64,000 bases of DNA. Source: Candidatus Eiseniibacteriota bacterium. GTDB lineage: Bacteria; Orphanbacterota; Orphanbacteria; Orphanbacterales; Orphanbacteraceae. Below, one piece after another: positions 1-64,000 of this stretch; positions within the stretch are counted from its first letter, which is position 1; each line of letters opens with the position of its first letter. The position numbers were made by a program, and so were the translations under genes. The stretch lies in contig JAJCZU010000006.1 in assembly GCA_029262235.1 (NCBI GenBank), positions 322,934 through 386,933 of the forward strand. Reading direction: 5' to 3'. The notes beneath the pieces were generated by a model. That model saw nothing but the letters and a program-made list of their open reading frames with translations, made no database searches and was not told the origin of the DNA.

Positions 1-974
1 GAACGGTCAACGAAAACATCAAAAGCCTCTCGCAGTTCAATCGCGCCGTGGTCGTTGCGGATGACGACGGCTTCCTGTTCTATCTCGATCCGGCCGAAAA
101 GACAGCGAGCTATGAAGACGCGCCCGCGTCTATCGAAGGCACGCCGCTTCTGCTCGTAAAAGCCGGTGATCCCGAATGGATCGACATCGAATACTCCCGC
201 TCCGACGGGAACGCCTACAGCGTGTATACGGAGTTGACGCTCGACGAGGAGTCAGGACTCGTGGGCGGCAAGGCGAGCATGTCGCTCGCGGGCGAGCAGA
301 ATCGCCTCTTCCGGAAGAAGTTCTACGGCCAGGGACCGAACCAGGCGAGCGTGGAGCGAGAGAACTGGCTTGCGGCGAACTACCCCGAGGATACGTTCAT
401 CGACGAGTGGCAGATCGAAAAGGGCGACCACAATGACGAGCAGTTTCGCGTCACGTTCCGGGCCACGTACCCGGAATCGTTCGTTATGAAGAACGACGAC
501 ACGATCGAACTGAACGGTCTCGCATTCGGCATGATGGGGCCCGCGCAGAATTTCGCGGTGGATCCCGCGGAGCGAAAGACCGTCGTACAGTTTCCGTTCT
601 CGGAATCGGGCAAGCAGACGACGCGGTTCATGATTCCCGAGGGCTACGAAGTGGACGAAAGCACGCTGCCCGAGTCGTACGACGTCGCTACGGGACCCGA
701 CAAGTCGCTGCAGCTCGGCATGGAATGGCGGGCGGGCACGGACTTTATCGATCTATATGACACGCTTGCCGTTGATGATTCTGTCGAGGTCGTGCCGAGT
801 GGCGATTTTCTCACGGTCAACTTCATCGAGTATCAGATGGCGTACGACCTCGAACCGCAGCAGAACCGCATTCCGGTCGAGCGCATGAACGAACTCAAAA
901 AATACTTCGAGGAGTTCCGGCACAACCAGAACATGAAGATCGTCCTGCGGCGCGTCGAAGAAGACGCTTCGTAG
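1..974 (+). CDS. C-terminal part of a probable DUF3857/transglutaminase-type protein (partial)
   Basis: The reading frame is open to the left edge (codons begin at base 3) and ends with TAG at 972-974, so only the C-terminal part is present. A GTG at 48 is inside the frame and should not be taken as the start. The visible 320 or so residues are hydrophilic, without membrane segments. They begin with a stretch (VVADDDGFLFYLDP) like the 'result written as the substrate of a transglutaminase core' region of DUF3857/transglutaminase proteins, then run into beta-rich sequence resembling the C-terminal sandwich of that family. The family assignment rests on general pattern and not on a catalytic motif, because the Cys-His-Asp core would lie upstream. 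The gene converges on the pilT operon with only 10 bases between stops. Confidence 0.5.
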   Translation, partial: TVNENIKSLSQFNRAVVVADDDGFLFYLDPAEKTASYEDAPASIEGTPLLLVKAGDPEWIDIEYSRSDGNAYSVYTELTLDEESGLVGGKASMSLAGEQNRLFRKKFYGQGPNQASVERENWLAANYPEDTFIDEWQIEKGDHNDEQFRVTFRATYPESFVMKNDDTIELNGLAFGMMGPAQNFAVDPAERKTVVQFPFSESGKQTTRFMIPEGYEVDESTLPESYDVATGPDKSLQLGMEWRAGTDFIDLYDTLAVDDSVEVVPSGDFLTVNFIEYQMAYDLEPQQNRIPVERMNELKKYFEEFRHNQNMKIVLRRVEEDAS

Positions 975-984
975 GAGGGCTGAT

Positions 985-2444
985 CTAGCCGGGATCGATC
1001 GAGAGAGCCTGGGGGAGGTTCGGCGCCAGTTTACCGGCGTCGTCTTCCCCCATTTTCTTTTGCGACACGAGCCGCGCGAGAGATTCGAGGAAGGATTGAT
1101 CGCCGGCGTTCCGCTCGAGCATTCCCGTCAGCGCGGCGAAGTCCTCACGGAGGATCGCGCGCACGCAGTCTTCCGTCACGCGCGCGACCGATGTCACCGC
1201 GAACGGGTTGCCGGTCCGATCCGTGCCGACCCGGACCGCAATGACCCCGGCGAGACTCTTCGCCAGCCTTCGCGAATCCCCGCCGTCCGCGCGAAACCAT
1301 TCCAGGGCGCGATCGATCGCGTCGCCCCCGTCCCTGCCCGTCATTGTGACAATCGCGCCGTGACCCGCAAGCGAACACCCGAGAGCGAGCGCGGCGTCGT
1401 CGGCCGTTCGAATTTCGGGGAACGCGAGGTACGAGGGGCGGAGCGCGCTCAGCATCGCACGCGTACTTTGTCGCGCGTCTTCCGACGCGGGGTAGGGGAC
1501 GGGAACGATGAGACCCTGTTCACTCTTCGCATCCCATTCGCCGAGCTGAATCACCGCGTCGCCCCGCTCCGCGAGCGCGGCAAGTACCGCCGCGTGGAGC
1601 TGTGCGGCGACTTCGGGAGTGTCGCCCACGAGAAACAGCAGCTTGCCGCGTGTCGCCAGCAGCCCCTCGACCGCTTCGGGTACGAGGTTCATTTTCTCGA
1701 GCGCGATCGGCTTCCGGATCGGCCGCAGCATGAGGCGCTCGCCGTGCCAGTCGTGCCTCACGCGGTAGCGCACACCGTTGTACAGAAGTACGCTACACTC
1801 GCCGGCGCGCTTCACGGCATCGCGCGCGACATCGCTCGACACGGTACCTTCCAGCACGTGCGTCACGCGCCCTCCCTGCAGTACGAGCGGGTGACGCCCC
1901 GGCTCGAGATAGAGCCGCGCGCCCTTCGTTTCCGCAAAGCGAGTGAGCAGCGTATCGAGCGGCGGCGTTTCGCCTTCCTCCGACACTTCCTGTTCCAGCA
2001 TCGCGAAGACCTTCTCCAGCGCCTCCGTCTGCTCCTGCTTCGCGCGCAGCTGTTCCTGCATACCGGGAGATTCTTCGCCCGCCGCCGCGGCAGCCTCGTC
2101 CATGCTCCTGGCCGCTTCGAGCAGAAGGTTCTGCGTCGTATCGTCGATCAGGTGCGCGGCTTCGCACTGCTCTTCGCGAAACCGGAAGCCGCCCTCCTTG
2201 ATCGTGAGCGCGTGAAGGGCGACTTTCTTTCCCTGCTTGTTGCCGGGCTCTTCGAGGCCGTTCACGATCTGGCCCTCATCGAAGAAGATCTTGGTCGTTC
2301 CGCCTCTGCGGAAGATCGTCAGCGTGCCGCTCTTGTTGTTGAGAAGCAGAAACTGGCTGAGGTCGAAAGGGTTCGCAACGCGCAGGGACCCGATCAGGTC
2401 GTCGTTTTCGACCAGCTGGTCGGCTGTTTTGATCGGCTCGAAAC

Positions 2445-2448
<4 letters not shown>
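985..2448 (-). CDS. DUF4388 domain protein fused to a degenerate PilT-like ATPase domain
   Basis: 487 residues. Residues about 15-120 look like a DUF4388 (PatA N-terminal-type) domain (IGSLRVANPFDL... FDEGQIVNG). Residues 120-155 are a Glu/Gln-rich helix. Residues about 160-450 follow PilT block by block: RLYLEPGRHPLVLQGG matches PilT DLHMVTGARPMLRQQG, GKLLFLVGDTPEVAA sits where PilT has GLVVVTGTTGSGKSS, and YLAFPEIRTADDAALA sits where PilT has IILVGEMRDLETIELA. The Walker A Gly-Lys-Ser/Thr is therefore gone and the Walker B region is altered, so ATP hydrolysis is unlikely. The start ATG overlaps the pilT stop (ATGA), indicating translational coupling with the active paralogue. Inference: an adaptor or inactive partner of the retraction motor, made by duplication of pilT. 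Function otherwise unknown. Confidence 0.75.
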
Positions 2449-3551
<1,103 letters not shown>

Positions 3552-3666
3552 GGTCGCCTCCTGTTCCCTTCAGTATCGGCCGAAATCCGCTGCAGGAAGA
3601 GGCCCGCGGGGGCATTTCCGATGTGTCTCGCTGTCATGAAATCTTTTAACGTTCTGCATATTTGTC

Positions 3667-3695
3667 TTGATCGACGGTCCTGTGGGGTCGATAAT
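3667..3695 (+). promoter_or_regulatory. Candidate sigma-70 promoter of glnA
   Basis: TTGATC (3667-3672), 17-base spacer, GATAAT (3690-3695). It lies about 80 bases before the glnA ATG in the 222-base gap between divergent pilT and glnA. No sigma-54 element with correct spacing was found here. Confidence 0.5.
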
Positions 3696-3773
3696 TGTGC
3701 CAAATGTACAGCTTTTCGGTGTCACTTTGCATATTCTGATGCCTGACCCATCTGCATCAAAACAGGGAGAATC

Positions 3774-5099
3774 ATGACAAAACGTGAAATTATCAAGATG
3801 GTGGACAAGCACAATATCCGCTTCCTGCGGCTCATGTTCACGGACATTCACGGCGTACTGAAGAACGTGGAAGTCCCGCGGAGCCAGTTCGAGAAAGCGC
3901 TCGACGGCCAGATCCTGTTTGACGGGTCTTCGATCGAAGGGTTCTCGCGGATCGAAGAGTCCGACATGGTGCTTCATCCGGATCTCGCTACCTTTCGCAT
4001 CTTCTCGTGGCGGTCGGGCGACACGTGGGGATCGGCGCGCCTGATCTGTGACGTCGTCTATCCGGACGGACGGGCGTTCGAGGGATGTCCCCGCTCGGCG
4101 CTGAAGCGCGTCGTGGCCCAGGCGAAGAAGAAGGGCTATTCGATGATGGCGGGCCCCGAAGCCGAGTTCTTCCTGCTGCCGCTGGACGACGACGGTGACA
4201 TCGTTCCTGAAACCCACGACTCGGCCGGCTATTTCGATCTGTCCCCGGTCGACGAGGGAGAGGACGTGCGGCGCGACGTCGTCCATCATCTCGAGATGAT
4301 GGGCTTCGAAGTCGAGGCGGCGCACCATGAAGTCGCGCCCGGACAGCATGAAATCGACTTCAAATATGCCGACGCCGTCGCTACCGCGGACAATCTCGTC
4401 ACGTTCAAGTTCATCGTGCGGAAGATTGCGGCGCAGCACAACATGCACGCCACGTTCATGCCGAAACCGTTCTACGGTGTGAACGGTTCGGGAATGCATT
4501 GTCACCAGTCGCTCTTCAAGGGCGAGAAGAATATTTTTCATTCGAAGAGCGCGGAGTACGAGCTTTCGAAAGTATGCATTCAGTACATCGGGGGACTCCT
4601 GAAGCACGCGCGCGGATTTCTGGCCGTCACGAACCCGCTCGTCAATTCGTACAAGCGCCTCGTGCCTGGATTCGAAGCGCCGACGAAAGTCGCATGGTCG
4701 GAGAAAAACCGTTCGCCGCTCGTGCGTGTTCCCGATCGCCGCGGCATCGGAACGCGAGTCGAACTCCGCCTGCCGGATCCGGCCGCGAACCCGTACCTTG
4801 CGCTCTCGGTGATGCTCGCGTCGGGTCTCGACGGTATATCGAACGACATCGATCCCGGCCCGCCCGTGAACAAGAACATCTACGAGATGAGCGTGCGGGA
4901 GCAGCGCCGGCACAAGATCTCGGATCTGCCGATCGACCTCGGCGCGGCCATCGAGGCGCTCGAAAAGGATGAAGTCGTCAAGGCGGCCCTCGGGGAGCAC
5001 ATCGCCGAGCATTACATCGCGGGCAAGAAGGCGGAATGGCTCGAATACCTCTCCATGGTCCATCCGTGGGAGCAGGAGCGCTACATTTCGAAGTACTAG
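3774..5099 (+). CDS. glnA: Glutamine synthetase, type I (short, GSI-alpha-like)
   Basis: ATP-dependent ligation of ammonia to glutamate; cytosolic dodecamer. 441 residues, close to the short GSI-alpha class (about 440-445) rather than the 470-residue adenylylated GSI-beta class. Visible signatures: DGSSIEGF (50-57), metal ligands in AGPEAEFFL (Glu129, Glu131), VAPGQHEIDF (188-196), ATFMPKPFYGVNGSGMH (226-242), KNRSPLVRVP (311-320) and LPDPAANPYLA (333-343). The C-terminus HPWEQERYISKY matches the Bacillus-type ending, in which feedback inhibition and not adenylylation controls activity; that regulatory mode is inferred from family. The ribosome site AGGGAGA stands 5-6 bases before the ATG. 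Monocistronic, with its own promoter. Confidence 0.96.
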   Translation: MTKREIIKMVDKHNIRFLRLMFTDIHGVLKNVEVPRSQFEKALDGQILFDGSSIEGFSRIEESDMVLHPDLATFRIFSWRSGDTWGSARLICDVVYPDGRAFEGCPRSALKRVVAQAKKKGYSMMAGPEAEFFLLPLDDDGDIVPETHDSAGYFDLSPVDEGEDVRRDVVHHLEMMGFEVEAAHHEVAPGQHEIDFKYADAVATADNLVTFKFIVRKIAAQHNMHATFMPKPFYGVNGSGMHCHQSLFKGEKNIFHSKSAEYELSKVCIQYIGGLLKHARGFLAVTNPLVNSYKRLVPGFEAPTKVAWSEKNRSPLVRVPDRRGIGTRVELRLPDPAANPYLALSVMLASGLDGISNDIDPGPPVNKNIYEMSVREQRRHKISDLPIDLGAAIEALEKDEVVKAALGEHIAEHYIAGKKAEWLEYLSMVHPWEQERYISKY

Positions 5100-5129
5100 A
5101 GGGTGTTGCGGGCTTCTGGAGGCGCGCCG

Positions 5130-5158
5130 TTGTCGGAATGCGCCGGGGCGGGTATAAT
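5130..5158 (+). promoter_or_regulatory. Candidate sigma-70 promoter of the zinc-ribbon protein gene
   Basis: TTGTCG (5130-5135), 17-base spacer, perfect TATAAT (5153-5158), 32 bases before the ATG at 5191. Confidence 0.6.
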
Positions 5159-5190
5159 CGACGTATCCCGAACGCCCTTCAGGAGCCGTC

Positions 5191-6039
5191 ATGACGAGAC
5201 AGACCTGCACAACATGCAACGCCGAGTTACGCGGAACCGAGAACTACTGCGCCCAGTGCGGGCACTCGCTCCGTGGACGCCGCGGCCGTCGCGGTGAGCC
5301 GGAGCCGCCCCGGTGGGTCGAGATCGAATTCCAGGAGAGCAAGTCGAGCAGCTTTCACACGGCGCTCGATCTCTGCATCACGAATCCGAACTACCGTACG
5401 TTCGAGCGAAATACCCTCAAGGTGCACCGCGTCGGCTTCCATGCCGATCAGTCCGGCGAACTGCTGCGACTCGCGAACATCGTGCGCGGCTGGAAGTCGT
5501 TCCGGCTGTTCGTCGACGGGCGCGAGGAGACCTGGCGTTCGTTCTTCTACGGCGGGTACTACTGCTTCGAGGACCGTGACGCGTCGGCTCACTCCAATCA
5601 GTACTGCTACGGCGAAAGCAGCGAGTGGTTCAACTGGTGGGGGTGCCATCGCCTCGGCTACGGCTTCTATAGTGAAGAAGACTGGCTTCGTTCCGGCAAG
5701 ATGATGAACGATCACGTGTTCGTGCTCGACAAGGACCGCATCAAGCGTATCCTGCTGCAGCGCGCCCGGTCGCATCGTTTCTGCCCGATCATGAATACGA
5801 AATCGATTCTCGAGCGGGTCGACATGCTGCCTGACGAGGTCGATCCCACGACGAACCCGGACTGGGAATACTACTTTCTCGACTGGCGCGACGAACCGAG
5901 TACGCCGCCGGCCGCCGCGGTTCCCGTCTGCAATCCCGAGTCGTTGATCGTGACGCACCTCGTGCCGCCTGATGTGGTCGTGCCGAATCCGCCCGACCGC
6001 TCCTGGGCGCAGGGCGAGCCGCCGCCCGGCTACGAATAG
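5191..6039 (+). CDS. Uncharacterised protein with N-terminal zinc ribbon
   Basis: 282 residues. Residues 6-26 hold two CxxC knuckles (CTTC and CAQC, 13 residues between them) typical of a zinc ribbon, followed by a basic linker (RGRRGRRG). The remaining 240 residues are rich in Trp, Tyr and Phe (for example SEWFNWWGCHRLGYGFYSEE around residue 147) with no signal peptide or membrane segment, and end in a Pro-rich tail. I do not recognise the body of the protein. The start is fixed by AGGAG seven bases upstream. It stands alone behind its own promoter and converges on the FtsX-type permease operon. Confidence 0.7.
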   Translation: MTRQTCTTCNAELRGTENYCAQCGHSLRGRRGRRGEPEPPRWVEIEFQESKSSSFHTALDLCITNPNYRTFERNTLKVHRVGFHADQSGELLRLANIVRGWKSFRLFVDGREETWRSFFYGGYYCFEDRDASAHSNQYCYGESSEWFNWWGCHRLGYGFYSEEDWLRSGKMMNDHVFVLDKDRIKRILLQRARSHRFCPIMNTKSILERVDMLPDEVDPTTNPDWEYYFLDWRDEPSTPPAAAVPVCNPESLIVTHLVPPDVVVPNPPDRSWAQGEPPPGYE

Positions 6040-6048
6040 AGGGCGCGA

Positions 6049-7311
6049 CTACTCGCTTCGCAGGGCTTCGATCGGATCCATGCGCGCCGCGCGATTCGCG
6101 GGGTAGAGCCCGAACAGAATCCCGATGCCGGCCGAGAACAGAACCGCGATCACGATCCAGAGCGGGGATGTGCGAAACGGAAATCGAAGGGCATGCGTGA
6201 CGGCGTAGGCGATCCCGAGCCCGATCGTGATCCCGACGATCCCGCCGATCCCCGTCAGTGTCGCCGACTCCACGAGAAACTGCGTGAGCACGTCCTTCCG
6301 TCTCGCTCCCAGCGCAATGCGTATGCCGACCTCGTGGGTGCGCTGCGTTACCGACACGAGCATGATATTCATGACGCCGATGCCGCCGACCAGCAGTCCG
6401 ATCGACGAGATGATGATGAGAACGAGACCGACCGCGCCCGTGACGCGACCGAGCGTCTCCGAGAACGCCTCCGAACTCAGCACTTCGAAGCTGCTCTCCG
6501 CCCCGACGCGGTCGCGACGAACGACTCGCAGGATCGCGGTGACCTCCTCCGTCGTCGCGTCGAGAGTCACACCGGGAGCAGGAGAGACCACGATCTGTCC
6601 TTCATCGCCGTCGGCATACAAATCACGATGGTACGTGGTATGAGGGATGATCGCGAAAGCGTCCCCCATCGCGCCGATCAGAGTACGTCGCCGGGCCATG
6701 GTCCCGATGACCGTGTATTCGCGTTCGCCCGCGCGCACGGTGCGGCCGACAGGATCGACGTTCGGGAAGAGCGCCTCGGCCGGCCCCCAGGCGAGAACGA
6801 TCACCGGGCGGCGGCGTTCCACTTCCTGACGCGTGAAGAATCGTCCATGTTCGATCTCGAACGGATGCATGTTCGGAAACGCTTCGCTCGTGCCCACCAT
6901 CGACAGCGGCTGCGTCCTGCGTGACCCTGCCGTCAGCAGAAAGAGTCGCCCGGATTCATTGTTGACGCGATAGTCGACCCATGAAGTGAGGCGTGACATG
7001 GCCCGCAGTTCATTCGTTTCCGCGGGCGTGAGCTGCGGCCGGTGCCGCACGCGCTCGGCACCGCGCCCCTCAGAAAGTACGTCGTAACGCGTGATCGAAA
7101 TGTACGGCTGGTCCGCGGCCGCGAAATCGTTGTCGATTTTTTCACTGAGGCCGAGCAGGATCGCGACAACGGCAAGGATCGAAGCCACGCCGATCGCCAC
7201 ACCGAGTATGAGCAGCGAACTCCGCAGCTTGTGCATCGCCAGAATCTGAAGCGCCTGGCGCACGTTCTCGAGCAGCAAAGATGCGCTGGTGGCGCGCCTC
7301 GGTTCACTCAT
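6049..7311 (-). CDS. FtsX/MacB-type ABC transporter permease (second copy)
   Basis: 420 residues in the MacB/LolC permease layout: a first membrane segment at about 30-55 (LLILGVAIGVASILAVVAIL), a large periplasmic MacB_PCD-type domain (about 60-290), then three C-terminal membrane segments (FtsX domain) with the typical GGIGVMNIMLVSVTQRTHEVGIRIALGAR block. It lacks the N-terminal ATPase domain of true MacB. It overlaps the end of the upstream permease by 8 bases and is the last gene of an adaptor-permease-permease operon, so the two permeases probably form a heterodimer. Substrate unknown. Confidence 0.88.
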   Translation of the reverse strand: MSEPRRATSASLLLENVRQALQILAMHKLRSSLLILGVAIGVASILAVVAILLGLSEKIDNDFAAADQPYISITRYDVLSEGRGAERVRHRPQLTPAETNELRAMSRLTSWVDYRVNNESGRLFLLTAGSRRTQPLSMVGTSEAFPNMHPFEIEHGRFFTRQEVERRRPVIVLAWGPAEALFPNVDPVGRTVRAGEREYTVIGTMARRRTLIGAMGDAFAIIPHTTYHRDLYADGDEGQIVVSPAPGVTLDATTEEVTAILRVVRRDRVGAESSFEVLSSEAFSETLGRVTGAVGLVLIIISSIGLLVGGIGVMNIMLVSVTQRTHEVGIRIALGARRKDVLTQFLVESATLTGIGGIVGITIGLGIAYAVTHALRFPFRTSPLWIVIAVLFSAGIGILFGLYPANRAARMDPIEALRSE

Positions 7312-8530
7312 GGCGCAGAGCCTCCACGGGATCGAGCAGCGCGGCGCGGTTCGCGGGATACGTGCCGAAGAGAACCCCGATCACGATCGTGACCCCGAGG
7401 CCGGCCAGAATCGCCCAGAGCTGTACCGCGCTCGGGATCGGCGAGAAGGCGGAAATGAGCGCGGCGATTGCGAAACCGAGAAGCACGCCGATCAGCCCCC
7501 CGATCACCGATAGCGTGACCGACTCGGCCAGGAACTGCATGAGGATGTCCGAGCGCTTCGCGCCGAGCGCCTTGCGAATGCCGATTTCGTGCGTTCTTTC
7601 CGTCACCGCCACGAGCATGACATTCATGAGCACCACACCACCGATCACGAGCGAAATCGAAGCGAGGCCGACCAGCGCCTGAAAGATCGCGCGCGAAATG
7701 CTCTCCCAGATGCTCAGGATCTGCTCGCTCGTCGAAAGCGCGAAGTCGTCCTCCTGCGACGGCTTCAGTTTGTGGCGGATGCGCATCGCCCACTGCGCCT
7801 CTTCCGTAACGCGTTCGACGAGGTCAGGGCCGGGCGCACGCAGCTTGATCTGCGCCTGCGCACTGCGGCCGAACGTCTTCTCGAGCGCGGGATACGGGAT
7901 CAGGACGTAGCGGTTCTGGTTCGTTCCGAACTGTGTCGGTTTGGGAGAGGCGACTCCGATCACGTCGTAACGACGCCCCGCGATCTTGACGGTGCGGCCG
8001 ACCGGGTCACGCCCCGGGAAGAGTCGTTCTGCGACGTCGCTGCCGAGCACCGCGACCGCTCTTCTTCGCGTCACTTCGGAGAGCGTGAAAGCGCGGCCGC
8101 CTGCGATCTTGAGGTTTTCGACAAGCGGCGCGCTCTCCGTGCGGCCGTCCACTTTGATGCCGCTCAGCGCGCGGTCGCCCGCCCGGATCGTGGCGGTGCG
8201 CGAAGCGACGATGTCGACGGCGTCGGCGCTCGGGACGTGCGTGCGCACGTACTCGAAATCGTCCCAGTCGAGGCGCGGGTTCGTGCGCGCGGCCTTCAGG
8301 AATTTCTCGAAGTCGGTCAGCAGCGTGAACGGGTCGAACCTTTGCAGCGTGATCACGTTCGCGCCCTCGGATACGAGCTCTTCCCGTGTGTAGGAGTCGA
8401 TGCCGCTCAGCAGAGAAACCACGGCGATGACCGCCATGGTGCCGACGATATTGCCGAGGAGAGTGAGGAACGTACGCAGTTTGTTGCCGCGCAATGCCGA
8501 CAGTGCAATGCGTACGCCTTCGAAGGTCAT
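7304..8530 (-). CDS. FtsX/MacB-type ABC transporter permease (first copy)
   Basis: 408 residues with the same architecture as its downstream neighbour: N-terminal membrane segment, MacB_PCD-like periplasmic domain and a C-terminal FtsX domain containing GGVVLMNVMLVAVTERTHEIGIRKALGAKR. No ATP-binding domain. The ATG overlaps the stop of the upstream adaptor gene (ATGA), so the three proteins are translationally coupled. Known relatives (MacB, LolCDE) export lipoproteins, peptides or toxins across the envelope by a mechanical-pump mechanism; which substrate applies here cannot be read from sequence. Confidence 0.88.
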   Translation of the reverse strand: MTFEGVRIALSALRGNKLRTFLTLLGNIVGTMAVIAVVSLLSGIDSYTREELVSEGANVITLQRFDPFTLLTDFEKFLKAARTNPRLDWDDFEYVRTHVPSADAVDIVASRTATIRAGDRALSGIKVDGRTESAPLVENLKIAGGRAFTLSEVTRRRAVAVLGSDVAERLFPGRDPVGRTVKIAGRRYDVIGVASPKPTQFGTNQNRYVLIPYPALEKTFGRSAQAQIKLRAPGPDLVERVTEEAQWAMRIRHKLKPSQEDDFALSTSEQILSIWESISRAIFQALVGLASISLVIGGVVLMNVMLVAVTERTHEIGIRKALGAKRSDILMQFLAESVTLSVIGGLIGVLLGFAIAALISAFSPIPSAVQLWAILAGLGVTIVIGVLFGTYPANRAALLDPVEALRHE

Positions 8531-9762
8531 GGCTTGATCTTGATGGCGTCTTCATTCTCGAGAGTGCGGATCGCTTCGAAGTCACCGACGACGACTTCAT
8601 CGCCCGCGGAGAGCCCGCTCCGCACTTCGAAGAAGCGATCTCCCGCGATGCCGGTCGCGACCGGCACGAAGTACGCCTTGCCTTCGCGAACCACGAACAC
8701 GCCTTCGCGCTCGTTTCGCTTGCGCCGCGCTGTCGGGTCGTCGTCGACGGGAGCGTCCTCGTCACTCTTCTCGATCGCGGGATCCCGCCGGATCGTGAGC
8801 GCCGGGATCGGGACCGAAAGCGCGCTGTCGCGTGTCGCCACGATGATGTCGGCGCTCGCGGAGAGTCCCGGCTTGGCGCCCGGGATCGGATCGTCGAGCG
8901 TGATGACGACCTGAAAGTCGACGGATTCCGTCTGCCGTGAAGAGCGCAACGCCGAGTTGCCGACTTCCGTCACGACCCCGCCGAAGCTCGTGTCCGGGTA
9001 CGAGTCGATCGTGATCACCGCGCGTTGCCCGAGCTTGACGTCGATGACATCGGTTTCGTCCACATCGACTTCGGCTTCGAGTTCGGAGAGATCGGCCAGC
9101 GTCAGCAGCACCGTGCCCGGCTGGTTCATGGTGCCGACGACCGCCGTTTCGCCTTCTTCCACATTGAGCCGGACCACTACGCCCGTCATCGGCGCCAGAA
9201 TCGTGGCGAGCGAAAGGTCGTGCTCGCCCCGCTTCAGACTCGCCTCCTGTTCGCGCAGCTTCGCGAGCAGCGACCGCTGCTGCGCGCGCGCCACCTTCTC
9301 GTCGGTCTCGCCTTTCAGGAGTTGCTGCGGCGAGGCAAGGTCCTGGTCGATCAGCATCCGGATTCGTTCGAGTTCCCGCGTCGCCTGGTTCAGATTGACG
9401 GCGGCCTTGTCGAGTTCCGCCCGCATCGAAGCGATGCCCGCACGCGACTGCGCGACAGCCTGTTCATATTGTATGGGATCGATCTGCAGAAGGAAGTCGC
9501 CCTCTTCGACGCTGTCGCCTTCCTTGACGGCGATCCTCGTGATCGTGCCGAGCCGGTTCGCGGAAACGTCGACCTTGCGCTTCGGGCCGATCGAGCCGTT
9601 CGCGCTCACCACGGCCGTGATCCTGCGGTTCTGGACCGTTTCGGTTTCGACTTCGATTCGTTTCCCGCTCTCCCGGCGGAGGCTGACGACTCCGAAACCG
9701 GCGGCGACGACGAAAAACACGACAAGTAAAATGATGGAGCGGCGGTTCATACGGATCCTCAC
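8527..9762 (-). CDS. MacA/HlyD-type periplasmic adaptor protein
   Basis: 411 residues. An N-terminal signal anchor (residues 6-25, SIILLVVFFVVAAGFGVVSL) is followed by a lipoyl-like half (GSIGPKRKVDVSANRLGTI... VKEGDSVEEGDFLLQID), a coiled-coil hairpin at about 95-190 (EQAVAQSRAGIASMRAELDKA and following), the second lipoyl half (TILAPMTGVVVRLNVEEGE) and beta-barrel domains. This is the membrane-fusion adaptor that links an FtsX-type inner-membrane permease to an outer-membrane channel. First gene of the operon. No TolC-like gene and no ATPase gene are nearby, so both would have to be encoded elsewhere. Confidence 0.9.
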   Translation of the reverse strand: MRIRMNRRSIILLVVFFVVAAGFGVVSLRRESGKRIEVETETVQNRRITAVVSANGSIGPKRKVDVSANRLGTITRIAVKEGDSVEEGDFLLQIDPIQYEQAVAQSRAGIASMRAELDKAAVNLNQATRELERIRMLIDQDLASPQQLLKGETDEKVARAQQRSLLAKLREQEASLKRGEHDLSLATILAPMTGVVVRLNVEEGETAVVGTMNQPGTVLLTLADLSELEAEVDVDETDVIDVKLGQRAVITIDSYPDTSFGGVVTEVGNSALRSSRQTESVDFQVVITLDDPIPGAKPGLSASADIIVATRDSALSVPIPALTIRRDPAIEKSDEDAPVDDDPTARRKRNEREGVFVVREGKAYFVPVATGIAGDRFFEVRSGLSAGDEVVVGDFEAIRTLENEDAIKIKP

Positions 9763-9807
9763 TTTCCTTGTGAGGATACAGGAACACGCGGCAAGGAAAA
9801 GGGCGAA

Positions 9808-10269
9808 TTAGCGGTTGGCGACGTAAGGCGTTTCATCGGGATGAAACGTCGTCATCAATTCGTAGAGTGGCGCGAGACCCGCGACCGTGACGCCGACCGA
9901 CTCATACACGGCCCCTGACTTCGATTCGATCGCCACGGAGTAGGACTGCCTCGGAAAACGGCCTTCGTGCAGGCGCACCTCCGCGATTTCTGTTCGCGGG
10001 ATCGTGACGGATCGAGTCGGGGGAAACGCGTAGCGCAGCGTCACGGCATCGTCTTCAACGGACGCGGACGCGAAATGGGCGCTCGTCAGAAAGAGCAGCA
10101 CACCGACGGCCGCCCCCGTGCAGAGCATGACACGCGGCATCGCGCCCCGGGGGTCGACCCCGACCGCGACGCTCAGCACACGGGTGGCGATATGGGCAAC
10201 GGGAGGGACGGAGAGCGCGATGACCCAGAGGAGCACGAGTTCCGCGCGACTCAGGATCGTGACTTCCAC
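9808..10269 (-). CDS. Small membrane protein of unknown function
   Basis: 153 residues from a GTG start. Two membrane segments (about 8-35 and 45-68) precede a cytoplasmic or periplasmic domain of about 80 residues with beta-type sequence (DDAVTLRYAFPPTRSVTIPRTEI... ) that resembles small PH-like domains of bacterial membrane proteins. The start lies only 5 bases after the stop of the response-regulator gene and has no clear ribosome site, so translation probably depends on the upstream gene. Not recognised further. Confidence 0.6.
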   Translation of the reverse strand: MEVTILSRAELVLLWVIALSVPPVAHIATRVLSVAVGVDPRGAMPRVMLCTGAAVGVLLFLTSAHFASASVEDDAVTLRYAFPPTRSVTIPRTEIAEVRLHEGRFPRQSYSVAIESKSGAVYESVGVTVAGLAPLYELMTTFHPDETPYVANR

Positions 10270-10274
10270 GCGGC

Positions 10275-10664
10275 TTACCCGGAGACGCTTTCGCTCTTCT
10301 CGAGGCTGCGCTGCACCTTGAGGATGAGCTCCTGCAGATCGAAGGGCTTCGTAACGTAGTCGTCGCCGCCGAGCCGGACCGCCTCGACCTTGTCGCGGTC
10401 GGTCGTCTTCGCCGTCAGAAAGATGAAAGGGATCGTGCGCGTCTTGTAGTAGTCGCGGATTCGCCGGCAGAATTCGAAGCCGTCGACCTCGGGCATCATG
10501 ATGTCACTGATGATGAGATCGGGCACGCGGTTCACGACCATCTTGATCGCGTCCGCGCCGTTATACGCAACGAGGACTTCGTAGCCCTCTTTCTGCAAAC
10601 AATAGGAGAGAGAACTCGTGATCGCGTCCTCGTCATCCACGATCATGATGATCGGCTTGCTCAT
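10275..10664 (-). CDS. Single-domain response regulator (receiver only)
   Basis: 129 residues from the ATG at 10664. A GTG nine bases further upstream is in frame but abuts the ribosome site; AGGAAGG lies 8 bases before the ATG, which decides the start. All receiver residues are present: acidic pair Asp10-Asp11, phospho-acceptor Asp54 (LIISDIMMPEVDG), the Thr of FLTAK and the Lys of VTKPF. There is no output domain, so it acts through protein contact (as CheY, SpoIIAA-type or scaffold regulators do) or as a relay. No histidine kinase is adjacent. It is followed closely by a small membrane protein gene, a possible partner. Confidence 0.9.
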   Translation of the reverse strand: MSKPIIMIVDDEDAITSSLSYCLQKEGYEVLVAYNGADAIKMVVNRVPDLIISDIMMPEVDGFEFCRRIRDYYKTRTIPFIFLTAKTTDRDKVEAVRLGGDDYVTKPFDLQELILKVQRSLEKSESVSG

Positions 10665-11009
10665 TTTCGGCACCTTCCTGCGGCTTTACAGTCGTCGAGG
10701 GGCGTCGCCGCCCCGGACCGGCACGAGAGTTTCGCGCGTATTCCGAATATCGACGCGCGGGAAGCCCCCTTTAGGCGAGAATGGATCGGGCCCGGACCGC
10801 GAGGAGGACAGCGTGGGCTTCGGAGGGAGAATGGGCCCGTCGAAGCCCCTGGCGCCGCGAATTGCGCGCGAGAGGACCGCCGTAAACGGCATTGCGGAAC
10901 CCGCCTCGCGGCTGTTTCAACTTTCCGGACCGGACCGTCATTTTTCCTGTTGACGGGCGAAACATATGTGTAGTACTTTCTGTGCAGTGCTCAGGGAGGT
11001 ACTCGCACG
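10665..11009. other. Divergent intergenic region before the dnaE-like/lexA operon
   Basis: 345 bases without a supportable gene. Near its right end TTGACG (10952-10957) is followed by an A+T-richer stretch with ACATATGT and AGTACT palindromes and then the ribosome site AGGGAGG, so the operon promoter is probably here. I looked for a LexA operator of the E. coli, Bacillus, alpha-proteobacterial and cyanobacterial types and found no convincing match; AGTACTTTCTGTGC at about 10974 is the nearest and is imperfect. Confidence 0.4.
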
Positions 11010-13523
11010 ATGTATGCACCGCTTCACATCAAGACCCGCTTTTCACCGCTGGGATCGCTCCTTTCGGCTGACGACGTCGTCCAGGCGCTTCATGAGCGGA
11101 AAATCCCCGCATGTGGCGTCCGGGACGACGGGACACTGTACGGGGCCTACGCCGTCCGCCGTGCCGCACGCGGCACCGGTATCCGTGTCGCGGTGGGGGT
11201 CGACCTCCCCATCTCGTTCCCGATTCGCGAAGGAGTCGAGTTGCGGTCCGTCCTGGGCTTTCTCGCGGTTGGATTGAAGGGGGAGCAGGCCCTCGATCGT
11301 CTCGTTCGCCTGTACTGGGAGCGGAAAGAGCGGGGAATCGATTCCCTTGCGCTTCAGGATCTTCATCAAGCCAGGAAACATCTGCGCTTCGTTCTGTCCG
11401 GATCCAATGGTCCCGTGCTTGCGTGCCTTCGCAAGGGACGGCTCGCCGACGCCTGGAAGATCGCCACGGTCCTTTACGGGGCGGTCGGTAATCATATCGT
11501 TGTCGAATCCGGGCACAGCGGTCTCGACGGCGAGGATTTGACAGGACCGTTCTACAGGGAAATGGCGTCTCGATTCGAAATCCCGCTGGTCGCCTCTTCG
11601 CCAGTTCGCTACCTTCGGCGCGAAGACGCGGAAATTCTCCGGGCGGTCCGCGGACTCTCCCCGGAAGAACCGACAGACAACGACCACTGCTATCTACCGT
11701 CTCCTCTTACGATGCGAAATCGCTACGGCAACGATGCGCCCACGATCAAGGAAACACTCGATGTTGCCATGCTATGCACCGAGAGCGGCGACAGGGGAAC
11801 GAAAAGGGAAGCCTCACGCGATCACTTTCTCCGAGTCTGCATGGACAGAATCAACACGCTCTACAAGAGCGAACTGAAGTGGAAGCGGGAAGAGATCGAC
11901 CAGCGTTTCTGGCGTGAGTACTGGAAAGTGGAAGAAGAGGGGAATCTCGATCTCGTCGTATCCCTCGCCGGCCTGATCGAGCGGGCGACGGAAGCCGCAA
12001 AGGGGGCCTCTTTTCAGGCTAACTTCCTCGAAGGAACGCTCATCGCCTATCTGCTCGGCTGGACGACCGTCGACCCGGTCAGTGCCGATCTGCTGGCCGT
12101 CGAAGACAGCGAGCGAAACGAAGACGGGGTTGTCATCGAAGGGAATCGCGGATTCCTGCGAACGCTGCGCTCGCTGATCACGACGTCGAACGCTCCCGCC
12201 TACAGTTGCTTGATTGAACCGCAAAGATTATCGCGCGAGGATCAGCGCATCCTCGTCGAAACGTTGGCGTCCGCTGGGAAGGGTGCCGGGCACGATCCAA
12301 AAAAACAATCCACCCACAGTCTGTTCGAGCCCCACAACCGAACAAACCACCGCCCGGTCCCTTCCGAGAGGATGCCCTCGCTATTGAACCCGCCTTTCAT
12401 CACAGACTATGTTGTCAGGCGAAGTCGATTCACGTTTCGACATTCGGAAGAATTCGGGTGGAATGAAAAGCCGACAGCTTCCGTTGCGCTCCGCGTCAGT
12501 GATCTGCACGAAGCGCTTTCCCTGACGGTACAGCCGTCAGCCGGGGAAGAGGCCGCTCCCGTATGGGACTCCGAATGGATCCGATTACTCTCCGGGAATC
12601 GAGACATCCAGGATGTGAGCGTGGAACTTCGGAATCCTTCCGACTGGACTCTGATGCTCGATAACAGCGATTCCGCCCAGGAGGCGCTTGCCCTCATCGG
12701 ACGAGTGCGTGCGGGTGAGATCCCGAAGCCCCTGGTTGGTTCACGTATTAACGAATGCCTGGAGGAAACTGAAGGTATTCCGGTCTATCGCGAGCAGTTC
12801 GTGCTCGTCATTCAGGCAATCACGGGTTACGCGCACGAGAGGGCGGAGCAGTTGCTGGGTAAGCTGCAGAACGAGGATCCGAGAATGCTGGCGCGCGAGA
12901 GCCATGACTTTATTGCCGCGGTCGTGCGCGAGGGTGCTTCCTCGCTCTACGGGGATCGGGTGTTTTCATTCCTCCTGACAATGGCGGAACGTGCCCTGCC
13001 CCGCGCACGGAATGAAGAGAAAGCGCTGCTCCTCCGACGCGTGGTTTCTGCCGCGCGCACGGACAAGGATCGATTCTGGATGCGACTCATCAATGGATTG
13101 CAGAGAGAAGAGCACAGTGGCACTCGGAAAGTCGTAAGACAGTGGATGGCGCTGTCCGCGCGGGATGGCATGGAGTGGCAGCCGCTTTCGATCAATGAAA
13201 GCAATGCCGAATGCGAAGTCGTCGCCCCGGGTGTGATCCGTCAGGGACTCGCCGGGATTCCCGGGCTGAGCCGTACCGAGGCTCTGGCGATCCTGCAGGC
13301 CCGCAATACTGGTGGGAGTTTCCGTTCGGCCGCCGACTTTCTGGATCGGATGCTGGGAAGCGCTATCTCTCGACCGGTGTTGATTCGTCTCGCGCGGTCT
13401 TTACAGGACGACGGATTCCGGCTCGAAAAGCGAGGAGTGCGTTCGTCGCGAAAATCGCGCAAGGGCGGGGCGGTATCGGAAACGGGACAGGTTTCTCTTC
13501 CGTTTCAGAGCGCCGTGTCCTAA
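11010..13523 (+). CDS. Catalytically degenerate DnaE-like (C-family polymerase-like) protein
   Basis: 837 residues, against about 1050-1160 for DnaE. The order of DnaE blocks is kept. The N-terminus (HIKTRFSPLGSLLSADD, then GTLYGAYAVRRAARGTGIRVAVGVDL) follows the PHP domain, but TDHGNLYGA has become RDDGTLYGA, losing a metal ligand. Residues 341-358 (EGTLIAYLLGWTTVDPVS) match the palm segment GSLVAYxLGITDVDPLR. The catalytic PDxDxDF that should follow is replaced by GVVIEGNRGF (373-382). Residues 576-640 (VGSRINECLEETEGIPVYREQ) match the fingers block with IVYQEQ, and 742-780 match the helix-hairpin-helix region. The C-terminus carries QVSLPF (827-832), a good sliding-clamp-binding hexapeptide. 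Followed 24 bases later by lexA. Inference: a non-polymerising, clamp-binding SOS factor. The match is weak in primary sequence, so fold prediction should confirm it. Confidence 0.72.
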   Translation: MYAPLHIKTRFSPLGSLLSADDVVQALHERKIPACGVRDDGTLYGAYAVRRAARGTGIRVAVGVDLPISFPIREGVELRSVLGFLAVGLKGEQALDRLVRLYWERKERGIDSLALQDLHQARKHLRFVLSGSNGPVLACLRKGRLADAWKIATVLYGAVGNHIVVESGHSGLDGEDLTGPFYREMASRFEIPLVASSPVRYLRREDAEILRAVRGLSPEEPTDNDHCYLPSPLTMRNRYGNDAPTIKETLDVAMLCTESGDRGTKREASRDHFLRVCMDRINTLYKSELKWKREEIDQRFWREYWKVEEEGNLDLVVSLAGLIERATEAAKGASFQANFLEGTLIAYLLGWTTVDPVSADLLAVEDSERNEDGVVIEGNRGFLRTLRSLITTSNAPAYSCLIEPQRLSREDQRILVETLASAGKGAGHDPKKQSTHSLFEPHNRTNHRPVPSERMPSLLNPPFITDYVVRRSRFTFRHSEEFGWNEKPTASVALRVSDLHEALSLTVQPSAGEEAAPVWDSEWIRLLSGNRDIQDVSVELRNPSDWTLMLDNSDSAQEALALIGRVRAGEIPKPLVGSRINECLEETEGIPVYREQFVLVIQAITGYAHERAEQLLGKLQNEDPRMLARESHDFIAAVVREGASSLYGDRVFSFLLTMAERALPRARNEEKALLLRRVVSAARTDKDRFWMRLINGLQREEHSGTRKVVRQWMALSARDGMEWQPLSINESNAECEVVAPGVIRQGLAGIPGLSRTEALAILQARNTGGSFRSAADFLDRMLGSAISRPVLIRLARSLQDDGFRLEKRGVRSSRKSRKGGAVSETGQVSLPFQSAVS

Positions 13524-13547
13524 GTTCCGAATCAGAGAAGGAGTTTC

Positions 13548-14159
13548 ATGAAACGACTGACCGACAGGCAGAAAGAAATCTACGATTTTCTTGTGGAGCA
13601 TTACCACGAGAACGGGTATCCGCCGACGATCCGGGAGATCGGGTTCCGATTCGGGATCAAATCGACGAAGGGTGTCGTGGATCATCTGACAGCCCTCGAG
13701 CGCAAGGGGTATATCAAGCGTGAGGTGGGCAAGTCCCGGGCGCTTGAGCTGAACTACATCGAACGCCCGGAATCCGATGCCGGAGTGCCTCTGCTCGGGC
13801 GAATTGCCGCCGGGCTTCCGAATGTCGCCGATGAGAACGTCGAAGATCGGTTTCAGATCGACCCGTCGTTTCTGTCCGGCAAAAACGAGTTCCTTCTTCG
13901 GGTACGCGGCGACAGCATGATCGAGGCGTTCATCACGGAGGGGGACATGATTCTCGTTCGTCCGACGACCGATGTTCGCAATCACGATATCGTAGTGGCA
14001 TTGATGGGGGACGAGGCAACGGTCAAGTACTTCTATCGGAAGGGAGACCAGATCGAGCTGCGGCCCGCGAACCGGACCATGAAGCCGATTCCGGTCGATC
14101 CGAATGACGGTGAGTTTCGCATTCTGGGAAAAGTCGTCGGTTTGTTTCGCTACATGTAG
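13548..14159 (+). CDS. lexA: LexA, SOS-response repressor
   Basis: 203 residues. A winged-helix domain (1-70; TDRQKEIYDFLVEHY, PPTIREIGFRFGIKS) is joined to an S24 peptidase domain. The self-cleavage site is Ala88-Gly89 in RIAAGLP; the catalytic dyad is Ser123 (RGDSM) and Lys160 (EATVKYF). RecA-stimulated autoproteolysis releases DNA-damage genes. It lies second in an operon behind the DnaE-like gene, with GAAGGAG seven or so bases before the ATG, so the polymerase-like gene is presumably under its own repressor. The recognition helix differs from the E. coli one, in keeping with a non-E. coli operator. Confidence 0.96.
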   Translation: MKRLTDRQKEIYDFLVEHYHENGYPPTIREIGFRFGIKSTKGVVDHLTALERKGYIKREVGKSRALELNYIERPESDAGVPLLGRIAAGLPNVADENVEDRFQIDPSFLSGKNEFLLRVRGDSMIEAFITEGDMILVRPTTDVRNHDIVVALMGDEATVKYFYRKGDQIELRPANRTMKPIPVDPNDGEFRILGKVVGLFRYM

Positions 14160-14177
14160 CGCAGGCAACGCCTGCAG

Positions 14178-15296
14178 TTACAGTGACTCGTAAATCTGCA
14201 GCAGTTTCTTTTCCTCTTCCTGCCAGCAGAGAACCCGTGCGGTCTCGATACAATTCTTCCTGATCCTCTGTCGCCGGTCCGGATCGTCGGCCAGCTTGCG
14301 CATTGCCTTCACGAGAGCCTCGTCTGTCGCTTCCTCCACGACTTCGCCAACATCGTACTTCTTGACGAGCTTTGCGATCTCGGGGATGGGAGTCGTAATG
14401 ACGGGAACTCCTGCCATGATGTACTCGAAGAACTTGTTGGGGAGCGCGTATCGAAAGTTGAGCGAGGCCATCGAGTAGGCGATGAGGCCGACGTCCGCGG
14501 ACGCCGTGCGCGGGGGCAACGCGGCGAGGGGGACTGCGGCGTGAATGATGACGCGGTTCTCCAGCTTCTCGTTGCGGGCGATTGCGACGAGTGACTCTCG
14601 TTCGGGACCGTCACCGAGAATGACGAGGCGATGCTCCGGGAGCGACTTCATTGCACGCACGATCTGGTCCAGGCCACGTCCCGGCTGGAGATAACCCTGG
14701 CAGAGAAACGTGAGCGCGTCCGACGATGGTTCCTCCGGAAAGAAGGGAATCGGAACGGGGGGCTCTTCGTATCGGGGAATGTTTCGCAGGACGACGGGGC
14801 GTTCGATTCCGTAGCGCGCCACCATTTCGTCCGCGATCGGGTCGGAGACCGTAATCACGCGAGCGCATTGCGTGATCAGGCGCTTTTCGATGGACTCCCA
14901 TATACGGGTTTCGCGCGCGCGCCCGATCAGAAAGTGCATCTCCGTGAACAGCTCGTGTGAATCGTATATGAGGGGCTTCCGTCGCAAGCGGGCCGCAATG
15001 GCGGCAGGGACGAGAGTGTCGAGGTCGTGGGCGTGGTACACGTCTCCCTTGAGGGCCACTGCTTTCGAAGCGGCGCGCAGAAAATACTCGGCATATCGCC
15101 CCTTGCGCCACGGCCACTTGTGCATGCGCAGACGCACGACTCGAATGCCGTGTTCGACACGCTCCTCCGGATAGCTGTCATCGTGACGCTGCGCGATCAA
15201 CGTGACATCGTGCCCGGTCTCCCTAAGGGTGAGAGCTTCTTTGAGGACGCGATGATCGTTCTCGAAGGTGTGAAAGAGGAACATGACGACGTGCAT
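14178..15296 (-). CDS. Family 4 (GT-B) glycosyltransferase
   Basis: 372 residues with two Rossmann-like halves. The N-terminal acceptor domain starts MHVVMFLFHTFENDHRV, with DVYHAHDLDTLVPAAI at about 90. The donor domain contains VICQGYLQPGRGLDQIV-type and LVILGDGPERESL motifs and the nucleotide-sugar pocket PNKFFEYIMAGVPVIT (EX7E-like). It probably adds a sugar to a surface glycan or lipid. It follows the NUDIX gene on the same strand by 13 bases. No other glycan-assembly gene is adjacent, so the product is unknown. Confidence 0.9.
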   Translation of the reverse strand: MHVVMFLFHTFENDHRVLKEALTLRETGHDVTLIAQRHDDSYPEERVEHGIRVVRLRMHKWPWRKGRYAEYFLRAASKAVALKGDVYHAHDLDTLVPAAIAARLRRKPLIYDSHELFTEMHFLIGRARETRIWESIEKRLITQCARVITVSDPIADEMVARYGIERPVVLRNIPRYEEPPVPIPFFPEEPSSDALTFLCQGYLQPGRGLDQIVRAMKSLPEHRLVILGDGPERESLVAIARNEKLENRVIIHAAVPLAALPPRTASADVGLIAYSMASLNFRYALPNKFFEYIMAGVPVITTPIPEIAKLVKKYDVGEVVEEATDEALVKAMRKLADDPDRRQRIRKNCIETARVLCWQEEEKKLLQIYESL

Positions 15297-15309
15297 GGGC
15301 GCCGTCGTT

Positions 15310-16062
15310 TCAGGAGGGGGTGGGCACGCGCGCGGCGCGTTGCAGGATGGGGCGCAGGTTCGGGAAGGAAACGATCTCCCACGCGTTTTCGGCGTCGAAC
15401 CAGCGGGCGTCTGAAATGCACTCTTCCTCGCGGGGCGTCAAAGAGCCCTGGCTGTCGGCGAAGAGAAGAAAGTAATGCACGCTTTTGAAGAACAGATAAT
15501 CGTGATCTCCGTAGAAGAGGTAGTCGACGCGGCCCAGCAGATCGCCGGCCTCGATACCGGCCTCGATGCCGGTCTCCTCACGCACTTCCCGGATTGCGGC
15601 TTCGCGCAGCGATTCATGTCGCTTGATCTTTCCCTTCGGAATCTCCCAGCGAAGCGTGCTCTTGCGCTGCACCTGGATGAGCGCGTGCAGGGGGCCGTCG
15701 GGGGAATCATAGCGGACGACTCCGCCTGCGCTGATCTGGCGCCGCGTTTCGGCGCCGAGATTCAGGGCGTATCTCTTGTGAACCGCGCCTTCGATCGTGT
15801 AGGAGCCTTTCTCCCCGAATACGGGAATACCGTCGTCGATCAGGGCTGGTCCGTTCAGGATCGTAAAGCGGGTTTTCCGTCGCCAGTGTCGCCGGGCATA
15901 TGCGGCCGCGGCCTCCCAGGTATCGAAAGCGGCCACTTGTTTCTGATTCCAGAGCTTTGTGCGGCGGGAGCTTCCCGGGTCGAGCGTGGCACCTTCCTTG
16001 GCGGGCACGATGAGAAACGGAGGTACCGCTCCTGCCTGGAATCGTTGTGGCCCCTGTGCCAT
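15310..16062 (-). CDS. NUDIX hydrolase with N-terminal extension
   Basis: 250 residues from the ATG at 16062 (GAAGGG 7 bases upstream). An in-frame extension further upstream only shadows the opposite-strand NUDIX gene and was excluded. Residues 1-105 are an unrecognised extension with a segment like 'KLWNQKQVAAFDTWEAA'; residues about 106-245 are the NUDIX fold. The NUDIX box is complete: GKIKRHESLREAAIREVREETGI, fitting Gx5Ex7REVxEExGI. It hydrolyses a nucleoside diphosphate linked to X; substrate not readable. Divergently arranged with a second NUDIX gene. Confidence 0.88.
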   Translation of the reverse strand: MAQGPQRFQAGAVPPFLIVPAKEGATLDPGSSRRTKLWNQKQVAAFDTWEAAAAYARRHWRRKTRFTILNGPALIDDGIPVFGEKGSYTIEGAVHKRYALNLGAETRRQISAGGVVRYDSPDGPLHALIQVQRKSTLRWEIPKGKIKRHESLREAAIREVREETGIEAGIEAGDLLGRVDYLFYGDHDYLFFKSVHYFLLFADSQGSLTPREEECISDARWFDAENAWEIVSFPNLRPILQRAARVPTPS

Positions 16063-16099
16063 TGATGTACCCTTCGATCGGAAGTGACGGAATTGTATT

Positions 16100-16128
16100 A
16101 AGATAGCGAACCCGGGAATTGAAGTCAA
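16100..16128 (-). promoter_or_regulatory. Candidate sigma-70 promoter of the minus-strand NUDIX gene
   Basis: Read on the minus strand: TTGACT (16128-16123), 17-base spacer, TATCTT (16105-16100). It sits about 38 bases upstream of the ATG in the 84-base gap between the divergent NUDIX genes. Confidence 0.55.
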
Positions 16129-16146
16129 CGAGCGCGGGAGGGGGCG

Positions 16147-16695
16147 GTGGAAGAACGCAAATGGCGCAAAATCGAGTCGCGTCCGGCGGGCCATTTCGGC
16201 ATCTTTTCCGTTCGCTACGACCGGTCGCGGTCCCCCGTATCCGGCTATGAACGCGAGTACACCGTGCTGGAAGCGGTCGACTGGGTGAACGTCGTGGCGG
16301 TGACCCCGGAGGGGCGGTTCGTGCTGGTGCGCCAGTTCCGTCACGGCACAGGCGAATACACGGTCGAAATCGCCGGGGGCGGCGTCGACCGTGGCGAGTC
16401 TCCGGAAGCGGCCGCCCGGCGTGAACTCGAGGAAGAAACGGGGTATGTGGCGGACGACTGGGATCTGCTCGGCGTGGTCGAGCCCAATCCGGCGTTTCAG
16501 GCGAATCTCTGCCATACTTATCTGGCGCGCGACGCGCGACCGGCGGGGAAAACGGCGCCCGACCCGGGCGAGGAGATCGAGATCCTGGCGTGGGACGTAT
16601 CGGAGGTTCACGAAGCCATCCGCCGCGGCGTCATTCGGCACGCCCTCGTGATTGCCGCGTTCTTCTGGTACGAGAAATGGTCGAAGCGCGCCTGA
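16147..16695 (+). CDS. NUDIX hydrolase, ADP-ribose pyrophosphatase-like
   Basis: 182 residues from a GTG start next to GGGAGGGGG. It resembles the ADP-sugar pyrophosphatase group: an N-terminal strand swap (EERKWRKIESRPAGHFGIFSVRYDR), then VVAVTPEGRFVLVRQFRHGTGEYTVEIAGGGVD, and a full NUDIX box GGVDRGESPEAAARRELEEETGYV (one extra acidic residue, as in this group). The motif EIAGG and the Pro15-16 residues after the box (VVEPNPAFQ) fit a dimeric ADP-ribose hydrolase. Adjacent to, but separately promoted from, the PqqD-like operon. Confidence 0.88.
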   Translation: MEERKWRKIESRPAGHFGIFSVRYDRSRSPVSGYEREYTVLEAVDWVNVVAVTPEGRFVLVRQFRHGTGEYTVEIAGGGVDRGESPEAAARRELEEETGYVADDWDLLGVVEPNPAFQANLCHTYLARDARPAGKTAPDPGEEIEILAWDVSEVHEAIRRGVIRHALVIAAFFWYEKWSKRA

Positions 16696-16731
16696 GGACT
16701 CGCGAAATCCCCGGCGCGCGGCGCAAAGAAA

Positions 16732-16759
16732 TCGTCATCCTGCCGGGAACCGTTATAAT
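16732..16759 (+). promoter_or_regulatory. Candidate sigma-70 promoter of the PqqD/HprK/B2 operon
   Basis: TCGTCA (16732-16737), 16-base spacer, perfect TATAAT (16754-16759), 46 bases before the PqqD-like start at 16806. The -35 element is weak. Confidence 0.5.
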
Positions 16760-16805
16760 CATCAGGCGCTCCCGGGATAGCGAACGGCATGCCGGAGCTT
16801 CATGG

Positions 16806-17126
16806 ATGGTCGTTCCCGGATTCATGGAGGATCGTTTGACTGCACTTTCAGCAAGCACGCTTCTGACGCACGCTCCCGACGTCCCTTCACGCCCCGTCGA
16901 GGGAAAAGGGGTGCTCATCAACCTGGACAGCGGCCACTACTTCAGCTTGAACGAGACCGGCCAGTTCATCTGGGCGCGGTTGAACGGGGAGCAGGATCTG
17001 GGGGCGATCGCGGCGGAGGTTGCCGCGGAGTACGAGGTCAATCCGGAGGAGGCGCTCGACGACACTCTTGCTCTCGCCATCGAACTTCTGCGCGAAGGAC
17101 TGGTCGACGTGATCCGGGCGGAATGA
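16806..17126 (+). CDS. PqqD-family peptide-binding protein
   Basis: 106 residues from the ATG at 16806, chosen because GGAG lies 8 bases upstream; an internal ATG at 16824 has no ribosome site. The core matches PqqD/lasso B1-type RiPP recognition elements: GVLINLDSGHYFSLNETGQFIWARL, then DLGAIAAEVAAEYEV and a C-terminal helix LAIELLREGLVDVI. These small winged-helix proteins bind the leader of a precursor peptide and present it to modifying enzymes. First gene of a six-gene operon; its stop overlaps the next start (ATGA). No precursor peptide gene was found on either side. Confidence 0.85.
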   Translation: MVVPGFMEDRLTALSASTLLTHAPDVPSRPVEGKGVLINLDSGHYFSLNETGQFIWARLNGEQDLGAIAAEVAAEYEVNPEEALDDTLALAIELLREGLVDVIRAE

Positions 17127-18115
17127 CGGACTCCGGCCTTCATATGACGCTGCTTTCGCAGAGCGCCCGTGTTCGGTCCGACGAGGAGCGTTATCTGTTC
17201 GCGATACGCGACGCTTTCCCCCATCTCGAGGCAACGCCGACTGCTGCGCCCGGAATCTATCCCGATTCCCGACCTCTCCAATACACATATAAGGAAGGGC
17301 GGAAGAGCGACCTCTTCATCGACTCGCTCGGGGATCCGATCGCCCACTCTCTGGACTTCAATCTTTACCACTGGAAGAATTCGTTTCTCGTCAGCGCGGG
17401 GGAGCGGTCGTTCGCGCAATGCTTCTGGGACGACGCCCGCGTCGAGGTCACGGTCCATCCCGATGACCGGGAGAACGACTGGGTGGTCGCGCATCGCCTG
17501 TTCTTCCTGCCGCTGCTCGAGTGGATGCGCCGTGCGGGGTATTACCCGATTCACGCCGCCGCCTTTGCGGTCGCCGGGCGCACGATTCTCGTTTCCGGGC
17601 CGAGCGGATCGGGCAAGTCGACCACGTCACTTGCTGCGCTCGCGGCCGGCGCCCCGTTTCTCACGGACGACACTCTGTTCGTGAGCCGGGATCCAGGCGG
17701 AATGCTCCTGCTGAATCCGTTCCCCGAGCCGGTCAAGATCGGTCGCGAATCGGCGCGATGGTTTCCGCAGTGGCGTCAGGATTTCGTCGAACGCCACGGG
17801 AAAATCTCACTTCCCGATAACAAGTTGCCCGGTGGCGGGCGAATGACGAACTGCGCTCCCGGGCTCTTGCTCTTTCCCTCGTTCTCAGAAGAAAAGGTCA
17901 CGAGCTTCGAACCGATGTCCCGGTCCGAGGCGATGGTCCGTCTGTTGCCGCAGTCCGCCATTCCTTCGACAGCCCGCGTACTGCAGTCGCACATGGATCT
18001 GCTTGGTGACCTCGTGGAGGCGTCGGATCCTTACTTCTTTCGATTCGCGGCGGACGTACCCGATCTCATCGCGCATATCGATCGGCTTGTACGCGCAAAG
18101 GGGCGATCGCATTGA
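17123..18115 (+). CDS. HprK-related kinase-like P-loop protein
   Basis: 330 residues. A non-conserved N-terminal half (1-140) precedes a core like the C-terminal domain of HPr kinase/phosphorylase: YYPIHAAAFAVAGRTILVSGPSGSGKSTTSLAAL (Walker A at 159-167), followed by PFLTDDTLFV with an Asp pair (182-183) at the place of the metal-binding acid. Genes of this type occur beside PqqD-like and nucleotidyltransferase genes in the so-called HPr-rel systems; the phosphorylated target is not established there. The ATG overlaps the PqqD-like stop, and its own stop overlaps the TTG start of the B2 gene, so stoichiometric co-translation is expected. Confidence 0.8.
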   Translation: MTDSGLHMTLLSQSARVRSDEERYLFAIRDAFPHLEATPTAAPGIYPDSRPLQYTYKEGRKSDLFIDSLGDPIAHSLDFNLYHWKNSFLVSAGERSFAQCFWDDARVEVTVHPDDRENDWVVAHRLFFLPLLEWMRRAGYYPIHAAAFAVAGRTILVSGPSGSGKSTTSLAALAAGAPFLTDDTLFVSRDPGGMLLLNPFPEPVKIGRESARWFPQWRQDFVERHGKISLPDNKLPGGGRMTNCAPGLLLFPSFSEEKVTSFEPMSRSEAMVRLLPQSAIPSTARVLQSHMDLLGDLVEASDPYFFRFAADVPDLIAHIDRLVRAKGRSH

Positions 18116-18576
18116 ACGCCCTCGAAAGCGCCATTCAAAAGTATCCGCTGCCCTGGAGCCGGCTCCTGACCCCGCGCAACATGACGCGCCTGGCGGCGGA
18201 CACGACGAAAGCGCTACACCTGCTCGTCTCTCTCAGGAGCAGGACGATCACCGAACTTTTTCCCCCGCTCGGCGCAGGCGACACATTCGATCTGGAGGGG
18301 GCGGCCCTGGTCAGCGCGCTTACGGAAAAGCTTTTTCGCATGCGCGTGTTCCCATACGAGCGAACGTGCCTGCGAAGGTGTCTGGTTCTCTATCACCTGT
18401 TCGCGAAGTACGGACTCCCGGTCCGCGTGGCATTCGGCGTCGACCCGTCCGGCGAAGGAGACTGGGCGGGCCACTGCTGGTTACTGCACGAAGGGAAACC
18501 CTTTCTCGAGCAGGCGGGGAGCGACGAGGCCTATCTTGCGGTCTTCGAACTTCCGCGGGAGAGGGGGCGCGCATGA
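18112..18576 (+). CDS. Lasso-peptide B2-like transglutaminase-fold protease
   Basis: 154 residues from a TTG start that overlaps the upstream stop (TTGA). The C-terminal half is the McjB C-terminal/Transglut_core3 type: RTCLRRCLVLYHLFAKYG with the putative nucleophile Cys86, then VRVAFGV and WAGHCWLLHEGKP with catalytic His121. Enzymes of this family cut the leader from lasso-peptide precursors together with a PqqD-like B1 protein, which is also encoded here. The cyclase (asparagine-synthetase-like C protein) is absent, so a classical lasso fold is not expected. TTG start and 4-base overlaps suggest tightly limited translation. Confidence 0.82.
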   Translation: MNALESAIQKYPLPWSRLLTPRNMTRLAADTTKALHLLVSLRSRTITELFPPLGAGDTFDLEGAALVSALTEKLFRMRVFPYERTCLRRCLVLYHLFAKYGLPVRVAFGVDPSGEGDWAGHCWLLHEGKPFLEQAGSDEAYLAVFELPRERGRA

Positions 18577-19751
18577 GAGGCATCGAACTGCGCCAGGAAG
18601 CCGCACTGCTGCGGTGCCTGCTTCGCCCGGCGATCGATCAGGCGGAGCTCGAAGCCCTGCTGGCGCGTCGCGTCAACTGGCATCGCTTCGAGGAAGTGCT
18701 GTTCCGTTCGAAGCTGGTTCCGCTGGCGGGGCGACGCATGGAGAATGGAACGGGACTCGTGGAGAACATGCCGGCCGACCTTCGCAGCCGGCTTGCAAAA
18801 GAGGGCGTGCGCGCCGCGGTCAGAACGCTGCTGAAGGAAAAAGAACTGGCTGCCGTGGTCGTCGAAATGGAACGGGAAGGGATCCGCCCCCTCGTGCTGA
18901 AGGGGCTTCCGTTCGCGCAGAGACATTTTACGGACGCGTCCGCGCGCGACATTCGGGATCTCGATCTGCTGATTCCGCCGGAGCACCTTCCCGCGGCGGA
19001 AGATGTGCTGACCGGCCTCGGCTATCATCTGTTCACGTCGATCCATTCGCGCGAGTACTACCGGCGCCACCACTTTCATCTCGTGTTCGTGCGCATGCGA
19101 CAGTCCGTAGACGTGGTGGAGCTTCATTGGAACCTGCTTCATCCGAGGCAGGGACTTCACTTCGATATCGCCAGGCTGTATCGCGCGGCCCGACCCGAAC
19201 AATACGGAAACGCAGAACTGTTACTGCTCGAACCGATCGATGAAATCCTGTACATGATGATCAGCTATCGGATGTCGTCTTTTCTTTCGCTGAAGCGTCT
19301 CGTCGATCTTGCGTTCGCGATCGAGAGTCGGCGCGGGACCGACTGGAAGGAGCGGGTCATGACACGCGGACGTGAGTGGGGGCTTTCGCGCGAAACGGAA
19401 GCCGCGTTCCACTTCCTGCATCGATTCTGGGGCGATGACGAATACCGGATCGAGCCTTCGAGCAGAACGCGCGGTCTCGCTTCGCGCTACCGGGGCGAGG
19501 ACTTCTTCGGTGTTTCCCCGCGCCGCTCTCTTGCGTACCGCATGTGGTGCGCCTCGTGCCTTTCCGGCTACAGCCCGCTCCGATTCGCGGGCAACGTGCT
19601 CATCCCGAACGAGCAGATCCGGTCCGAGCTTTACTACACGCGCGAAGAGGAAACGTCGCGGATGCATGAATGCAAACGATTCATCTCCGGCCTCGGCTCT
19701 CTCGTCGATCTCGGTGCGAACTGGGCGCTGTCCCCGTTTCGAAAGTTATAA
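18573..19751 (+). CDS. Nucleotidyltransferase family protein (PF14907-like)
   Basis: 392 residues, start ATG overlapping the B2 stop. A helical N-terminal region precedes a nucleotidyltransferase-fold core with PLVLKGLPFAQRHF and ARDIRDLDLLIPPEHL (Asp-x-Asp metal ligands around residue 128-130) and, later, VDVVELHWNLL, characteristic of the family found beside lasso B2 and HprK-like genes. The expected chemistry is transfer of a nucleotide to a peptide, protein or sugar, but family members are poorly characterised. The C-terminal 150 residues carry YRMSSFLSLKRLVDLAFAI and basic helices of unknown role. Confidence 0.8.
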   Translation: MRGIELRQEAALLRCLLRPAIDQAELEALLARRVNWHRFEEVLFRSKLVPLAGRRMENGTGLVENMPADLRSRLAKEGVRAAVRTLLKEKELAAVVVEMEREGIRPLVLKGLPFAQRHFTDASARDIRDLDLLIPPEHLPAAEDVLTGLGYHLFTSIHSREYYRRHHFHLVFVRMRQSVDVVELHWNLLHPRQGLHFDIARLYRAARPEQYGNAELLLLEPIDEILYMMISYRMSSFLSLKRLVDLAFAIESRRGTDWKERVMTRGREWGLSRETEAAFHFLHRFWGDDEYRIEPSSRTRGLASRYRGEDFFGVSPRRSLAYRMWCASCLSGYSPLRFAGNVLIPNEQIRSELYYTREEETSRMHECKRFISGLGSLVDLGANWALSPFRKL

Positions 19752-20765
19752 GTGATGCAGCCGGCCATCAGCTTTCAATCGATCTCGAAGACGTATCGCG
19801 GTACGCGCGGATGGCTCGACTGGCTGCCCGGACGCGGGGGCGCGACCGGCGACAAGCGCGCGCTTCAGAATGTGTCTTTTCTCGTACGTCCCGGCGAGAT
19901 CGTTTCGCTGCTCGGCCCGAACGGCTCGGGTAAGACTACGGCGATCAAAATCCTGTCTTCTCTGATCACACCGACGGAGGGGAACGCCGCGATCGCGGGT
20001 TTCGACACGAAAGGGAAGAGCCTGCAGAGCCGTGCGCAAATCGGGTACTGCATGGCGGAGGAGCGCAGCTTCTACTTTCGCCTGACCGGGCGGCAGAACC
20101 TGCGCTTCTTCGGGCGGCTCCGCGGGCTCTCGCACGCGGCCGTAGACCGCGATATCAAGAGGCTCGAACCGATCCTCCGCCACGGCGATCTCGATGGTCG
20201 CTTCATGACGTATTCAACCGGCATGAAGCAGAAGCTTTCGCTGTTTCGGGCCTTGATCGGAAACGCGCCCGTGCTGCTGCTTGACGAACCGACGCGCGGC
20301 CTCGATCCGCATTCTACGAAAATGTTTCTCGACGAATTGCGCGCTTACGCGCGGGATCGCGGCACGGCGATTCTGCTTGCGAGTCATGATCTCGACGCGG
20401 TGGACCGGGTGTCCGACAGGCTGCTCTTCCTGCACCGCGGGCGCCTGCTGGCCGACGATACTCCGGACGAAGTGCTGCGGCGCTTCTCGATTCCGCAGGA
20501 AGTCGTGATCGAAGTCCGCGACCCGGACGAGTCGTTTCGCGCGGCGCTCAGGCGAACGGTCGGGGACGGCGCGCGCGAAGAACTCGATCGGGGGGGAGGA
20601 ACCGTACGGTTTACGTGCGAAGTAGAGGGCGCCGAAACGGACTGGGTGCGGTTTCTGCGCGAGCAGTCCGGGGCTCATGGCGGCGTCGTGCGCCTTTCGT
20701 GGAAACCCGGATCTCTGGAATCGCTGTTCGCGCGCTTTTCAGTCGAAGACGGAGACGAGCGATGA
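19752..20765 (+). CDS. ABC-2 type transporter ATP-binding protein
   Basis: 337 residues. GTG at 19752 and ATG at 19755 are both possible starts, immediately after the previous stop. Walker A GPNGSGKT (55-62), signature STGMKQK (155-160), Walker B VLLLDEP (174-180) and the H-loop LLASHDLDAVDR are intact. A C-terminal extension of about 100 residues (EVVIEVRDPDE...) resembles the regulatory tail seen in polysaccharide and antibiotic exporters. It pairs with the permease encoded next (4-base overlap). Context suggests export of whatever the four upstream proteins modify. Confidence 0.92.
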   Translation: MMQPAISFQSISKTYRGTRGWLDWLPGRGGATGDKRALQNVSFLVRPGEIVSLLGPNGSGKTTAIKILSSLITPTEGNAAIAGFDTKGKSLQSRAQIGYCMAEERSFYFRLTGRQNLRFFGRLRGLSHAAVDRDIKRLEPILRHGDLDGRFMTYSTGMKQKLSLFRALIGNAPVLLLDEPTRGLDPHSTKMFLDELRAYARDRGTAILLASHDLDAVDRVSDRLLFLHRGRLLADDTPDEVLRRFSIPQEVVIEVRDPDESFRAALRRTVGDGAREELDRGGGTVRFTCEVEGAETDWVRFLREQSGAHGGVVRLSWKPGSLESLFARFSVEDGDER

Positions 20766-21571
20766 TCGGGAGCAAGCCGGCCGCGTTCATCGCGAAGGAT
20801 TACCGCGTCGCCACGAGCTACCGGCTCGCGTTTCTGCTGCAATGGGCCGGCATCGGATTCACCCTGGCGCTGTTCTTTTTCCTCGCCCGCCTTGTCGATC
20901 CCACGATGACTCCGTATCTCGAGAAATACGGGGGCGACTACTTCTCGTTCGTGTTGATCGGAATCGCGTTCTCGAACTATCTCTCGACCGGTCTGAACGC
21001 GTTCGCGTCACGCATTCGAGAAGAGCAGGTGGTGGGCACCCTGGAAGCGGTTCTCTCGACCCCGACACGCTTCGGCACGTATCTGCTCTCTTCCGCGCTC
21101 TGGAGTTTCCTGTGGGCGTCGCTGCAGATCGTCGTGTATCTCGTGGGCGGCGTCGTCTTCTTCGGCGTCGAGCTCGCATCGCCGAACTATGGCGCCGCGG
21201 CCGCCTTTCTCGCCCTTACCGTTCTTTCCTTTTCGAGTCTCGGGATCCTTGCCGCGAGTTTTATCCTCGTTCTGAAGCGCGGGAATCCCGTGAACTGGGT
21301 TTTCACATCGCTTTCGCGCCTGCTCGGGGGCGTCTATTTTCCGCTCACGGTTCTTCCGGGCTGGCTGCAGAAGGTGGCGCTCTTTCTGCCGCTCACGTAC
21401 GCGCTCGAAGGGATGAGGATGACGCTGCTGCAGGGCCAGGGCCTCGGGGAGCTGCGGAGCGAATTTCTCGCGCTGCTCCTCTTTACCGCCGTGACACTGC
21501 TGCTCGGTTTCTGGTCGGCGCATTTTGCGGTGGCCCGTGCACGGCGCGACGGGACGCTCGGGCAATACTGA
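20762..21571 (+). CDS. ABC-2 type transporter permease
   Basis: 269 residues with six predicted membrane segments (for example LAFLLQWAGIGFTLALFFFLA, FVLIGIAFSNYLSTGL, IVVYLVGGVVFFGV, FLALTVLSFSSLGILAASF, LLLFTAVTLLLGFWSAHF). EEQVVGTLEAVLSTPTR is the cytoplasmic coupling segment typical of ABC-2 permeases. The ATG overlaps the ATPase stop. Last gene of the PqqD/HprK/B2 operon; 79 bases separate it from the sulfatase-fold gene. Confidence 0.9.
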   Translation: MIGSKPAAFIAKDYRVATSYRLAFLLQWAGIGFTLALFFFLARLVDPTMTPYLEKYGGDYFSFVLIGIAFSNYLSTGLNAFASRIREEQVVGTLEAVLSTPTRFGTYLLSSALWSFLWASLQIVVYLVGGVVFFGVELASPNYGAAAAFLALTVLSFSSLGILAASFILVLKRGNPVNWVFTSLSRLLGGVYFPLTVLPGWLQKVALFLPLTYALEGMRMTLLQGQGLGELRSEFLALLLFTAVTLLLGFWSAHFAVARARRDGTLGQY

Positions 21572-21650
21572 TTTCGTTTTGGGTCCGCGCCCGCGGATTC
21601 CTGTGCTAGTATCGGCTCCGAATTTTCCGAGGGGAGTATTGTTGAATTCC

Positions 21651-23252
21651 ATGGCAGAACAAACGATGGATGAACGCCCGCCGTGGCACGCGTTTCTGGC
21701 GTCGCCGGCGCTCGTGGCACTGCTCGGCGCGCTGATTGCAGGCGGGGCAGGACTCCTGCAGCTCCGCATGCTGCGCTTCGGCGCGCTCGCCCCGTCGCAG
21801 GCCCCGGTTTTCTGGGCATGGTTCCTGGGACTCGGGATCGGACTGGCGCTGGCCGGCGCCGTTCTCGGAGCGCTGCTTGGCCGCCGCAAGGTGATTTCGT
21901 TTCTGCTCGCCGCCGTGCTTCCGGTCGCGCTCTTCTGGCTGCTGCTCCCGAGTAACGTGCGGGAGCGTCCGCACGTGCTTCTGCTCGTGACCGATACGAC
22001 GCGCTCGGACCATCTCTCCGTTTATGGTTACGAGAAGACGACGACGCCGTTTCTCGACTCGTATGCGGACCAGTCCGTGGTCTTCGAGAACTCGGTCTCG
22101 CAGGGAACGCACACGATCGTTTCGACTCCGTGCATCGTCGCATCCTGCTATCCGTCGGAGCACGGAATTACGGGGTACGCGGACGTGCTCGCGAATCGCT
22201 TCACGCTCATATCCGAATACCTGCACGAGTACGGCTACAATACGTACGGCTATGCCACGAACCCGCATCTCAGTCCGCGTAACGGATACGCCCAGGGCTT
22301 CGACAAATACGAACACGATCCGAGCTGGGCGTACACGCCGGCCGAGAAAGTGAACGATCGATTCTTCGCCTGGCTTTCCGAGCAGGATACCCAGCCGTTT
22401 TTCGGTTTTCTGTTCTACATCGATCCGCACAATCCGTACACGCCGCCGCCTGCTTTCCAGACTCTGTTCGACCCCGAATGGAAGGGCGATCCGATCAGCG
22501 ACTGGAAGCACGAGCTGGGCGAACCCGAGCCCGCGAAGCTGAAGAACATGATCGCCCAGTACGACGGCGCCATCTGCTACTGGGACAGCGAACTGCGCAA
22601 GATGGTCGAACGTCTCGAGACAATGGGCGTCATGGAGAACACGATGCTCGTTTATACATCCGATCATGGCGAGGAGTTTTACGAGCACGGCTACTGGGGG
22701 CATAACAAGCTGCCGTACGAGTCGTCGGTAGGCGTGCCGCTCATCATCTCGTTCCCCTCGCCGATCGATTTTCCGCCTCTGCCGCGCGCCCACGGCATGG
22801 TGGATGAAGTCGTTTCGAACGTGGATGTCGTGCCGACGATTCTCGAGTATCTGCGGATCGAGGCGGATGAAACGACGCGGGGGCGGAGCGCGGTGCCGCT
22901 CGTGTTCGGCGGCGACCAGGGGCCGGAACGCATCGCCTACGGCGAAGAGATCCTGAAACGATACGGACCGTACGACATTCGATCCATTCGTACGAAAACG
23001 CACAAATACATCAAAGTTTTTCAGTATGAAAACATCGCCAATCCTCCCGACCTCTTTTTCGATCTGGTCGAAGATCCGATGGAAAAGCGGAATTTGACGA
23101 AGGATCGCGCGGAAGATGCCGCCCTGCACGAGCAGATTCTCGATCTTCGGATCGCGGAAGTCTCGGGGCTCGGATCCGCGGAAGTCGATACGGTTGCAAT
23201 GGATGAGGCGCAACTGGAACGTTTGAAGGCTTTGGGCTACCTCGGCGACTGA
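21651..23252 (+). CDS. Membrane-anchored sulfatase-fold hydrolase
   Basis: 533 residues from the ATG at 21651; TTG codons at 21639 and 21642 are in frame and the latter sits 5 bases after GAGGGGAG, so the true start may be nine bases earlier. Three N-terminal membrane segments (about 16-110) precede an alkaline-phosphatase superfamily domain: HVLLLVTDTTRSDHLSVYGY (metal-binding Asp), QGTHTIVSTPCIVASCYPSEHG at the nucleophile position, and YTSDHGEEFYEHGYWGHNK (Asp-His ligands). The CxPSR formylglycine signature is missing; by alignment the nucleophile is a Ser or Thr, so it may be a phosphotransferase or phosphodiesterase rather than a true sulfatase. Active site outside the membrane. Confidence 0.82.
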   Translation: MAEQTMDERPPWHAFLASPALVALLGALIAGGAGLLQLRMLRFGALAPSQAPVFWAWFLGLGIGLALAGAVLGALLGRRKVISFLLAAVLPVALFWLLLPSNVRERPHVLLLVTDTTRSDHLSVYGYEKTTTPFLDSYADQSVVFENSVSQGTHTIVSTPCIVASCYPSEHGITGYADVLANRFTLISEYLHEYGYNTYGYATNPHLSPRNGYAQGFDKYEHDPSWAYTPAEKVNDRFFAWLSEQDTQPFFGFLFYIDPHNPYTPPPAFQTLFDPEWKGDPISDWKHELGEPEPAKLKNMIAQYDGAICYWDSELRKMVERLETMGVMENTMLVYTSDHGEEFYEHGYWGHNKLPYESSVGVPLIISFPSPIDFPPLPRAHGMVDEVVSNVDVVPTILEYLRIEADETTRGRSAVPLVFGGDQGPERIAYGEEILKRYGPYDIRSIRTKTHKYIKVFQYENIANPPDLFFDLVEDPMEKRNLTKDRAEDAALHEQILDLRIAEVSGLGSAEVDTVAMDEAQLERLKALGYLGD

Positions 23253-23288
23253 TCCGGAATTAGTTCCCCTCTCATACGTTGCTTCCGC

Positions 23289-23294
23289 TATAAT
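23289..23294 (+). promoter_or_regulatory. -10 element upstream of the secreted metalloprotease gene
   Basis: A perfect TATAAT 80 bases before the ATG. No good -35 hexamer at 16-18 bases, so the promoter is only partly supported. Confidence 0.35.
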
Positions 23295-23373
23295 ATAAAG
23301 CGTCTCCAATCGGCTCTCCCGGCCGACATTCCCATTTCCATAATTCGTACCAGCTCCCGACAAAGGTATACAA

Positions 23374-26322
23374 ATGCGACCCATCGCCATTGCGTTGACG
23401 CTGGCAGTCGGCCTGTTGACACTTGCGGGTCCGGCGGACGCCTTCCGCCCGACGACCCAGGCCGAGCAGGATGCCTGGACGATCGAGAAGCCCGTAAGCT
23501 ACACGAGAGTTTTCGATCGCTTCGTGCGAAGCGAAGAACAGGTTGATCTCGGTCTCGCCGAGTTTCAATCCCGTGTGGGCGGGCGCTGGGCGATTCAGCG
23601 CGATCCGATGACGAATTCGCCGCACATGATCCTCGGGAGCGGGGTTTCGTACAGCCAGTCACGCGTGGAGAGTGAAGGGCGCGCCGAAGAGCTGTCGCGC
23701 TCGTTTCTGAGTGAGCACGCGGACATCCTCATGCTCGATCCGAACCGCCTCGGCGCGCCGCATGTCGTGCATCAGGATGGAAAGTGGTCTGTCGTTTTCC
23801 CTGAATCGTACGAGGGCGTCTACGTACACGGCGGGCGGGCTCATGTCGTCATGACCGAAGAGGGACGCATCTACGCGCTCGGTTCGGACCTTCACCCGAA
23901 TGTCACCGCCGATCTCGTTAACGTGATCGACGAAGCCGAGGCCGTGGCCGTTGCGAAGAACAACATGTTCTACATGGACGGCCGGGACTTCATGCGTGAA
24001 AAACCGGAGTTCGTCATTCAGCCGGTTCGATCGGGAAGCGCGTACGTATACCGGCCTACCTGGAAAGTGATCGTGCACACGCAGGAGCCGTTCGGCGGAT
24101 GGCGGCACTGGATCGACGCGAATACGGGCGAGATCTACGCCCGCGAAAACATGTACGAGAGACTGGACGTGATCGGCACGGTACGCGCCGACATCGAAGA
24201 GCCCGGCTACTGCGACGGCGAATCGGACCTGCCGCTCAAAAACGTCAATATCCGCATTCCTTCGGGAGTCGGCGGGAACACCGACGAGAACGGCCACTTC
24301 GTCATACCCGACGTCGGTGTGGACACCGTTTTGATTTCGACTCAGTTCCGCGGCACGTACTTCCGGGAGTTTCACATCACGGGCACGGCTTCGCAGGATA
24401 CGTTTCCCTGGTACCCGGGCGACACGCTCGACTTCCGCTGGAACGACGGGAACTCACTGCAGTCCGAGCGCGACGCCTGGCGCGGGCACTGGCAGGTGCG
24501 GGACATGATCGAAACCGTCGACCCCGCGCTTACGACGAACGACTACCAGATGCCGCTCAACATCGAGCGAACCGACGGTTTCTGCCCTGGCAACGCCTGG
24601 TGGGACGGCTGGTCCACGAACTACTGTCTGCAGAGCCTCCAGTATGCGAATACGGCCTGGCTCGGCGACGTGATGTATCACGAGTACGGCCACGGCATCA
24701 ACCAGTGGACATACGCGGGCATGCCTTTTTCGGATCCGCAGTCGGAAGGGAACGCCGACGTGACCACGATCATGGTCCTGCCGCGGCCCACCCTCGGTAT
24801 CGGGTTCAACAACGGTGCCTGCAATATCGGGATCCGTTCCGCGAACATGGGCGAAACCTATCCGGCCGACCTGACGGGCGGGGGGCATCATGACGGCCAG
24901 TTCATATCGGGATTCGTGTGGGAGTACCGGAACAGAATGATCACGACGTATGGCGAGGCCTACACGGACTCGATCATGCCGTATCTCTGGCACTTCAGCA
25001 GAAAGAGTGGAAAGCCCTCGAACATGCAGGATCAGGTCACGTGGTTCTTTATCTACGATGATGATGACGGCAACCTCGACAACGGCACGCCGAACTTTAC
25101 GGAACTTGCGGGTGCGGCGACCGAGATCGGATTCTCGGTGCCGACGATTACGCAAGGCGTGCACATCACACACGGAGGCCTGAACGCGACCACCGACGAT
25201 TCGAACCCGCGTACCGTCGTGGCGACGGCGATCTCTCTCTCGGCCGGCGTCGATCCATCTTCAGTCGCCCTGCACTACAGGGTTGACGGGGGCAGCTACA
25301 CGACCGTCCCGATGACACCGACAGGCGGCGCGGACGAGTACTCGGCCGCAATCCCGGCGTCCGGCGAGGGAACGCGGGTCGAATACTTCGTCGACGCGAC
25401 GGACTCGTCGTTCAATCAAGGCTTCAGTCCGACGAACGCGGCAACCGCGCCCCACGCATACGATGTCGTGCTGGTGTACGACGATTGCGAATCGCTCGGC
25501 GGATGGACGCTCGGCGATCCGTCGGACGACGCGACGAAGGGGGTCTGGATCAACGACGATCCGATGGGGAACGACACGCGACCCGAGGACGATGCGTCAC
25601 CCGAAGGAACGAACTGTTTCGTCACCGGGAACAGTGGGAACGTTCGTAACGGGAAGACGACACTCTACTCGCCGGCTTATCAGCTGAACGGGGCCGGCAG
25701 CGTGATCGCGAAATACCGGCGCTGGTACTCGAACAACTATGATGCGACAGGCGTTCTGCAGACACTGGACGAGTTCTGGGATGCGGATGCTTCGAATAAC
25801 GGCGGCGCGAGCTGGACACCGATCGAGCACGTCGGCAGCGGATCGGAGTCGTGGGTCGAGGTCGAAGTCGATCTCGGCGCTCTCTTCGGGGCGATCGACT
25901 CGGTGCAGTTCCGGTTCGTCGCGCGCGACACGGGCGATCCGACGCGTGTGCACGCGGCCGTGGACGATGTCCGGCTGCTCATTCCCGCCAGTATCGCGAC
26001 TTCCGTCGATGGCGCGTCAGAGGAAGCGCCCGGCACGGCTCCCATGGTGTACAGACTCGAGGAGAACCGCCCGAATCCGTTCAACCCGGTGACCAGGATC
26101 GCGTACGAACTTCCGCGCAGGAGTCCCGTGACGCTCGAGGTCTTCGACGTGACAGGTCGTCTCGTGAAGACCCTTGTCAGCAAGGTGCAGGCGACCGGAC
26201 GGCACGAAGTGATGTGGAACGGCACGAACGATGCCGGACGGAGCGTTTCGTCCGGGCTCTACTTCTATAAGCTGGAGTCGAATACTTTCTCGAAGACACG
26301 GAAGATGATGCTCGTCAAATAG
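23374..26322 (+). CDS. Secreted M36/fungalysin-like metalloprotease with C-terminal sorting tail
   Basis: 982 residues. Signal peptide 1-23 (IAIALTLAVGLLTLAGPADA). A propeptide-like region (about 60-260) is followed by a small beta module (about 275-330), then the catalytic domain with HEYGHG (His436, Glu437, His440) and a downstream Glu458 in SEGNAD as probable third zinc ligand. Beta-rich domains fill about 610-890. The last 80 residues (NRPNPFNPVTRIAYELP ... SGLYFYKLES) form the FlgD/Por-secretion-type tail seen on outer-membrane-exported proteins of FCB bacteria. Predicted role: extracellular protein degradation. Closed by a strong hairpin at 26348-26380. Confidence 0.88.
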   Translation: MRPIAIALTLAVGLLTLAGPADAFRPTTQAEQDAWTIEKPVSYTRVFDRFVRSEEQVDLGLAEFQSRVGGRWAIQRDPMTNSPHMILGSGVSYSQSRVESEGRAEELSRSFLSEHADILMLDPNRLGAPHVVHQDGKWSVVFPESYEGVYVHGGRAHVVMTEEGRIYALGSDLHPNVTADLVNVIDEAEAVAVAKNNMFYMDGRDFMREKPEFVIQPVRSGSAYVYRPTWKVIVHTQEPFGGWRHWIDANTGEIYARENMYERLDVIGTVRADIEEPGYCDGESDLPLKNVNIRIPSGVGGNTDENGHFVIPDVGVDTVLISTQFRGTYFREFHITGTASQDTFPWYPGDTLDFRWNDGNSLQSERDAWRGHWQVRDMIETVDPALTTNDYQMPLNIERTDGFCPGNAWWDGWSTNYCLQSLQYANTAWLGDVMYHEYGHGINQWTYAGMPFSDPQSEGNADVTTIMVLPRPTLGIGFNNGACNIGIRSANMGETYPADLTGGGHHDGQFISGFVWEYRNRMITTYGEAYTDSIMPYLWHFSRKSGKPSNMQDQVTWFFIYDDDDGNLDNGTPNFTELAGAATEIGFSVPTITQGVHITHGGLNATTDDSNPRTVVATAISLSAGVDPSSVALHYRVDGGSYTTVPMTPTGGADEYSAAIPASGEGTRVEYFVDATDSSFNQGFSPTNAATAPHAYDVVLVYDDCESLGGWTLGDPSDDATKGVWINDDPMGNDTRPEDDASPEGTNCFVTGNSGNVRNGKTTLYSPAYQLNGAGSVIAKYRRWYSNNYDATGVLQTLDEFWDADASNNGGASWTPIEHVGSGSESWVEVEVDLGALFGAIDSVQFRFVARDTGDPTRVHAAVDDVRLLIPASIATSVDGASEEAPGTAPMVYRLEENRPNPFNPVTRIAYELPRRSPVTLEVFDVTGRLVKTLVSKVQATGRHEVMWNGTNDAGRSVSSGLYFYKLESNTFSKTRKMMLVK

Positions 26323-26347
26323 AGCGGATCGTCTGCATGGAAACGGA

Positions 26348-26385
26348 AAGAGGGGTGAATCGCAAGGATTCACCCCTCTTCATTT
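26348..26385. terminator. Strong hairpin terminator between convergent genes
   Basis: A perfect 14-base-pair stem (26348-26361 with 26367-26380, five-base loop GCAAG) is followed by CATTTTT. It lies between the metalloprotease stop and the minus-strand small gene stop, so it could serve both directions, with the T-run favouring the plus strand. Confidence 0.85.
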
Positions 26386-26409
26386 TTCCGCCCGTTTCGG
26401 GACGCTGTC

Positions 26410-26664
26410 TTACCAGCGGCCGAGGTAGCGCAGGAAGGTGATGTACTGCCACCAGAAGATGTTCACGCCGCCAAGGAATGACGTGCGACCGCGACGGTCC
26501 TGATTGTCGCTCACCGTAGTGGTTTCGTGATCCACCGTCTGTTCCACCGCCGGGGTGGACGAGTGCGAGACCGAGTGCGTGCCGCCGAAACCGGCGAGCG
26601 CGACCTGGGGTCCCACGAGCGTGAAAATCAGCGTAAGTACGATCAAAAGTCGTCCGAGCTTCAT
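26410..26664 (-). CDS. Small secreted protein of unknown function
   Basis: 84 residues. A clear signal peptide (MKLGRLLIVLTLIFTLVGPQVALA, cleavage near residue 24) is followed by a Ser/Thr/Asp-rich mature part and an aromatic C-terminus (NIFWWQYITFLRYLGRW) that could sit at a membrane. AGGAGG eight bases before the ATG supports translation. No family recognised. Single gene between two terminator/promoter regions. Confidence 0.7.
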   Translation of the reverse strand: MKLGRLLIVLTLIFTLVGPQVALAGFGGTHSVSHSSTPAVEQTVDHETTTVSDNQDRRGRTSFLGGVNIFWWQYITFLRYLGRW

Positions 26665-27014
26665 GTTGTTTCCTCCTAAGGATGCTGCTCCGTATGCGAT
26701 CTGTCTTGTGTCCCGTTTTAGTCTCCGGGAGGGTACTGATGCAACCCGCAGGCCAAGAGAACGCCTTCCGGAAGCGTGAACCGGGAACTCTATAAATCAT
26801 TGATCTGGCATGGGTTCCCGTGTGTGCGATTTCTGCGCATCCGAACGGACACCGCGGCCCGGCCCAGCGAGGGGACAGGTCGGTTGAATTTTTCTGCGCG
26901 CCGTTGCAAAAGTCGCCTTGCGGAATTGCAGATCGCGTCTCCGTTTGCCCTCCGGGCGGGCGGGACCTACAATAGAGACTGCACAATGAACGGAATCGGA
27001 GGGGATGGAAGTCT
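26665..27014. other. Intergenic region between the small secreted protein and the PDZ-radical SAM gene
   Basis: 350 bases with no supportable gene. It holds the promoter candidate at 26945-26973. I see nothing else apart from a long-spaced GGGAAC/GTTCCC inverted repeat near 26785-26820 that I could not interpret. Confidence 0.4.
26945..26973 (+). promoter_or_regulatory. Candidate sigma-70 promoter of the PDZ-radical SAM gene
   Basis: TTGCCC (26945-26950), 17-base spacer, TACAAT (26968-26973), about 40 bases before the ATG at 27015. Confidence 0.5.
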
Positions 27015-28355
27015 ATGGCGCGTGGCGTCCTGGTAGAAGAAGTAAAGCCGGGTTCTCCCGGCCAGCTGAGCGGGATTCTGGCGGGAGACCGCCTGATCGA
27101 AGTGAACGGCCGCAATGTGGACGATCACCTCGACATCCGGTTTCATGCGGCCACGCCGGGCGATGTCAGGCTGAGCCTGCAGCGAACCGGGGAATCGCTC
27201 GAACTGACGCTCCCGGAGCAGCGCTATCCACTCCGGGGGATCACGTTCGAGGAGATCAAGACGAAGGTCTGCGGCAGCGCCTGCATCTTCTGCTTCATCG
27301 ATCAGCTGCCCGACGGCGTCCGCAGTTCCCTCAAGGTCAAAGACGAAGATTATCGCCTTTCTTTCCTTCACGGAAACTACATGACGCTGAATACGCTCAA
27401 GGATCGCGATATCGAGCGGATTTTCGAACAGCGTCTCTCGCCGCTCTACGTTTCGATTCACTCCGTCGATCCCGAAGTCCGCGCGAAGATTCTCGGGCGC
27501 CCGCCGAGACGTGAACTGATTCCCACGATCGAAACTCTGCTCGGCGGCGGAATCGAACTGTACGGCCAGATCGTCCTTTGCCCGAAAGTGAACGATGGCG
27601 CGATTCTCGACGAAACGATCGAAGTGCTTGGGGGATATCATCCGGGCATGAAAGCAATTGCCGTCGTACCGCTCGGCCTGTCCGCGCACAGAGATGAGAA
27701 TCCGCTGCTCAGTCCTGTAACGAAGGAAGTCGCCGGCCGCGTGCTCGATCAGATTCACGAGCACCAGGAACGGCTTCTCAAAGAGAAGGGGACGCGTTTC
27801 GTGTGGCCGGGCGACGAGTTCTTCCTGAAGGCCGAACGGCCGCTCCCCGCGTCGGATTATTACGAAGCGTTCGATCAGTATGAGGACGGCATCGGCATGA
27901 TCCGCTCGTTTACGAATGAATTCGAGAAAGCGCTGACCGCCGTCTCGCATCGTACGCCCGTCACGAAGAAGCTCGCGATCGTAACGGGAACGCTCTTCGC
28001 GAAGACGCTCGAAGGCATGGTAGGACAGCTGGCGGAGCGTTCCGGCATGGAACTCCGCGTCATTCCCGTGCCGAACGATTTTCTTGGACGCGCCATCAAT
28101 GTAGCGGGTCTGCTCTGCGGACAGGATATCGCGCGCGTGATCGCGGCGGAGGCGCCGGGCTGGGACGTGGCGATTCCGGCCGAGGTCGTTTCGCGCGCGA
28201 ACGGCCTGCTCCTCGATGACTGGAGTCCGGACCGCGTGCGGAGCGAAGGGAGCGCGAACGAACTGTTCGTCGTGAACGGGCCGGGCGATCTCGTGAGATT
28301 GCTGTGGGAAGGGCGATGCGAGGGAGCCGGAACGGCGACCTATCCGCACGTCTGA
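27015..28355 (+). CDS. DUF512-family PDZ/radical SAM-like protein
   Basis: 446 residues. An N-terminal PDZ domain (1-65; GVLVEEVKPGSPGQLSGILAGDRLIEVNG) leads into KVCGSACIFCFIDQLP with Cys86, Cys90 and Cys93 in the CxxxCxxC arrangement of a radical SAM 4Fe-4S cluster, then a radical SAM-type barrel (YVSIHSVDPEVRAKILGR) and a C-terminal DUF512 domain with LAIVTGTLFA and GLLCGQDI. Proteins of this build are widespread and often sit near ribosome-assembly GTPases, but their reaction is not established. GGAGGGGA precedes the ATG by about 10 bases. Confidence 0.88.
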   Translation: MARGVLVEEVKPGSPGQLSGILAGDRLIEVNGRNVDDHLDIRFHAATPGDVRLSLQRTGESLELTLPEQRYPLRGITFEEIKTKVCGSACIFCFIDQLPDGVRSSLKVKDEDYRLSFLHGNYMTLNTLKDRDIERIFEQRLSPLYVSIHSVDPEVRAKILGRPPRRELIPTIETLLGGGIELYGQIVLCPKVNDGAILDETIEVLGGYHPGMKAIAVVPLGLSAHRDENPLLSPVTKEVAGRVLDQIHEHQERLLKEKGTRFVWPGDEFFLKAERPLPASDYYEAFDQYEDGIGMIRSFTNEFEKALTAVSHRTPVTKKLAIVTGTLFAKTLEGMVGQLAERSGMELRVIPVPNDFLGRAINVAGLLCGQDIARVIAAEAPGWDVAIPAEVVSRANGLLLDDWSPDRVRSEGSANELFVVNGPGDLVRLLWEGRCEGAGTATYPHV

Positions 28356-28387
28356 TTCGAATCGGAATGAAAAGCAGTGCGAGCGGA

Positions 28388-29074
28388 TCAGGGCGTGGCG
28401 CCGATGGCCCCGATCTGGTAGAGCCACCCGGCCGGTATCGTGATCGTCACTGTCTTCTCCTCGAGCGAAGGTTCCAGCGTGATCTGCCTGCCGTCTCTGT
28501 CTCGCGCCACGACTTCGAGAAACGGGCCGATCCGTTCGTTTGTGTCGGGATCGTAGAACGCGATCGACTCGCCTTCCTTCCGCATTTCGAGCGCGGTAAG
28601 TATCTCTGAGATGATGACGAGATCGCCACCTTCCCAGAGCGGATTCTCGGAGAACTGCCACACCTGGCGGACATGATTCTGTCCGCCTTCGTAAGCTTCC
28701 CGGATCAATAATGTGCGCTGATAGGCCACCTGATCGCCGTCGCTGCCGAAGGACGAGCTGCCTTTGCTCTCCGTCCAGACCACCTGCCCTTTCGAGCCGT
28801 GCATCTCCACGATCCAGTAGGCGAACTGCTTCTCATGTTCGGTGAAGCGCCAGATCAGCCCTTCAGGAATGAACTCGCAGTAGTAACTGTCGCCCTTGAA
28901 AACGAATCCGGGGACTTCTTCGGCCATCTGGTTCGGAGCGTCGTATGTGCGGATGTCGGGGACGATCGGCTGTTCGTTCGTGCGGATGGGGGCGGGGTCC
29001 TTCGCCTGCACGATCCCGGCGGACAGGATCGCGCATACGCCTAGAAATACAGAAAGGACACGGTGCGCTCTCAT
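28388..29074 (-). CDS. Secreted protein of unknown function
   Basis: 228 residues from the ATG at 29074; the frame extends upstream but that part lacks gene-like features. A signal peptide (MRAHRVLSVFLGVCAILSAGIVQA) is followed by a 200-residue beta-rich soluble domain (GFVFKGDSYYCEFIPEGLIWRFTEHEKQFAYWIVEM and following). No catalytic motif or family recognised. On the minus strand a TTGACA lies at 29110-29105, about 30 bases ahead of the start, but its -10 partner is weak. Convergent with the PDZ-radical SAM gene. Confidence 0.6.
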   Translation of the reverse strand: MRAHRVLSVFLGVCAILSAGIVQAKDPAPIRTNEQPIVPDIRTYDAPNQMAEEVPGFVFKGDSYYCEFIPEGLIWRFTEHEKQFAYWIVEMHGSKGQVVWTESKGSSSFGSDGDQVAYQRTLLIREAYEGGQNHVRQVWQFSENPLWEGGDLVIISEILTALEMRKEGESIAFYDPDTNERIGPFLEVVARDRDGRQITLEPSLEEKTVTITIPAGWLYQIGAIGATP

Positions 29075-29165
29075 AGTGCGAACGTACTCGTATCCGACCC
29101 TGTCTGTCAAGGGGGAGAGGGCGACAGGAGCCTGCTGAAAGGCACGGGAGCCTTCTTCGAATGGG

Positions 29166-30533
29166 TCAGGGCGAGCCGGCCGATACCCCATTGGCCGCAA
29201 TCGTGTCGCGGTACCAGACTGCGCTGTCTTTCAATGTGCGTGTTTGTGTTTCGTAGTCGACCCAGATGAGGCCGAATCGTTTCTCATATCCCTGGGCCCA
29301 CTCGAAATTGTCGAGCAGGGACCATGCGAAGTAACCTTCCAGCGGCACGCCGTCCGTGATCGCCTGATGTGCGGCGCGCAGGTGGCCGCGGAAAAAAGCG
29401 ATGCGTCGCTCGTCGCGAATGCGTCCGGCAGCGTCGGGTCCGTCCGCATAGGCAGCCCCATTCTCAGTAATATAGATACGCGGAGGCGCGTAATCCCGAT
29501 GCACGCGCACGAGAAGATCGCGCATGCCCTCGGGGTAGACTTCCCAACCCATGTCGGTCAGTTCTTTCTTCGGCACCATCGACACCGATTCCGGATTGCC
29601 CGTGCCGTTCTCTCTCATGACGGCGCGCGCGTAGTAATTGATGCCCAGATAGTCGAGCGGCTGGGCGATCGTTGCGAGATCGCCCGGCTTCACAAATGGC
29701 ATGCCGGACACAGGCAGGTGACCGCGCGCGACGCGGTCCGCGACGGCATCGGCGGGGTACTTCGCATGAAACAGCGGATCCAGATACCAGCGATTGAAGA
29801 AGCCGTCCATCCAGCGCGCCGCATCGTGATCTTCTGCGCGGTCCGTAGCGGGCGAGGTGGGTGTGAGGTTCAGCACGATGCCGACCGGGGCCCCCGGCAC
29901 GTTGCCGCGAATAACACGAGCGGCCATGCCGTGCGAAAGAAGCACATGATGCGCCGCCGCGAGTGCGACGGCGGGATCGTGCAATCCCGGCGCATGTTCT
30001 CCGTCTTCATGTCCCAGGTGCGCAATGCACCACGGTTCGTTGTGCGTCGCCCAACTGGCCACGCGATCGCCGAGTCGACGCGACACGACATCGGCATACG
30101 TCGCGAACGCGTCCGTTGTCGCCCGCGCTGCCCAGCCACCGCGATCCTGCAGCGCCTGCGGCAGATCCCAGTGATAGAGAGTGGCGAACGGTTGAATGCC
30201 GGCTTCGAGCAGGCCGTCCACGAGTCGTTCGTAAAAATCGAGTCCGGCGGAATTGACCGCGCCGGTCCCCTGCGGAATGATGCGCGGCCATGCGATGGAA
30301 AAGCGATACGCGCCGAGTCCGAGGGTTCGGATCAGCGCCAGGTCGTCCCGCCAGCGATGATAATGATCGCAGGCCACGGCTCCCGAACTGCCGTCGGCGA
30401 TTCGCCCGGGCTCGCTACAGAATCGATCCCAGATCGACTCACCCCTGCCATCTTCCCCGGCAGCGCCTTCGATCTGATACGCGGACGTAGCGACACCCCA
30501 GAGGAAGGAGTCCGGAAATTGTGTCGATGTCAT
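29166..30533 (-). CDS. GH1 beta-glucosidase
   Basis: 455 residues, full GH1 length, from the ATG at 30533 (GGAG 8 bases upstream). Single TIM barrel with N-terminal FPDSFLWGVATSAYQIEG, acid/base Glu166 in THNEPW, and nucleophile Glu357 in ITENG. The sugar-binding block LLDNFEWAQGYEKRFGLIWVDY is intact. No signal peptide, so it is cytosolic and acts on imported beta-glucosides or cellobiose. No sugar transporter is adjacent. Confidence 0.95.
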   Translation of the reverse strand: MTSTQFPDSFLWGVATSAYQIEGAAGEDGRGESIWDRFCSEPGRIADGSSGAVACDHYHRWRDDLALIRTLGLGAYRFSIAWPRIIPQGTGAVNSAGLDFYERLVDGLLEAGIQPFATLYHWDLPQALQDRGGWAARATTDAFATYADVVSRRLGDRVASWATHNEPWCIAHLGHEDGEHAPGLHDPAVALAAAHHVLLSHGMAARVIRGNVPGAPVGIVLNLTPTSPATDRAEDHDAARWMDGFFNRWYLDPLFHAKYPADAVADRVARGHLPVSGMPFVKPGDLATIAQPLDYLGINYYARAVMRENGTGNPESVSMVPKKELTDMGWEVYPEGMRDLLVRVHRDYAPPRIYITENGAAYADGPDAAGRIRDERRIAFFRGHLRAAHQAITDGVPLEGYFAWSLLDNFEWAQGYEKRFGLIWVDYETQTRTLKDSAVWYRDTIAANGVSAGSP

Positions 30534-30689
30534 GCCGCTTCTCCGAAGATGAGGGCTGATTTGAGAATGATCGGAGAGCATGCCACTCCATACAAAAAGG
30601 GGCCGAGGCGGCCATGATCGATCCGGAAGCTGGATTCGAGACCAGACGGAGGGTACTGCTCCGCTGAGCTCTTGAAAACGACGCAGAAG

Positions 30690-30762
30690 CGTCCCCACGG
30701 GGAGTCGAACCCCGGTTTTCGCCGTGAAAGGGCGACGTCCTAGGCCACTAGACGATGGGGAC
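30690..30762 (-). tRNA. tRNA-Glu (anticodon TTC)
   Basis: Read on the minus strand: acceptor stem GTCCCCA (30762-30756) pairs with TGGGGAC (30697-30691), discriminator G at 30690. The D-arm TCGTCTAGTGGCCTAGGA, the anticodon loop CCTTTCACG with TTC, and the T-arm CGGGGTTCGACTCCCCG are all present. The sequence closely follows bacterial tRNA-Glu. CCA is not encoded. Confidence 0.97.
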
Positions 30763-30778
30763 GTTTTGAAGAACCAAC

Positions 30779-30808
30779 AGGTTAGGGGAAGCGCTCATTC
30801 TTTGTCAA
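30779..30808 (-). promoter_or_regulatory. Candidate promoter of tRNA-Glu
   Basis: Minus strand: perfect TTGACA (30808-30803), 18-base spacer, TAACCT (30784-30779). Predicted transcription start about 10 bases before the mature tRNA 5' end. Confidence 0.6.
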
Positions 30809-30839
30809 ACACCATTTCGCGGCCCCGGAGGGGCCTGAT

Positions 30840-30869
30840 TTGACAGGGCGTTCCCGCCGTTCGTATAAT
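30840..30869 (+). promoter_or_regulatory. Consensus sigma-70 promoter of the sigma-54 activator gene
   Basis: TTGACA (30840-30845), 18-base spacer, TATAAT (30864-30869), both hexamers perfect. About 80 bases of untranslated leader precede the ATG at 30957. Confidence 0.75.
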
Positions 30870-30956
30870 TGAGAACAGTACCGCGGGAAGCCGGCGCGGA
30901 TACGCCGAGTCCCCCCGTGGTTTGCACCCATCGCTCCCCAGAAACGATGGTCACCG

Positions 30957-32345
30957 ATGAGGAACCGCCACGAAATCCTCGTCTGCGGTGAGCGCCGCGC
31001 GGAAATCACGACCCGGCTGCGGGACATTCTCCCCGAAGGCACCACCCCCTCGATTCTTTCCGTAACGGACGGCGCGGATCTCTGCGCGCAAAGTTCTTCC
31101 CCCGAGCCCGATCTCGTGCTGGCGTCGACTGACTGCGTACGGGACCAGGTATTTCTCGACTGGCTGCGTGATCATCATCGCGAACATGCGGTCGTCTGGA
31201 TTCGCCGCAGCGACTCGCCGAACGAAACTCCTGTCGCGGGAGCGCTCGTGCTGCCGGAGCAGGAACTGCGCGCCGTTCCTTATCTGCTGAAGCTCGTGCG
31301 TCGCCGTGTGCAGGATGAAGCGCGCGCAGCAGGTGCGGGCGCGTACAAGGCGCGCCGCCGGATCGTCGGAGGGTCCGAAGGGATTCTCGAAGTACAGACG
31401 TACGCGCGCAAGGTCTGCAACGCGCAGTCGTCCGTACTCGTGACCGGGGAGAGCGGCACGGGGAAGGAACTGATCGCTTCGCTGATCCATTACGAAAGTG
31501 AGCGAAGGGGCGAGCCGTTCGTGAAGGTGAACTGCGCCGCCATTCCGGAAACGCTTCTCGAAACAGAACTCTTCGGCATCGAGAGCAATATCGCCACGAA
31601 TGTAGACCGAAGGATCGGCAAGTTCGAACAGGCGCAACGGGGAACGATTTTCCTCGACGAAGTCGGTGACATGAGCCTCATGACGCAGGCGAAAGTGCTG
31701 CGTGTGCTTCAGGAGCGCGAGTTCGAACGGGTCGGCGGAACCGAAACGATCCATGTGCGAACGCGTGTGATTGCCGCTACGAATAAAGACCTGCGCGCCG
31801 AGATGAAGAAGGCGCTGTTCCGGTCGGACCTCTTTTATCGACTGAACGTCATCAACCTCCAGATTCCGGCGCTTCGCGATCGCCGCGAGGATATTCCTGC
31901 ACTCACGGAGTACTTCATCGGGGTCTTCTGCGAGGAGAACGGACTTTCGCCGAGAACGGTTACGCCGGAGACGATGGAACTGCTGATCGATTACGAATGG
32001 CCCGGGAACGTGCGCGAACTCGAGAATGCGATCGAGCGCGCGGTCGTGCTCGGTGACGGAGACACGATCGCGACCGAAGACCTCCCGCCGGCCATCCTGG
32101 GGACTGTGCAACCGGGGGCCGACGACGCGGACGCCCGGACACTCCAGAGTCGTGTGTCGGACTTCGAGCGAAGCCTGCTGATCGACGCGCTCAACCGGAG
32201 TGACTGGGTCCAGGCGCACGCCGCGCGGCGGCTCGGCATTTCCGAGCGCAGCATGTGGCACTTCTACAAGAAGTACCGCCTCGACCGTTTCGTGAAGAAT
32301 CGCCGTCCCGGCAGAAAACGTGGTCGCTCGGCGCGCGCTCTGTAG
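30957..32345 (+). CDS. Sigma-54-interacting AAA+ transcriptional activator with pseudo-receiver
   Basis: 462 residues. Residues 1-125 resemble a receiver domain in length and pattern ([10 protein letters not shown]) but the phospho-acceptor Asp is replaced by Ser57, so it is probably not phosphorylated. Residues about 136-370 are the AAA+ domain: Walker A GESGTGKE (164-171), Walker [10 protein letters not shown] (231-239), arginine-finger block [11 protein letters not shown]. The sigma-54 contact loop, normally GAFTGA, reads NIATNV (211-216), keeping only the central Thr. The C-terminus has a Fis-type helix-turn-helix ([21 protein letters not shown]) and a basic tail. Its target may be a sigma-54 promoter elsewhere in this window. 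The ribosome site is weak. Confidence 0.88.
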
Positions 32346-32393
32346 CCAGTTTTCGCTTGGAGGCCCGTCCCTGAGCGGCTACTCTTCTTGATC

Positions 32394-33548
32394 ATGAACC
32401 CGCCGCAACGCGTATTTCCGTTCCTGTTCGATCGCCACGGTGAGTGGCTCTGTCGATTCTTCTTTTTGTTCGTGGAAGACCCTCTCGACGCCGAAGATCT
32501 CGCGTACGAATATTTTATTCGGTTCTGGGACGAAGCGCCGGGCGCATGCGGGCGCGAATTCCTGTTGCAGCGCGCGTTCGAACTGCTCACGACGTACGAC
32601 CGGCGCATGCGCCAGCGTCCGTACGAGCCGATTCCGATTGCGAATCCGGGCCCGGTGAAAAAGTCCGCGACGCAGTCGATCGGTGAGCGCTGGGACCGTC
32701 TTGCGCACGCGATCCTCTTCGCCCGTCTCGAGGCGAGGATCGCTCCCGAAGAAACGGGGGCCGCGTACGGATCGACGGACGCACGCGCGGCGCAGGTCGT
32801 GGAGAAGATCGTGCGATCGGCGACCGCGTCGTGGCCTGCGAAGGAGAAGGCGGAGGCGCGGGATGAAGTGCGGCGCTTTCTTGTCAGCGATGAGGGAACG
32901 GGTACGCCGGAGCCGCTCGCTCCGTTCGCGCTTCATTATCGAAAGACGCTTCCCGACAAAGCGTTCCGCAGACTGAAGAGGCGGCTCGACCGGGAGCGCC
33001 CTTCGGGTGAAGAAGTCGTTTCGTACGAGGGAATCGATTCGCCGATCGGTCGTGTCTGGATCGCGACGCGCGAGGAAGTGGCCACGACGATTTCGATTTC
33101 CGGCATGCACGAAGCCGATTTCGTGGCACGCATCGTACCCCGCTTCGGTTCGTTTCCCGAGAAGCTGGCCGCCGGTTCCACGTCAGCATCGAGACAGCTG
33201 CTCCGCTACTTCGACGGCTCGCTCCGCCGCTTTACGTTTCCGTATCGATTTCTGGGCGCGACCACGTTTCAGTCCGAAGTGTGGTCCGCCTGCGCCCGGG
33301 TCGAATACGGGCAGATACGAAGCTACAAGGATATCGCGGAAGCGATCGAAAAGCCGGGCGCCACGCGCGCTGTCGGCGGGGCGCTCAGCCGCAATCCGCT
33401 TCCCATCGTCGTTCCCTGTCACCGCATCCTCGCGAGCAACGGGCGACTTCACGGTTTCTCCGGCGGCCTCGATCGCAAGGGCAAGCTCCTTGCCATCGAA
33501 GGCGTCGGCGACCTCTTCGCATCGAGCCACGCGATCGGGGAACAGTAG
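32394..33548 (+). CDS. Fusion of a sigma-factor region-2-like domain with a methylated-DNA alkyltransferase
   Basis: 384 residues from the ATG at 32394 (a TTG six bases upstream is in frame). Residues about 6-48 (FPFLFDRHGEWLCRFFFLF, then DPLDAEDLAYEYFIRFWDE) strongly resemble region 2 of extracytoplasmic-function sigma factors. Residues 50-200 are helical and unrecognised; they lack a clear region 4. Residues about 205-375 are the O6-alkylguanine transferase: FQSEVWSACARVEYGQIRSYKDIA, the recognition-helix and Asn hinge segment GGALSRNPLPIVVPCHRIL with acceptor Cys342, and LHGFSGGLDRKGKLLAIEG. A suicidal DNA-repair protein that might sense its own methylation for transcription, as Ada does with another domain. 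One continuous frame, no frameshift. Confidence 0.8.
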   Translation: MNPPQRVFPFLFDRHGEWLCRFFFLFVEDPLDAEDLAYEYFIRFWDEAPGACGREFLLQRAFELLTTYDRRMRQRPYEPIPIANPGPVKKSATQSIGERWDRLAHAILFARLEARIAPEETGAAYGSTDARAAQVVEKIVRSATASWPAKEKAEARDEVRRFLVSDEGTGTPEPLAPFALHYRKTLPDKAFRRLKRRLDRERPSGEEVVSYEGIDSPIGRVWIATREEVATTISISGMHEADFVARIVPRFGSFPEKLAAGSTSASRQLLRYFDGSLRRFTFPYRFLGATTFQSEVWSACARVEYGQIRSYKDIAEAIEKPGATRAVGGALSRNPLPIVVPCHRILASNGRLHGFSGGLDRKGKLLAIEGVGDLFASSHAIGEQ

Positions 33549-33565
33549 GGGCGGCCCCGTATCTC

Positions 33566-34795
33566 ATGAGACTCATCGGCACCGTATTTCGTACTGAACT
33601 TCGCGCGGCTCTCCGCGACCGCAATACCGTCGTGTACTCGCTCGTGATTCCGCTCGCGCTTTATCCGATTCTTTTCTGGGGGATAGGCGAGTGGTTCAGT
33701 TTTCAGCAAGGCTCTCTCGAGAAACAGAAGTCGCGCGTCGTGATCGAAGAAGAGGCGCGCTCTCCACTCGGCGAAGCGATCGCGGCTGACGAGCGCTGGC
33801 GCGTCAGCGAAAGGGAAACGGACGCGCTCGCCGCGGTGAGTGCGGGGGAGATCGACGCGTTCGTGCGCATCGAAGCGCCGTCTTCGGACACCGGCACCTG
33901 GTCCCTGCACGCCTGGTTCGACGAAGCCCGCGATCGATCGCGCGTCGCGAAGACACGGCTTGGAGAAGTGATCGAAGAGACGGATCGCGCGCTCGTCGAG
34001 GATCGCCTGCTGGCTTACGGGGAAACGAACGAGACCTTCGCGATCATTAATATGGAAACGGAAAACATCGCGTCGGCGAAAGAAGTCGGCCAGACAATAC
34101 TCGCCCGCGTGCTTCCGATGCTGCTCGTCTTCATGCTCAGCATGGGCGCGATGCATCCGGCTGTCGATGTTCTAGCCGGCGAAAAGGAACGCAAGACGAT
34201 CGAGACGATTCTCGTGAGCGGGGCGCCGCGGGAGGCGATCCTGGCAGGCAAGTATCTGCTCGTTGTCACGGCGGCGTTTGCGGCACTCGTGCTGAATCTC
34301 ATCGGTATGGTGCTTGCATTCAAACATATGTTCTCGATGATGGGGGATGCGAAGATTCAAATCGCGATCCCGTTCACGTCGGTGATCGCCGTCCTGTTTG
34401 CGGGGCTGCTTTTCGCAGCCTTCGTGGCGGCCGTCATGGTTCTGTTCGCCAGCTTTGCGCGCACTTTCAAAGAGGGCCAGAGTTATGTTACGCCGTTTTA
34501 TCTGCTGATGATGTTCCCCACTCTCCTCGCGGTCATGCCGGGAGTGGAGCTCGACCTTCGCACGGCCTGGATTCCGATCACGAACGTCGCGCTCCTGTTT
34601 CGGGAAGTCATTGCGGGGAATTTTCCATGGGGACCGATCGCCATCACGCTCGGCACGCTGCTCCTGACGACGGCTTTCGTGATCGCCATTGCGCGACGCG
34701 TGTATGCCGACGAGGAACTGCGGCTCGGCAGTGGAGGGAAGACGCTTCGCTCCCTGCCCTCGATCATCCGGCGAAGCCGCAAGAGGAGTGCATGA
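33566..34795 (+). CDS. ABC-2 type permease, NatB-like
   Basis: 409 residues from the ATG at 33566, 17 bases after the alkyltransferase stop. The N-terminus (TVFRTELRAALRDRNTVVYSLVIPLALYPILFW) is the first membrane segment, followed by a 120-residue extracytoplasmic loop and five C-terminal membrane segments. AGEKERKTIETILVSGAPREAILAGKYL is the hallmark coupling segment of NatB-type permeases. It probably forms a heterodimer with the permease/CPBP fusion two genes downstream. Known relatives extrude sodium or peptides. Confidence 0.88.
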   Translation: MRLIGTVFRTELRAALRDRNTVVYSLVIPLALYPILFWGIGEWFSFQQGSLEKQKSRVVIEEEARSPLGEAIAADERWRVSERETDALAAVSAGEIDAFVRIEAPSSDTGTWSLHAWFDEARDRSRVAKTRLGEVIEETDRALVEDRLLAYGETNETFAIINMETENIASAKEVGQTILARVLPMLLVFMLSMGAMHPAVDVLAGEKERKTIETILVSGAPREAILAGKYLLVVTAAFAALVLNLIGMVLAFKHMFSMMGDAKIQIAIPFTSVIAVLFAGLLFAAFVAAVMVLFASFARTFKEGQSYVTPFYLLMMFPTLLAVMPGVELDLRTAWIPITNVALLFREVIAGNFPWGPIAITLGTLLLTTAFVIAIARRVYADEELRLGSGGKTLRSLPSIIRRSRKRSA

Positions 34796-34796
34796 C

Positions 34797-35555
34797 ATGA
34801 GCAGCATGATTTCGGCCGACACGCTCGTAAAGCGCTATCACGATCCGGCGCGCGGCGACCTGCTCGCGGTCGATCACGTCTCGTTCGAGTGCAGGGAAGG
34901 GGAGATCTTCGGCCTCCTGGGGCCGAACGGAGCAGGGAAGACGACCACGCTCAGGATGCTGGCGACTCTGCTGAAGCCGACGTCCGGTACTGCCGTCCTG
35001 AACGGATATGACGTCGTGCGCGAATCGGAAAAAGTACGCGCTTCGATCGGGTATCTCTCGGGCGATACCGGACTCTACGGCCGGCTCACGCCGCTCGAAA
35101 CGCTGCGCTACTTCGCGCGGCTCAATCATTTCCCCGAGGGCCGCCTCGAAGAGCGGGTCATGTCGCTGGTGCGCGAGTTCGAGATCGAGCGCTTTGCGGA
35201 TGTTCGCTGCGAAAAACTCTCCACGGGAATGAAACAGAAAGTTTCGATTGCGCGGGCGGTCGTGCACGACCCCGCGATCCTCATTTTCGACGAGCCGACA
35301 TCCGGGCTCGACATTCTGGTTGCCGACACGCTTCTGACCTACATCGAACGCTGCCGCGACCTCGACAAATGCGTCGTGTTCTCGACGCACGTCATGAGCG
35401 AAGCGGAGCGTCTGTGCGACCGGATCGCGGTCATCTACGAAGGGCGCATTCTCGCGGTCGGGTCTCTCGAAGAACTTCGCAGTCTGACCGGCGAGCGTTA
35501 TCTTGAGAAGATTTTCCGGTCCCTTCTCGAAAGCGGGTCCCGTGAAATCGCGTGA
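34797..35555 (+). CDS. ABC transporter ATP-binding protein, NatA-like
   Basis: 252 residues from the ATG at 34797 (GAGGAG about 9 bases upstream). Walker A GPNGAGKT (42-49), signature LSTGMKQ (141-147), Walker B ILIFDEP (161-167), and H-loop [12 protein letters not shown] are intact. The start lies 1 base after the upstream permease stop and the end overlaps the next gene by 14 bases, so permease-ATPase-permease form one operon. Confidence 0.94.
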
Positions 35556-37497
35556 CGTCGGCATCGTGTTCCGGAAGGAACTCCTCGATCTTCTCCGTGA
35601 CAGGCGCAGTATTCTCGCCACGATCGTTTTTCCGATCGCGCTCTTTCCGCTCCTCATGTTCGGCAGCAGCCGCATTCAGCAGGTAGGCGAGAGAAACCTC
35701 TCGCTCGAAGTGCTTGCCGTCTCCGTAGAGGACGCCACGCATCAACTGGAGGCGAGGCTCCGATCCGATACGAGTCTCGTCGTCCGTGCGGTGGACGATC
35801 CGCGGGCCGCGATTGCGCGCCGTGAAATTTTCGGAGCGGTTGTCGTGAACGAGCCGATCCCGGGCCCCGGGGAGGACCCGGTTCGGGTCACGATCCTGAT
35901 GGACGACACTGCGGAGCGATCGGAAGTCGCGTCAAACCGGCTTCGCGAACACGTAGAGACATGGCAGTCCGAACTCCAGGCTGCTCGCATTGAGAGCATC
36001 GGGGCCACGGGGGGACTCGTGCGCGCTGTCGAGTGGGAGTCGATCAACCTCGCGAGCGAGGCCCGCATGGCGGGCGATTCCCTGGGCCGGTTCATGCCGA
36101 TCCTGCTCCTCTTTCTTCTCATGAACCCCGCGTCCGTTGCCGCAACCGATCTGTTTTCCGGTGAGAAGGAGCGGAAGACGATCGAGACGTTGCTTACGTC
36201 GAAGGCGGATCGGCGCTCGATCGTGATGGGCAAGTTTCTGACGGTCATTCTCGTCGCGGTTCTGTCGACGCTGCTCTTTCTCGCGTCTTCGCTCTTTTTC
36301 TCGCGAGTCGGGGCCGTACCGGACGACGCGCTCATGGCAACGCTGTCACTGTCCGTCCCTTCTCTGCTTGTCGTGATTCTCGTGTCGATCCCGCTTGCGA
36401 TCTTCCTGTCGGCGATTCTCGTTCTCGTAGCCGCTCAGGCGAAGAGCTATAAAGAGGCGCAGACACTTCTGCTGCCGATCATGCTGGCCGCTCTGCTGCC
36501 CGCGGCGGCCTCACTGCTGCCCGGGATTCGGATCGACTCCATCGTGGCGCTCGTGCCGATCGCAAATACGGCGCTGGCGATGCGGGAAGCCCTGGTCGGT
36601 AATTTCCCCGTCATTCCGCTGGCTCTCGTCATTCTTTCGAACGCGCTCTATGCGGGGTTCGTTCTGATGCAGGCCGTTTCCTATATCGAGAGTGAGGAAT
36701 CGATTCTGGGTGAACGTCCGCCTGCGCCCGGCGACGACACGGCCGGTGCGGCGAAAGAAGCCACACTCTTCGGCCTCGCCACGCTTCTGCTGTTCTACTA
36801 CGTCGGCGTGAGACTCCAGGCGGCGGACCTGCTGAGCGGACTGCTCGTTTCGCTCTGGGGCATCATCCTGGGCGCCGCGATCCTTTTTGCCGCCGTGAAG
36901 AAGCTCCCGGCGCGCGAGGCATTCGCGCTGCGGGCCCCGCGACCGCTCGCACTTGCCGGTGCCGTTCTGCTCGCGATGCCGACTCTGTTCGCGGCCCACG
37001 GTCTCTTCGCGCTGCAATCGCTCTTCGTGCCGGTGCCCGAACAGCTCTTCGAAGCGATGGAACAGATGATGGACCTCGGCAATGGTTCGCTTCCGCTGCT
37101 CGTGTTCGCGATCGCGGTCAGTCCCGGGATCTGCGAGGAGGCCTTCTTCCGGGGGCTCGTGCTCGGGCGCTATCGGGAGGCGCGCATGCCGGCGTGGAAG
37201 GCGATTTTCTTTTCCGCCCTTCTTTTCGGGCTGTTTCATTTGAGCATCTACCGGATTCTGCCGACCGCGACGATGGGGGCCGTGGCGGGATGGCTGACGT
37301 GGCGCACACGCTCTATCTTTCCGGCCATGCTCTTCCATACCCTGTACAACGGAACTCTCGTGCTGGGAGAGACTTACGACTTTCCGGGCGAGTCACTTCC
37401 GACCAGTCCCGTCTGGATCGCGAGCCTCGTTGCCGCCGCGGTTCTGGGGGCCCTTGCGATTGCCTCAAACGGGTGCGAGAGCCGCTCTCGGGCTTGA
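35542..37497 (+). CDS. ABC-2 permease fused to a CPBP-family intramembrane protease
   Basis: 651 residues from a GTG at 35542, inside the last codons of the ATPase gene; an earlier in-frame start would overlap more. Residues 1-385 are a NatB-like permease with a long outer loop and SGEKERKTIETLLTSKADRRSIVMGK. Residues about 410-640 are a CPBP (CAAX protease and bacteriocin-processing) domain: ICEEAFFRG with Glu532-Glu533 and Arg537, FGLFHL with His566, and FHTLYNG. CPBP domains cleave or bind peptides within the membrane, so peptide export or immunity is possible. Such fusions occur in other phyla too. Confidence 0.86.
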   Translation: MKSRDVGIVFRKELLDLLRDRRSILATIVFPIALFPLLMFGSSRIQQVGERNLSLEVLAVSVEDATHQLEARLRSDTSLVVRAVDDPRAAIARREIFGAVVVNEPIPGPGEDPVRVTILMDDTAERSEVASNRLREHVETWQSELQAARIESIGATGGLVRAVEWESINLASEARMAGDSLGRFMPILLLFLLMNPASVAATDLFSGEKERKTIETLLTSKADRRSIVMGKFLTVILVAVLSTLLFLASSLFFSRVGAVPDDALMATLSLSVPSLLVVILVSIPLAIFLSAILVLVAAQAKSYKEAQTLLLPIMLAALLPAAASLLPGIRIDSIVALVPIANTALAMREALVGNFPVIPLALVILSNALYAGFVLMQAVSYIESEESILGERPPAPGDDTAGAAKEATLFGLATLLLFYYVGVRLQAADLLSGLLVSLWGIILGAAILFAAVKKLPAREAFALRAPRPLALAGAVLLAMPTLFAAHGLFALQSLFVPVPEQLFEAMEQMMDLGNGSLPLLVFAIAVSPGICEEAFFRGLVLGRYREARMPAWKAIFFSALLFGLFHLSIYRILPTATMGAVAGWLTWRTRSIFPAMLFHTLYNGTLVLGETYDFPGESLPTSPVWIASLVAAAVLGALAIASNGCESRSRA

Positions 37498-37516
37498 TAT
37501 CGACGTTTCTTTTTTG

Positions 37517-37545
37517 TTGACAGTGATCGAACCGCGATCTAAAGA
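37517..37545 (+). promoter_or_regulatory. Candidate sigma-70 promoter of the histone-like gene
   Basis: Perfect TTGACA (37517-37522), 17-base spacer, TAAAGA (37540-37545). About 48 bases of leader separate it from the ATG at 37599. Confidence 0.6.
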
Positions 37546-37598
37546 TGGGGGCGCAAGCGGGGGTGTGCCCTGCTTACCACACCTTTAGGAGGTACGAA

Positions 37599-37769
37599 AT
37601 GGCCGATCTCATTATTTCGAAGGCCCGCACGAAAGATGCCGCCAAGAAGTGCAATGTCTCGAGCGATTTTTACGAAGCCCTCGATCAGAGAGTGCGTGCG
37701 ATGATCAAAGACGCGGAAAAGCGTGCGACGGCGAACAACCGGAAGACGCTCAAGCCGCAGGATCTCTAG
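37599..37769 (+). CDS. Small bacterial histone-fold-like protein
   Basis: 56 residues, pI basic. TAGGAGG seven bases before the ATG is a near-ideal ribosome site. The sequence has the pattern of the short bacterial histones related to Bdellovibrio Bd0055: an N-terminal basic stretch (IISKARTKDAAKK), then VSSDFYEALDQRVRAMIKDA as the long central helix, and the closing block KRATANNRKTLKPQDL, which parallels the histone ending 'AKxxGRKTVxxxDI'. Such proteins dimerise and coat or bend DNA. A strong promoter, strong ribosome site and a terminator immediately after suggest an abundant product. Alternative: an unrelated small helical protein; profile search would settle it. Confidence 0.72.
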   Translation: MADLIISKARTKDAAKKCNVSSDFYEALDQRVRAMIKDAEKRATANNRKTLKPQDL

Positions 37770-37808
37770 AAAGCCCGCGTCGCCCCGATTTCAGTTTTTG
37801 ATTCGAAT

Positions 37809-37840
37809 ACGGCTCCACCGGAAGCGATGGGGCCGTTTTT
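37809..37840 (+). terminator. Terminator of the histone-like gene
   Basis: Nine-base-pair stem (ACGGCTCCA 37809-37817 with TGGGGCCGT 37828-37836, one wobble), loop of ten, followed by TTTTT. Confidence 0.8.
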
Positions 37841-37897
37841 CATGCCCGGAACCTCCCGCCGCTCCGCGGCGTTCCCCGCCGTTTCAACAGGGCGGTA

Positions 37898-37926
37898 TCG
37901 TACGAAGCCCGTACGAACTCGTACGA
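37898..37926. promoter_or_regulatory. Three helically phased TCGTACGA-type boxes
   Basis: CGTACGA occurs at 37899, 37910 and 37920, spaced 11 and 10 bases. The first and third are full TCGTACGA palindromes; the middle one has C in place of the first T. They lie about 90-115 bases upstream of the sigma-54 element, the usual place for activator sites. Confidence 0.55.
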
Positions 37927-38012
37927 TCTCTCGAGGGTGTCGCGCATCCGGCGGTCGCTCTTCACGACTCCAACTCTTTTCTCTGTCGGCGTTTCCGTGA
38001 CGTTTGCCCGTC

Positions 38013-38028
38013 TGGCACATCCGTTGCA
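38013..38028 (+). promoter_or_regulatory. Sigma-54 promoter of the WxxGxW protein gene
   Basis: TGGCACATCCGTTGCA: perfect -24 (TGGCAC) and -12 (TTGCA) elements with the required ten bases between GG and GC. Predicted start of transcription near 38039, 64 bases before the ATG. Confidence 0.8.
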
Positions 38029-38102
38029 GTTCCTTCTCGTGATCGCACGAAGCACGAACGCGCGAAACGCGCAGGCACAAACGATAACGGGGAGAAGAGA
38101 AC

Positions 38103-38360
38103 ATGATCCGCGCATTGATTCTGGCCACAGTCGCACTCGTCACTCTGTCCGCATTCACGCCGGAGGCGGAGGCACGCAGGAACCGCCCCGTCATAGTCGT
38201 GAAGCCGGGGAAAGCCATCGTCGTGAAACCGGCCCGTCCCGTCGTCGTCGTGAAACCCGTGTGCCCGGCCCGCGACGCCGTCTGGGTCGCCGGCCACTGG
38301 GACTGGTGCGGACCGCGTCTCGGGTACCGCTGGGTCGCGGGCCACTGGGTCGTGCGCTGA
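38103..38360 (+). CDS. Small periplasmic WxxGxW-repeat protein
   Basis: 85 residues. Signal peptide (IRALILATVALVTLSAFTPEAEA), a basic stretch of VVKP repeats (VVKPGKAIVVKPARPVVVVKP, residues about 31-52), then two VAGHW motifs (VAGHWDWCG and VAGHWVVR) of the WxxGxW type found in small envelope proteins. Two Cys residues (about 54 and 70) could form a disulfide. Function unknown. The sigma-54 promoter and upstream phased boxes imply strongly signal-dependent expression. Ends just before a terminator. Confidence 0.75.
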   Translation: MIRALILATVALVTLSAFTPEAEARRNRPVIVVKPGKAIVVKPARPVVVVKPVCPARDAVWVAGHWDWCGPRLGYRWVAGHWVVR

Positions 38361-38400
38361 ACCGCAGGCGGGGCAACGGAAAAGGCGGGATTTCGCGTAG

Positions 38401-38430
38401 GCCGGTCCCTGGCGGGGGCCGGCTTTTTTT
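38401..38430 (+). terminator. Terminator after the WxxGxW gene
   Basis: GCCGGTCCC (38401-38409) pairs with GGGGCCGGC (38415-38423), one wobble, then seven T. Confidence 0.85.
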
Positions 38431-38500
38431 CGTATCGCTCCCGGTGGGCCGGAACCCCTCTCCGGTCGATGGTGTAGACAGTGACAACAGGCGGAAACAC

Positions 38501-38529
38501 TTGCAAACAGGGGGCTTCTGGGGTAGTCT
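38501..38529 (+). promoter_or_regulatory. Candidate sigma-70 promoter of the His/Tyr-rich protein gene
   Basis: TTGCAA (38501-38506), 17-base spacer, TAGTCT (38524-38529), 31 bases before the GTG start at 38561. Both hexamers are partial matches. Confidence 0.4.
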
Positions 38530-38560
38530 ATTGATTGGAAACCCCTGAGGGAGAAACGCC

Positions 38561-39583
38561 GTGGCTCGTCTTGCGACTCTCATGATCCTGACAGTTCTGA
38601 TATTGCCGGGCCTCGCGCTCGGGGCGTCGCTGACGTCCGAGGACGTTTCTGCGCTCTGGAAGGCAGGCGTCGGCGAACGCGTGATCCTGGCCAAGATCGC
38701 CGAAAGCGGCTCCACCTTCGACCTTTCCACCACAGAAATCATCGATCTCAAGAAAGCGGGCATTCCCGATTCGGTCCTGGAAGCCATGATCCGTTCCGGG
38801 GAAACCGACCTCGACGCCATTCAGGCCGCGATCCCCGCACGGAATGCGGAAACCGACGTCGACGGGGAAGATGAGATCCCGGCTGATCTCGGATTCGATC
38901 GCTACGAAACGCCCGAGGCAGTGGAGGTCGTGCTCGTGCCCTATGCCGTCCCCCGGTACGGCGGGTACTCCTTTTCATACTGGCACGGTTACTGGAACGA
39001 TCCATGGTACGCCTCGGTGGCGTTCGACTGGTACTACCCCCGCTACTGGTACGGCGCCTACTGTTCGCCGATCGGTTACGCGAGCCTGTACTGGGGCCAT
39101 TACTGGGGCCACCATTCCTACAGTCACTACGGCCACCACGGACATCATGGTCACCATTACAACGATCACCGCGGCGACTACGGGCGCCCGCAAACGCGGC
39201 ATCAGTCGGTCTATCGCTCGGGATATACCAAGGAGCGGAGTCGTACGAATGTGGCGGCTCGCAGCGGAAGCCGTTCCGAAACGCACTACAGAAGCGGCAC
39301 GCAGCGGAGCGTAACCGCGCGGGATACGAAGGCCACCACGCGGTCACGGGGAACCACGGCGGGCACGATCACCCGTCCTTCCGGCTCGACACGCTATAGC
39401 CCGAAGGAAACGAGGCCGAGCAGCGGAACGAAGTCCACCGTGCGCTCGCGCCCTTCGAGTACGGGGCGAAGCGCCGTCCAGCGTCCGGCACCGTCGTCGA
39501 ACCGTGGCACGTCTTCACGAGCCACTACGGGACGGTCGGGCACGACTCGATCAGGCAGTTCAGGTGGCAAGCGCGGTCGCTGA
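38561..39583 (+). CDS. Secreted His/Tyr-rich low-complexity protein
   Basis: 340 residues from a GTG start behind GAGGGAGA. Signal peptide 1-22. Residues 23-75 (LTSEDVSALWKAGVGERVILAKI, then TEIIDLKKAGIPDSVLEAMI) form a helical module common at the N-terminus of secreted proteins of unknown role. Residues about 125-200 are very rich in Tyr, Trp and His (for example HHGHHGHHYNDH near 196-207), suggesting metal binding or adhesion. The C-terminal 130 residues are a disordered Arg/Ser/Thr/Gly tail. No enzyme motif. Codon use is like its neighbours. Confidence 0.75.
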   Translation: MARLATLMILTVLILPGLALGASLTSEDVSALWKAGVGERVILAKIAESGSTFDLSTTEIIDLKKAGIPDSVLEAMIRSGETDLDAIQAAIPARNAETDVDGEDEIPADLGFDRYETPEAVEVVLVPYAVPRYGGYSFSYWHGYWNDPWYASVAFDWYYPRYWYGAYCSPIGYASLYWGHYWGHHSYSHYGHHGHHGHHYNDHRGDYGRPQTRHQSVYRSGYTKERSRTNVAARSGSRSETHYRSGTQRSVTARDTKATTRSRGTTAGTITRPSGSTRYSPKETRPSSGTKSTVRSRPSSTGRSAVQRPAPSSNRGTSSRATTGRSGTTRSGSSGGKRGR

Positions 39584-39697
39584 GCCACTTTTGTTACGAT
39601 AGTTTTACGAATTCGTGCACCAATCTAAGCTAGTATGGGGTCTGCACTCATGCTGAAAAAACAAAACGCCCCTTTCTTGAAGAAGGAGAGTTCATTG

Positions 39698-40342
39698 ATG
39701 TTCAACGCAAAGAGACTCACGATCGCACTCGCTGTTCCGGCGCTGCTCGGTCTGGCATTCGTTACGGCCGAATCGGGTGACTACAAGAAGTCGTCGGGAA
39801 GCAGCAGTTGCCAGTCGACCACGAAGCAGGCAAGTGCCAACGGTTCGTGTTCGAGCACGAAGCAGGCCAGCGGCTCCACGTGCTCGTCGACCAAGGCTTC
39901 GGTGAAGCAGGCCAGCGCGAACGGAGCCTCGTGCTCGGGCGCCCAGAAAGCCAGCGCTTCGTGCTCCGGCGCGAATGCCACGGTCAAGCAGGCCAGCGCG
40001 GGCGCCGGCTGCTGTGCCGGTGGCGCGAAAGTCTCCACGGCTTCGGCCTGTGCTTCGGCCTCGAAGTGCGGCGTCAGTCTCGTGAAGGCGGAAGACGGTC
40101 TGCGGATTTACGCTCTCGGCGACGAAGCCGGCACGAAAGAGTGGATGGAAACGGTGGCGATGGACCTCCGTGAAAACCGTAACCTGAAGGTCGAGATCTT
40201 CGAAGCCAAGGGTGGATCGTACATGCTCGTGAAGAGCACGTCCTCCGGTGCCGCCAGCTACACGCAGCTCGTGCAGGCTGCTGCGGGCGAACAGAAGTGC
40301 ATGGCCGTATGCGCTACGAACGGCTGCCCTCCGAAGGCGTAA
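39698..40342 (+). CDS. Secreted Cys/Ser/Ala-rich repeat protein
   Basis: 214 residues from the ATG at 39698, chosen because AAGGAGAG lies 7 bases upstream; an ATG at 39635 in the same frame has no site. Signal peptide to about residue 24. Residues 26-125 repeat short units such as KQASANG, CSSTKQAS and KASASCSGA, with about ten cysteines, and look like a disordered or cross-linked stalk. Residues 130-200 (KCGVSLVKAEDGLRIYALGDEAG, EWMETVAMDL, FEAKGGSYMLVKS) form a small folded domain not recognised. Two further Cys pairs close the C-terminus. Followed by a strong terminator. Confidence 0.75.
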   Translation: MFNAKRLTIALAVPALLGLAFVTAESGDYKKSSGSSSCQSTTKQASANGSCSSTKQASGSTCSSTKASVKQASANGASCSGAQKASASCSGANATVKQASAGAGCCAGGAKVSTASACASASKCGVSLVKAEDGLRIYALGDEAGTKEWMETVAMDLRENRNLKVEIFEAKGGSYMLVKSTSSGAASYTQLVQAAAGEQKCMAVCATNGCPPKA

Positions 40343-40372
40343 TTCTCTGCCGGAAATTTTGATTCGATTCGA

Positions 40373-40402
40373 GCGGGCCCCATTGCGGGGCCCGCTTTTT
40401 TT
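40373..40402 (+). terminator. Terminator after the Cys-rich repeat protein
   Basis: Perfect nine-base-pair stem GCGGGCCCC (40373-40381)/GGGGCCCGC (40387-40395), loop ATTGC, then seven T. Confidence 0.9.
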
Positions 40403-40557
40403 ATGTAAGTCGAAACCAGAGAGGAAAGCGAACGACGTAAAGCGGAAGAAAACAACCAATCTTGGGAAGGATCGTTAAAGAAACGACCCTGTCGGTCGAT
40501 GGTTGTACAAAAGGGGCAAACCCGGCCAGCCGTAGACACGGGAAGGGGACGTATCAC

Positions 40558-42597
<2,040 letters not shown>

Positions 42598-42609
42598 GGG
42601 GGAGTCCGC

Positions 42610-43689
42610 GTGCTTCGCATCGACCGGGACCATTCGCGATTCAAGAAGATCGTCCGCGGGGCGATCAAAGAGAACCTGCGCGAGTACATCAAGAACGGCG
42701 AGATGATCGGCCGCCAGGGAGGGCGCTACGTGTCCATCCCTGTGCCGTCCATCGAACTGCCGCGCTTCAAGTTCGGCCAGCCCGGCTCGGGCGGCGTGGG
42801 CCAGGGCGACGGGGAAGAGGGCGAAGGCGTCCAGGCCGAGGCCGGCGATCAGCCCGGGCAGCACATTCTCGAAGTCGACGTTCCGCTCGACGATCTCGCC
42901 GCCATTCTCGGGGAAGAGCTCGGCCTTCCGAATATCGAACCACGCGGCAGGATGCAGATCGAAGACGAACACGATCGTTACACGTCGATCAGGCGGACTG
43001 GTCCCGAGTCGCTGCGGCATTTCAAACGCACGTATACGGCGGCCCTCAAACGCCAGATCGCATCCGGCACTTATAACAAGCGAAACCCCGTCATCATTCC
43101 GATTCGCGAGGATCAGCGGTATCGCTCGTGGAAGACCATCGAGGAACCCGAGTCGAGCGCGGTCATCATTTACATGATGGACGTGTCCGGTTCCATGGGG
43201 GACGAGCAGAAGGAGATGGTGCGGCTCGAGTCGTTCTGGATCGACACGTGGCTGCGCACGCAGTACCAGAATCTCGAAACGCGTTTCATCGTCCACGACG
43301 CCGTGGCGCATCTGGTTGACCGCGAGACGTTCTTTCATACGCGCGAAAGCGGCGGCACGAAGATCTCGTCCGCGTACGATCTCTGCTGGCGCCTGATCGA
43401 ACGTGATTTCGCGCCCGAAGAATGGAACATCTATCCGTTCCACTTCTCCGACGGCGACAACTGGGGCGGCGGCGACACCGACGTGGCCGTCGGCCTCATG
43501 AAAGACCGTCTGCTTCCGGTTTCGAATCAGTTTTCGTACGGGCAGGTGAAGTCTCTCTACGGCACCGGCCAGTTCATCAAGGATCTGCGCGAGAAGCTTC
43601 CCGAAGAGGAGTCTCTCGTGCTTTCCGAAATCAATTCCAAGGACGACATCTACGGATCGATCCGTGAATTCCTGGGAGGGGGACGATGA
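42610..43689 (+). CDS. DUF444/YeaH-YhbH family von Willebrand A-domain protein
   Basis: 359 residues from a GTG start. The N-terminus ([24 protein letters not shown]) and a Gly/Glu-rich linker (58-85) lead to a VWA domain with MIDAS motif DVSGSMGD (191-198) and later [18 protein letters not shown] and [12 protein letters not shown]. It is the usual partner of PrkA kinase. Coupled to spoVR by a 4-base overlap. Confidence 0.93.
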
Positions 43690-45191
43690 GCCTTCCCGCG
43701 CATCTGCAGAAGATCAAGGACGAGGTCGAAGCCGTGGCGAAGAGCGTGGGACTCGACTTCTTCGAGACGATCTTCGAAATGGTCGACTACGACATGATGA
43801 ACGAGATCGCGAGTTACGGCGGGTTCCCTTCGCGCTATCCGCACTGGCGTTTCGGCATGAGCTATGAATCCCTCTCGAAGGGGTATCGATACGGGCTGCA
43901 GAAGATCTACGAACTCGTGATCAACAACGATCCCTGTTATGCGTACCTGATGGACTGCAATCAGACCGTCGACCAGAAGATGGTGATGGCCCATGTCTAC
44001 GGGCACAGTGACTTCTTCAAGAACAACTATTGGTTTTCGCAGACGAATCGAAAAATGATAGACCAGCTCGCGAACCACGGAACGCGTGTGCAGCGCTACA
44101 TGGAAAAGCACGGGCCGGACCGCGTCGAGGAGATGATCGACGCCGCGCTTTCGATCGAAGATCTGATCGATCCGTATTCCGTGTTCTCGCCGAAGGGTGC
44201 CGATTCCATCGCGGACGACGAAGGGCGCATCGGTAAGATTCAGTCAAAAGAATACATGGACTCGTTCATCAATCCGCCGGAGTTCATGCAGGCACAGAAA
44301 GAGCGCCTGCTCGAGGAGCAGAAGAAGAAGGAGACGCAGTTCCCGCAGGAACCTCTGCGCGACGTGCTTCTCTTCCTGATGAACTACGCGCCGCTTCGCG
44401 ACTGGGAGCGCGATGTCCTCTCGATGATTCGCGAGGAGAGCTACTACTTCGCGCCGCAGGCGCAGACGAAGATCATGAACGAGGGGTGGGCCACGTTCTG
44501 GCACTCGAAGATCATGACCGAGTACTGCCTGAAGGACGCGGAAATTATCGACTATGCCGACCATCATTCGGGCACGGTTGCGACGCAGCCGGGCCAGCTG
44601 AACCCGTACAAGATGGGTCTTGATCTCTTTCGGGATATCGAGTATCGCTGGGACACGGGACGCTTCGGCGAGGAGTATGAGGCGTGCGACGATCTGACGG
44701 CGAAGCGAGAATGGAATCGCAATCTCGGCCAGGGTCTCGAGAAGATCTTCGAGGTGCGCAAGATCCATAACGACGTCACGTTCATCGACACGTTCCTGAC
44801 CGAGGAGTTCTGCCGGGAGCACAAGCTGTTCGTATTCGCGTACAACGAAAAGAAGGGCCGGCAGGAAGTGGCCTCGCGCGAATTCGGAAAAGTGAAACAG
44901 CAGCTCCTGTTTCAGCTGACCAACACGGGGCGTCCTTTCATTTTCGTGGAAGACGCCAACTTCGGAAACCGCGGGGAATTACTTCTCGCACACCGTCACG
45001 AAGGATTGGACCTGGACGATGGGATGGCCAAAAAGACACTTATCAATATTCAGCGATTCTGGCGCCGTCCTGTTCGACTCCGGTCGATCCGTGACGGGAA
45101 AGAAATCCTCTACTCTTTCGACGGCACCGAGATGGCGGAGGAAGAAACCGATCACAAGCCGCAGCCCGAAATTTTCGAAGAGCTGTCCTGA
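43686..45191 (+). CDS. SpoVR family protein
   Basis: 501 residues, normal length. Conserved blocks visible: [75 protein letters not shown] and [22 protein letters not shown]. Required for spore cortex in Bacillus and part of the PrkA/YeaH/SpoVR starvation module in non-sporeformers; no sporulation gene is present here, so the second role is more likely. ATG overlaps the upstream stop. Confidence 0.95.
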
Positions 45192-45210
45192 TCGCGATCG
45201 GTCCTGAGCC

Positions 45211-46140
45211 ATGATCACAATCGCTGTTACCGACGCCTTTCCACCTTTTCTGTACGACGCGATGCGCGACGCCGGATGGAATCCCGTTGACGGAACGTCC
45301 TGGTCCGCGGATGAGCTGCCCGATCGTCTGAACGAGTCGAAAGCACGCGCCATTCTCGTACGCTCGCGCACGAAAGTGACGCGCGCCCTGATGGAGTCCG
45401 CGCCCGGCCTGCGCATCGTGGCGCGCGGCGGGGTCGGACTCGACAACGTCGATCAGGAGGCCGCGCGCGAAAGAGGAATCGCCGTATTGAACACGCCCGG
45501 GGCAAGCGCCGGCGCCGTTGCGGAACTCGTGATCCTGTTCCTGCTCGCGATTGCGCGAAAACTGCCCGCTGCGGATACCGGAATGAAATCGGGGCGGTGG
45601 GAGAAGAAGTCTCTGCGCGGCATAGAAATCGCGGGCCGTACGCTCGGCATCGCGGGCTTCGGCAACATCGGACGCGTGGTGGCAGACCGCGCTCTCGGCA
45701 TGGGGATGAAAGTAATCTGGTTCGACCCGGCCCCGATCGACCCGGGCGCGCTCAGTGCGGTGACCCGTGAAGTGAGCTGGGATGAACTGCTGAAGGAGAG
45801 TGACTTCATCACTCTTCATATCCCTCTGCTCGACGCCACGCGGCACCTCATGAACGCGGAAGCTTTCGCGAAGATGAAGCCGGGTGCGGGCCTCGTGCAT
45901 TGCGCGCGCGGCGGGGTCGTGGACGAGGCGGCGCTCGTCGATGCGCTTCGATCCGGTCGGCTGTCCGGTGCCGGGCTCGACGTGTTCGAAACCGAACCAC
46001 CGGGAGAATCGCCGCTCTGGGATTGCCCGGGGGTCGTCGCCACGCCGCACATCGGTGCCGGCACCGAAGAGGCGCAGCGTCGGGTTTCTCTCGAAATTGT
46101 GGACCGAATCGTGCATACATGGAATGAAATCGGCGATTGA
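45211..46140 (+). CDS. D-isomer-specific 2-hydroxyacid dehydrogenase, phosphoglycerate dehydrogenase-like
   Basis: 309 residues, the short form without ACT domain. The NAD-binding domain has GFGNIG (149-154) and an Asp (FDP, 172) selecting NAD. Catalytic residues are Arg233 (CARGG), Glu262 (FETEP) and His280 (TPHIG). The N-terminal catalytic half ends VLNTPGASAGAVAELVI, the block typical of SerA-like enzymes, so oxidation of 3-phosphoglycerate in serine synthesis is the best guess. Follows spoVR by 19 bases on the same strand and precedes the PilZ gene by 24. Confidence 0.9.
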   Translation: MITIAVTDAFPPFLYDAMRDAGWNPVDGTSWSADELPDRLNESKARAILVRSRTKVTRALMESAPGLRIVARGGVGLDNVDQEAARERGIAVLNTPGASAGAVAELVILFLLAIARKLPAADTGMKSGRWEKKSLRGIEIAGRTLGIAGFGNIGRVVADRALGMGMKVIWFDPAPIDPGALSAVTREVSWDELLKESDFITLHIPLLDATRHLMNAEAFAKMKPGAGLVHCARGGVVDEAALVDALRSGRLSGAGLDVFETEPPGESPLWDCPGVVATPHIGAGTEEAQRRVSLEIVDRIVHTWNEIGD

Positions 46141-46164
46141 GCCCGGGAAACTGAAGGGAGGGGT

Positions 46165-46545
46165 ATGATGTCGAAATCGGATGAAAGAAGGAAGCACCGC
46201 CGCGTAGACGCGGATTTTGCCGTGAAGCTCGGCGGAAAAAGTGCAATCACGAGCCCGCTGACGGGACTGAATATCAGCATGGGCGGGGTCTACTGTTCCG
46301 TCGCGAACTTCGTGCCTCTCATGACGAAGCTCGAAACGACTCTGATGCTCCCGCAGGGAGATGGCCAGGAAAGTAAGCTGGAGGCCGAGATGATCGTGGT
46401 CTGGTCGGATCCGGAAGTCGAGATCCCCGGCTGTGAGTCGTACGAGATCGGCTGTGCGTTCCTGCCACTTCCGGAAAAGAAGAAGCAGATGCTGACTCGC
46501 TATATCGAGCAGGTCGGCTCCGTATCGACGGACCTGCCTTCCTGA
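46165..46545 (+). CDS. PilZ domain protein
   Basis: 126 residues. RRKHRR (9-14, the RxxxR part) and NISMGG (36-41, the D/NxSxxG part) are the two c-di-GMP-binding motifs, both intact, followed by the PilZ barrel. It likely reads out c-di-GMP, perhaps for pilus or flagellar control. GGGAGGGG precedes the ATG. Ends before a strong terminator. Confidence 0.9.
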   Translation: MMSKSDERRKHRRVDADFAVKLGGKSAITSPLTGLNISMGGVYCSVANFVPLMTKLETTLMLPQGDGQESKLEAEMIVVWSDPEVEIPGCESYEIGCAFLPLPEKKKQMLTRYIEQVGSVSTDLPS

Positions 46546-46580
46546 CACATTGACGGCTCTGCCATTATTCTGCTCGTCTG

Positions 46581-46615
46581 GCCTGCCATTTCGGCTGTGA
46601 AATGGCAGGCGTTTT
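46581..46615 (+). terminator. Terminator after the PilZ gene
   Basis: Perfect twelve-base-pair stem GCCTGCCATTTC (46581-46592)/GAAATGGCAGGC (46599-46610), loop of six, then GTTTT. Confidence 0.85.
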
Positions 46616-46702
46616 GATTGCCCTTCCATGGCTCATTCTGCGCGATCTCGCTAACCGGTTGAATTTTAAACTCTTCCTTTGAATCCTCTGTGATCATGAT
46701 TC

Positions 46703-46725
46703 TGGCACGAGACTTGATCTATACA
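46703..46725 (+). promoter_or_regulatory. Possible promoter elements before the sigma-70 family gene
   Basis: TGGCACGAGACTTGAT (46703-46718) matches a sigma-54 element except that the -12 GC is GA. TATACA (46720-46725) could instead be a sigma-70 -10 without a good -35. The type is unresolved. Confidence 0.3.
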
Positions 46726-46791
46726 TAGGCCGTGGCAATCAAAAGCCCCGCGGGTCCTATTTCGAGCGGGACCCGGAAAAGAGGAAAGATC

Positions 46792-47661
46792 ATGGAAGCA
46801 ATGAGTGCAAAAAGAAGATTCGAAACGGACGACGAACGGTCGCTTCAGAATTATTTCCGCGAGATCGCCCAGGTGGCGCTCCTTACGCGTGAAGAAGAAG
46901 TCGAGATTTCACGCCGCATGCGTGAGGGGGACGAAGAGGCGCGGGATCATCTGGTTCGCGCCAACCTCCGGTTCGTGGTGTCCGTAGCCAAACGATATCG
47001 CAGTCACGGGCTCGCGCTGGCGGACCTCATTCACGAGGGAAACCTGGGTCTGATCGAGGCGGCACGCCGTTTCGACGAAACTCGCGGGAACCGTTTCATA
47101 TCCTATGCGATCTGGTGGATTCGCCAGTCGATCCTGAAAGCGATCGCCGACAAGGCGCGGCTGATCAGGCTCCCCGTCAGCAGGGCGAGCACCGTCCAGA
47201 AGATTCTGCGCGAGACCGAGCGTCTGCGTCAGGTTTTCAGCCGCGAGCCCACCTCGGGCGAGGTGGCGGACGCTGTCGCGCTTTCGGAATCGCAGATCAA
47301 AGAGACGATGGACCTGTCCTCGATCTCGCGGTCGATCGACGATCCGGAAGGGCCGGCTGACGGCGACAACAGCCTTCGAGACTATCTCGAAGACACGATG
47401 ACGCCGCGGCCCGACGAGAACCTCGTCGAAGACCGCATGCAGACCGACGTGCACGACGCCATCGGGAAGCTGACCGACCGCGAAGGAGACATTCTCCGTT
47501 CGTACTTCGGATTCGGCGACCGGGACTCGGAAACCCTGGAACAGATCGGGAAACGCCTGAAACTGTCCCGTGAAAGAGTCCGTCAGATCAAGGAACAGGC
47601 CATGAAGCGCCTGCGCCAGTCCCAGGAAGGGCCGGCTCTGCGGAGCTACCTGACCAACTGA
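46792..47661 (+). CDS. Sigma-70 family RNA polymerase sigma factor (short RpoD/RpoS type)
   Basis: 289 residues from the ATG at 46792 behind GAGGAAAG. Region 1.2 (SLQNYFREIAQVALLTREEEVEISRRM), regions 2.1-2.4 (ARDHLVRANLRFVVSVAKRY, DLIHEGNLGLIEAARRFDETRGNRFISYAIWWIRQSI), region 3 and region 4 (TLEQIGKRLKLSRERVRQIKEQAMKRLR) are complete. It lacks the long region 1.1 and insert of housekeeping RpoD, so it is a group 1-short or group 2 (RpoS-like) factor, fitting the nearby starvation module. Confidence 0.92.
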   Translation: MEAMSAKRRFETDDERSLQNYFREIAQVALLTREEEVEISRRMREGDEEARDHLVRANLRFVVSVAKRYRSHGLALADLIHEGNLGLIEAARRFDETRGNRFISYAIWWIRQSILKAIADKARLIRLPVSRASTVQKILRETERLRQVFSREPTSGEVADAVALSESQIKETMDLSSISRSIDDPEGPADGDNSLRDYLEDTMTPRPDENLVEDRMQTDVHDAIGKLTDREGDILRSYFGFGDRDSETLEQIGKRLKLSRERVRQIKEQAMKRLRQSQEGPALRSYLTN

Positions 47662-47700
47662 CCGGATGGTCATCCCGGCGCCTGCCGGTTTACATAGAGG

Positions 47701-47733
47701 AAGCGGGAGGTCCGAAAGGGCTTCCCGCTTTTT
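47701..47733 (+). terminator. Terminator after the sigma factor gene
   Basis: Thirteen-base-pair stem 47701-47713/47718-47730 with two wobbles and a GAAA tetraloop, followed by TTT. Confidence 0.8.
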
Positions 47734-47839
47734 GCATGTGGACCGAAATTGACCGCCCGTTCGGCGAGAAACTGATCGGCCGGCTGTTTCCCGTCCACCC
47801 CGGATCCCCGCCGGGAACTGCGTTTTCCCCTTCGTAACT

Positions 47840-47849
47840 CTATCGATAG
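47840..47849. promoter_or_regulatory. CTATCGATAG palindrome upstream of fliW
   Basis: Perfect ten-base palindrome about 40 bases before the -24 element of the fliW sigma-54 promoter; a possible activator site. No second copy seen. Confidence 0.25.
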
Positions 47850-47887
47850 CTGCGTCTTACGTCCGAATCGCACCCGTGCCGCGGGCC

Positions 47888-47903
47888 GGGCACGCCTCCT
47901 GCA
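47888..47903 (+). promoter_or_regulatory. Sigma-54 promoter of the fliW-csrA operon
   Basis: GGGCACGCCTCCTGCA: GG and GC are ten bases apart; -24 is GGGCACG against TGGCACG and -12 is CTGCA against TTGCA. Predicted start near 47914, 18 bases before the fliW ATG and 7 before its AGGAGG. Confidence 0.7.
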
Positions 47904-47931
47904 ATGCACTCCGGGCATCAAGGAGGTGCTC

Positions 47932-48372
47932 ATGTCATCCAGACGGCACGCAAAGGCGGGCGACAACGAAATCTGGTTCCCGCACGGCCTGGTCGGGCTG
48001 CCGGGGTTGACCCAGTTTTCGCTGCATCGCGTCGAGATCGACGGACCGTTCTCGATTCTGCAGAGCGAAGAGAGGGACGCGATGCGGTTTCCGCTGATCG
48101 ATCCGCTTCTCATTCGTCCCGACTACGAAGTCATCCTGTCGCCGGAAGAGCTGTGCGAACTCGGTATCGCCGAGCGCCGCGACCTCGCGGTTTACGCCAT
48201 GCTTCACGTTCCGTCCGACGCCTCGGGCATCACCGTGAATCTGCGCGCACCGATTCTGATTTCTTCCACGAAACGAATCGGCATGCAGATCATTCCGAAA
48301 GCGAATTCCTTATCCGTTTCCGCTTCGCTCGCGCAGGAGCTGCGAAGGGAAGAAGCCGAGGTGCTCCTTTGA
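47932..48372 (+). CDS. fliW: FliW, flagellar assembly factor and CsrA antagonist
   Basis: 146 residues from the ATG at 47932 (AGGAGG 5 bases upstream). FliW-type blocks: EIWFPHGLVGLPGLTQFSL, LQSEERDAMRFPLIDPLLI, LGIAERRDLAVYAMLHV and NLRAPILISSTKRIGMQII. It binds CsrA and is titrated by flagellin, linking filament secretion to translation. csrA follows with a 4-base overlap, as in many flagellated bacteria. Confidence 0.95.
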   Translation: MSSRRHAKAGDNEIWFPHGLVGLPGLTQFSLHRVEIDGPFSILQSEERDAMRFPLIDPLLIRPDYEVILSPEELCELGIAERRDLAVYAMLHVPSDASGITVNLRAPILISSTKRIGMQIIPKANSLSVSASLAQELRREEAEVLL

Positions 48373-48614
48373 ACACGACGAAGACAGTGGTCATCACGCG
48401 ACGCCAGGGCCAGAGCATTCTGGTCGGAAACAATGTCGAAGTCATGATCGAAGGGATCGAAGGCGACACGATTACGCTGCGCTGCTACTCGCCGTCGGGC
48501 ATGGCGATCGCCGAGCGCGAAGTCGTCGAGCAGATCGCGACGGCGAATCGCAAGTCGGCGCTTTCGCGCGTCCCCACGATGGAAGATCTATGCACGCTTC
48601 TGGGAGGTGAGTAA
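48369..48614 (+). CDS. csrA: CsrA-like translational regulator with C-terminal extension
   Basis: 81 residues from a TTG overlapping the fliW stop (TTGA). CsrA core: VVITRRQGQSILVGNNVEVMIEGIEGDTITLRC, then AIAEREVVEQI with the conserved RNA-binding Arg (REVV). About 25 residues follow the core (ATANRKSALSRVPTMEDLCTLLGGE), longer than the E. coli tail and like the extensions that contact FliW. Binds GGA-containing leaders to block translation. The weak start and overlap should keep CsrA below FliW levels. The stop overlaps the next ATG by one base. Confidence 0.9.
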   Translation: MNTTKTVVITRRQGQSILVGNNVEVMIEGIEGDTITLRCYSPSGMAIAEREVVEQIATANRKSALSRVPTMEDLCTLLGGE

Positions 48615-49069
48615 TGTCGAACCGGACAACGGGCGAACGCCTGCTCGCATCGTATCGCAAAACGGAAACGCTCCTGCGCAGTGCGCTCGAAGAGAAACCG
48701 GACTGTCCCGATCTGATGGCCCAGCTCGGCAAGGCGATCGCGCTGCAGGGGCGGATCGAAGACGCGCTCGAGTGTTATCTCGCGAGTCTCGAAATCGATC
48801 CCGCGCAGCCGGGGCTGCTGATCAGGACGGGCGATCTGTATGCGGGTGAAGGGTGCTTCGAAGAAGCGATCCGTTTTTATGAGCATTACCAGCAGCTCTG
48901 CCCGGAACGCGCGCGCGGATACCGCAAGATGGGCGACTCGCTCCTCGTGCAGGAATACATCTGGTCCGCCGCGGATGCGTATTCGCTGGCGCTCGATCGA
49001 GAGCCCAACAACCCCGAACTTCGCGATCGTCTCGACAAGACAGTCGAACTTTGCCTGATGGACTTCTAA
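48614..49069 (+). CDS. TPR-repeat protein in the fliW-csrA operon
   Basis: 151 residues, TAATG overlap with csrA. Three to four tetratricopeptide repeats are visible (PDLMAQLGKAIALQGRIEDALECY, PGLLIRTGDLYAGEGCFEEAIRFY, ARGYRKMGDSLLVQEYIWSAADAY). No signal peptide, so cytosolic. A protein-protein interaction scaffold; the partner may be CsrA, FliW or a flagellar export substrate, by context only. Confidence 0.85.
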   Translation: MSNRTTGERLLASYRKTETLLRSALEEKPDCPDLMAQLGKAIALQGRIEDALECYLASLEIDPAQPGLLIRTGDLYAGEGCFEEAIRFYEHYQQLCPERARGYRKMGDSLLVQEYIWSAADAYSLALDREPNNPELRDRLDKTVELCLMDF

Positions 49070-49185
49070 GCACGGTTCCATCGTTCAATATCTGCGCTCA
49101 AGGGCCTCTGATTCCTCGTCGATGAAGCCGCTAGAACGAGGGGTAACGGTCTTCTCGCATCAAGCGTGAGAGCAGCAGGTAGAAC

Positions 49186-49371
49186 ATGGGAGACCAGAAA
49201 AAGAAATCGACCGGCAGGAAGCCGCCGAAACCGGCCCCGGTCGACGAACGCGCATCGTGGAAGATCCTTCGCGTCAAGCGCCGCATCAAGGCGGGTTACT
49301 ATGATCGCCCCGAGGTGCGTGAGGATATTCTCGACCTTCTGCTCGAAGCGTTCATGAACGGAAAACGATAG
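49186..49371 (+). CDS. Small basic protein, possibly FlgM-like anti-sigma-28 factor
   Basis: 61 residues. The N-terminus is Lys/Pro-rich and probably disordered. The C-terminal 38 residues (WKILRVKRRIKAGYYDRPEVREDILDLLLEAFM) parallel the FlgM sigma-28-binding helices 'KVxxIKxxIxxGxYxxxxxxVAxxLL'. Small size, disordered start and location between fliW-csrA and fliA fit FlgM, but the match is short. Alternative: an unrelated small regulator. Separate from its neighbours by 116 and 73 bases. Confidence 0.5.
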   Translation: MGDQKKKSTGRKPPKPAPVDERASWKILRVKRRIKAGYYDRPEVREDILDLLLEAFMNGKR

Positions 49372-49381
49372 ACGTTCTTCA

Positions 49382-49410
49382 TTGACCCTCCGATCTGCTC
49401 CCCGTAGAAT
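49382..49410 (+). promoter_or_regulatory. Candidate sigma-70 promoter of the YcgR-like/activator operon
   Basis: TTGACC (49382-49387), 17-base spacer, TAGAAT (49405-49410); each hexamer matches at five of six bases. 34 bases before the ATG at 49445. Confidence 0.6.
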
Positions 49411-49444
49411 CCGCGCGTAGTCATTGTGGCGGGGAGGCGAGTGG

Positions 49445-50098
49445 ATGGTGGATCCTTTTCAGACTGTTCCTTATCTTGACATCACGATCGGGAAGAGGGT
49501 CAACAGCAAGGTTTATCGTGCGGAGATCGAACGTTGCGATGCGCGCAACCTGATCCTTCACGTTCCCGGTTTCGACCCCCTGCATTTCGTCGATCTTCTG
49601 AAGGGCACGCCGGTCTGCCTGCGCGTTCCCGTGAACGGTTCGTTTTCCTTCGCTCGATCCAAACTCGCGAAACACTTCAAGAACAGTTCTCCGTATGTAG
49701 TTGTAAGGCGCCCCGATGATCTGGTACCAATAGTCCGGAGCGGCTACCTGCTCGCTTTGCAGCGAGCCGAGGTCAGCTATGAGCCGATCGTGCCCGCGAT
49801 CGTGAAGGGGGGCGTCAGGCCGGACGCCGACAGCCGGGGATATTTGACTCTGTGCGGCCTCCCCGAGCCATTCGATCTCGAGACGTCACTTCGCGTTTCG
49901 TGGCAGGACGGGAAAAACCGCGCGATGTCGATCATCGTTTGCGTCGCGGCAATCGGACGTGATCCGGAAGATGAAGAGTGTTACGCCGCAAGTGTTCGTA
50001 TCGACGACCTGAGCGAGGAGCAGAAGGACGGCTTGCTCCGGCTTCTGCTGGCGCCCGCGCCGCAGGCGGACGAGGATCGTGACGAGGACGAGGCCTAG
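49445..50098 (+). CDS. YcgR-like protein with degenerate PilZ motifs
   Basis: 217 residues from the ATG at 49445, set by GGGGAGG 7 bases upstream. The N-terminal half follows the YcgR N-domain pattern (LDITIGKRVNSKVYRAEIERCDARNLILHVPG, then LLKGTPVCLRVPVNGSFSFARSKL). At the junction where c-di-GMP binders have RRxxFR, the sequence is VRSGYLLALQRAEV, and no D/NxSxxG is present (LTLCGLPEP stands near that place). It may therefore be a ligand-independent relative of the flagellar brake. 14 bases before the activator gene. Confidence 0.6.
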   Translation: MVDPFQTVPYLDITIGKRVNSKVYRAEIERCDARNLILHVPGFDPLHFVDLLKGTPVCLRVPVNGSFSFARSKLAKHFKNSSPYVVVRRPDDLVPIVRSGYLLALQRAEVSYEPIVPAIVKGGVRPDADSRGYLTLCGLPEPFDLETSLRVSWQDGKNRAMSIIVCVAAIGRDPEDEECYAASVRIDDLSEEQKDGLLRLLLAPAPQADEDRDEDEA

Positions 50099-50112
50099 AC
50101 CAGGAGGTAGGG

Positions 50113-51504
50113 ATGGCAGGGAAGAAGCGTCAGGTGCTGCTCGTTTCGAATGAGAAGAGCGTACGCTGGACTCTGGGCTCCGCGCTGCTCGAGAACGGGT
50201 ACGAAGTGGAGACCGCCGACGATCTGTCCTCCGCCCGCACTCTTCTCAAGAAAGACCCCACCGTCGTGTTTCTCGACCTCGACCTCGCGCAGGACTCTCT
50301 CGAACTCCTGAAGGAAGAGCCGATTCGAGACAAGGACTCCGTCGCGCTCATGCTTCACTCGAAGAAGAGCGAAGATCAGGTCCCCGAAAGCATCAAGCGG
50401 GGCGCCGCGCAGTCGTTCGAAAAGCCTGTGGAAATTCGCCGCATTCTCGACGTCATCGAGGACCTCATGGCGGACACGGAAATCCGGCGCGAGGTGAAGA
50501 GCGCCGAACCGATCGTGATCGGCAATCGGGAAACCGACCGCTTCATCCTCGGCAAGAACCCCAAGATGAAGAAAATTTTCGATGTTGTGGAACGTGTGGC
50601 CACGAGCCCGCATTCGACTGTGTTGATTCAGGGCGAAAGCGGCGTCGGCAAAGAGATGGTGGCGAAAGCCGTGCACTTCGGAACCGTGAAGAAGATCGGT
50701 CAGTTCATGGAGATCAACTGCGGCGCGCTTCCCGAAAGTCTTCTCGAAAGCGAACTCTTCGGACACGAAGCCGGCTCGTTTACGGATGCAAAACACTTGA
50801 AGAAGGGGCTGATCGAACTGGCCTCGGGCGGGACGCTCTTTCTCGACGAGATCGGAGAGATGCCGCTCGAACTGCAGTCGTCGATCCTGCGCGTGATCGA
50901 AACGAAACGCTTCAAGCGCGTCGGCGGGACGCAGGACATCGAAGTGCAGCTTCGCATCATCGCGGCGACGCACCAGGATCTGCAGAAGGCCGTGGCCGAG
51001 CGCCGCTTCCGTCAGGACCTCTTTTTCCGCCTGAACGTCGTGCCGATTTTCATTCCGCCGCTTCGCGAACGCCCCGAGGACATTCCGATCCTCGCGAGCT
51101 ACTTCATCGACTTTTTCAACCGGGAGCTCGGTCGCAATATTCGCGGGCTTTCACCGACGGCCCGGAACCGCCTTCAGAATTATGTATGGCCCGGGAATGT
51201 TCGCGAACTCAGGAACGTGCTCGAGCGCGCGATCCTGCTCGAGGATGAAGACCGCATTCTATTGCACGAAATCCTGATCGACATGCCCCACGACATGATG
51301 CCGGTGATGCAGCAGAACGAAAGGGACGGGGACTTCGTGCCGATTACATTGAGAGAGCTGGAGCTGCAGGCCGTCCGCCAGACGCTCGCCTGGGCGCGGG
51401 GCAACAAGACGAAGGCGGCGAAGGCTCTCGGGATTTCGCGCCAGACGCTTCGGGAGAAGGTGCGGCGCCTCGACGACGGAGCGCTGGCGGGAACGCCGAC
51501 CTGA
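50113..51504 (+). CDS. Sigma-54-dependent response regulator (FlgR/FlrC-like context)
   Basis: 463 residues. Receiver 1-120: phospho-acceptor candidate Asp55 (FLDLDLA) and Lys104 (EKP) are kept, but the acidic pair reads Asn13-Glu14, so phosphorylation may be weakened. AAA+ domain: Walker A GESGVGKE (174-181), the sigma-54 loop GSFTDA (221-226, variant of GAFTGA), Walker B TLFLDEIGEM (241-250), and FRQDLFFRLNV. C-terminal Fis-type helix-turn-helix (TKAAKALGISRQTLREKVRRL). Lying between the YcgR-like gene and fliA, it is the likely activator of the sigma-54 promoters at fliW, fliA and 53384. Confidence 0.92.
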   Translation: MAGKKRQVLLVSNEKSVRWTLGSALLENGYEVETADDLSSARTLLKKDPTVVFLDLDLAQDSLELLKEEPIRDKDSVALMLHSKKSEDQVPESIKRGAAQSFEKPVEIRRILDVIEDLMADTEIRREVKSAEPIVIGNRETDRFILGKNPKMKKIFDVVERVATSPHSTVLIQGESGVGKEMVAKAVHFGTVKKIGQFMEINCGALPESLLESELFGHEAGSFTDAKHLKKGLIELASGGTLFLDEIGEMPLELQSSILRVIETKRFKRVGGTQDIEVQLRIIAATHQDLQKAVAERRFRQDLFFRLNVVPIFIPPLRERPEDIPILASYFIDFFNRELGRNIRGLSPTARNRLQNYVWPGNVRELRNVLERAILLEDEDRILLHEILIDMPHDMMPVMQQNERDGDFVPITLRELELQAVRQTLAWARGNKTKAAKALGISRQTLREKVRRLDDGALAGTPT

Positions 51505-51566
51505 GTGGTCGAAAATTTACCACTGCACGGTTTTTGATCAACCTCGATTCGATCTTGTAATCTTCT

Positions 51567-51627
51567 GTAAATTCATCGTTTACGACAATATCCCTCTTGA
51601 TCTGCTCGGAATGTGAACAGAATTCAC
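51567..51627. promoter_or_regulatory. Inverted repeats upstream of the fliA promoter
   Basis: GTAAA-N7-TTTAC (51567-51583) and GTGAA-N5-TTCAC (51613-51627) lie 135 to 90 bases before the -24 element, where enhancer-binding proteins usually sit. They differ in sequence, so they may not serve one protein. Confidence 0.35.
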
Positions 51628-51716
51628 CCGATCGATGCCTCGGACCGCCTTACGAACCAGTCTCATAACTGCTGAAACAGTAACGAATTACGCCTTTCTT
51701 CCAAAAGGTTCCGAAA

Positions 51717-51732
51717 TGGCACCACGGTTGCT
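51717..51732 (+). promoter_or_regulatory. Sigma-54 promoter of fliA
   Basis: TGGCACCACGGTTGCT: perfect TGGCAC and TTGC with ten bases between GG and GC. Predicted start near 51743, 36 bases before the ATG. Confidence 0.8.
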
Positions 51733-51778
51733 CATGTATGACCTTGCCAATCAAAAAACTTAAGGCAGGGGGACAAGC

Positions 51779-52639
51779 ATGGATCAGATCGAGATCGTTT
51801 GGCGGAAGTTCAAGAAGTCCGGGGCGAAGAAACTGCGCGATCAGCTGATTGTGGAGTATATGCCGCTCGTCAAGTACGTTGCCGGCCGCCTCGCCGTGGG
51901 GCTTCCGCCGTCCGTTCAGATTGATGATCTGATCGGTTCGGGAACGATGGGGCTCATGACTGCCGTGAACCGGTACGACCCGGGCCGCGACAACAAGTTC
52001 TCGACGTTCGCCATCTCCCGGATCCGGGGCGCCATGCTCGACGAACTCCGTTCGATGGACTGGGTGCCGCGATCGGTCCGCAGGAAGGCGCGCCAGCTCG
52101 AAGACGCCTACAGCAAGATCGAAGCGCGCAAAGGGTGCGCCGCCTCCGACGAGGAAGTGGCGACGGAAATGTCGATCGAAATGCGCGACTACTTCCATCT
52201 GCTCGAAGATGTCCGTGGCGCGACGCTGCTTTCGCTCGACGAACAGTGCTCTTCGGACGACGGCAACTCGCCGACGAAGATCCACGATACGGTACAGGAC
52301 CACAACCAGGTCGACCCCGTGGCCGTGCTGGAAGTGCAGAAGATGCGAAAAGTGGTCGACGGCTCGCTCGACATGCTGCCGGAGCGCGAGCGCCTCGTCC
52401 TGATCCTCTATTACTACGAAGAGATGACGCTGAAAGAGATCGGCTCGATCCTCGGCGTCTCGGAGTCCCGCGTCTCGCAGATTCACACGAAGGCGATCAG
52501 CCGACTGCGTGCGAAGCTTCGTCCGAATCAGGAAGTGCTGGTTTCGGCGCGTCACGAACACCAGGCCATCGCCAAGGTCGGGAATGCCCGCGAGCGCAGC
52601 AAGCGCGCGTATGCCCGGGAAGCTCTGGGGATCGCGTGA
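51779..52639 (+). CDS. fliA: FliA/WhiG-type sigma-28 factor
   Basis: 286 residues. Region 2 (LVKYVAGRLAVGLPPSVQIDDLIGSGTMGLMTAVNRYD, KFSTFAISRIRGAMLDELRSMDWVPRSVRRKAR), region 3 and region 4 (LPERERLVLILYYYEEMTLKEIGSILGVSESRVSQIHTKAISRLR) follow FliA. The 35-residue tail after region 4 is longer than in E. coli. It directs late flagellar and chemotaxis genes. AGGGGGA precedes the ATG by 6 bases. Confidence 0.95.
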   Translation: MDQIEIVWRKFKKSGAKKLRDQLIVEYMPLVKYVAGRLAVGLPPSVQIDDLIGSGTMGLMTAVNRYDPGRDNKFSTFAISRIRGAMLDELRSMDWVPRSVRRKARQLEDAYSKIEARKGCAASDEEVATEMSIEMRDYFHLLEDVRGATLLSLDEQCSSDDGNSPTKIHDTVQDHNQVDPVAVLEVQKMRKVVDGSLDMLPERERLVLILYYYEEMTLKEIGSILGVSESRVSQIHTKAISRLRAKLRPNQEVLVSARHEHQAIAKVGNARERSKRAYAREALGIA

Positions 52640-53262
52640 CCGGGGAGTCCCCACTCGCGATTGCCCGGATGGAAGTGAGCGACCCCGGGCCGCTGGCCCG
52701 TGATCTGGCGGCGACCTGCCGTAAGGCGCGCACGCACCTGCACTGCAGCCTCACGGCTCTCGAGCCTGGCCACGGACGGACCACGGCCGCGTGGATCCGC
52801 GCCTCTCTCGCGGAGCTCGGCACGATCGAGACGTTTCTGGATCTCTGGGCGTGCGCGGGGGCCGAAACGTCGGCCCGGGCCGGCACTTTCGACCTCAGGA
52901 ACGTCATTCATGACCTCAGGGAGCGTCCGCGCTCTCCCGGCGATCCCGCCATCGCCACGCGCTTCGATACCGACATCCCGCTGCCTGTGAACGGTGATCG
53001 TGCCTTCTACGAGGCCGCGACCCGGATCCTGGCCGACGAAATCGGCGCAAACCTCGGTGGGAGCGCTTCTATCGGCCTTCGCGTCCTTTCCCGTACCGGC
53101 GTGCATGTTGTCACGTTCCGCAGAACCGGGGCCTCCGCAGCGGCTTCCTGGAAGCCCCGCTGGCAGGGACTCCAGCTCCTGGCTTCGATGTTTCGCGAGC
53201 GCGGGAGCCGTCTCGACTGGGATCACCGGCCCCCGCAGATCCATCTCGTCATTCCCGCCTGA
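52636..53262 (+). CDS. Histidine-kinase-like protein with degenerate GHKL fold
   Basis: 208 residues from a GTG overlapping the fliA stop (GTGA); ATG at 52669 is an alternative. The layout follows a histidine kinase core: a helical hairpin (LAATCRKARTHLHCSL ... IETFLDLWACAG), a strand pair (GTFDLRNVIHDL), then DIPLPVNGDRAFYEAATRILADEIGANLG at the N-box position and a C-terminal sheet ending WQGLQLLASMFRERGSRLDWDH. A clear phospho-His (H-box) and the G-boxes (DxGxG) are absent, so catalysis is doubtful. Coupled to fliA, it may bind a response regulator such as the one at 50113. Assignment tentative. Confidence 0.5.
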   Translation: MTGESPLAIARMEVSDPGPLARDLAATCRKARTHLHCSLTALEPGHGRTTAAWIRASLAELGTIETFLDLWACAGAETSARAGTFDLRNVIHDLRERPRSPGDPAIATRFDTDIPLPVNGDRAFYEAATRILADEIGANLGGSASIGLRVLSRTGVHVVTFRRTGASAAASWKPRWQGLQLLASMFRERGSRLDWDHRPPQIHLVIPA

Positions 53263-53383
53263 GGCGTAACTTTCCCTGTGAGAACCCCCACGGTTGGGTG
53301 ATTTCCCCCGTTTTTCCCGCTCTCGTTTGATCCGATCCGGCACTGATTCATCGCATTTCGTACTCCTGTCCCCTGTTTCGATT

Positions 53384-53399
53384 CGGCCCGCTCCTTGCA
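53384..53399 (+). promoter_or_regulatory. Candidate sigma-54 promoter of the small gene at 53433
   Basis: CGGCCCGCTCCTTGCA: -12 TTGCA perfect, ten bases between GG and GC, -24 CGGCCC with two mismatches to TGGCAC. Predicted start near 53410 leaves no leader for an ATG at 53412, which supports the GTG at 53433. Confidence 0.5.
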
Positions 53400-53432
53400 A
53401 AACCAAGCCTCATGGAACAAGGAGACAAGCCA

Positions 53433-53681
53433 GTGGAAGGACACCATTACCCTCGTGAGGGTTTGCATTCGAAGCGGCGGCTCATCGCTGACTATATGAA
53501 CCGCTATCGGAAGTTAAGGGAACAGGGACGCGTTGAAGATGCGGCCGTGCAGCTCCGGTTGGCAGCACAGGTCGCGGATGAGTCGATGGAGGAGACGATA
53601 CTGGTTGCTCGTCGTCTTCTCCTCAGAATCGAACATCTCTGCCGTCAGGAAAGATCGCGCGGAGGGATCGAAGGCTCATGA
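53433..53681 (+). CDS. Small charged protein of unknown function
   Basis: 82 residues from the GTG at 53433, with AAGGAG 8 bases upstream; ATG at 53412 is in frame but would lie at the predicted transcription start. The sequence is helical and charged (SKRRLIADYMNRYRKLREQGRVEDAAVQLRLAAQVADESM), with a TPR-like single hairpin. No membrane segment or known family. Its sigma-54 promoter and position behind fliA suggest a motility-linked regulator or chaperone; this is inference. Confidence 0.55.
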   Translation: MEGHHYPREGLHSKRRLIADYMNRYRKLREQGRVEDAAVQLRLAAQVADESMEETILVARRLLLRIEHLCRQERSRGGIEGS

Positions 53682-53690
53682 CCGGTGTTC

Positions 53691-53729
53691 GGGGGTGGCG
53701 ACGATTTGGGTAGCACGTCGCTCACCCCC
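53691..53729. terminator. Hairpin between convergent small genes
   Basis: GGGGGTGGCGACG (53691-53703) pairs with CGTCGC-CACCCCC (53716-53729) with one bulged T; loop of twelve. No T-run, so it may be a weak bidirectional terminator or RNA stabiliser. Confidence 0.5.
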
Positions 53730-53740
53730 ACCCGGTCGGT

Positions 53741-53863
53741 CTAAAACAGCGGCCCGAACCAGAAGGGGGCCGGGAGCCCCCGTTCGAACCAGTGGAGGAG
53801 AATTCCCCCGACAGAGCTGCCTGCCAGCAAACTGAACCAGCCTGCTTTCATCCATTCTCTCAT
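53741..53863 (-). CDS. 40-residue membrane protein
   Basis: Minus strand ATG at 53863 with AAGGAGG 9 bases upstream. 40 residues: a short charged start (MREWMKAGWF), one membrane-compatible segment (SLLAGSSVGGILLHWF) and a second hydrophobic end (GLPAPFWFGPLF). Second gene of a two-gene unit with the 23-residue protein 45 bases upstream. The strong ribosome sites on both are the main evidence. No homologue recognised. Confidence 0.55.
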   Translation of the reverse strand: MREWMKAGWFSLLAGSSVGGILLHWFERGLPAPFWFGPLF

Positions 53864-53908
53864 CGGTTTCCTACCTCCTTCTTAATCGCTACGAATCCGC
53901 GGAACCGG

Positions 53909-53980
53909 CTAACGCATCCAGTAGAGGATGTCGGCCAGGCCCCAGAACGTGAACAGAATGATGGCCAGCTTGGCTGCCAT
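53909..53980 (-). CDS. 23-residue membrane protein
   Basis: Minus strand ATG at 53980 behind AAAGGAG (8-9 bases). The product is essentially one membrane helix (LAIILFTFWGLADILYW) with a basic residue at each end. Too short for ordinary gene finders. It resembles in size the small membrane regulators that modulate larger membrane complexes. Reality rests on the ribosome site, the clean helix and the tandem arrangement with the 40-residue gene. Confidence 0.55.
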   Translation of the reverse strand: MAAKLAIILFTFWGLADILYWMR

Positions 53981-54303
53981 GATTGGTCTCTCCTTTGTCT
54001 TAAGTATTCGACGGATGGATCGACTGATCTGGCACACATAGGCATCACCCCTCTCGGTCTGCGGCCACCTGGGCCTCCCCTGATTTCACGGCAAGAGACA
54101 TGAATTGCATAGGGAGTGCCAATGTGCTGAAATCGTCGTAAGTAGCTTTTGTGTATCAGGTTAGGCGAAACTGTGGATGGCAGGAAGTGTGCAGAAACCG
54201 ACCAGTTTCTAGCCGGCCCCGGTAAATATCTTGGCAGATTGAGGGAGCGATGGGCGGAATCAAACGGGATCGACGGGAGCCGTCTCGATATCGCAGGAAG
54301 CGG
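53981..54303. other. Intergenic region upstream of the tiny membrane genes
   Basis: 323 bases lacking a supportable gene. The minus-strand promoter of the two tiny genes should be here, but I found no good element. A plus-strand frame from 54149 overlaps the phosphatase gene antisense and has no ribosome site. Confidence 0.4.
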
Positions 54304-56847
54304 TCAGGAGCGGGCGTCTTTCCTGTATTTCAGGACGAGGAGAGTCAGATCGTCCGTCGGGTTCTCTCCGAGGAAGTTGATGACCGCCCTGTGAAGAGCG
54401 TCGCAGATGGCGGCCGCATTCCCGGCGCGATGCTCCCTGACGATGTCGGTCAGGCGCTCCCGTCCGAAGCTCCGGTCGTGGGCGTTCGGCTCGTCGGTAA
54501 TGCCGTCGGTAAAGAGCACGAGTACATCGTCGGTTTCGAGCGGGAAGGCATGTTCCCGATACGCGACTTCCGCGTCGACCCCGAGAATCAGGTCGCTCTC
54601 GTCGAGGTCGTGATGGGATCCGTCGGCGTGGACGACGATCGGGGGCGGATGCCCGGCGTTGGCGTACGTGAGCACCCCGCGCCCCGGGTCGAGCATGCCG
54701 TAGAAGATCGTCACGAAACGGCCGCTCGTGTTCCGCTCCTGCATCTGGCGGTTCACCTTTTCGAGCGACGCTCCGGGCGAAGCGGAAATACGCGCTTCGG
54801 CCCGAAACGAGGACTGCACGGCCGAGATCAGAAGCGCGGCCGAAACCCCGTGCCCGATCGCGTCCGCGACCACGAGCCCGACTGAGCCGTCGGGTCCCGG
54901 CACGTAGTCGTAGTAGTCGCCGCCGACTTCTTCCGAGATCACGTAGAGCGAGGCGATGTCGACACCCGGGAGCGACGGCGGCGAGGGGGGAAGCAGCTGC
55001 AGCTGAATTTCGCGCGCGAGTTCCAGTTCCTGCTTCATCCGCTCGCGATCGATCGTTTCCCTGTGAAGCTGCGCGTTCTCGATCGCCAGCGTGGCCTGGT
55101 TCGCGAGCGTGTTCAGCAGTTCGCGATCTTCCCGCGAATAGACTTCGCCCGATTCCTTCGGCCCTAACGAGACGATTCCCGTCAATCGATCACCCGATAT
55201 CAGGGGAATGAGCAGCGAAGACTCGAGCTCCGCGAGGCGCGCCTTCTCCGCAGCGGGAAGCAGCACCGTGCCCTCGCCGTCGGCGACGCGGTCGATCGGA
55301 ACGGCGCGATGCGAGCCCTCGAGAAAACGCACGATCTTGTCGTCGCCGGAAAACGTGATCGGTGCGGCGCCCGTTGCTTCGCGCACGATGCCCGCCGCTT
55401 CCTGCAGTACGAGATTCCCCGTCGCTTCGTCTTTCAAGAATACGGCCACACGATTCACGTGCAAAGTTTGTGAGATGCGTCGCACGAGCACGCGGAGCAG
55501 CGTCTTCAAATCGAGAATCGACGTGATCGCCTGGCTGAACTCGTGCAGTGTGCGTCGGTACCGGAACTTCTCGCGGAAAAACGTGCGATCGATCCATTCC
55601 TGTATCAAATTGCGCGCAGGGGAAAAGAGGAGCGCGATCAGGAAGATCGTGAGTATGCTCGGCAGGATGTCGGTCCCGCCGGAAACATTGCGAACGAGAC
55701 GCCCCACGAGATCGACGAGTCCGATGTAAGCGACGGCAAGGAACGCCGTCAGGATCGTGTACAGCATCGATCGCTTGACAATGATTTCGAGATCGAGCAG
55801 ACCGTAGCGCACGATGGCATGACCGAAGCTGAGCGGAAGGAGGAGCACCAGAAGAACGAAGTACGGGCCGGCGAAGATTTCGCCTTCGGGACGGACGAGT
55901 TTATACACGTTCGTGAACGCGAAAGGAAGGAGCGCGATCGACGTGCCCCAGGCGACGCCGCGCAGCTTGCGTTTCATGACGGGAGACTTCGTTGTCCGGT
56001 ACGAGTGCAGGAAAGCGCCCACACCGGCCAGAATGCAGAGCAGCATGTACAGCGCCGAGATAAACTGGAAGAACGAAAGGAGCGGCCGGTGCAGATTACC
56101 CGTGAAATAGATCGTGATGTTCAGCGTGAGACTCATGAGGAAGAAGACAACGCTCACGAGATAGAGGCCGCACGGGAATTTCCGTCCGAGAATCGTGACC
56201 GGGCCGAGCATGGCGAAGGCCGGAGGAATCCTCTTCTTCCGCGGGAACAGCAGGAACAGATGCAGAATCACGGGAGCGGCGAACAGAATCGCGAAATCGG
56301 CCGCGGTCTTGACCGCGAACTGGAGAAAAATGCTGCCCGTGGGAGGGGGCTCGATCAGCAGAAAGCCGAGAGTGATGCCCGCGAAGTAGAAGAGGCTCGC
56401 GACGATGTCGTTCCGGTTCCAGAATACGATGAACCCGAGGACCACGAACGCCAGGCCGACGAGGGACCGGATTGCGATGCGGAGGCGCAGCTCGGGGGAA
56501 CGTTCCGCGGCGATCACCTCGAAATGCTCGACTGCGCCGGCGCGCTCCACCTGGAACAGAATGCGGTCCCCCGGCCGGAACGTGCCGAACGCCCGCAGGA
56601 TCCCCATCATGTCGTCCCGGTGCACTCCCTGCATGCGGAGCACTTCGTCCCCCGGACGGAGTCCCGCACGGTCTGCCGGGCCGTCCGGAGAGATGTCGGT
56701 CACGGCGAACTGGCGGAATTGAAAGCCCAGATCGGGCACCAGAGGGAGGCGGAGCAGTGCCACGATCGTATACAGGATCAGAATCGGAAGCAGCGCAACG
56801 AGAAGGCCGTGGCCGGCTCCCGCGCGTTTCCGGTGGTGGCGCGACAT
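54304..56847 (-). CDS. RsbU/SpoIIE-type serine phosphatase with PDZ, membrane and GAF domains
   Basis: 847 residues. Order: signal anchor (16-38), PDZ domain (about 40-115; VTDISPDGPADRAGLRPGDEVLRM), about eight membrane segments (125-390), a GAF domain (about 430-590), a short coiled coil, and a PP2C/SpoIIE phosphatase (about 610-845) with QLLPPSPPSLPGVDIAS, GGDYYDY, VVADAIGHGVSAALLISAVQSSFR and LTYANAGHPPP, and metal-binding Asp in LFTDGITD and NPTDDLTLLVL. Such proteins dephosphorylate anti-anti-sigma factors in partner-switch stress pathways; no STAS or RsbW-type gene is in the window. Single gene, reading toward the small membrane genes. Confidence 0.92.
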   Translation of the reverse strand: MSRHHRKRAGAGHGLLVALLPILILYTIVALLRLPLVPDLGFQFRQFAVTDISPDGPADRAGLRPGDEVLRMQGVHRDDMMGILRAFGTFRPGDRILFQVERAGAVEHFEVIAAERSPELRLRIAIRSLVGLAFVVLGFIVFWNRNDIVASLFYFAGITLGFLLIEPPPTGSIFLQFAVKTAADFAILFAAPVILHLFLLFPRKKRIPPAFAMLGPVTILGRKFPCGLYLVSVVFFLMSLTLNITIYFTGNLHRPLLSFFQFISALYMLLCILAGVGAFLHSYRTTKSPVMKRKLRGVAWGTSIALLPFAFTNVYKLVRPEGEIFAGPYFVLLVLLLPLSFGHAIVRYGLLDLEIIVKRSMLYTILTAFLAVAYIGLVDLVGRLVRNVSGGTDILPSILTIFLIALLFSPARNLIQEWIDRTFFREKFRYRRTLHEFSQAITSILDLKTLLRVLVRRISQTLHVNRVAVFLKDEATGNLVLQEAAGIVREATGAAPITFSGDDKIVRFLEGSHRAVPIDRVADGEGTVLLPAAEKARLAELESSLLIPLISGDRLTGIVSLGPKESGEVYSREDRELLNTLANQATLAIENAQLHRETIDRERMKQELELAREIQLQLLPPSPPSLPGVDIASLYVISEEVGGDYYDYVPGPDGSVGLVVADAIGHGVSAALLISAVQSSFRAEARISASPGASLEKVNRQMQERNTSGRFVTIFYGMLDPGRGVLTYANAGHPPPIVVHADGSHHDLDESDLILGVDAEVAYREHAFPLETDDVLVLFTDGITDEPNAHDRSFGRERLTDIVREHRAGNAAAICDALHRAVINFLGENPTDDLTLLVLKYRKDARS

Positions 56848-56988
56848 GGTTCACCTCCCGGGTAGGTCTCTTCACGTTAAGAATTCCACGAAATGGGGTC
56901 AATGAAAAAGGGGCAGGGGCTTGCCCGCATTTCACCCGCTGTGCTAGCCTGTGACGGTTGTTATGGGAACGAAAGGAGCGGCATAGCC

Positions 56989-57675
56989 GTGGCGAAAAGC
57001 ACTCGCTTGACAAAGCGACAACTTAAGGAAGATCAATTCGTTACCTCCGCATTCCAGGCGGCGGATTTCTTCCAGGAACATAAGAAACCGATCTTCATGG
57101 GGCTGGCCGGCGTCGTACTCGGAGTCGCGGCGGTCTTCTTCTTCATGCACTCGCAGGCTTCGGGCGCGAAAGCGGCCGCGGCGATGCTCGGGCAGGGGAC
57201 GGGACTCTTTACGAGCGGTAATTATCCGGAAGCGGCGATTCAGCTCAGCCGGTTTCTCGATGAACATCCGCGGAGCCCCAGTGCCGGGTATGCGGCGGTT
57301 CTGGCCGGCGACTCGTACTACTACAGCGGGCGCCCGAGCGACGCGGCGCAGAAGTATCGCTACGCGATCGAGCGTGCGAAAGACGGAAGCGATGTGAAGC
57401 GTTCCGCGACAGCGGGGCTTGCGGCCGTTGACGAGTCCGAAGGGAAGTTCACGGAAGCCGCGCGCACGTACGAAGAGCTGGCGGCTTCCGAGAAGACGGA
57501 GGCGGGCAAGGCGCGCATGCTGTATGCGGCCGGCCGCTGTTATCTGTCAGGGAATGAATTCCAGAAGGCGAGCGAGATCTTCGCGAACATCGATCGCGAT
57601 CTGATTGACCCGATTCAGGCGGCCACTCTCGACTGGTTCGAGAAAGAAGCCGAGATCGGACTCGCGGGGAGTTAG
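56989..57675 (+). CDS. Membrane-anchored TPR protein, YfgM-like
   Basis: 228 residues from a GTG behind AAAGGAG (about 10 bases). N-terminal cytosolic basic part (KSTRLTKRQLKEDQFVTSAFQAADFFQEHKK), one membrane segment (PIFMGLAGVVLGVAAVFFFM, 42-61), then periplasmic tetratricopeptide repeats (GTGLFTSGNYPEAAIQLSRFLDEHP, AGDSYYYSGRPSDAAQKYRYAIE, AGRCYLSGNEFQKASEIF). YfgM-like proteins help periplasmic chaperones at the translocon. An alternative is a BamD-like scaffold, but the membrane anchor favours YfgM. Followed by a hairpin at 57735. Confidence 0.8.
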   Translation: MAKSTRLTKRQLKEDQFVTSAFQAADFFQEHKKPIFMGLAGVVLGVAAVFFFMHSQASGAKAAAAMLGQGTGLFTSGNYPEAAIQLSRFLDEHPRSPSAGYAAVLAGDSYYYSGRPSDAAQKYRYAIERAKDGSDVKRSATAGLAAVDESEGKFTEAARTYEELAASEKTEAGKARMLYAAGRCYLSGNEFQKASEIFANIDRDLIDPIQAATLDWFEKEAEIGLAGS

Positions 57676-57734
57676 CGACGCTTCCCGGGCTCATGAGAAG
57701 TCCGAAAGACAGCGCGATCAGAATCTGAATACGA

Positions 57735-57763
57735 GAGCCCGGGGGAAAGTTTCCTCCGGGCTC
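57735..57763. terminator. Hairpin between convergent genes
   Basis: GAGCCCGGGGGAA (57735-57747)/TTCCTCCGGGCTC (57751-57763), one wobble. No strong T-run follows on the plus strand. Confidence 0.6.
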
Positions 57764-57838
57764 GTTCGCGTTTGAGTAGCATGACTCCTATCTACTTGAT
57801 GGCTCGATCATCAACATGCGAGATGAACACGGGCAGAT

Positions 57839-59314
57839 TTACCGGACCAGGTGAATGCGCGTAGTCGTGTGTGAATCCGAATCCCGCGCGAAATAGATAC
57901 CCGAGCTCAATGGCCGTCCCTGCCTGTCCAGTCCGTCCCAGACAACGGAGCGGCCTCCGGGTACTGCAAGTTCTCGAACGAGACGACCACGCATATCATG
58001 AATCAGGAGTCGACTGATCGCGGCATCGCTTGGTGCGATTGAGAATCGCACAGACCCGGTGGATGGATTGGGCTGCGCATGGAATCCCCGAGACACCGAT
58101 GGGTCCGATTCGGAAACGTCAGTGGGCGGATACACCTGAGCGCACTCGCTGATGTCGGAGGCTCCGATAGAAGTCCAGTTAAAGCAGGGGAGGTGGTCGT
58201 GGATCGGAGAACCGGGACTCAGGTCGAAGATGCCGTCCTGAGGTGAGCAGAACTGCGGTGACACGCTCATGTTTCCGTTGACGAACAGCGTATCCGCGAT
58301 CGGTCCCACCCAGTCGCCTCCTTCATTGTCAAAGATATCCGTACAGGCGATCTTGGGAAGGACACCGCCCCCATGGTGATAGGCTGCCGTATTCAGGCCC
58401 TGTGAGAGGATACAGGCGCTGATCGCGAATTGATACGGCCGGGTCGTGCTGTTAAGAATATGGGCACCTGCACTGTCGGCCGAGTTCTTGTAGAAGGTCG
58501 AGAACGCGACTACCGAGAGATTGAAGAGCGCGCCTCCGCGGGTCGGTGATTGAGTCGCGATCGCGCCCCCGAAAGCTGCATGATTTTCTACGAAAAGACA
58601 GTCTCTGAAACGAAACCAACTGTCCTCGAGAAAAGCGGCGCCTCCGCGACTATCCGAACTGTTTCCGATGAATCGGCAATCTTCGACATCCAGCGCGGTT
58701 AAGCGTGCCGGGCAAATGGCTCCGCCGTCTCCGGGGTTGTGATTGTACCGGACAAGACAGTCACGCATCGTGATATAGCCGTCGCCTGTGCCCTGGAATT
58801 CCGAAGTGATCGCCGGCCTTCCGACAGTCCCTTCAATAATACACCGCCAGATTTGCGTGTTCGACGTTGAGGCATTGATCTGCATGTCCACGAAATGCAA
58901 TCCATCAAGGATCAGGGTACTGAATCTATAGGGGCCAAACAACTGGCCGGAGATGGTCACGGTCCCATCGATTTCGGGAACGAGGTAGGCTTCCCATTCG
59001 GATTCCTCATCCCCGTTGTCACCGTGGTCGCTGATCACTATGTTTTCGGTGTAGTGGCCGGGACCGATGATGATTCTATACCCGCCTGGCCCGTAAGCCA
59101 GGTCGATTGCCCCCTGAATCGTCGTGGCGTCACCGGAGCCGTCCTGACGCACGAGAAAACCCAGCGCAGGTTCTTGGGGAGAAGGCAGTGCACTGTCTCG
59201 TCGTGTCTGGAGCGGCGCCTCGAAATCTAAATCGCCCGCATGGGCGACGCCGAGGGACGCCAGGTCCATGCATAGAAGGAGAGGGAGGCTTATCAGGAGA
59301 AGGGCTTTCGACAT
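57839..59314 (-). CDS. Secreted parallel beta-helix protein with C-terminal sorting tail
   Basis: 491 residues. Signal peptide 1-26. Residues 55-390 have the pattern of a right-handed parallel beta-helix (DATTIQGAIDLAYGPGGYRIIIGPGHYTENI, TMRDCLVRYNHNPGDGGAI, DVEDCRFIGNSSDSRGGAAF, RFRDCLFVENHAAFGGAI). No catalytic residues of a known lyase are evident, so binding or lyase activity cannot be told apart. The last 75 residues (FHAQPNPSTGSVRFSI ... SGIYFARDSD) are the Por-secretion-type tail. GGAAAGAGAG precedes the ATG. Confidence 0.85.
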   Translation of the reverse strand: MSKALLLISLPLLLCMDLASLGVAHAGDLDFEAPLQTRRDSALPSPQEPALGFLVRQDGSGDATTIQGAIDLAYGPGGYRIIIGPGHYTENIVISDHGDNGDEESEWEAYLVPEIDGTVTISGQLFGPYRFSTLILDGLHFVDMQINASTSNTQIWRCIIEGTVGRPAITSEFQGTGDGYITMRDCLVRYNHNPGDGGAICPARLTALDVEDCRFIGNSSDSRGGAAFLEDSWFRFRDCLFVENHAAFGGAIATQSPTRGGALFNLSVVAFSTFYKNSADSAGAHILNSTTRPYQFAISACILSQGLNTAAYHHGGGVLPKIACTDIFDNEGGDWVGPIADTLFVNGNMSVSPQFCSPQDGIFDLSPGSPIHDHLPCFNWTSIGASDISECAQVYPPTDVSESDPSVSRGFHAQPNPSTGSVRFSIAPSDAAISRLLIHDMRGRLVRELAVPGGRSVVWDGLDRQGRPLSSGIYFARDSDSHTTTRIHLVR

Positions 59315-59404
59315 TACTCTCTTTCCAGTCGTTCAGTCGTATGGTGCCAGCATTCAAGGCGGAAATAGAAGCCTACGTTTTCAGCATGGAGAACCGAACT
59401 GCTT

Positions 59405-62032
59405 CTACTTCAAGAGCACGATCTTGCCCGTCGCCTTCTGGCCGCCCGCCTCGATTCGATAGAAGTAGATGCCGCTCGAGACTCGTTCGCCGCTTTCGTT
59501 TCTTCCGTCCCAGTCGATCGCATGAAGGCCCGCCGGCCGCGTGCCGCTCACGAGCGACCGAACACGGCGACCACTGATCGAATAGATCGCGAGGTCGACA
59601 TCACCCTTCCGCGGGAGCGCGAACCGCAGCGTCGTTCCGCGCGCACCGAACGGATTCGGCTCCGCGCGAATCGAGAATCGGACTGCTCCCGTGCTGCCGC
59701 CCGCGACATCAGTCGATGTGCTGAACCAGTCGAGCGCATTCTCGACGAGGTCCTGTGCACCCGGCATCAGCAAGTGATAGAGAGGGAAGTCGACGAACGC
59801 GGTCTTGAACGTACCGCCATCTTTGCGGAGCGCGACCGGAGCACCGTGAAATGCCGAGTCGGGGGGATCCGAGAGAAACGTGTAAATCGTCTCGGCCCCC
59901 GGGGCACTCGCCGTCAGGAAGTCCGCATCGGGAAGCTTGCCGACCCAGGGGGGACGCGCTTTGGCCGTGTCGACTGTGACGCTCGGATACCCGAGAGCCC
60001 CGGTTGCGCCGTAGAAATAGCGGCCCCCCTGAGGGGACGCCGTTCCGACGTCGGCGACACCGAAGTAGTCGTAGAGAACGCTTCCGGGTCCGTACGTTCC
60101 GGGGTAGATCGGGTCGACACCGCCCGAAAGCCGCCAGCCCATGAGCAGCACGTTGCCCCCCACATCGAGATACTGCTGAAGCAACGCCAGATTCTGGCCG
60201 AGGAACTGCGCCTGCACCGGGACCCCGGCGACTTCGCGGTCGCGGTCGTCCGACACCCAGATCACGGACGAGTACGCGCCGAGGTCGGACAGCGTGAGCC
60301 CGTCAGCGGCGGCCGCGCTGTCGTAGTCGAACACATCGTGCGGCGTGTTCGTGAGCACCTGGGCGTAGAACGCATCGGAGAGTATGTCGGAGGGACTGTG
60401 GGGCTGGCCCGTGCCGTCTTCGGATTCTTCGACGAGCAGAATCCCCTGGTCGAGGGAGGCGACCCGGCCCCGCGCGAAGCCGGACTGCGCGCTCTCTGTG
60501 CTGTTCGTGTCGACCGTGCTCACCTTGTAATAGTAGAAAGTGCCGAGTGCCGCGCTGTTGTCCGCGTAGGAGGGAAGGGCGAGTGGTCCCGCGAGCGGAG
60601 AATACGGCCCGCCGGCAGCGGTCGCGCGAAACAGGTTGTGGTGCGAGAAGTCTCCTTCGGGCGCCGGGTTCCATGACAGATTGATCTGGACGTTGTCGGG
60701 CAGCGCCGCGAGTCCGGTCGGCGCCGCGGGTACGGTCGACAGCACGCCGAGTTCTTCTGTCACGAGTCCGAGATGCCCGAGCGTGTCATACGCGGCGGCG
60801 CCCACCCAGAGAGATTCCGAAGGGGAGGAGGCGATCACGTAGTCGGTCACGTTGCCGACGTCGATCGACTGCTGCCAGTAGGTCGTGTCGGTGGTTCGGA
60901 TCGTGACCATATAGCCGCCGAGATCCGTCGCGTCGCTCGGGTCCCAGCTCACCGTGAAACCGGTCGAGTCGCCCGTATTCCCCACGACGAAATTTTCGAG
61001 CGGCCGCGGCGCATTCGCGAGACCGGCCAGCGTTGCGATGTCGATGCCGACGTTCCGCGCGTAGTAGGGGAAGTTCATGACCTGGAGCGTGTCGCCGAAG
61101 TTGTGTTGATGCAGCAGATTGTCGAACACGTCGACGAGACGGCATGCCGTGAAGCCGTTGTCGTTGAACGGAATGTGATCGCCGCCGCGGTTCGGCCGGT
61201 CCTGTGCTGCGATCAAGTTGACGCCCATGGACGGGACGTACGTTTCGCCGTAGAGCTTTACGGCGCGCGCCATCTGGCGGGACCCCGAGTTCGACGGACC
61301 GATCGAGAACATGCGGACGTGCGTCGAGTCGAACGCGAGGCTGTCGCCTGTTCCGGCCTCACCGAAGACGACGTTCCCGACCATGTCGTTATTGAGCATG
61401 CCTTCGATGTTCGTCCCGAGTTGCGTCGCGAGCTGCGCATACTCGCCGCTGCCGAGAAGTCCCTGTTCTTCGCCCACGAATGCAATGAAAACGACCGTGG
61501 CTTCGGGCGGATTCTGCGCGAGGATGCGCGCGACTTCGAGCGCGGCGCCGACGCCTGATGCGTCATCGTTGGCACCGTGCGCAAACCCTGTCGAATCGGC
61601 GAGGTCTTCGTTCCGGGAATCGAGATGACCGCCAATGATGTAAACGCGGTCGGCCTGCGCCGGGTCGGTTCCCGTAATGGTGCCGACGACGTTGCGATGT
61701 TCTTTCGTGATTCCCTGTGTCGTCAGCTCGAAGCTGTGATACGCAACCGTAAGATTGCCCGTCGCGTTTCCGATCTCGAGCAGGCGGTTGTAGACCCAGC
61801 GCCGGGCGGCACCGACGCCGAAAGTATTCGAGGTCGTGTCCGAGTTCGTGTGCCTCGTCGTGAAGCTCGTGAGCGTATCGATTACGTTGAAGAGCGAATC
61901 GACCGAAACGGATTCGATCATCGCGCTGATCTCCGCGTCGATCGCGGGCAGTGCGACCTGTGCATGCGCCGTGGCGGGAAGAAAAATCGCAAGTAGAATC
62001 GGGAGCAGACAAGGGGCGAATCGGGACGTCAT
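59405..62032 (-). CDS. Secreted M28-family aminopeptidase with C-terminal sorting tail
   Basis: 875 residues from the ATG at 62032 (AAAGG 7 bases upstream). Signal peptide 1-24. The M28 domain (about 30-350) shows the zinc ligands His136 (GGHLDS), Asp156 (ANDDAS), Glu188-Glu189 (VGEEQG) and Asp216 (NNDMVGN). Two fibronectin-type III-like domains (about 360-540) are followed by a domain of about 200 residues (SVIWVSDDRDREVAG..) resembling the class I amidotransferase-like M6/immune-inhibitor associated region, and the PNPF...SGIYFYRIEAGG tail. Predicted: extracellular peptide breakdown, complementing the M36-like enzyme. Confidence 0.9.
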   Translation of the reverse strand: MTSRFAPCLLPILLAIFLPATAHAQVALPAIDAEISAMIESVSVDSLFNVIDTLTSFTTRHTNSDTTSNTFGVGAARRWVYNRLLEIGNATGNLTVAYHSFELTTQGITKEHRNVVGTITGTDPAQADRVYIIGGHLDSRNEDLADSTGFAHGANDDASGVGAALEVARILAQNPPEATVVFIAFVGEEQGLLGSGEYAQLATQLGTNIEGMLNNDMVGNVVFGEAGTGDSLAFDSTHVRMFSIGPSNSGSRQMARAVKLYGETYVPSMGVNLIAAQDRPNRGGDHIPFNDNGFTACRLVDVFDNLLHQHNFGDTLQVMNFPYYARNVGIDIATLAGLANAPRPLENFVVGNTGDSTGFTVSWDPSDATDLGGYMVTIRTTDTTYWQQSIDVGNVTDYVIASSPSESLWVGAAAYDTLGHLGLVTEELGVLSTVPAAPTGLAALPDNVQINLSWNPAPEGDFSHHNLFRATAAGGPYSPLAGPLALPSYADNSAALGTFYYYKVSTVDTNSTESAQSGFARGRVASLDQGILLVEESEDGTGQPHSPSDILSDAFYAQVLTNTPHDVFDYDSAAAADGLTLSDLGAYSSVIWVSDDRDREVAGVPVQAQFLGQNLALLQQYLDVGGNVLLMGWRLSGGVDPIYPGTYGPGSVLYDYFGVADVGTASPQGGRYFYGATGALGYPSVTVDTAKARPPWVGKLPDADFLTASAPGAETIYTFLSDPPDSAFHGAPVALRKDGGTFKTAFVDFPLYHLLMPGAQDLVENALDWFSTSTDVAGGSTGAVRFSIRAEPNPFGARGTTLRFALPRKGDVDLAIYSISGRRVRSLVSGTRPAGLHAIDWDGRNESGERVSSGIYFYRIEAGGQKATGKIVLLK

Positions 62033-62170
62033 GGTGAAGCCTTTCGACGGAGCAGCGATCCGAATCATCGATGGGACTGACCCTGATTGTAGCGGATTGC
62101 GACGCGTCCCGTGCAAGTCTGCCCGAACGAAGGCTTTCGGTTTAGCCGTAAACTGAAAGAAGAGAGAGAG

Positions 62171-62995
62171 TTAGGCGGTGAAATCGACGTGGGCGGTTTT
62201 CTCCGCTGCTGAGCTGGAGGGAGCGCTATTGAGCGAAGCGTTCCCGAGCGGAGCGCTCTCGAGCGCAGGGTTATCAAGAGTCGTGTTTCCGTGCGCAGTG
62301 CTCTCGAGTGCGCCGCTTTCGAGTACGCCGCTCTCGAGTGTAGTGCTGTCGAGTGTGGCGATCTCGAGGCCCTCATCGCCGAACCCGCCGTTTTCCGCGG
62401 ACTGTTCCGTCATTTCCCTGCGCGCGGCGGCTTCCATGCGGCCGGCTTCGAACGCGACCCGGAAATCCTGGAGCGAAGGCGGCACGGGTGCCATCGCGGA
62501 GCGCCGGATCACCCTGGCCTTTTCGAGTGTTTCCTCCGGAGTGGGTTCCGGAGATACATCGACGGGGACGTTGCCTGAAACGGCGTATCGTCTGCCGTCG
62601 GGCCCGGTTTCATACTTGTATTTCGGGCCGCCGCTTCGAAAGCGCCCCAGGGCCGCCAGATGCGCCTGCTCGTGAGCGCGCACTTCCTTGTCCCGGCGCT
62701 TCAGCTCTTCGACCTGCTCGGCTTCTTCGGGAGAAAGCTCCGCTTCGAGCGACGCCGGGGAGGACTTTTCCTGTGGAACGGAGTCGTTCGCGGTCCGAGC
62801 GGCGGATTCGCGCGCATGCGTGCGACCTTCGGGAGAGATCGAGATGACGGCGGCGTCGTTTTCGGACGCACGCGTGTGATCGGCGCTCGCTCTGAGCCCC
62901 GTGCCGCGCGTTTCCCGGGAGCTGATCCGCGTCCCGGGGATCTGAACCGGCACGTAGCGGCCGGTGCTGTTCATGGCGGTTCGCACGTAATCCAT
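62171..62995 (-). CDS. SprA-related metalloprotease-like protein with pentapeptide-repeat tail
   Basis: 274 residues from the ATG at 62995; a second in-frame ATG at 62974 is possible and neither has a strong ribosome site. The core (about 85-205; ELSPEEAEQVEELKRRDKEVRAHEQAHLAALG, then PKYKYETGPDGRRYAVSGNVPVDVSP) is the SprA-related family with HEQAH (108-112) as a zinc-binding HExxH. Residues 214-258 are nine pentapeptides of the form [TVAPS]-L-[DEGN]-[SN]-x (for example TLDST, TLESG, VLESG, ALEST). No signal peptide. Role unknown. Confidence 0.82.
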   Translation of the reverse strand: MDYVRTAMNSTGRYVPVQIPGTRISSRETRGTGLRASADHTRASENDAAVISISPEGRTHARESAARTANDSVPQEKSSPASLEAELSPEEAEQVEELKRRDKEVRAHEQAHLAALGRFRSGGPKYKYETGPDGRRYAVSGNVPVDVSPEPTPEETLEKARVIRRSAMAPVPPSLQDFRVAFEAGRMEAAARREMTEQSAENGGFGDEGLEIATLDSTTLESGVLESGALESTAHGNTTLDNPALESAPLGNASLNSAPSSSAAEKTAHVDFTA

Positions 62996-63214
62996 GTTCA
63001 GTATATCGACGGGGCCTGTAAGGGATTCAGTACACGCCTGCGCGCAATGGGAAAAGAGGAAAAGGGAAAATCGTTCCGTTGCAATTCGCGACAATAGTGG
63101 CCTCACGGGATGAAAGGGGGTCATGGCGGGGCAGCGAGGGCCGTGCGATCCACCGGAAGCACCGTTGCATATGCTCCTTAAGGCCCGGAGCCGACGGAGT
63201 GAGTCTGGTGCTCG

Positions 63215-63244
63215 TTCACAACAGGATGCTTTATGTGGTAATAT
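63215..63244 (+). promoter_or_regulatory. Candidate sigma-70 promoter of the Cys-rich secreted protein gene
   Basis: TTCACA (63215-63220), 18-base spacer, TAATAT (63239-63244), 31 bases before the ATG at 63276. Confidence 0.5.
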
Positions 63245-63275
63245 ATCTACAACCTACGCGAAAGACAGGATATCT

Positions 63276-63749
63276 ATGACTATTCGTATCATTTTAGTGG
63301 TTGCCGTTCTTGGATGCATGGCGCCTTGTGCAGCGTTTGCAATCGATGCCTGTGCCGCGGATACCGACGGAGACGGCTATATTTACGTGGAGATAGAACC
63401 CGCGGATGAAGGCTATCTGAACCACAGCAGGACCTGGGAGATCTGTCTCGCGCCCGGCGGACGAATCCTCGCTTTGCTGGGACAGGTTTGCGTAAACCCT
63501 TGCGGGGGCGGCTGTCCCGGCACCAGCTACACACACGAGCTCTATGAGGGGGACTCGCTCATCGTGCAGGATTCCCTGTTGATTCGTCATCATTCGGTCA
63601 ATGGAGGCGATTTCACTCTGTTCGGCAGGATGGTTTGCGACTGCGATTGCGGCTACCAGAGATTCATCCACAGTATCTTCCTGGATTGCTGCGGCCTGAC
63701 AGGCACCGAAAGCCTGAGCTGGTCAGAGTTGAAAAGCCTCTTTCGTTAG
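63276..63749 (+). CDS. Small secreted Cys-rich protein
   Basis: 157 residues from the ATG at 63276 (AGGA 6 bases upstream). Signal peptide 1-22 (IRIILVVAVLGCMAPCAAFA). The mature part is acidic and holds about 13 Cys, including VCVNPCGGGCPG and MVCDCDCGYQ and CCGL, so a disulfide-stabilised extracellular domain is likely. No family recognised. It is the last gene before the origin-like sequence at the window edge. Confidence 0.7.
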   Translation: MTIRIILVVAVLGCMAPCAAFAIDACAADTDGDGYIYVEIEPADEGYLNHSRTWEICLAPGGRILALLGQVCVNPCGGGCPGTSYTHELYEGDSLIVQDSLLIRHHSVNGGDFTLFGRMVCDCDCGYQRFIHSIFLDCCGLTGTESLSWSELKSLFR

Positions 63750-63811
63750 GAATTTCCGAGCCCGATCATGCGGCCGACCGTCGGATGATCGAGGGATCCT
63801 GCGCGGCCGTA

Positions 63812-63854
63812 CCCATCTTCAAACGATCCCATCTTCAAACGATCCCATCTTCAG
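63812..63854. repeat. Tandem 16-base direct repeat
   Basis: The unit CCCATCTTCAAACGAT starts at 63812 and 63828, with a third partial copy (CCCATCTTCAG) at 63844. Exactly 16 bases per unit, 2.7 copies, about 70 bases before the first DnaA-box-like sequence. Confidence 0.8.
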
Positions 63855-63925
63855 TAGTTGCCACAACTCGGATGCAATCGGTCTGCGAGAACAGAATTCC
63901 CATGTACGGGCGTTAGGCGAGCAGG

Positions 63926-64000
63926 TTATCCACGGGAACGACAGTGTCGTAGAATCTATATTATGTAAACTTACAACCGGTGTGGAAAAGGGGTGGACAA
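63926..64000. other. Possible left edge of a replication origin (DnaA-box cluster)
   Basis: TTATCCACG (63926-63934, 8 of 9 to TTATCCACA); on the other strand TTTTCCACA (63989-63981) and TTGTCCACC (64000-63992). Between them 63950-63976 is strongly A+T-rich (AATCTATATTATGTAAACTT). Such clustering is typical of oriC next to dnaA; the sequence ends here, so it is suggestive only. Confidence 0.5.

Follow-up and report, generated by a model that had tools for sequence, protein, structure and literature searches.

In the 64,000-nucleotide stretch of DNA analysed here (the window), an open reading frame for a catalytically dead homologue of the replicative polymerase subunit DnaE (hereafter iDnaE) is preceded by a putative SOS promoter and followed, 24 bp downstream, by the start of lexA. 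The features of this locus, all on the + strand, are the following.

10950..10955, +: −35-like TTGACG of the operon promoter, inferred from sequence; TTGAC and then the operator are found in six of six relatives
10956..10975, +: LexA-type operator GGCGAAACATATGTGTAGTA, its right half perfect; the palindrome is common to the dnaE2 and imuB-C/polY promoters
11010..13523, +: iDnaE open reading frame, 837 aa, ATG start
11022..11507, +: PHP domain (Pfam PF02811, residues 5-166), with eight of nine metal ligands changed
12126..12155, +: palm remnant GVVIEGNRGF in place of PDxDxDF, from alignment to the genome's own DnaE1
12741..12932, +: fingers-domain stretch including GIPVYREQF (Pfam PF17657, residues 578-641)
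13170..13400, +: (HhH)2 DNA-binding module (Pfam PF14579, residues 721-797, E 3.5e-13)
13488..13505, +: predicted beta-clamp-binding motif QVSLPF; Q-x-x-[LF]-x-[FL] in six of six iDnaEs, at the DnaE1 clamp-motif position
13548..14159, +: lexA, 203 aa (TIGR00498, 237.9 bits against a cut-off of 110.95)

Architecture, metal sites and clamp motif of iDnaE

An earlier note on this DNA had read the protein as keeping the order of the DnaE blocks, and this is borne out by the PHP, DNA_pol3_finger and HHH_6 matches above cut-off in a Pfam scan and by a profile alignment of five iDnaE orthologues with thirteen DnaE1s, which spans the whole protein (E 2.5e-84) and covers the PHP, palm, fingers and HhH architecture of DnaE. 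Two of the three Pfam models that the note had put forward, PF02811 and PF14579, were thus found, but the third, the PF07733 palm HMM, had no match in the window protein. Moreover, NCBIfam returned a DnaE match at 5e-35, and the top matches in the PDB were all Pol III alpha subunits (Taq and E. coli). An AlphaFold2 model from a 35-sequence alignment (pLDDT 81, pTM 0.77), used instead of a poor earlier run on 6 sequences (pLDDT 64), is likewise DnaE-like, with Pol III alpha as its closest match in the PDB comparison (TM 0.64 to 5fkw, E. coli alpha in a DNA-bound complex) and with a disordered tail that bears the clamp motif. DnaE1s are among the sequences of this alignment and may bias the model towards DnaE, so the fold speaks for compatibility more than it gives independent proof. 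From sequence and model combined, the window ORF is a C-family DnaE homologue in its predicted fold. It has the fold and the PHP-palm-fingers-HhH-clamp motif order of DnaE1/Pol III alpha (Taq, PDB ID: 3e0d and 2hpi; E. coli, PDB ID: 2hnh and 5fkw), to which it is about 17% identical, but lacks the Asp triad, the PHP ligands and the OB/tau-binding C-terminus.

According to a 2013 survey, which had excluded fragmentary sequences whose active site was not intact, the C-family Asp triad (E. coli D401, D403 and D555) is absolutely conserved (PMC3919608). Here, GVVIEGNRGF (residues 373-382) does overlay PDxDxDF, as had been claimed, and a broader alignment puts G, V, E and A opposite E. coli D401, D403, D405 and D555; the loss thus extends to the D555 equivalent, and also to the KSH fingers motif. 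The loss of a PHP metal ligand was likewise real but understated, as eight of the nine ligands are changed and the first His alone is kept, leaving one residue of the nine-residue HHDHEH[C/H]DH motif that a 2026 survey, in its main text, gives for an active PHP exonuclease (PMC12926913). Both the Asp triad and the PHP site are incomplete in all 22 iDnaEs aligned, and none of these relatives retains the catalytic triad. Single acidic residues do persist at one or two triad positions in some of them (the G386 protein reads PELDLDV at the catalytic motif, and those at L173 and L176 keep Asp at the D555 position), so that the loss of all three strictly holds for the window protein only. The palm HMM is still detected in the relatives at L128, L163 and L161, which makes the window's clade the most eroded of those scanned. 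Judged by these replacements, the polymerase and PHP metal sites of the window iDnaE are predicted to be unusable.

More conspicuously, QVSLPF (residues 827-832) aligns with the internal clamp motif of DnaE1 (QSNLF in this genome's DnaE1), where the alignment to DnaE1 also ends; with the protein truncated directly past the motif, iDnaE is left without the OB and tau-binding regions. The hexapeptide had been taken for the very end of the protein; it is real and not a chance occurrence, but five residues follow it, and the site is DnaE1's own. In the window and its relatives (6/6), the tails carry QVSLPF, QVSLPF, QIPLPL, QTAFPF, QTAFSF and QIALPL and are unalignable outside the hexamer, the chance of such a motif in a shuffled tail being 0.002-0.056 each. 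Conservation of this C-terminal motif therefore holds in the related genomes, and every iDnaE seen, across two phyla, keeps it despite 15-30% identity. The motif is accordingly under selection, as far as these sequences tell, and binding to the beta clamp is predicted.

The lexA operon, its operator and its distribution

The gene downstream of iDnaE matches both LexA domains, DNA-binding (PF01726) and S24 peptidase (PF00717), and is the single LexA match of a protein search in this genome; the linkage noticed earlier is thus genuine, with both genes in one string. The palindrome TACTAnACAwwTGTnTAGTA is common to the iDnaE-lexA, imuB-C/polY and dnaE2 promoters of this and related genomes. A whole-genome scan allowing up to 3 mismatches gave five sites, against one in the reversed control, lying before iDnaE-lexA, imuB-C/polY, dnaE2 and a ribonucleotide reductase gene and between two ORFs. 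With a weight matrix from eight sites, the window's own among them, the operator was found in 6/6 iDnaE promoters of the window's clade, and no such operator was found at recA in that clade. By its predicted promoter operator, then, iDnaE is a putative member of the SOS (LexA) regulon. A LexA-like operator lies upstream of a ribonucleotide reductase-like gene at L069:1501-1520 (G000:C1:90301), which is likely a further SOS target.

In the family of the window (f1), lexA directly follows iDnaE in 6/6 related genomes having the gene, so the survey of relatives upholds the linkage. Between the window and its congener G001, identity is 76% for iDnaE and 98% for lexA, and iDnaE is under purifying selection, at a dN/dS of 0.134, with the HhH module as its most constrained part (0.086; fingers 0.12). 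Orthologues in G002-G005 are about 25-28% identical, each ahead of lexA; the G002 copy lies in two parts at two contig ends, with one in-frame TAA. G006, which shares its genus with G004, has no lexA, iDnaE, DnaE2 or second Y-family gene and keeps recA. Missing data (91% completeness) are an unlikely cause of this gap for three separate loci, and G006 has apparently lost the SOS mutagenesis genes naturally and as a complete set. As an aside, the NCBI labels of MAGs from one family (L073, L074 and L075) disagree, being given as Gemmatimonadetes, unclassified bacterium and Candidatus Eisenbacteria.

A single-sequence scan of genome contigs with iDnaE gave no match, and an alignment-based scan gave three loci, all in the window's own family. 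G178, which has only the domain in common with the window's genome, encodes, directly ahead of lexA, a DnaE homologue of 957 aa in which PEFELEV replaces PDIDIDF and the tail motif is QMELPF. Proteins like it, about 910-1010 aa long, are numerous in its phylum (80 genomes), and in all 17 of those examined (G178 and sixteen more) the Asp triad is incomplete and a clamp motif is present at the terminus. There, lexA lies immediately downstream of iDnaE in G178, G386, G398 and G414; by family, the two genes adjoin in 2/2 genomes of f159 and in two of f261, next to the 6/6 of f1. The weight matrix placed an operator before the iDnaEs of G178, G386, G398, G414 and L171 (where the contig ends before any lexA position is visible), and none before the eleven others of this phylum. 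G398 has a lexA-polY-dnaE2 cassette separate from its iDnaE-lexA pair, DnaE2-type genes occur in family f26, where no iDnaE was seen, and G415-G418 (genus g348) keep iDnaE with lexA and DnaE2 not detected. Since most second-phylum iDnaEs have neither lexA link nor operator, and g348 lacks detectable lexA or DnaE2, the SOS setting is not universal. In domain-wide searches, with mostly two candidates scored per genome and hence as a weak negative, no additional relative scored better than ordinary DnaE1. In f261 (L162, L163, L164, L166, L167, L169 and L179), the gene divergent from iDnaE codes for a coiled-coil/GAF-like protein that is conserved (ENERLKAAVEELSILNDI.. TAINSTLSLEEII) and might be a partner of iDnaE.

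In a phylogenetic tree, a branch (96/95) separates all dead DnaEs from DnaE1 and DnaE2, albeit with long branches, and an AU test did not reject a single iDnaE clade without f13 (p 0.24); catalysis may have been lost once or several times, both being possible. A bolder reading, to which we give rather less than an even chance, makes iDnaE an ancient separate C-family lineage beside DnaE1/2/3 and PolC; it would have lost catalysis early, would persist in two or more phyla as a fork factor that binds the clamp without catalysis, and would have begun as a lexA-coupled, built-in SOS effector. A different type of dead DnaE, about 1050-1070 aa long, occurs at L126:7353-10505(+) and L127:7027-10242(+) (G018 and G166), where the polymerase Asp residues are lost, 7/9 PHP ligands are intact and a peptidyl-prolyl isomerase-like gene, not lexA, is next; it may represent a DnaE-shaped PHP nuclease.

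Proposed function and its alternatives

Elsewhere, the genome has an active DnaE2, separate from iDnaE and with an intact PDLDIDI, and an imuB-C/PolY pair, both with the same type of operator as iDnaE-lexA. In this clade, the DnaE2 clamp motif is degenerate and without Gln (DGLF/EGMF/PGMF/EALF), and PolY bears a QxDL[YL] clamp motif of its own. At L054:2194-13966 (G000 contig C2, outside the window), an operator precedes an imuB-C-like 84-aa gene (a weak DUF6504 match) and PolY, with dnaE2 about 6 kb on under an operator of its own; the catalytic motif of PolY reads FLDDAY here and FLDEAY in relatives. No separate ImuA match was found, PF00154 giving one RecA-family gene.

Our leading reading, to which we give nearly an even chance, is that iDnaE most likely acts as a non-catalytic occupant of the clamp that is predicted to displace Pol III at damaged forks. 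Upon DNA damage, LexA would be cleaved and iDnaE made together with new LexA; iDnaE would dock on the beta clamp via QVSLPF and hold the primer-template with its fingers and HhH parts. As it could neither extend DNA nor join the tau/clamp-loader assembly, it would compete Pol III alpha off the clamp, and the stalled fork or gap would be held while DnaE2 and PolY/ImuB-C, induced along with it, gain access to the 3' end, new LexA finally shutting the operon down. For the protein itself, this is suggested by the loss of the Asp triad and PHP site, the kept clamp motif, the truncation past it, the DnaE fold and the dN/dS of 0.134; for its setting, by the adjacency to lexA, the operator common to dnaE2, imuB-C/polY and the ribonucleotide reductase gene, the joint absence from G006 and the Gln-less clamp motif of DnaE2. 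Against it stand the non-universal SOS setting, the lack of an operator at recA and the in-frame TAA in G002; moreover, the heavily eroded palm of the window's family makes a polymerase-like grip on DNA uncertain.

The earlier note had instead assigned iDnaE an ImuB-like recruiting role, in which the clamp-bound protein would bring DnaE2 and/or PolY-ImuB-C into a mutasome and supply the clamp contact that DnaE2 is missing. The operator shared by iDnaE, dnaE2 and imuB-C/polY in the window's clade fits such a helper, as do the degenerate DnaE2 motif and the joint absence of iDnaE, DnaE2, lexA and the second polY from G006, and the genome's DnaE2, apparently active PolY and ImuB-C resemble the DnaE2B module as set out in the main text of PMC12926913. 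However, PolY has its own clamp motif, no interaction motif for DnaE2 was identified, and DnaE2-type genes occur in f26, where no iDnaE was seen; in g348, iDnaE is kept with DnaE2 and lexA undetected, so neither of these can be required for what it basically does. A strict ImuB-like role is consequently not supported as first stated, and we rate the adaptor as possible but rather doubtful, below the rating of that note.

That iDnaE persists without DnaE2, and retains its clamp motif while catalysis and the tau-binding region are gone, would also suit a decoy alpha that solely occupies clamps and slows replication as an SOS checkpoint, unconnected with translesion synthesis; yet the fingers and HhH are recognisable and constrained (dN/dS 0.12 and 0.09) beyond the needs of a plain clamp plug, and we regard such a brake as unlikely. 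A residual or new enzyme, for instance a nuclease from changed PHP or palm residues, has parallels in the separate f13 type of dead DnaE with 7/9 PHP ligands and in a PolX with a dead polymerase site and a live PHP (main text of PMC12926913), but with one PHP ligand left in the window protein and changes that vary among relatives, it is very improbable. Lastly, a decaying pseudogene or assembly artefact, to which the fast divergence (76% identity against 98% for lexA) and the stop codon in the G002 copy might point, is scarcely credible given a frame open in five other genomes and a second phylum, and decay is ruled out by the dN/dS of 0.134 and the conserved tail motif.

Relation to known polymerases and significance

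Among polymerase homologues of the Y and X families, loss of catalysis is familiar, and ImuB and iPolY are dead polymerases already known in SOS. Like ImuB, the dead Y-family member of ImuA-ImuB-DnaE2, iDnaE appears from its sequence to be a LexA-regulated polymerase paralogue that has lost catalysis and kept a clamp motif; unlike ImuB, it has a C-family fold with no IMS match and no ImuB-C domain, is paired with lexA alone and occurs also without DnaE2. It shares the C-family and an SOS-type operator with DnaE2/ImuC, the error-prone polymerase, which unlike iDnaE keeps PDxDxD (PDLDIDI in this genome). Both iPolY and PolX1, with dead polymerase sites, are precedents for homologues kept after catalysis loss, but they belong to other polymerase families, and such PolX keep the PHP nuclease, which the window iDnaE does not. 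The parts list of the DnaE2B, PolY, ImuB-C and RecA module recurs elsewhere in this genome, and the module's description in the main text of PMC12926913 includes no dead DnaE.

The earlier claim of an undescribed role agrees with the literature covered: no account of a dead DnaE appears in the 2013 survey (PMC3919608) or was found in the main text of the 2026 survey, which covers more than 3000 species whose genomes are complete (PMC12926913), and searches of the open-access journal literature for inactive DnaE gave nothing relevant. A dead C-family polymerase tied to lexA is new, pending a full survey of its distribution. With the iDnaE-lexA pair present in a second, distant group, iDnaE looks like a real, undescribed kind of DNA-damage protein, and proteins of this type are likely misannotated as DNA polymerase III subunit alpha. 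The bacterium itself is known only from environmental DNA. A conserved dead DnaE in a lexA operon would show a copy of the replicase turned into a DNA-damage effector, and it makes the passage of the clamp from Pol III to translesion polymerases a testable question.

Follow-up and report, generated by a model that had tools for sequence, protein, structure and literature searches.

A histone gene conserved across a bacterial phylum and its probable membership of the alpha3 face-to-face class

The histone gene, its signals and its neighbours

The window, by which we mean the whole 64,000-nucleotide stretch of DNA that was analysed (60.8% G+C, from a genome of 4.47 Mb), contains a short histone gene that lies between a transporter locus and a group of genes including prkA. 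The features that bear on it are as follows.

34800..37497, + strand: ABC ATPase and ABC-2 permease-CAAX-protease fusion, the syntenic upstream neighbours
37470..37516, + strand: hairpin plus T run separating the upstream gene from TTGACA, likely terminator of the upstream gene
37517..37522, + strand: TTGACA, candidate -35 box with a T-rich stretch before it, 76 nt 5' of the start
37587..37592, + strand: ribosome binding site AGGAGG, 6 nt 5' of the start codon
37599..37769, + strand: histone gene, 56 amino acids plus stop, probably of the alpha3 face-to-face (FtF) type
37809..37840, + strand: intrinsic terminator, a G+C-rich hairpin followed by TTTTT, 3' of the histone stop
40462..45191, + strand: PrkA kinase, DUF444 and SpoVR, the downstream neighbours

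The mechanical ORF call for this gene is longer and runs from 37545. We take 37599 as the start because of the position of AGGAGG and because tailless relatives begin with the same methionine. Read from there, the gene gives the basic 56-residue protein described in the earlier note (pI 9.73; 13 Lys plus Arg against 8 Asp plus Glu), with KTLKPQDL as its C-terminal end. The ORF is short and falls under every curated family cut-off tried, as might be said of a stretch that is not a gene, of a helical ORF arisen by chance or of an assembly contaminant, but the probability of any of these is negligible: the sequence keeps 73-96% identity across six other genomes of the phylum at the syntenic place, the ribosome site and terminator are conserved, and the gene sits on a 400 kb contig. 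Conservation across the phylum rules out a chance ORF or a non-gene.

The TTGACA, ribosome site and terminator that the earlier note had pointed out are real, and each recurs in all seven genomes of the phylum, which are related and so are non-independent trials. TTGACA stands 76-88 nt 5' of the start after a T-rich stretch (of 18252 overlapping 120-nt pieces of the window at large, 181, or 1.0%, contain it), the ribosome site lies 6-10 nt 5' of the start, and 3' of the stop there is a comparable hairpin with a T-rich tail; among 400 random window pieces, 3 reach its score. At eleven loci outside the phylum, an exact TTGACA was found within 120 nt in three and a hairpin score of at least 13 in ten. 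The hairpin at 37809-37840 has a z of -4.49, with none of 200 shuffles equally stable, and the folding energy of the wider stretch 37765-37850 is ordinary (z 0.02); for the hairpin at 37470..37516 z is -2.18, and 3 of 200 shuffles are equally stable. A mechanical scan of the locus reported no promoter and no terminator, the former because there is no good -10 box (the best, TCTAAA, matches at 4 of 6 positions with a 15-nt spacer) and the latter because the hairpin loop is longer than the scanner's 8-nt limit. The likely terminator of the upstream gene, together with the gene's own signals, makes the histone a single-gene transcription unit.

The earlier note took these signals to suggest a major protein; conserved as they are, they do not establish that it is abundant. 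Codon adaptation of the histone gene, measured against a mechanically picked reference set of 18 ORFs around the ribosomal-protein cluster, exceeds that of all but 4 of 47 window ORFs, and this is not significant once length-matched, since 586 of 3000 matched stretches do as well; codon usage was therefore rejected as a sign of high expression.

The ABC ATPase and the ABC-2/CAAX-protease gene are found upstream of the histone in all six phylum relatives. PrkA is downstream in three of the six; one view is cut by a contig end, and in two PrkA was unseen in the stretch taken. At seven compared loci outside the phylum no shared neighbour was matched. The place kept within the phylum speaks for vertical inheritance there.

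Three of the neighbouring proteins have features of their own. The product of 35503-37497 combines an ABC-2 permease with a CAAX-protease (Rce1-like) domain in one polypeptide. The product of 38561-39583 has a His/Tyr-rich centre and a Ser/Thr/Arg-rich tail, and that of 39635-40342 is secreted-looking with Ser/Cys/Lys/Ala-rich repeats; neither has a Pfam match, and homologues are similarly placed in four of the six relatives for the first and downstream in three of the six for the second.

Sequence, predicted structure and histone class

The window protein passes no Pfam or NCBIfam model, and NCBIfam returned nothing relevant. Its matches to Pfam DUF1931 and CBFD_NFYB_HMF stay below cut-off (14.1 bits where 21.4 are required, and 15 where 21.8 are), level with a chance-like match to DctP. 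Among 32 family members searched at E up to 0.1, DUF1931 matches 26 and PF00808 matches 15, and PF00808 is over its cut-off in none of the seven phylum genomes. Surveys resting solely on the curated Pfam cut-offs would therefore miss this protein.

Searches of solved structures place it among the histones. With the single sequence, the matches are HTkC of Thermococcus kodakarensis (3.5e-6) and HLp of Leptospira perolatii (3.6e-4), and Bd0055/HBb of Bdellovibrio bacteriovorus is absent at E up to 1. With the family profile, HTkC (4.1e-15), HLp (5.1e-10) and HBb (5e-8) come first, followed by archaeal nucleosomal histones.

The predicted single chain (pLDDT 74.1, pTM 0.46) has helices at residues 3-17 and 22-45 and a one-turn helix at 53-55, which is a histone fold with a truncated last helix. 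Alpha3 histones are described as having a truncated helix 3 of 3-4 residues and a helix 2 that is 4-5 residues shorter (Schwab et al. 2024, PMC11390915), and the model has, with moderate confidence, both the short helix 3 and the reduced helix 2. HTkC, HLp and HBb, in that order, head the Foldseek ranking, with a probability of about 1 and every E above 0.001. In VIA-align HLp, HBb and HTkC are tied at Z 5.7-6.1 (HLp 6.1; HBb 5.7-5.9), above the other listed chains, and all top PDB structural matches are histones. The fold comparison thus points to a short-helix histone, and it is the sequence that tells which kind.

PMC11390915 recognises two groups of short bacterial histones: FtF tetramers, whose dimer-dimer interface has conserved R48/N52, and bacterial dimers, described there as being without this pair. 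The FtF HMM of the same paper has conserved residues at 48, 52, 54, 56 and 61, and R42, N46, R48, T50 and D55 of the window protein match these. In HLp, crystallography shows that R49, N53 and R55 hold the tetramer (Hu et al., PMC12701072); R42, N46, R48 and D55 match HLp R49, N53, R55 and D62, so that both members of the interface R/N pair are present. The alpha3 motif RxTxxxxD, as defined in PMC11390915, is formed by R48, T50 and D55. On our reading of the profile alignment, the HLp DNA contacts K15, K17, K21 and T57 (PMC12701072) fall on R10, K12, K16 and T50, and K12 also corresponds, by its offset from the R/N/R residues, to the helix-1 DNA-binding lysine of FtF histones (K11 of D4GZE0, PMC11390915). 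R42, N46, R48, T50, D55 and K12 are present in all 32 aligned rows, a set that leans to close relatives in that similarity to the query decided the choice of rows and loci were taken from the top-scoring genomes in each search of a phylum; the rows are the window protein and 31 of 44 loci, and the 13 left out are the window's own copy, duplicates and near-duplicates.

The earlier note had called the protein a Bd0055-like histone. The histone assignment stands, by sequence and by predicted fold, and it is the subclass that has to be changed. A bacterial dimer histone of the Bd0055/HBb kind, which would stay dimeric and bend or coat DNA, would explain the significant HBb profile match, the common RKT motif and truncated last helix, and the tied VIA-align scores. 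We nevertheless think this unlikely, because the FtF structures are better by sequence and come first in Foldseek, and because R42/N46, which the bacterial dimers of PMC11390915 lack, are kept in all 32 aligned rows, and the HBb row of the profile alignment reads S and D there. The R42/N46 pair in the sequence is a strong sign of a tetramer, short of proof; N46 is no absolute marker, since HTkC is tetrameric though it has Glu at that position.

The window protein is most probably an alpha3 FtF histone, a class defined by a closed ring-shaped homotetramer, and it would wrap about 60 bp of DNA and organise the chromosome. By analogy with HLp and HTkC, two chains would form a histone handshake dimer, and two dimers would join at both ends, through R42, N46, R48 and C-terminal residues, to close the ring. 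DNA would be wrapped non-specifically round this ring, with R10, K12 and K16 (helix 1) and K49/T50 (loop 2) as its contacts, and the histone would share the chromosome with several HU/IHF proteins.

Distribution, descent and coexistence with HU/IHF

Each of the seven genomes of the phylum that were searched has one copy of the histone, and a profile search for a second at E up to 1 found one place per genome in all seven. Elsewhere, 48 of 80 genomes of Krumholzibacteriota are positive (44 at E < 1e-15 and four weakly), as are 10 of 95 in Methylomirabilota and one of eight in the phylum of the genome with record JAGLYR01. Archaeal relatives with 43-58% identity are found in haloarchaea, Aenigmatarchaeota and Woesearchaeota.

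Short basic N-terminal tails precede the histone core at ten loci (L027, L028, L029, L032, L034, L039, L041, L042, L044 and L007) whose close kin are tailless. Within the phylum a basic tail is present in three genomes (G002, G005 and G006), and several proteins outside it also have one; the window protein and others are tailless. Four genomes of the Krumholzibacteriota phylum have, beside the FtF copy, a second and more distant histone relative of 39-49% identity (G007:C10:9248-9406, G024:C31:17715-17876, G026:C47:57458-57616 and G056:C68:79835-79993), and similarly weak histone matches stand alone in G022, G037, G038 and G039. These distant relatives are possibly another alpha3 class.

Plasmid matches come from 79 records. 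Their tally names ten genera, presumably haloarchaeal judging by the names, and counts 16 more. A mobile origin was rejected, as the plasmid matches are all below 60% identity. A phage or viral histone was rejected too: viral contigs gave 41 pattern matches and no confirmed relative, and phages gave none. A tree of 35 rows by 56 columns has 21 of 32 inner branches open; it sets 26 bacterial rows (without HLp and HBb) apart from the archaea at 88/90, which is below the star threshold, and it splits the rows of the window protein's own family over more than one clade. Being short, with weak branches and a split own family, the tree leaves the direction and number of transfers undecided.

HU/IHF genes number three to five in each of the seven phylum genomes, with four in the window's own. 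The histone is therefore not the sole architectural protein and need not be the main organiser. It might instead be a histone-fold protein outside general DNA packaging, such as a local regulator or a complex subunit, given that several HU/IHF members are already present, that roles beyond DNA packaging are described for some histone folds (PMC10627809), and that the genes conserved next to it encode a transporter and, in part, PrkA-SpoVR, with no chromosome genes. This we consider improbable: the positions of the HLp DNA contacts stay basic, the protein as a whole is strongly so, and the gene forms a unit by itself, with signals of its own. We thus keep to an FtF histone that would act on the chromosome beside HU/IHF.

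Reports of bacterial FtF histones come chiefly from Spirochaetota, Planctomycetota, Bdellovibrionota and Myxococcota (PMC11390915), and the one that has been characterised in detail is that of Leptospira, described as being without HU (PMC12701072). Neither PMC11390915 nor PMC10627809 names in its main text any Krumholzi-, Eisenbacteria, Gemmatimonad- or Methylomirabil- lineage, so the suggestion that this is a new lineage for histones holds for those main texts; the supplements may list the lineage. Our literature search found no histone report for Krumholzibacteriota. We suggest tentatively, and with rather less than even confidence, that FtF histone chromatin may be an old, vertically inherited trait of the whole phylum and of much of Krumholzibacteriota, in which tailless archaeal-type and short basic-tailed forms would wrap DNA as tetramers beside HU/IHF. 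If true, the chromatin would combine histone and HU and differ from that of Leptospira. With an FtF histone that is syntenic, single-copy and phylum-wide beside HU/IHF, two questions become open to test: whether bacteria have had histones for long or gained them from archaea again and again, and in what way one nucleoid accommodates both wrapping by histones and bending by HU.

Comparison with known histones

The best match by both sequence and Foldseek is HTkC, the archaeal FtF histone of T. kodakarensis (PDB 9F2C), which has the same length, a tailless N-terminus and truncated helices 2 and 3, and which has Arg at position 42 and RKT in common with the window protein. It differs in having Glu in place of N46 and a few additional residues between helix 1 and loop 1.

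Haloarchaeal FtF histones among the 20 matches listed have 53.6-58.9% identity over the full length and the same layout of 55-56 residues; many of these relatives are on plasmids and annotated as 'DUF1931 domain-containing protein'. Two haloarchaeal loci (L016 and L022) have R42 and N46 in common with the window protein but are acidic, with a pI of 4.3 against 9.7.

Bd0055/HBb (PDB 8FVX, 8CMP), reported to be dimeric and to bend or coat DNA, has the histone fold, the short helix 2, the one-turn helix 3 and RKT...D in common with the window protein; identity is about 20%, and Ser and Asp replace R42 and N46.

HLp, the bacterial FtF histone of L. perolatii (PDB 9QT0-9QT2), wraps about 60 bp of DNA (PMC12701072), and fragments of roughly 35-70 bp are published as its MNase-protected sizes. 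It differs from the window protein in its N-terminal extension and in having RTT in loop 2 where the window protein has RKT, identity is about 33%, and its hosts are described as being without HU (PMC12701072), whereas the window's phylum has HU/IHF. In common with the window protein it has the R/N/R/D tetramer and clamp residues and the basic DNA-contact residues of helix 1.
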